From Bacteroidota bacterium (GTDB lineage: Bacteria > Bacteroidota > Bacteroidia > Flavobacteriales > Flavobacteriaceae): 6,792 nucleotides of DNA. Positions 1-6,792 of the stretch are shown one piece after another. The translations under genes and the position numbers were made by a program. The number at the start of each line of letters is the position of its first letter. The stretch's first letter is position 1. The DNA lies in the NCBI GenBank assembly GCA_015767395.1, contig JADWMI010000130.1, positions 1 through 6,792 on the forward strand, given 5' to 3'. The notes under the pieces were generated by a model. It was not told the DNA's origin, did not search any database, and worked only from the letters and a program-made list of their open reading frames with translations.

Positions 1-266
1 GATTCAAATGGTTTCGAAAGATAAATCACGTCATTATAGTCACCACCAACATCTCGCCTAGTAGCCTTTACGAAATCTATCATACCAACGGCTGGCATAG
101 CCCAAATGGCAGTCTGTGTAGCACGTTGAACCAGCATTTGATAGTCTATAGTACTTTCCTTGACTAAATTCCTTTGTGCTTTTGAGTTTTTAGTTTCTGT
201 TTTTTGATTGCAGGAAAGCAATGAAATTAAAATAATTGCTGAGCAAAGTATGTTTTGTGTTTTCAT
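1..266 (-). CDS. DUF1254-like lipoprotein, N-terminal part (runs off left edge)
   Basis: The minus strand from the ATG at 264-266 reads 88 uninterrupted codons to the window edge, so the gene continues to the left. Residues 1-18 form a short Lys-start hydrophobic signal (ILCSAIILISLLS) ending in a lipobox-like LLS-C with Cys19, so the product is probably a lipoprotein exported across the inner membrane. After a polar linker (about 20-38) comes YQMLVQRATQTAIWAMPAVG and then a segment with RRDVGGDYNDVIY, residues about 42-82. This resembles the start of the DUF1254 domain, where a conserved 'QRA..AYIWAMP' helix precedes a Gly/Asn-rich turn; such proteins usually also carry a C-terminal DUF1214 domain, which would lie outside this window. 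The biochemical role of the family is unclear. The start is preceded by a run of A residues, as is usual in Bacteroidota. The family call rests on motif memory only. Confidence 0.68.
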   Translation of the reverse strand, partial: MKTQNILCSAIILISLLSCNQKTETKNSKAQRNLVKESTIDYQMLVQRATQTAIWAMPAVGMIDFVKATRRDVGGDYNDVIYLSKPFE

Positions 267-332
267 AGTTTTTTTTTATTGATTGCTAACGATTGGATAA
301 ACACACTTGTTGTATGTTTTTAACATGTAAAT

Positions 333-340
333 CAAATATA
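333..340 (-). promoter_or_regulatory. Candidate Bacteroidota -7 promoter box for the lipoprotein gene
   Basis: On the minus strand this reads TATATTTG, an exact match to the Bacteroidota -7 consensus TAnnTTTG. It lies about 67 bp upstream of the lipoprotein start codon and would give a leader of roughly 60 nt. No convincing TTTG-type -33 box is visible at the usual spacing, so this is a tentative call. Confidence 0.35.
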
Positions 341-471
341 CTGAAATTATAAAAGTGAAATGTATTTTACACAAATTCTAATCATAAAATAAGTGTCTTA
401 TAAATTAAAATCAATAGATACTCCATAGCAAATCCATCGTTAGTTCACCTCAAGCTATCTTCATAAATTAG

Positions 472-714
472 CCCATTTCACACACATTTCACTCCGCTCC
501 TATCCTTTCGACTACGCTCAAGACAGGCTTGCTTCATAAAAAGAGTGTTCCATTACATTCTTAAATAAAGTTTTGTGTAGATTTCCCCCAATTAATTGCT
601 TTTATATTCCTTTGCTTTACCCAAACAAAGAAACATAACTCGGAACATTATAATACAAATACATAGTAATTGCTGTATAGCCGTATTTCAGCTATTTATA
701 CATAATTGTGATAT
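472..714 (+). repeat. Dispersed non-coding repeat, copy A
   Basis: This stretch aligns by eye, in the same orientation, with 5765-5987. Shared blocks in order are: a 'tcacacacatt' start followed by 'ctcctatc' (about 478-503); 'cataaaaag(ag)tgttccatta' (535-554); a small hairpin in which CTTTG (610-614) pairs with CAAAG (626-630); the 17-nt identical block aacattataatacaaat (644-660); and 'cgtattt..agct.ttta' (about 682-700). Copy A carries about 25 extra bases (504-529) that copy B lacks. No plausible reading frame runs through it. It lies in the gene-poor region between the divergent lipoprotein gene and the SnoaL-like gene. It looks like a family of intergenic repeats rather than a gene; the ends are approximate. 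Confidence 0.6.
504..529. repeat. Short GC-richer insert within repeat copy A
   Basis: The segment starting cctttcgactacgctcaaga is absent at the matching point of copy B, where only a few bases intervene. It is visibly richer in G+C than its surroundings. Its reverse complement (containing 'ttgagcgtagtcgaaagg') resembles a short intergenic motif that I recall as frequent in Bacteroidota genomes. This could be a small mobile or REP-like insertion in A, or a deletion in B. Confidence 0.4.
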
Positions 715-734
715 AGTGCCTTTAGGTCTATATC
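710..734. repeat. Inverted repeat (7-bp arms plus inner 3-bp arms)
   Basis: GATATAG (710-716) is the exact reverse complement of CTATATC (728-734). Inside the loop CCT (719-721) also pairs with AGG (724-726). It sits just after the end of repeat copy A and has no counterpart after copy B. There is no T-tract, so it is not a standard terminator; it might be an operator or chance. Confidence 0.35.
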
Positions 735-788
735 GTTAACTATCCTTTTCTAAATTATAATTCTAACTCGGGTCAATAATCTTTCTTA

Positions 789-808
789 ATTCTATGTAAT
801 TATAGAAT
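789..808. repeat. Small inverted repeat
   Basis: ATTCTAT (789-795) is the exact reverse complement of ATAGAAT (802-808), leaving a 6-nt loop. It lies about 20 bp before the first coding fragment. No T-tract follows. In such AT-rich DNA a 7-bp match can be accidental. Confidence 0.25.
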
Positions 809-827
809 ACCCATAAATCCAATATTC

Positions 828-932
828 TGTACTTGTGGTTATGATGATGTAACAAAATTTAATCAAGATGACCTTTCAACTTTTAATAGAGATATCCATT
901 ATTTAACAAGAATTAATTACGCAGGTATTTAA
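828..932 (+). pseudogene. Decayed C-terminal coding fragment, copy 1
   Basis: Read from 840, the frame gives YDDVTKFNQDDLSTFNRDIH, then YLTRINYAGI and TAA at 930-932. The 1673-1781 segment encodes a clearly related peptide. Relative to that copy, one base is missing near 840, which shifts the frame, and there is no start codon or recognisable upstream coding sequence. The DNA copies agree at roughly 80% of positions by eye, and many differences fall at silent codon positions, so both probably descend from real paralogous genes. I do not recognise the parent family; Asp/Asn/Phe-rich C-terminal helices of this kind are not diagnostic. Most likely a 3' gene remnant. Confidence 0.5.
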
Positions 933-1037
933 AAGAAAATTTCTTTGAATCAACTTAGTTGTAATTAAGATTATATGATAACGACAAAAAGCACAACCTT
1001 TTTAAGGGATAATAATTTAAAATTAAAAACAAGAAAA

Positions 1038-1409
1038 ATGAGTTTATCGAATCAAGAAAATGAAATTTTAGGAAAAATGAATGAAGTATTGGATTTATTA
1101 GCTGAAGGTCAGTTTATTAAAGCAATGACCGAGTATTTAGCGGATGATGTGCAGCTATCTGAAGGAAATAATCCTCCTAAAGTTGGAAAAGCGTTTTGTC
1201 TTGCTGAAGAAGAAAAATTATTAAGCACTGTAGTTGAGTTTGGTGGTTATAATGTAATTAGTGGACCTGCGGTAAAAGGAGATACTACTTTTTATGAAGT
1301 TGTAATGGAGTTTAAAACTAATGATGGTGCTGCACATAGATTTGAGCAAGCAGTAAGATCACAATGGAAAGATGGAAAAATAATTAACGAGCGTTATTAC
1401 CACGCATAA
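1038..1409 (+). CDS. SnoaL/NTF2-like small protein
   Basis: A 123-residue protein with the pattern of an NTF2-like cone fold. An N-terminal amphipathic helix (about 5-38; NEVLDLLAEGQFIKAMTEYL) is followed by ADDVQLSEGN, a second short helix around KAFCLAEEEKLLS (51-63), then alternating beta strands to the end (YNVISGPAV, TFYEVVMEF, RFEQAVRSQW, IINERYYH). SnoaL-like proteins are cytoplasmic pocket proteins that act as isomerases, hydrolases or ligand binders; nothing here fixes the substrate. I chose the ATG at 1038 because it follows an A-rich run and begins where the fold begins. An in-frame ATG at 975 would add 21 polar residues (MITTKSTTFLRDNNLKLKTR and one more Lys) that look like translated leader. 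It precedes the antiporter operon on the same strand, but a 375-bp gap with a palindrome suggests separate transcription. Fold call fairly sure, role unknown. Confidence 0.8.
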   Translation: MSLSNQENEILGKMNEVLDLLAEGQFIKAMTEYLADDVQLSEGNNPPKVGKAFCLAEEEKLLSTVVEFGGYNVISGPAVKGDTTFYEVVMEFKTNDGAAHRFEQAVRSQWKDGKIINERYYHA

Positions 1410-1526
1410 TTATTTCTATTTAACACCCATTTAAATTTACCATTTCTGAAAAAATTATTCATACATGGTAGATGCCTTTTTACAAAAAACAATTACTTCA
1501 TTAGAAATTGCTATTTAAAAAGAATC

Positions 1527-1539
1527 GTTACGTAGTAAC
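1527..1539. repeat. Tiny hairpin GTTAC-gta-GTAAC
   Basis: Five-base arms with a 3-nt loop in the SnoaL-antiporter gap. It is too short to call a terminator and is noted only because the gap contains little else besides the palindrome at 1565-1610. Confidence 0.2.
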
Positions 1540-1564
1540 CTGCGTTGGGATTATTAATCAATTA

Positions 1565-1610
1565 TAATTTGCTATTAAATAATAGAGATCTATTATTTAA
1601 TAGCAAATTA
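1565..1610. repeat. 46-bp near-perfect AT-rich palindrome
   Basis: The 22 bases at 1565-1586 (starting taatttgctatt) are the exact reverse complement of 1589-1610, with only GA in the centre. As RNA this would form a very long stem, and as DNA it could extrude a cruciform. It lies 155 bp after the SnoaL-like gene and 174 bp before the antiporter. No T-tract follows on the plus strand, so it is not a textbook terminator, although an AT hairpin could still stop transcription or protect an mRNA 3' end. It could also be an operator for a dimeric regulator or the footprint of a lost mobile element. Confidence 0.7.
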
Positions 1611-1672
1611 ATTATGCAACCTTTATAAAATAATAAAGATGAATAAAATTGACTTAATTAAAAGCAGTAGCA

Positions 1673-1781
1673 TGTACTTGAGGTTTACGATGATGTAACG
1701 AAATTTAATCACGATGACCTCTCTACTTTTGATCGAGACATGCACAAATTAACAGGCATTAATCATGCTGAAATACTTTAA
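1673..1781 (+). pseudogene. Decayed C-terminal coding fragment, copy 2
   Basis: From 1674 the frame reads VLEVYDDVTKFNHDDLSTFD, then RDMHKLTGINHAEIL and TAA at 1779-1781. An in-frame TAG at 1668-1670 blocks anything further upstream and there is no start codon, so only about 36 codons of a gene's 3' end survive. It is intact in frame, unlike copy 1 at 828-932, which has lost one base. It ends 3 bp before the antiporter ATG, so it supplies that gene's leader and the likely ribosome-loading region (aaatactttaaaat). The parent family is not recognised. Confidence 0.5.
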
Positions 1782-1784
1782 AAT

Positions 1785-3023
1785 ATGTTTAATATCCTTA
1801 TAGGAATTACTGCACTGGCAGCGTTATTGAGTTTTTTGAATGCTAAATTCTTAAAACTTCCAGAAACAATAGGCGTAATGATTCTTTCTATTATTATATC
1901 GTTTTCAATAGGAAGTTCAATATACCTTATTGATAAAGAGTATTTTATGAGTATATATCCACTTATGAAACAAATAGATTTTAAAATAATTTTATTTGAT
2001 TTTTTATTGGGAATATTATTGTTTGCAGGAGCTATACATGTAAATTTAAAAGGTTTACTTAAAGAAAAAAAAACAGTATTTATTTATGCCACTCTTGGCG
2101 TATTAACTTCTACTTTTATAATAGGTACAGTATTTTATTATGTAGTTTCATTAATCGGATTAGATATTAGTTACTTATATAGCTTGGTTTTTGGAGCTTT
2201 AATTTCGCCTACAGATCCTGTTGCTGTGTTGGCTTTATTAAAGAAAGCTGGAGCGCCAAAACATATGGAAATTAAAATTGTGGGAGAATCACTTTTTAAT
2301 GACGGTGTTGGTATTGTAGTTTTTTTGTCATTACTCTCGTTAGCTACCATGATGAGTGAATTTGATATATCACATATTTCTGCTGAATTAGGAAAGGAAG
2401 CTGGAGGTGGATTTTTAATGGGATTGATTTTAGGGTATTTAGGAAAAATATTTATTAGAAGCGTTGCCAAAGAACCAGTAATTGCAGTGCATATTTCTTT
2501 AGCAATTGTTTTAGGAGGTTATAGTTTATCATCTTTATTTCATGTTTCTGGAGCTATTGCAATGGTTGTTGCAGGACTGATTATAGGTGATAGCTTACAT
2601 TCAGAAAAAATTTCCAATGAGCTAAGAAATCACATGAATATTTTTTGGAAAGTACTAGATGAAATTTTCAATGCAGTTCTTTTTGTACTTATTGGTATCA
2701 TAATAATTACGGTTGATTTTAATATTCACTACCTTTTATTAGGAGTAATTAGTATCTTTATTGTTGTTATTTCGAGATATATCACCATTTTTATTTCTAA
2801 TTTTCTTCTGAAAAAATCGGATCGTGCAAACTTTAAAGAACGAAAAATTTTAACTTGGGCTGGTTTACGTGGCGGAATTTCAATTGCATTAGCATTATCA
2901 CTTCCAGAAGGAGAAGTTAAAGATATTATTCTATATGCAACTTATGTAGTGGTGGTGTTTTCAATTATTGCACAAGGATTAACTATAGAAAAACTCATTT
3001 CAAAATCATTTAAAAAAAACTAA
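1785..3023 (+). CDS. Na+/H+ antiporter, CPA1 (NhaP-like) family
   Basis: A 412-residue, strongly hydrophobic inner-membrane protein with about 12 predicted helices and the usual length for bacterial CPA1 exchangers that lack a C-terminal regulatory domain. Family signatures are clear: LFAGAIHVNLKGL (79-91); SPTDPVAVLALLKKAGAP (141-158), the broken-helix TDP motif; GESLFNDGVGIVVF (167-180) with the Asn172-Asp173 pair that binds the transported cation in electroneutral CPA1 proteins; and WAGLRGGISIALALSLP (358-374), the conserved Arg/Gly helix. It exchanges cytoplasmic Na+ (or another monovalent cation) for external H+, serving pH and salt homeostasis. The ATG is 3 bp after a decayed coding fragment. 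The stop lies only 5 bp before the Rieske-PoxB gene, so the two are almost certainly co-transcribed. No clear promoter of the TAnnTTTG type is visible just upstream. Ion specificity cannot be read from sequence. Confidence 0.93.
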   Translation: MFNILIGITALAALLSFLNAKFLKLPETIGVMILSIIISFSIGSSIYLIDKEYFMSIYPLMKQIDFKIILFDFLLGILLFAGAIHVNLKGLLKEKKTVFIYATLGVLTSTFIIGTVFYYVVSLIGLDISYLYSLVFGALISPTDPVAVLALLKKAGAPKHMEIKIVGESLFNDGVGIVVFLSLLSLATMMSEFDISHISAELGKEAGGGFLMGLILGYLGKIFIRSVAKEPVIAVHISLAIVLGGYSLSSLFHVSGAIAMVVAGLIIGDSLHSEKISNELRNHMNIFWKVLDEIFNAVLFVLIGIIIITVDFNIHYLLLGVISIFIVVISRYITIFISNFLLKKSDRANFKERKILTWAGLRGGISIALALSLPEGEVKDIILYATYVVVVFSIIAQGLTIEKLISKSFKKN

Positions 3024-3028
3024 AAAAT

Positions 3029-4978
3029 ATGGCTACAACTAAAAAATGGTATAGTGTACTAAAAGACAAAAAGACATTGCCAGAAGGTCGTGTACAAACC
3101 GTAACCGCTGGTCATCAAGGTATTTGTTTAACACATTACAATGGCAAATTTTCTGCATTGGATAATAAATGTCCGCATCAAGGAGGTCCTTTAGGTGAAG
3201 GCTCTATTGAAAACGGAATGCTCCGTTGTCCTTGGCACGGTTGGGATTTTGACCCATGTACAGGAACGCCTCCAGGAGGTTTTGATGATGGTGTAAAAAC
3301 TTTTGTAGTAAAAGAAGAAGGTGATGAGATTTTTATAGCAATAGATGAAGAGGAAACACACCAAGACACCATCTCTGATGTGATGATAGAAACCATGGTA
3401 AATTGGGGTGTAGACACTGGCTTCGGAATGGTTGGTCACTCTAATTTAGGTGTTGCAGATGCGATGAGGCGTTTAGAAGAGCAAGACAAATTTCAGTTTT
3501 TTGGTATTCGTCATGAAGGTGCTGCTGCGTTTGCGGCTTCGGCTTATGGAAAACTAATGGGAAAACCAGCAGTTTGTTTTGGTATTGCAGGTCCAGGTTC
3601 TACCAATATGTTTACAGGTATGTGGGATGCTAAAGTAGACCGTTCTCCTATGTTAGCGATTTCAGGTCAAGTGAACACACAGGTAATAGGAACTGGTGCC
3701 TTTCAAGAAGTAGATTTAGTTGGTGCCTTTCAAACAGTAGCCAACTTTAACCATAGTGTGCAGCAAAACTCAAAACATAGCGAACTAATGAGTTTAGCTA
3801 TAAAAAGTGCCTTATTGAATAGAGATGTATCACATATAACATTTCCAGATGAAGTGGCTTTTATGCAAAAACCAGAAGGTGAAGAAGCACAAACACCAGA
3901 AGGCAGAATTACACCTATGAACATTTCGCCACCAAGGCAAATGGTTGCAAAAGCAGTAGATATGTTAGAAAATTCTAAAATGCCTGCTATTATTGTTGGG
4001 CATGGCGCACGTTTTCATATGAAAGCCATTACGGCATTTGCAGAAAAATTAAACTGCCCAGTAATTACTACGTTTAAGGCAAAAGGGCAAATTTCTGACC
4101 ATCACGATTTAGGTTGCGGTGTATTAGGAAGAAGTGGAACACCAATTGCCTCTTGGTTTATGAACGAAAGTGATTTGTTACTAGTATTTGGAGCATCGTT
4201 CTCTAATCATACAGGAATCACACCTAAAAAGCCAATTATTCAAGTTGATTATGACCCTACAGCTTTAAGTAAGTTTCATAAAGTAGATGCCGCACTTTGG
4301 GGAGAGATTTCTGAAACTTTATCTATTATAGAAGAACAAACGGAAGGCAAATTGAATACCGTAGACAGACGTTCAGAAATTGAAGAACGTTGGGCCATTT
4401 GGAGAGAAGAAAAAGCAAGTCGATTAAAAGATGAAAGTAAGGTTGGTTTAAGTTCTATTGCCGTTTTTGAAGCCATGAATAAAGTTGTTCCTGATAACGC
4501 AGTAATTGCTGTAGATGTAGGAAATAACACCTACTCTTTCGGGCGTTATTTTGAACCTAAAAACCAATCTGTTTTAATGTCTGGTTATTTAGGATCCATA
4601 GGTTTTTCATTACCTGCAGCAATGGGAGCTTGGGCAGCACAAGGAAAAGACAGACCAATTTGGTCGGTTTCTGGTGATGGTGGTTTCGGTCAATATTTAG
4701 GTGAAATGATGACCTTGGTTAAATACAACATGAACATCAAGCACGTATTGTTAAACAACTCTGAAATTGGAAAAATTGCTAAAGAACAAAAAGCAGCCGA
4801 ATTAGATGTTTGGAAAACATCTTTGCACAATGCAAATTTTGCTAAATACGCAGAAAACTGTGGAGCATTAGGTATTAGAGTAACAAAACTGGAAGAACTA
4901 CTACCAGCTTTAGAACAACTAAAAGCACACAATGGTCCTGCATTATTAGAAATAATAACAGATGCAACTTTAATATAA
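3029..4978 (+). CDS. Rieske [2Fe-2S] domain fused to a PoxB-like thiamine-diphosphate oxidase
   Basis: A 649-residue soluble protein with no signal peptide. Residues 1-107 are a ferredoxin-type Rieske domain: CPHQGGPLGEG gives Cys48/His50 and CPWHGWDFD gives Cys67/His70, the full ligand set. From about 113 to the end it follows pyruvate oxidase (PoxB/POX). The ThDP pyrimidine domain has the catalytic Glu163 in RHEGAAAFAASAYGK, then GIAGPGSTNMFTG (185-197) and GTGAFQEVDL (221-230). The central nucleotide/FAD-type domain is about 300-435, and the ThDP diphosphate domain has GDGG (549-552) and NN (576-577) in IKHVLLNNSEIGKIAKEQ. LHNANFAKYAENCGALGIRV (599-618) closely matches PoxB. Predicted reaction: oxidative decarboxylation of pyruvate or another 2-oxo acid, with electrons leaving through flavin and the Rieske cluster. 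PoxB's C-terminal membrane-binding tail is absent. Acetolactate or sulfoacetaldehyde-type chemistry is less likely. It follows the antiporter by 5 bp and precedes the YHS gene by 22 bp. Confidence 0.9.
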   Translation: MATTKKWYSVLKDKKTLPEGRVQTVTAGHQGICLTHYNGKFSALDNKCPHQGGPLGEGSIENGMLRCPWHGWDFDPCTGTPPGGFDDGVKTFVVKEEGDEIFIAIDEEETHQDTISDVMIETMVNWGVDTGFGMVGHSNLGVADAMRRLEEQDKFQFFGIRHEGAAAFAASAYGKLMGKPAVCFGIAGPGSTNMFTGMWDAKVDRSPMLAISGQVNTQVIGTGAFQEVDLVGAFQTVANFNHSVQQNSKHSELMSLAIKSALLNRDVSHITFPDEVAFMQKPEGEEAQTPEGRITPMNISPPRQMVAKAVDMLENSKMPAIIVGHGARFHMKAITAFAEKLNCPVITTFKAKGQISDHHDLGCGVLGRSGTPIASWFMNESDLLLVFGASFSNHTGITPKKPIIQVDYDPTALSKFHKVDAALWGEISETLSIIEEQTEGKLNTVDRRSEIEERWAIWREEKASRLKDESKVGLSSIAVFEAMNKVVPDNAVIAVDVGNNTYSFGRYFEPKNQSVLMSGYLGSIGFSLPAAMGAWAAQGKDRPIWSVSGDGGFGQYLGEMMTLVKYNMNIKHVLLNNSEIGKIAKEQKAAELDVWKTSLHNANFAKYAENCGALGIRVTKLEELLPALEQLKAHNGPALLEIITDATLI

Positions 4979-5000
4979 ATAAACACTAATATAGATTATA

Positions 5001-5384
5001 ATGAAACAAAATTTAAAAGACGGAATTGCTGCTCAAGAATATGATGTACTATCATTCTTTCACGGAAGTCCGAAAAAAGGAATTTCATCAATCACAGCAA
5101 GCTATGATAATGGTACATTTTACTTCTCATCTGAAGTAAATAAATCAAAATTTGAAAAATCTCCTGAAACATTTGCGCCTCAATATGGAGGGTACTGCGC
5201 TATAGCAATGTCAGAAGGTGCAGAAGTAAATCCGAATCCTAAAAGTTGGGAAGTTAGAGATGGTAATTTATACTTTTTCACAAGAATGTTTTTTGGAATT
5301 ATTGATGCAAAAAGACAGTGGGTTAAGAAACCTGAAGAATTAAGAGATTTAGCAGACGCTGCTTGGGCTAAAATGAATAGCTGA
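5001..5384 (+). CDS. YHS-domain protein, cytoplasmic
   Basis: A 127-residue protein that matches the bacterial YHS-domain layout through most of its length: an entry motif EYDVLSFFHGSPKKG (13-27; family form 'GYDPVAYF..G.pvkG'), TASYDNGTFYFSSEVNKSKF (32-51), then PETFAPQYGGYCAIAMSEG (55-73) containing the hallmark YGGYCA with Cys66, SWEVRDGNLYFF (82-93) and a C-terminal helix rich in Trp/Ala (WAKMNS). YHS domains are small modules often tied to metal (copper or iron) handling or redox proteins, but their function is mostly unproven. Many stand-alone relatives carry a signal peptide; this one does not, so it should stay in the cytoplasm with the enzyme encoded 22 bp upstream. That spacing, without a terminator, implies one transcript. 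It may supply metal or assist the Fe-S cluster of the Rieske-PoxB protein, which is inference. Confidence 0.85.
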   Translation: MKQNLKDGIAAQEYDVLSFFHGSPKKGISSITASYDNGTFYFSSEVNKSKFEKSPETFAPQYGGYCAIAMSEGAEVNPNPKSWEVRDGNLYFFTRMFFGIIDAKRQWVKKPEELRDLADAAWAKMNS

Positions 5385-5623
5385 TTAAATTTTTAATAAA
5401 ACACCCTTTTAGAACACCTATTACTGATATCCAAAAAATAAGATGTGAACTCGGTATTTATATATTGTTATCATTAGACTTCTTAATTGCGTCTGATATC
5501 TTTAATACCATTATGGAAATTACTTTAGAACAACTTATTGAGTTATCTGTAATGATAATTTTAAGAATAGCTATCGGATATTTTTTAGGAAAAGAAATTC
5601 AAGAAATCCACCAAAAAGAATAA
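5381..5623 (+). pseudogene. 5'-truncated DUF1622-type membrane protein
   Basis: After an in-frame TAG (5378-5380) the frame is open for 80 codons to TAA at 5621-5623, starting 4 bp inside the end of the YHS gene. It has no ATG before 5513 and only a weak TTG at 5465. The peptide has HPFRTPITDIQ, then IRCELGIYILLSLDFLIASD (20-39) and IFNTI, a helix like the family's 'R..LG..LLL.LEFLVAADII.T', followed by ELSVMIILRIAIGYFLGKEI (54-73), like its 'L..IV.IRT..SYFL..EI'. Complete DUF1622 proteins are about 110-120 residues with an extra N-terminal membrane helix, for which there is no room here because the intact YHS frame occupies that DNA. It is probably a remnant whose start was deleted. Alternatively the ATG at 5513 makes a 36-residue single-helix protein, METTL-type in none of its features, beginning MEITLEQLIEL. 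Family function unknown. Confidence 0.6.
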
Positions 5624-5764
5624 ACTACTGGGCAACATTGTTCGGTAGCCATATTAGCGTAAAATCATCATAAATATTGGCATACTATGATTTATATTTA
5701 GAATAGTAAGGCTTTTGATTATATCAATTATAAGTGATTAATTTTACTATTAAGTTTTAAACAA
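5624..5764. other. Intergenic, no gene seen; weak inverted repeats
   Basis: This stretch between the DUF1622 remnant and repeat copy B has no convincing frame on either strand. AATAGTAA (5702-5709) and TTACTATT (5744-5751) are exact reverse complements 34 bp apart, and TTGAT-tat-ATCAA (5715-5727) lies between them. Neither is followed by a T-tract. No clear terminator for the upstream operon can be pointed to. Confidence 0.3.
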
Positions 5765-5987
5765 ACCATGTCACACACATTCTACTACTCTCCTATCGTC
5801 GTCGCATAAAAAGTGTTCCATTAGCATTGTAAAGAAGCTTTTGATACTAAATTTTTAAAGAAACTATAATAACAACTTTCGCTTTTAGCCAAAGCAAAGT
5901 AACATAGCGCTAACATTATAATACAAATTACAACATATTCGTATTTATAGCTGTTTAACCAATTTGATAGTTATAATTGCATATTAT
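5765..5987 (+). repeat. Dispersed non-coding repeat, copy B
   Basis: Same order and orientation as the copy at 472-714: 'tcacacacatt..ctcctatc' (5771-5797), 'cataaaaagtgttccatta' (about 5805-5823), a hairpin (5876-5899) in which CTTTcGCTTT pairs with AAAGCAAAG, the identical 17-nt block aacattataatacaaat (5912-5928), and 'cgtatttatagct' (about 5940-5952). It lacks the 26-bp GC-richer insert of the other copy. It lies between the plus-strand operon and the 3' end of the minus-strand gene, so the two copies bracket the whole SnoaL/antiporter/Rieske-PoxB/YHS block. Ends are approximate. Confidence 0.6.
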
Positions 5988-6034
5988 GTTAAATATCTCA
6001 AAATCCTTTTATTTCGATACGATATTTAGTATTC

Positions 6035-6053
6035 AGGTTAAGATAAATAACCT
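6035..6053 (-). repeat. Hairpin overlapping the stop codon of the minus-strand gene
   Basis: AGGTTA (6035-6040) and TAACCT (6048-6053) are exact reverse complements with a 7-nt loop. On the minus strand the stem begins within the TAG stop codon (6052-6054). No T-run follows, so if it acts as a terminator it would be a weak one; it could also mark an mRNA 3' end. Confidence 0.3.
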
Positions 6054-6792
6054 ATTTCTTTCGCCTTGCTCTCCAATAGTTAATATAGTGAGCTTGAGTA
6101 ATAAGCCCAACAGATCCTTTATAAAGACCTCCAAGTTCTCCTGCATCCAGAACTTTTACAATTAAAATATTTTTACCGTTATTATTTAAGGCTTCTATTG
6201 GTAGATAATACCCTCTTAGTTGTTTATGAAAATCTGGATTATTATGAAGTGCTTTTTTATCAAAATCCCCAGATTGACCAATAAGTTTTCCATTAAGATA
6301 AACCTGATCTAAATCGTCAATTTTTCCAAGAACCAATACCATCCTTTCACCTTCAAATTCATTGCTTAAATTAAATTCAATAGCATAACTTGCTATACCA
6401 TCATAACTTTTGTAACCTTGATTTTCCCAAATACCAGGAACTATAATTTCGTCCCAATCGGAAAAATTCCATGCTCCATTCTTTACAATTTTACAATCAC
6501 CTGTTTTAAATTTCCAAGTGCCCTGTAAATCATAATCAACAGGAATAGCATCAAAATCAATCATTATTCCTATGTTTCCATGAATTATACCACCTTCCCC
6601 GCCTTCGTCATATACACGAATAGCTATGGAATTTTCACCATTAGTTTTTAATATGTTTTTTGGAATTCTGTAGATTCTATTTGCATTATAGGCTGTTGTG
6701 TAATTATTTGGAAAAGAACCCGTTTTGCCAATTAAATTTCCATTAATATACACTTCATCAACATCATCAATATAACCCAAACTTAAATACAA
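6052..6792 (-). CDS. Protein with tandem galactose-binding-like (GH2-type) beta-sandwich modules, C-terminal part
   Basis: The minus-strand frame is open from the right edge (the first codon, TTG, is an internal Leu) to TAG at 6052-6054, giving 246 residues; the true start lies outside. Two related modules are visible. The first has LSLGYIDDVDEVYINGNLIG (3-22) and AIRVYDEGGEGGIIHGNIGI (57-76). The second has LVLGKIDDLDQVYLNGKLIG (153-172) and VKVLDAGELGGLYKGSVGLI (212-231). Between them, LQGTWKFKTGD (89-99) and DWDEIIVPGIWENQGYKSYD (112-131) with DGIASYAIEF resemble the N-terminal jelly roll of GH2 beta-galactosidases and related carbohydrate-binding or sensor ectodomains. The 'DDVDEVYINGxLIG' strand is the core of that fold. 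Likely an exported sugar-binding or glycan-active protein; no catalytic domain is in view, and the C-terminus (INYWRARRKK) has no sorting domain. It is transcribed towards the operon and converges with it. Confidence 0.75.
   Translation of the reverse strand: MYLSLGYIDDVDEVYINGNLIGKTGSFPNNYTTAYNANRIYRIPKNILKTNGENSIAIRVYDEGGEGGIIHGNIGIMIDFDAIPVDYDLQGTWKFKTGDCKIVKNGAWNFSDWDEIIVPGIWENQGYKSYDGIASYAIEFNLSNEFEGERMVLVLGKIDDLDQVYLNGKLIGQSGDFDKKALHNNPDFHKQLRGYYLPIEALNNNGKNILIVKVLDAGELGGLYKGSVGLITQAHYINYWRARRKK

Follow-up and report, generated by a model that had tools for sequence, protein, structure and literature searches.

What does a Rieske ferredoxin domain do at the front of a thiamine-diphosphate (ThDP) oxidase? 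ThDP oxidases unload their electrons to FAD and then to O2 or a quinone, or to 4Fe-4S clusters, and Rieske ferredoxins of the dioxygenase type normally bring electrons into an enzyme. The question is raised by a stretch of DNA of 6,792 nucleotides (the window) that encodes, in a single open frame of 649 codons (ATG at 3029, stop ending at 4978), a 649-residue Rieske-ThDP fusion enzyme, named RT here. The built-in electron exit that had been offered from the sequence was the reading best supported by the genes linked to RT. We put forward tentatively, at somewhat short of an even chance, that RT is a 2-oxo-acid oxidase from which electrons exit through its own Rieske domain into a Rieske-based relay.

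Based on Pfam searches the fusion is real and, as the original prediction said, unusual. The proposed domain search returned PF00355 (residues 7-80, 59.7 bits against a cut-off of 20.3) and TPP_enzyme_N, M and C (109.2, 111 and 114 bits against cut-offs of 26.8, 30.4 and 21.9), all far above cut-off. RT carries the Cys-X-His...Cys-X2-His ligands of Rieske proteins, and the complete ligand set that had been read from the sequence (Cys48-Pro-His50 and Cys67-Pro-Trp-His70) was located as described. The catalytic Glu and GDG...N motif of the ThDP POX/AHAS group were found as well, with Glu163, GDGG 549-552, NN 576-577 and LHNANFAKYAENCGALGIRV all at the residues predicted. The closest solved sequences to the Rieske part are the dioxygenase-type ferredoxins 2qpz, 5bok and 4emj. 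The predicted structure of RT had a pLDDT of 89.8 and a pTM of 0.88, and its linker from the Rieske to the Pyr domain comprises about 7 residues (107-113) within blocks of pLDDT 88 and 96.

Positions of RT, its domains and key codons, and the adjoining genes in the window.
Feature	Position	Strand	Evidence
CPA1-type cation:proton antiporter	1785..3023	+	PF00999; ends 5 bases upstream of RT
RT, Rieske-ThDP fusion enzyme	3029..4978	+	open frame, Pfam, relatives, model, fold
RT Rieske [2Fe-2S] domain, residues 7-106, dioxygenase-ferredoxin kind	3047..3346	+	PF00355, nearest solved sequences
RT Cys48-Pro49-His50 codons, ligand pair 1	3170..3178	+	sequence; 101/101 representatives
RT Cys67-Pro-Trp-His70 codons, ligand pair 2	3227..3238	+	sequence; 101/101 representatives
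RT TPP_enzyme_N (Pyr), residues 114-231	3368..3721	+	Pfam
RT catalytic Glu163 codon	3515-3517	+	inside TPP_enzyme_N; 101/101 representatives
RT TPP_enzyme_M, residues 306-432	3944..4324	+	Pfam; FAD or ADP site in relatives
RT TPP_enzyme_C (PP), residues 496-642	4514..4954	+	Pfam
RT GDGG 549-552	4673-4684	+	inside TPP_enzyme_C
RT NN 576-577	4754-4759	+	inside TPP_enzyme_C
RT Lys582 codon	4772-4774	+	alignment and conservation
RT Glu586 codon	4784-4786	+	alignment and conservation
YHS-domain protein, 127 aa	5001..5384	+	NF041384 above cut-off; 22 bases downstream of RT

The same architecture was found in many relatives. The best 120 of 8000 scored database matches to RT all contained PF00355 and the three TPP domains in 647-651 residues, and in a second search with a Pseudomonadota member of the family as query, 120 of 120 among the matches listed did so. 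A genome scan confirmed at least 581 relatives; in each of the 80 loci kept, the match starts no later than residue 7. Among the best 15 of 1592 plasmid records, the top five matches (51.5-57.9% identity) include the Rieske part and represent full-length fusions in four haloarchaea (56-58%) and Mycobacteroides abscessus (51.5%), and the next ten showed 29-35% identity, eight of them starting at residue 93 or later, past the Rieske part. The original prediction treated RT as a single protein; its view of the fusion held, and the protein belongs to a family found in Bacteroidota, Pseudomonadota, Acidobacteriota, haloarchaea and one Mycobacteroides plasmid. The survey of this architecture that had been suggested shows it to be uncommon in panels of evenly drawn genomes, yet spread over at least five phylum-level groups: RT was present in 7 of 247 Bacteroidota, 5 of 299 Pseudomonadota and 10 of 149 Acidobacteriota genomes, including in each case the centre genome, which was picked because it has RT. 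The phylum labels of the panel genomes were taken from the named centre record.

For the analysis of conservation, relatives were collected if they had more than 45% identity over more than 560 residues or were a top database match; of 341 sequences, 332 distinct near-full-length ones were aligned, yielding 101 representatives at below 85% identity. Cys48, His50, Cys67, His70 and Glu163 were invariant in all 101 representatives, a count blind to relatives that have lost the Rieske domain altogether, as the set consists of near-full-length sequences. Lys582, Lys585, Glu586 and Gln587 were likewise invariant (101/101). Asn577 was Asn in 99 and Asp in 2 representatives, and Asn576 was less fixed (68 Asn, 31 His, 2 other). 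In the M-domain stretch GASFSNHTG, Gly388, Ser390, Phe391, His394 and Gly396 were invariant. Since 332 distinct relatives align and the ligands and Glu163 are invariant, the fusion is not an assembly error; the same fusion recurs across database matches and loci, which disposes of the sequencing error joining two genes that had been named as a refuting outcome. In Winogradskyella psychrotolerans two RT-like frames of 647 and 586 residues were seen at a single locus (L025), with an antiporter-family frame between them.

Clustering of the neighbours of RT (80 loci and the window) brought out two further Rieske fusions. In Rieske-Glt a Rieske domain is joined to an FMN domain of the GltB type (PF00355 and PF01645, 295.7 bits). 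Its Rieske ligands and Cys451, Cys457 and Cys462, which we take to be of the 3Fe-4S type, were kept in 60 of 60 sequences. In FRD-Rieske, a membrane domain resembling ferric reductases is followed by a Rieske domain at the C terminus (PF01794 and PF00355); the match of this protein to MsrQ was below cut-off. In all 31 sequences FRD-Rieske keeps its Rieske ligands together with His86, His98, His168 and His181, four paired histidines at the spacing of bis-haem ferric-reductase domains. A third neighbour, the OB protein (cluster c7, for instance L054:11562-12344), has one long N-terminal helix followed by beta domains; it had no family match, and its Cys3His set (Cys165, His178, Cys181, Cys185) was invariant in the 25 sequences aligned of 26 available. 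A ferric reductase domain fused to a Rieske domain was in print already in 2013, as domain model M4 (PMC3591440), and two passages of that paper draw no connection between this fusion and Rieske fusions of the ThDP or glutamate-synthase-like kind.

The linkage of these genes to RT was counted by tblastn over 105 loci (the window, L001-L085 and L113-L131), and the loci were dereplicated to 51; the resulting numbers are lower bounds, because loci stop at contig ends. Rieske-Glt was found in 67, FRD-Rieske in 36 and the OB protein in 35 of the 105 loci, and in 29, 17 and 17, respectively, of the 51. Either Rieske partner was present in 32 dereplicated loci, both in 14 and neither in 19, a number that counts against the relay and includes the two haloarchaeal representatives, the one actinobacterial representative and some short contigs. 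Dereplication removed two haloarchaeal loci (L083, L084) that have Rieske-Glt nearby, and on a Halorubrum plasmid Rieske-Glt lies about 17 kb from RT. Rieske-Glt shared the strand of RT in 29 of 29 dereplicated loci and FRD-Rieske in 15 of 17. All four non-centre Pseudomonadota genomes with RT have a one-strand run of Rieske-Glt, FRD-Rieske, OB protein and RT, their RT proteins being 90% identical in one pair and 73-78% in the others; at the two Shewanella loci tblastn found none of the three partners. These linked redox partners, and the four cluster ligands that are invariant in 101 of 101 representatives, speak against the reading that RT is a carboligase or decarboxylase without an oxidative step, like AHAS or HACL, and has its Rieske domain for structure or docking only; we consider this improbable.

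Co-occurrence was also examined at the level of whole genomes, leaving out the centre genomes, at match thresholds chosen in this analysis and with one-sided Fisher tests that carry no correction for kinship. In Acidobacteriota, all nine genomes that have RT also had FRD-Rieske, as compared to 2 of 139 lacking RT (P = 7.5e-13, uncorrected for kinship). The RT proteins of five of these nine genomes are nearly the same (about 97% identical), and after collapsing the five the numbers were 5 of 5 and 2 of 139 (P = 4.4e-8, again uncorrected). In those five genomes and in G612, RT and FRD-Rieske are separated by more than 0.7 Mb or sit on different contigs, indicating that the co-occurrence is not linkage alone. 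No Rieske-Glt was found in the five at the threshold used. In Pseudomonadota, Rieske-Glt with its Rieske part matched was present in 4 of 4 genomes with RT and 6 of 294 without (P = 6.5e-7, no kinship correction); 25 further genomes, including the centre, match the Glt part alone. The corresponding numbers in Bacteroidota were 5 of 6 and 29 of 240 for Rieske-Glt (P = 2.1e-4) and 3 of 6 and 5 of 240 for FRD-Rieske (P = 4.4e-4), both without kinship correction, and 6 more genomes match the Glt part alone. Among individual genomes with RT, the Bacteroidota centre (G001) has no FRD-Rieske, the Shewanella genomes G003 and G004 have no FRD-Rieske and glutamate-synthase-like matches without the Rieske part, and G137 has neither Rieske-Glt nor FRD-Rieske. 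These absences, like the frequency of Rieske-Glt described next, count against a tight three-part system.

Rieske-Glt occurs more often than RT (in 34 and 6, respectively, of 246 Bacteroidota panel genomes), and FRD-Rieske stands alongside it in 4 of 20 RT-free Bacteroidota loci examined, of 29 available. This makes RT at most an optional input, and the core of the system may be Rieske-Glt with FRD-Rieske, RT being one input. Beside RT-free Rieske-Glt we also saw genes that by eye resemble histidine ammonia-lyase (L144, L145, L146) and imidazolonepropionase (L135, L144, L146), candidates for a route that ends in glutamate.

The window itself, which covers 3.0 kb before RT and 1.8 kb after it, contains neither Rieske-Glt nor FRD-Rieske. 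The antiporter and RT are likely to be co-transcribed, and since the gaps are 5 and 22 bases and the strand is the same, the antiporter, RT and YHS genes probably form one transcript. In L001, a 93% relative of the window, the place upstream of RT that the antiporter occupies in the window is taken by Rieske-Glt, and the antiporter lies downstream. The antiporter family was found in 53 of the 105 loci and in 17 of the 51 dereplicated ones (16 on the strand of RT), and the (seleno)protein-type YHS family in 23 and 6. The potential of a Rieske cluster is pH-dependent, and the cluster of RT could be a redox or pH sensor that switches the ThDP enzyme on or off, outside the catalytic electron path. 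Such a role would suit the antiporter neighbours in the window and in those 17 loci, as well as those in the Pseudomonadota loci L114 and L116 (by Pfam) and in Halorarius and Mycobacteroides (by annotation), and also the short linker and confident placement of the domains in the model. However, it leaves unexplained both the linkage to two other Rieske fusions and the genome-level co-occurrence with FRD-Rieske, and we regard it as unlikely.

Several other genes were noted around RT. The window also encodes a 144-residue protein (975-1409, + strand) with a sub-threshold SnoaL-like match only, which a 129-residue gene behind RT in an Acidobacteriota locus (L062) resembles by eye. Two genes on the - strand are cut by the window ends, one (3-266) with a lipoprotein-like N terminus and no family match and the other (6052-6792) matching beta-galactosidase-type sugar-binding domains. 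Cluster c14 (L017:17322-17951 and 14 further loci) is near RT in 15 of 81 records, and the one member scanned matches PycTM (Pycsar effector, PF18967). A gene of the NAD(P)H-hydrate epimerase type, as it is named in the Haloferax record, lies upstream of RT in L007-L010, L041, L059 and L060 and was also seen at L085:11101-11832 and L086:2-793; it adjoins RT or Rieske-Glt in Bacteroidota and haloarchaea and is thus a neighbour common to two domains of life. In Pseudomonadota locus L114 (9963-13130), RT is followed by a dCache sensor histidine kinase and a sigma-54-type response regulator.

We compared the Rieske domains of the three proteins in ten loci chosen for having RT, FRD-Rieske and Rieske-Glt. 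Identity was 33-53% between RT and FRD-Rieske, in local alignments spanning 50-109 columns, and 24-36% between RT and Rieske-Glt. In all ten chosen loci the score was highest for RT and FRD-Rieske, and in nine of them, L126 being the exception, so was the identity.

The electron exit that we favour builds on observed architecture, ligand conservation in three proteins, linkage, co-occurrence and fold, and would operate as follows. RT would be located in the cytosol and, with its POX/AHAS fold, oxidise 2-oxo acids with the help of ThDP, which Glu163 would activate before the 2-oxo acid is decarboxylated. The enzyme-bound intermediate would be oxidised, most likely via FAD, and the electrons would pass singly to the enzyme's own Rieske [2Fe-2S] cluster, not to O2 or a tail-linked quinone. 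From there they would reach a Rieske-bearing partner, chiefly FRD-Rieske, which would move them over haem b to a quinone or the periplasm; on the periplasmic side, a protein anchored in the membrane and bearing an invariant Cys3His set may be present. The same relay would serve Rieske-Glt as another enzyme of the cytosol. This scheme presumes which cofactors are loaded, the topology, the class of substrate, the identity of the partner and the direction in which electrons flow. Potentials of about -150 to -100 mV for Rieske clusters of the dioxygenase type and about -75 mV for menaquinone would allow flow from RT to haem b. It is possible, and more doubtful than the exit itself, that a ThDP oxidase, a Glt-like FMN/3Fe-4S enzyme and a haem-b reductase trade single electrons from Rieske to Rieske, as on a bus. 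If so, cytosolic 2-oxo-acid and glutamate-type chemistry would be wired to an acceptor in the periplasm or to a quinone, with neither NAD(P)H nor free ferredoxin in between.

Among the matches listed in open-licence PMC, judged by titles and the starts of abstracts, no paper was found on a Rieske-ThDP fusion or on the association of RT, Rieske-Glt and FRD-Rieske. The passage of PMC5676040 that mentions Rieske cites an author of that name. That RT, an enzyme from marine bacteria, is in distant microbes often linked to two unrelated Rieske-bearing enzymes suggests an undescribed electron-sharing system. If true, the Rieske exit built into RT would be a third electron route for ThDP oxidases, and RT the first ThDP enzyme known, as far as we searched, to deliver electrons via a Rieske cluster. 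With the two further fusions often beside it, what was a curiosity of domain order becomes a system open to testing in species of Bacteroidota, Pseudomonadota and Acidobacteriota, and the three proteins are expected to bear cofactors visible by EPR or optically, which gives a clear entry for wet-lab work.

Among known systems, RT is closest in modelled fold to LpPOX and EcPoxB. In the Foldseek search LpPOX took ranks 1-7, with 25-27% identity in the ranked rows, and the predicted fold is POX-like. RT shares with LpPOX (1pow, 4fee, 2ez4) the fold, the ThDP motif and the catalytic Glu, whereas LpPOX lacks the N-terminal Rieske domain. In the alignment, where the numbering offset of 8 for LpPOX is consistent with entry 2ez4 being titled as variant F479W, Glu586 of RT occupies the position of Glu483, followed by Gln in both; we take this to be the electron-transfer Glu of the POX type. 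Its presence suits oxidation and argues against a reverse flow, in which the Rieske domain would import electrons, either from quinol via FRD-Rieske or from the product of a linked gene, a flavodoxin-like FMN_red protein, and keep the flavin reduced or drive a reductive reaction. The usual inward role of dioxygenase-type Rieske ferredoxins would favour such import, as would FMN_red-type neighbours in 5 of 51 RT loci (one in Mycobacteroides at 56% identity), but among the RT loci read there was no constant NAD(P)H-dependent partner, and we find this direction distinctly unlikely.

The retained Glu-Gln pair of the POX type also bears on whether RT needs a flavin. Pyruvate:ferredoxin oxidoreductase oxidises its ThDP intermediate in one-electron steps with 4Fe-4S clusters, and the Rieske cluster of RT could do so directly. 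The stretch GASFSNHTG differs from LpPOX and PoxB at the same place, and the fold matches include ADP-bound enzymes and, we presume, enzymes without redox FAD. These points would fit a flavin-free RT; the Glu-Gln pair speaks against it, and we give this reading a low probability. Oxidation via FAD with exit through the Rieske cluster remains our preferred reading.

The label of a PoxB-type enzyme in the original prediction proved too narrow, as RT misses the curated cut-offs for pyruvate oxidase (PRK08611, 395.2 against 742; SpxB, 312.6 against 637.85, both NCBIfam), has no PoxB tail and has Lys at the position of Phe479. It was also below the cut-offs for ubiquinone-dependent pyruvate dehydrogenase (PRK09124, 301 against 792) and acetolactate synthase (AHAS; TIGR00118, 291.9 against 538.35). 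In comparison to E. coli PoxB (3eya, 3ey9), RT lacks the C-terminal tail, presumably membrane-binding: residue 648 of 649 aligns with PoxB residue 531 of 572. The invariant Lys582 (101/101) replaces an active-site Phe, Phe479 of LpPOX and Phe465 of PoxB (numbered from the alignment), and this may point to a substrate of more acidic character than pyruvate. RT should therefore not be filed as a pyruvate oxidase or PoxB. The names of its relatives in databases are generic ('pyruvate oxidase', 'acetolactate synthase large subunit', 'thiamine pyrophosphate-binding protein'), and our findings warn against the automatic use of the first two kinds of name on some of them. Rieske-Glt resembles the FMN/3Fe-4S domain of glutamate synthase GltB in having PF01645 and three invariant Cys, but carries its own Rieske domain and, in the two members scanned, no amidotransferase domain. 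With the dioxygenase Rieske ferredoxins RT shares the Cys-X-His and Cys-X2-His ligands in a domain of about 100 residues; those ferredoxins are separate carriers, whereas in RT the domain is fused to a ThDP enzyme, which is predicted to work like a 2-oxo-acid:acceptor oxidoreductase with a built-in ferredoxin.
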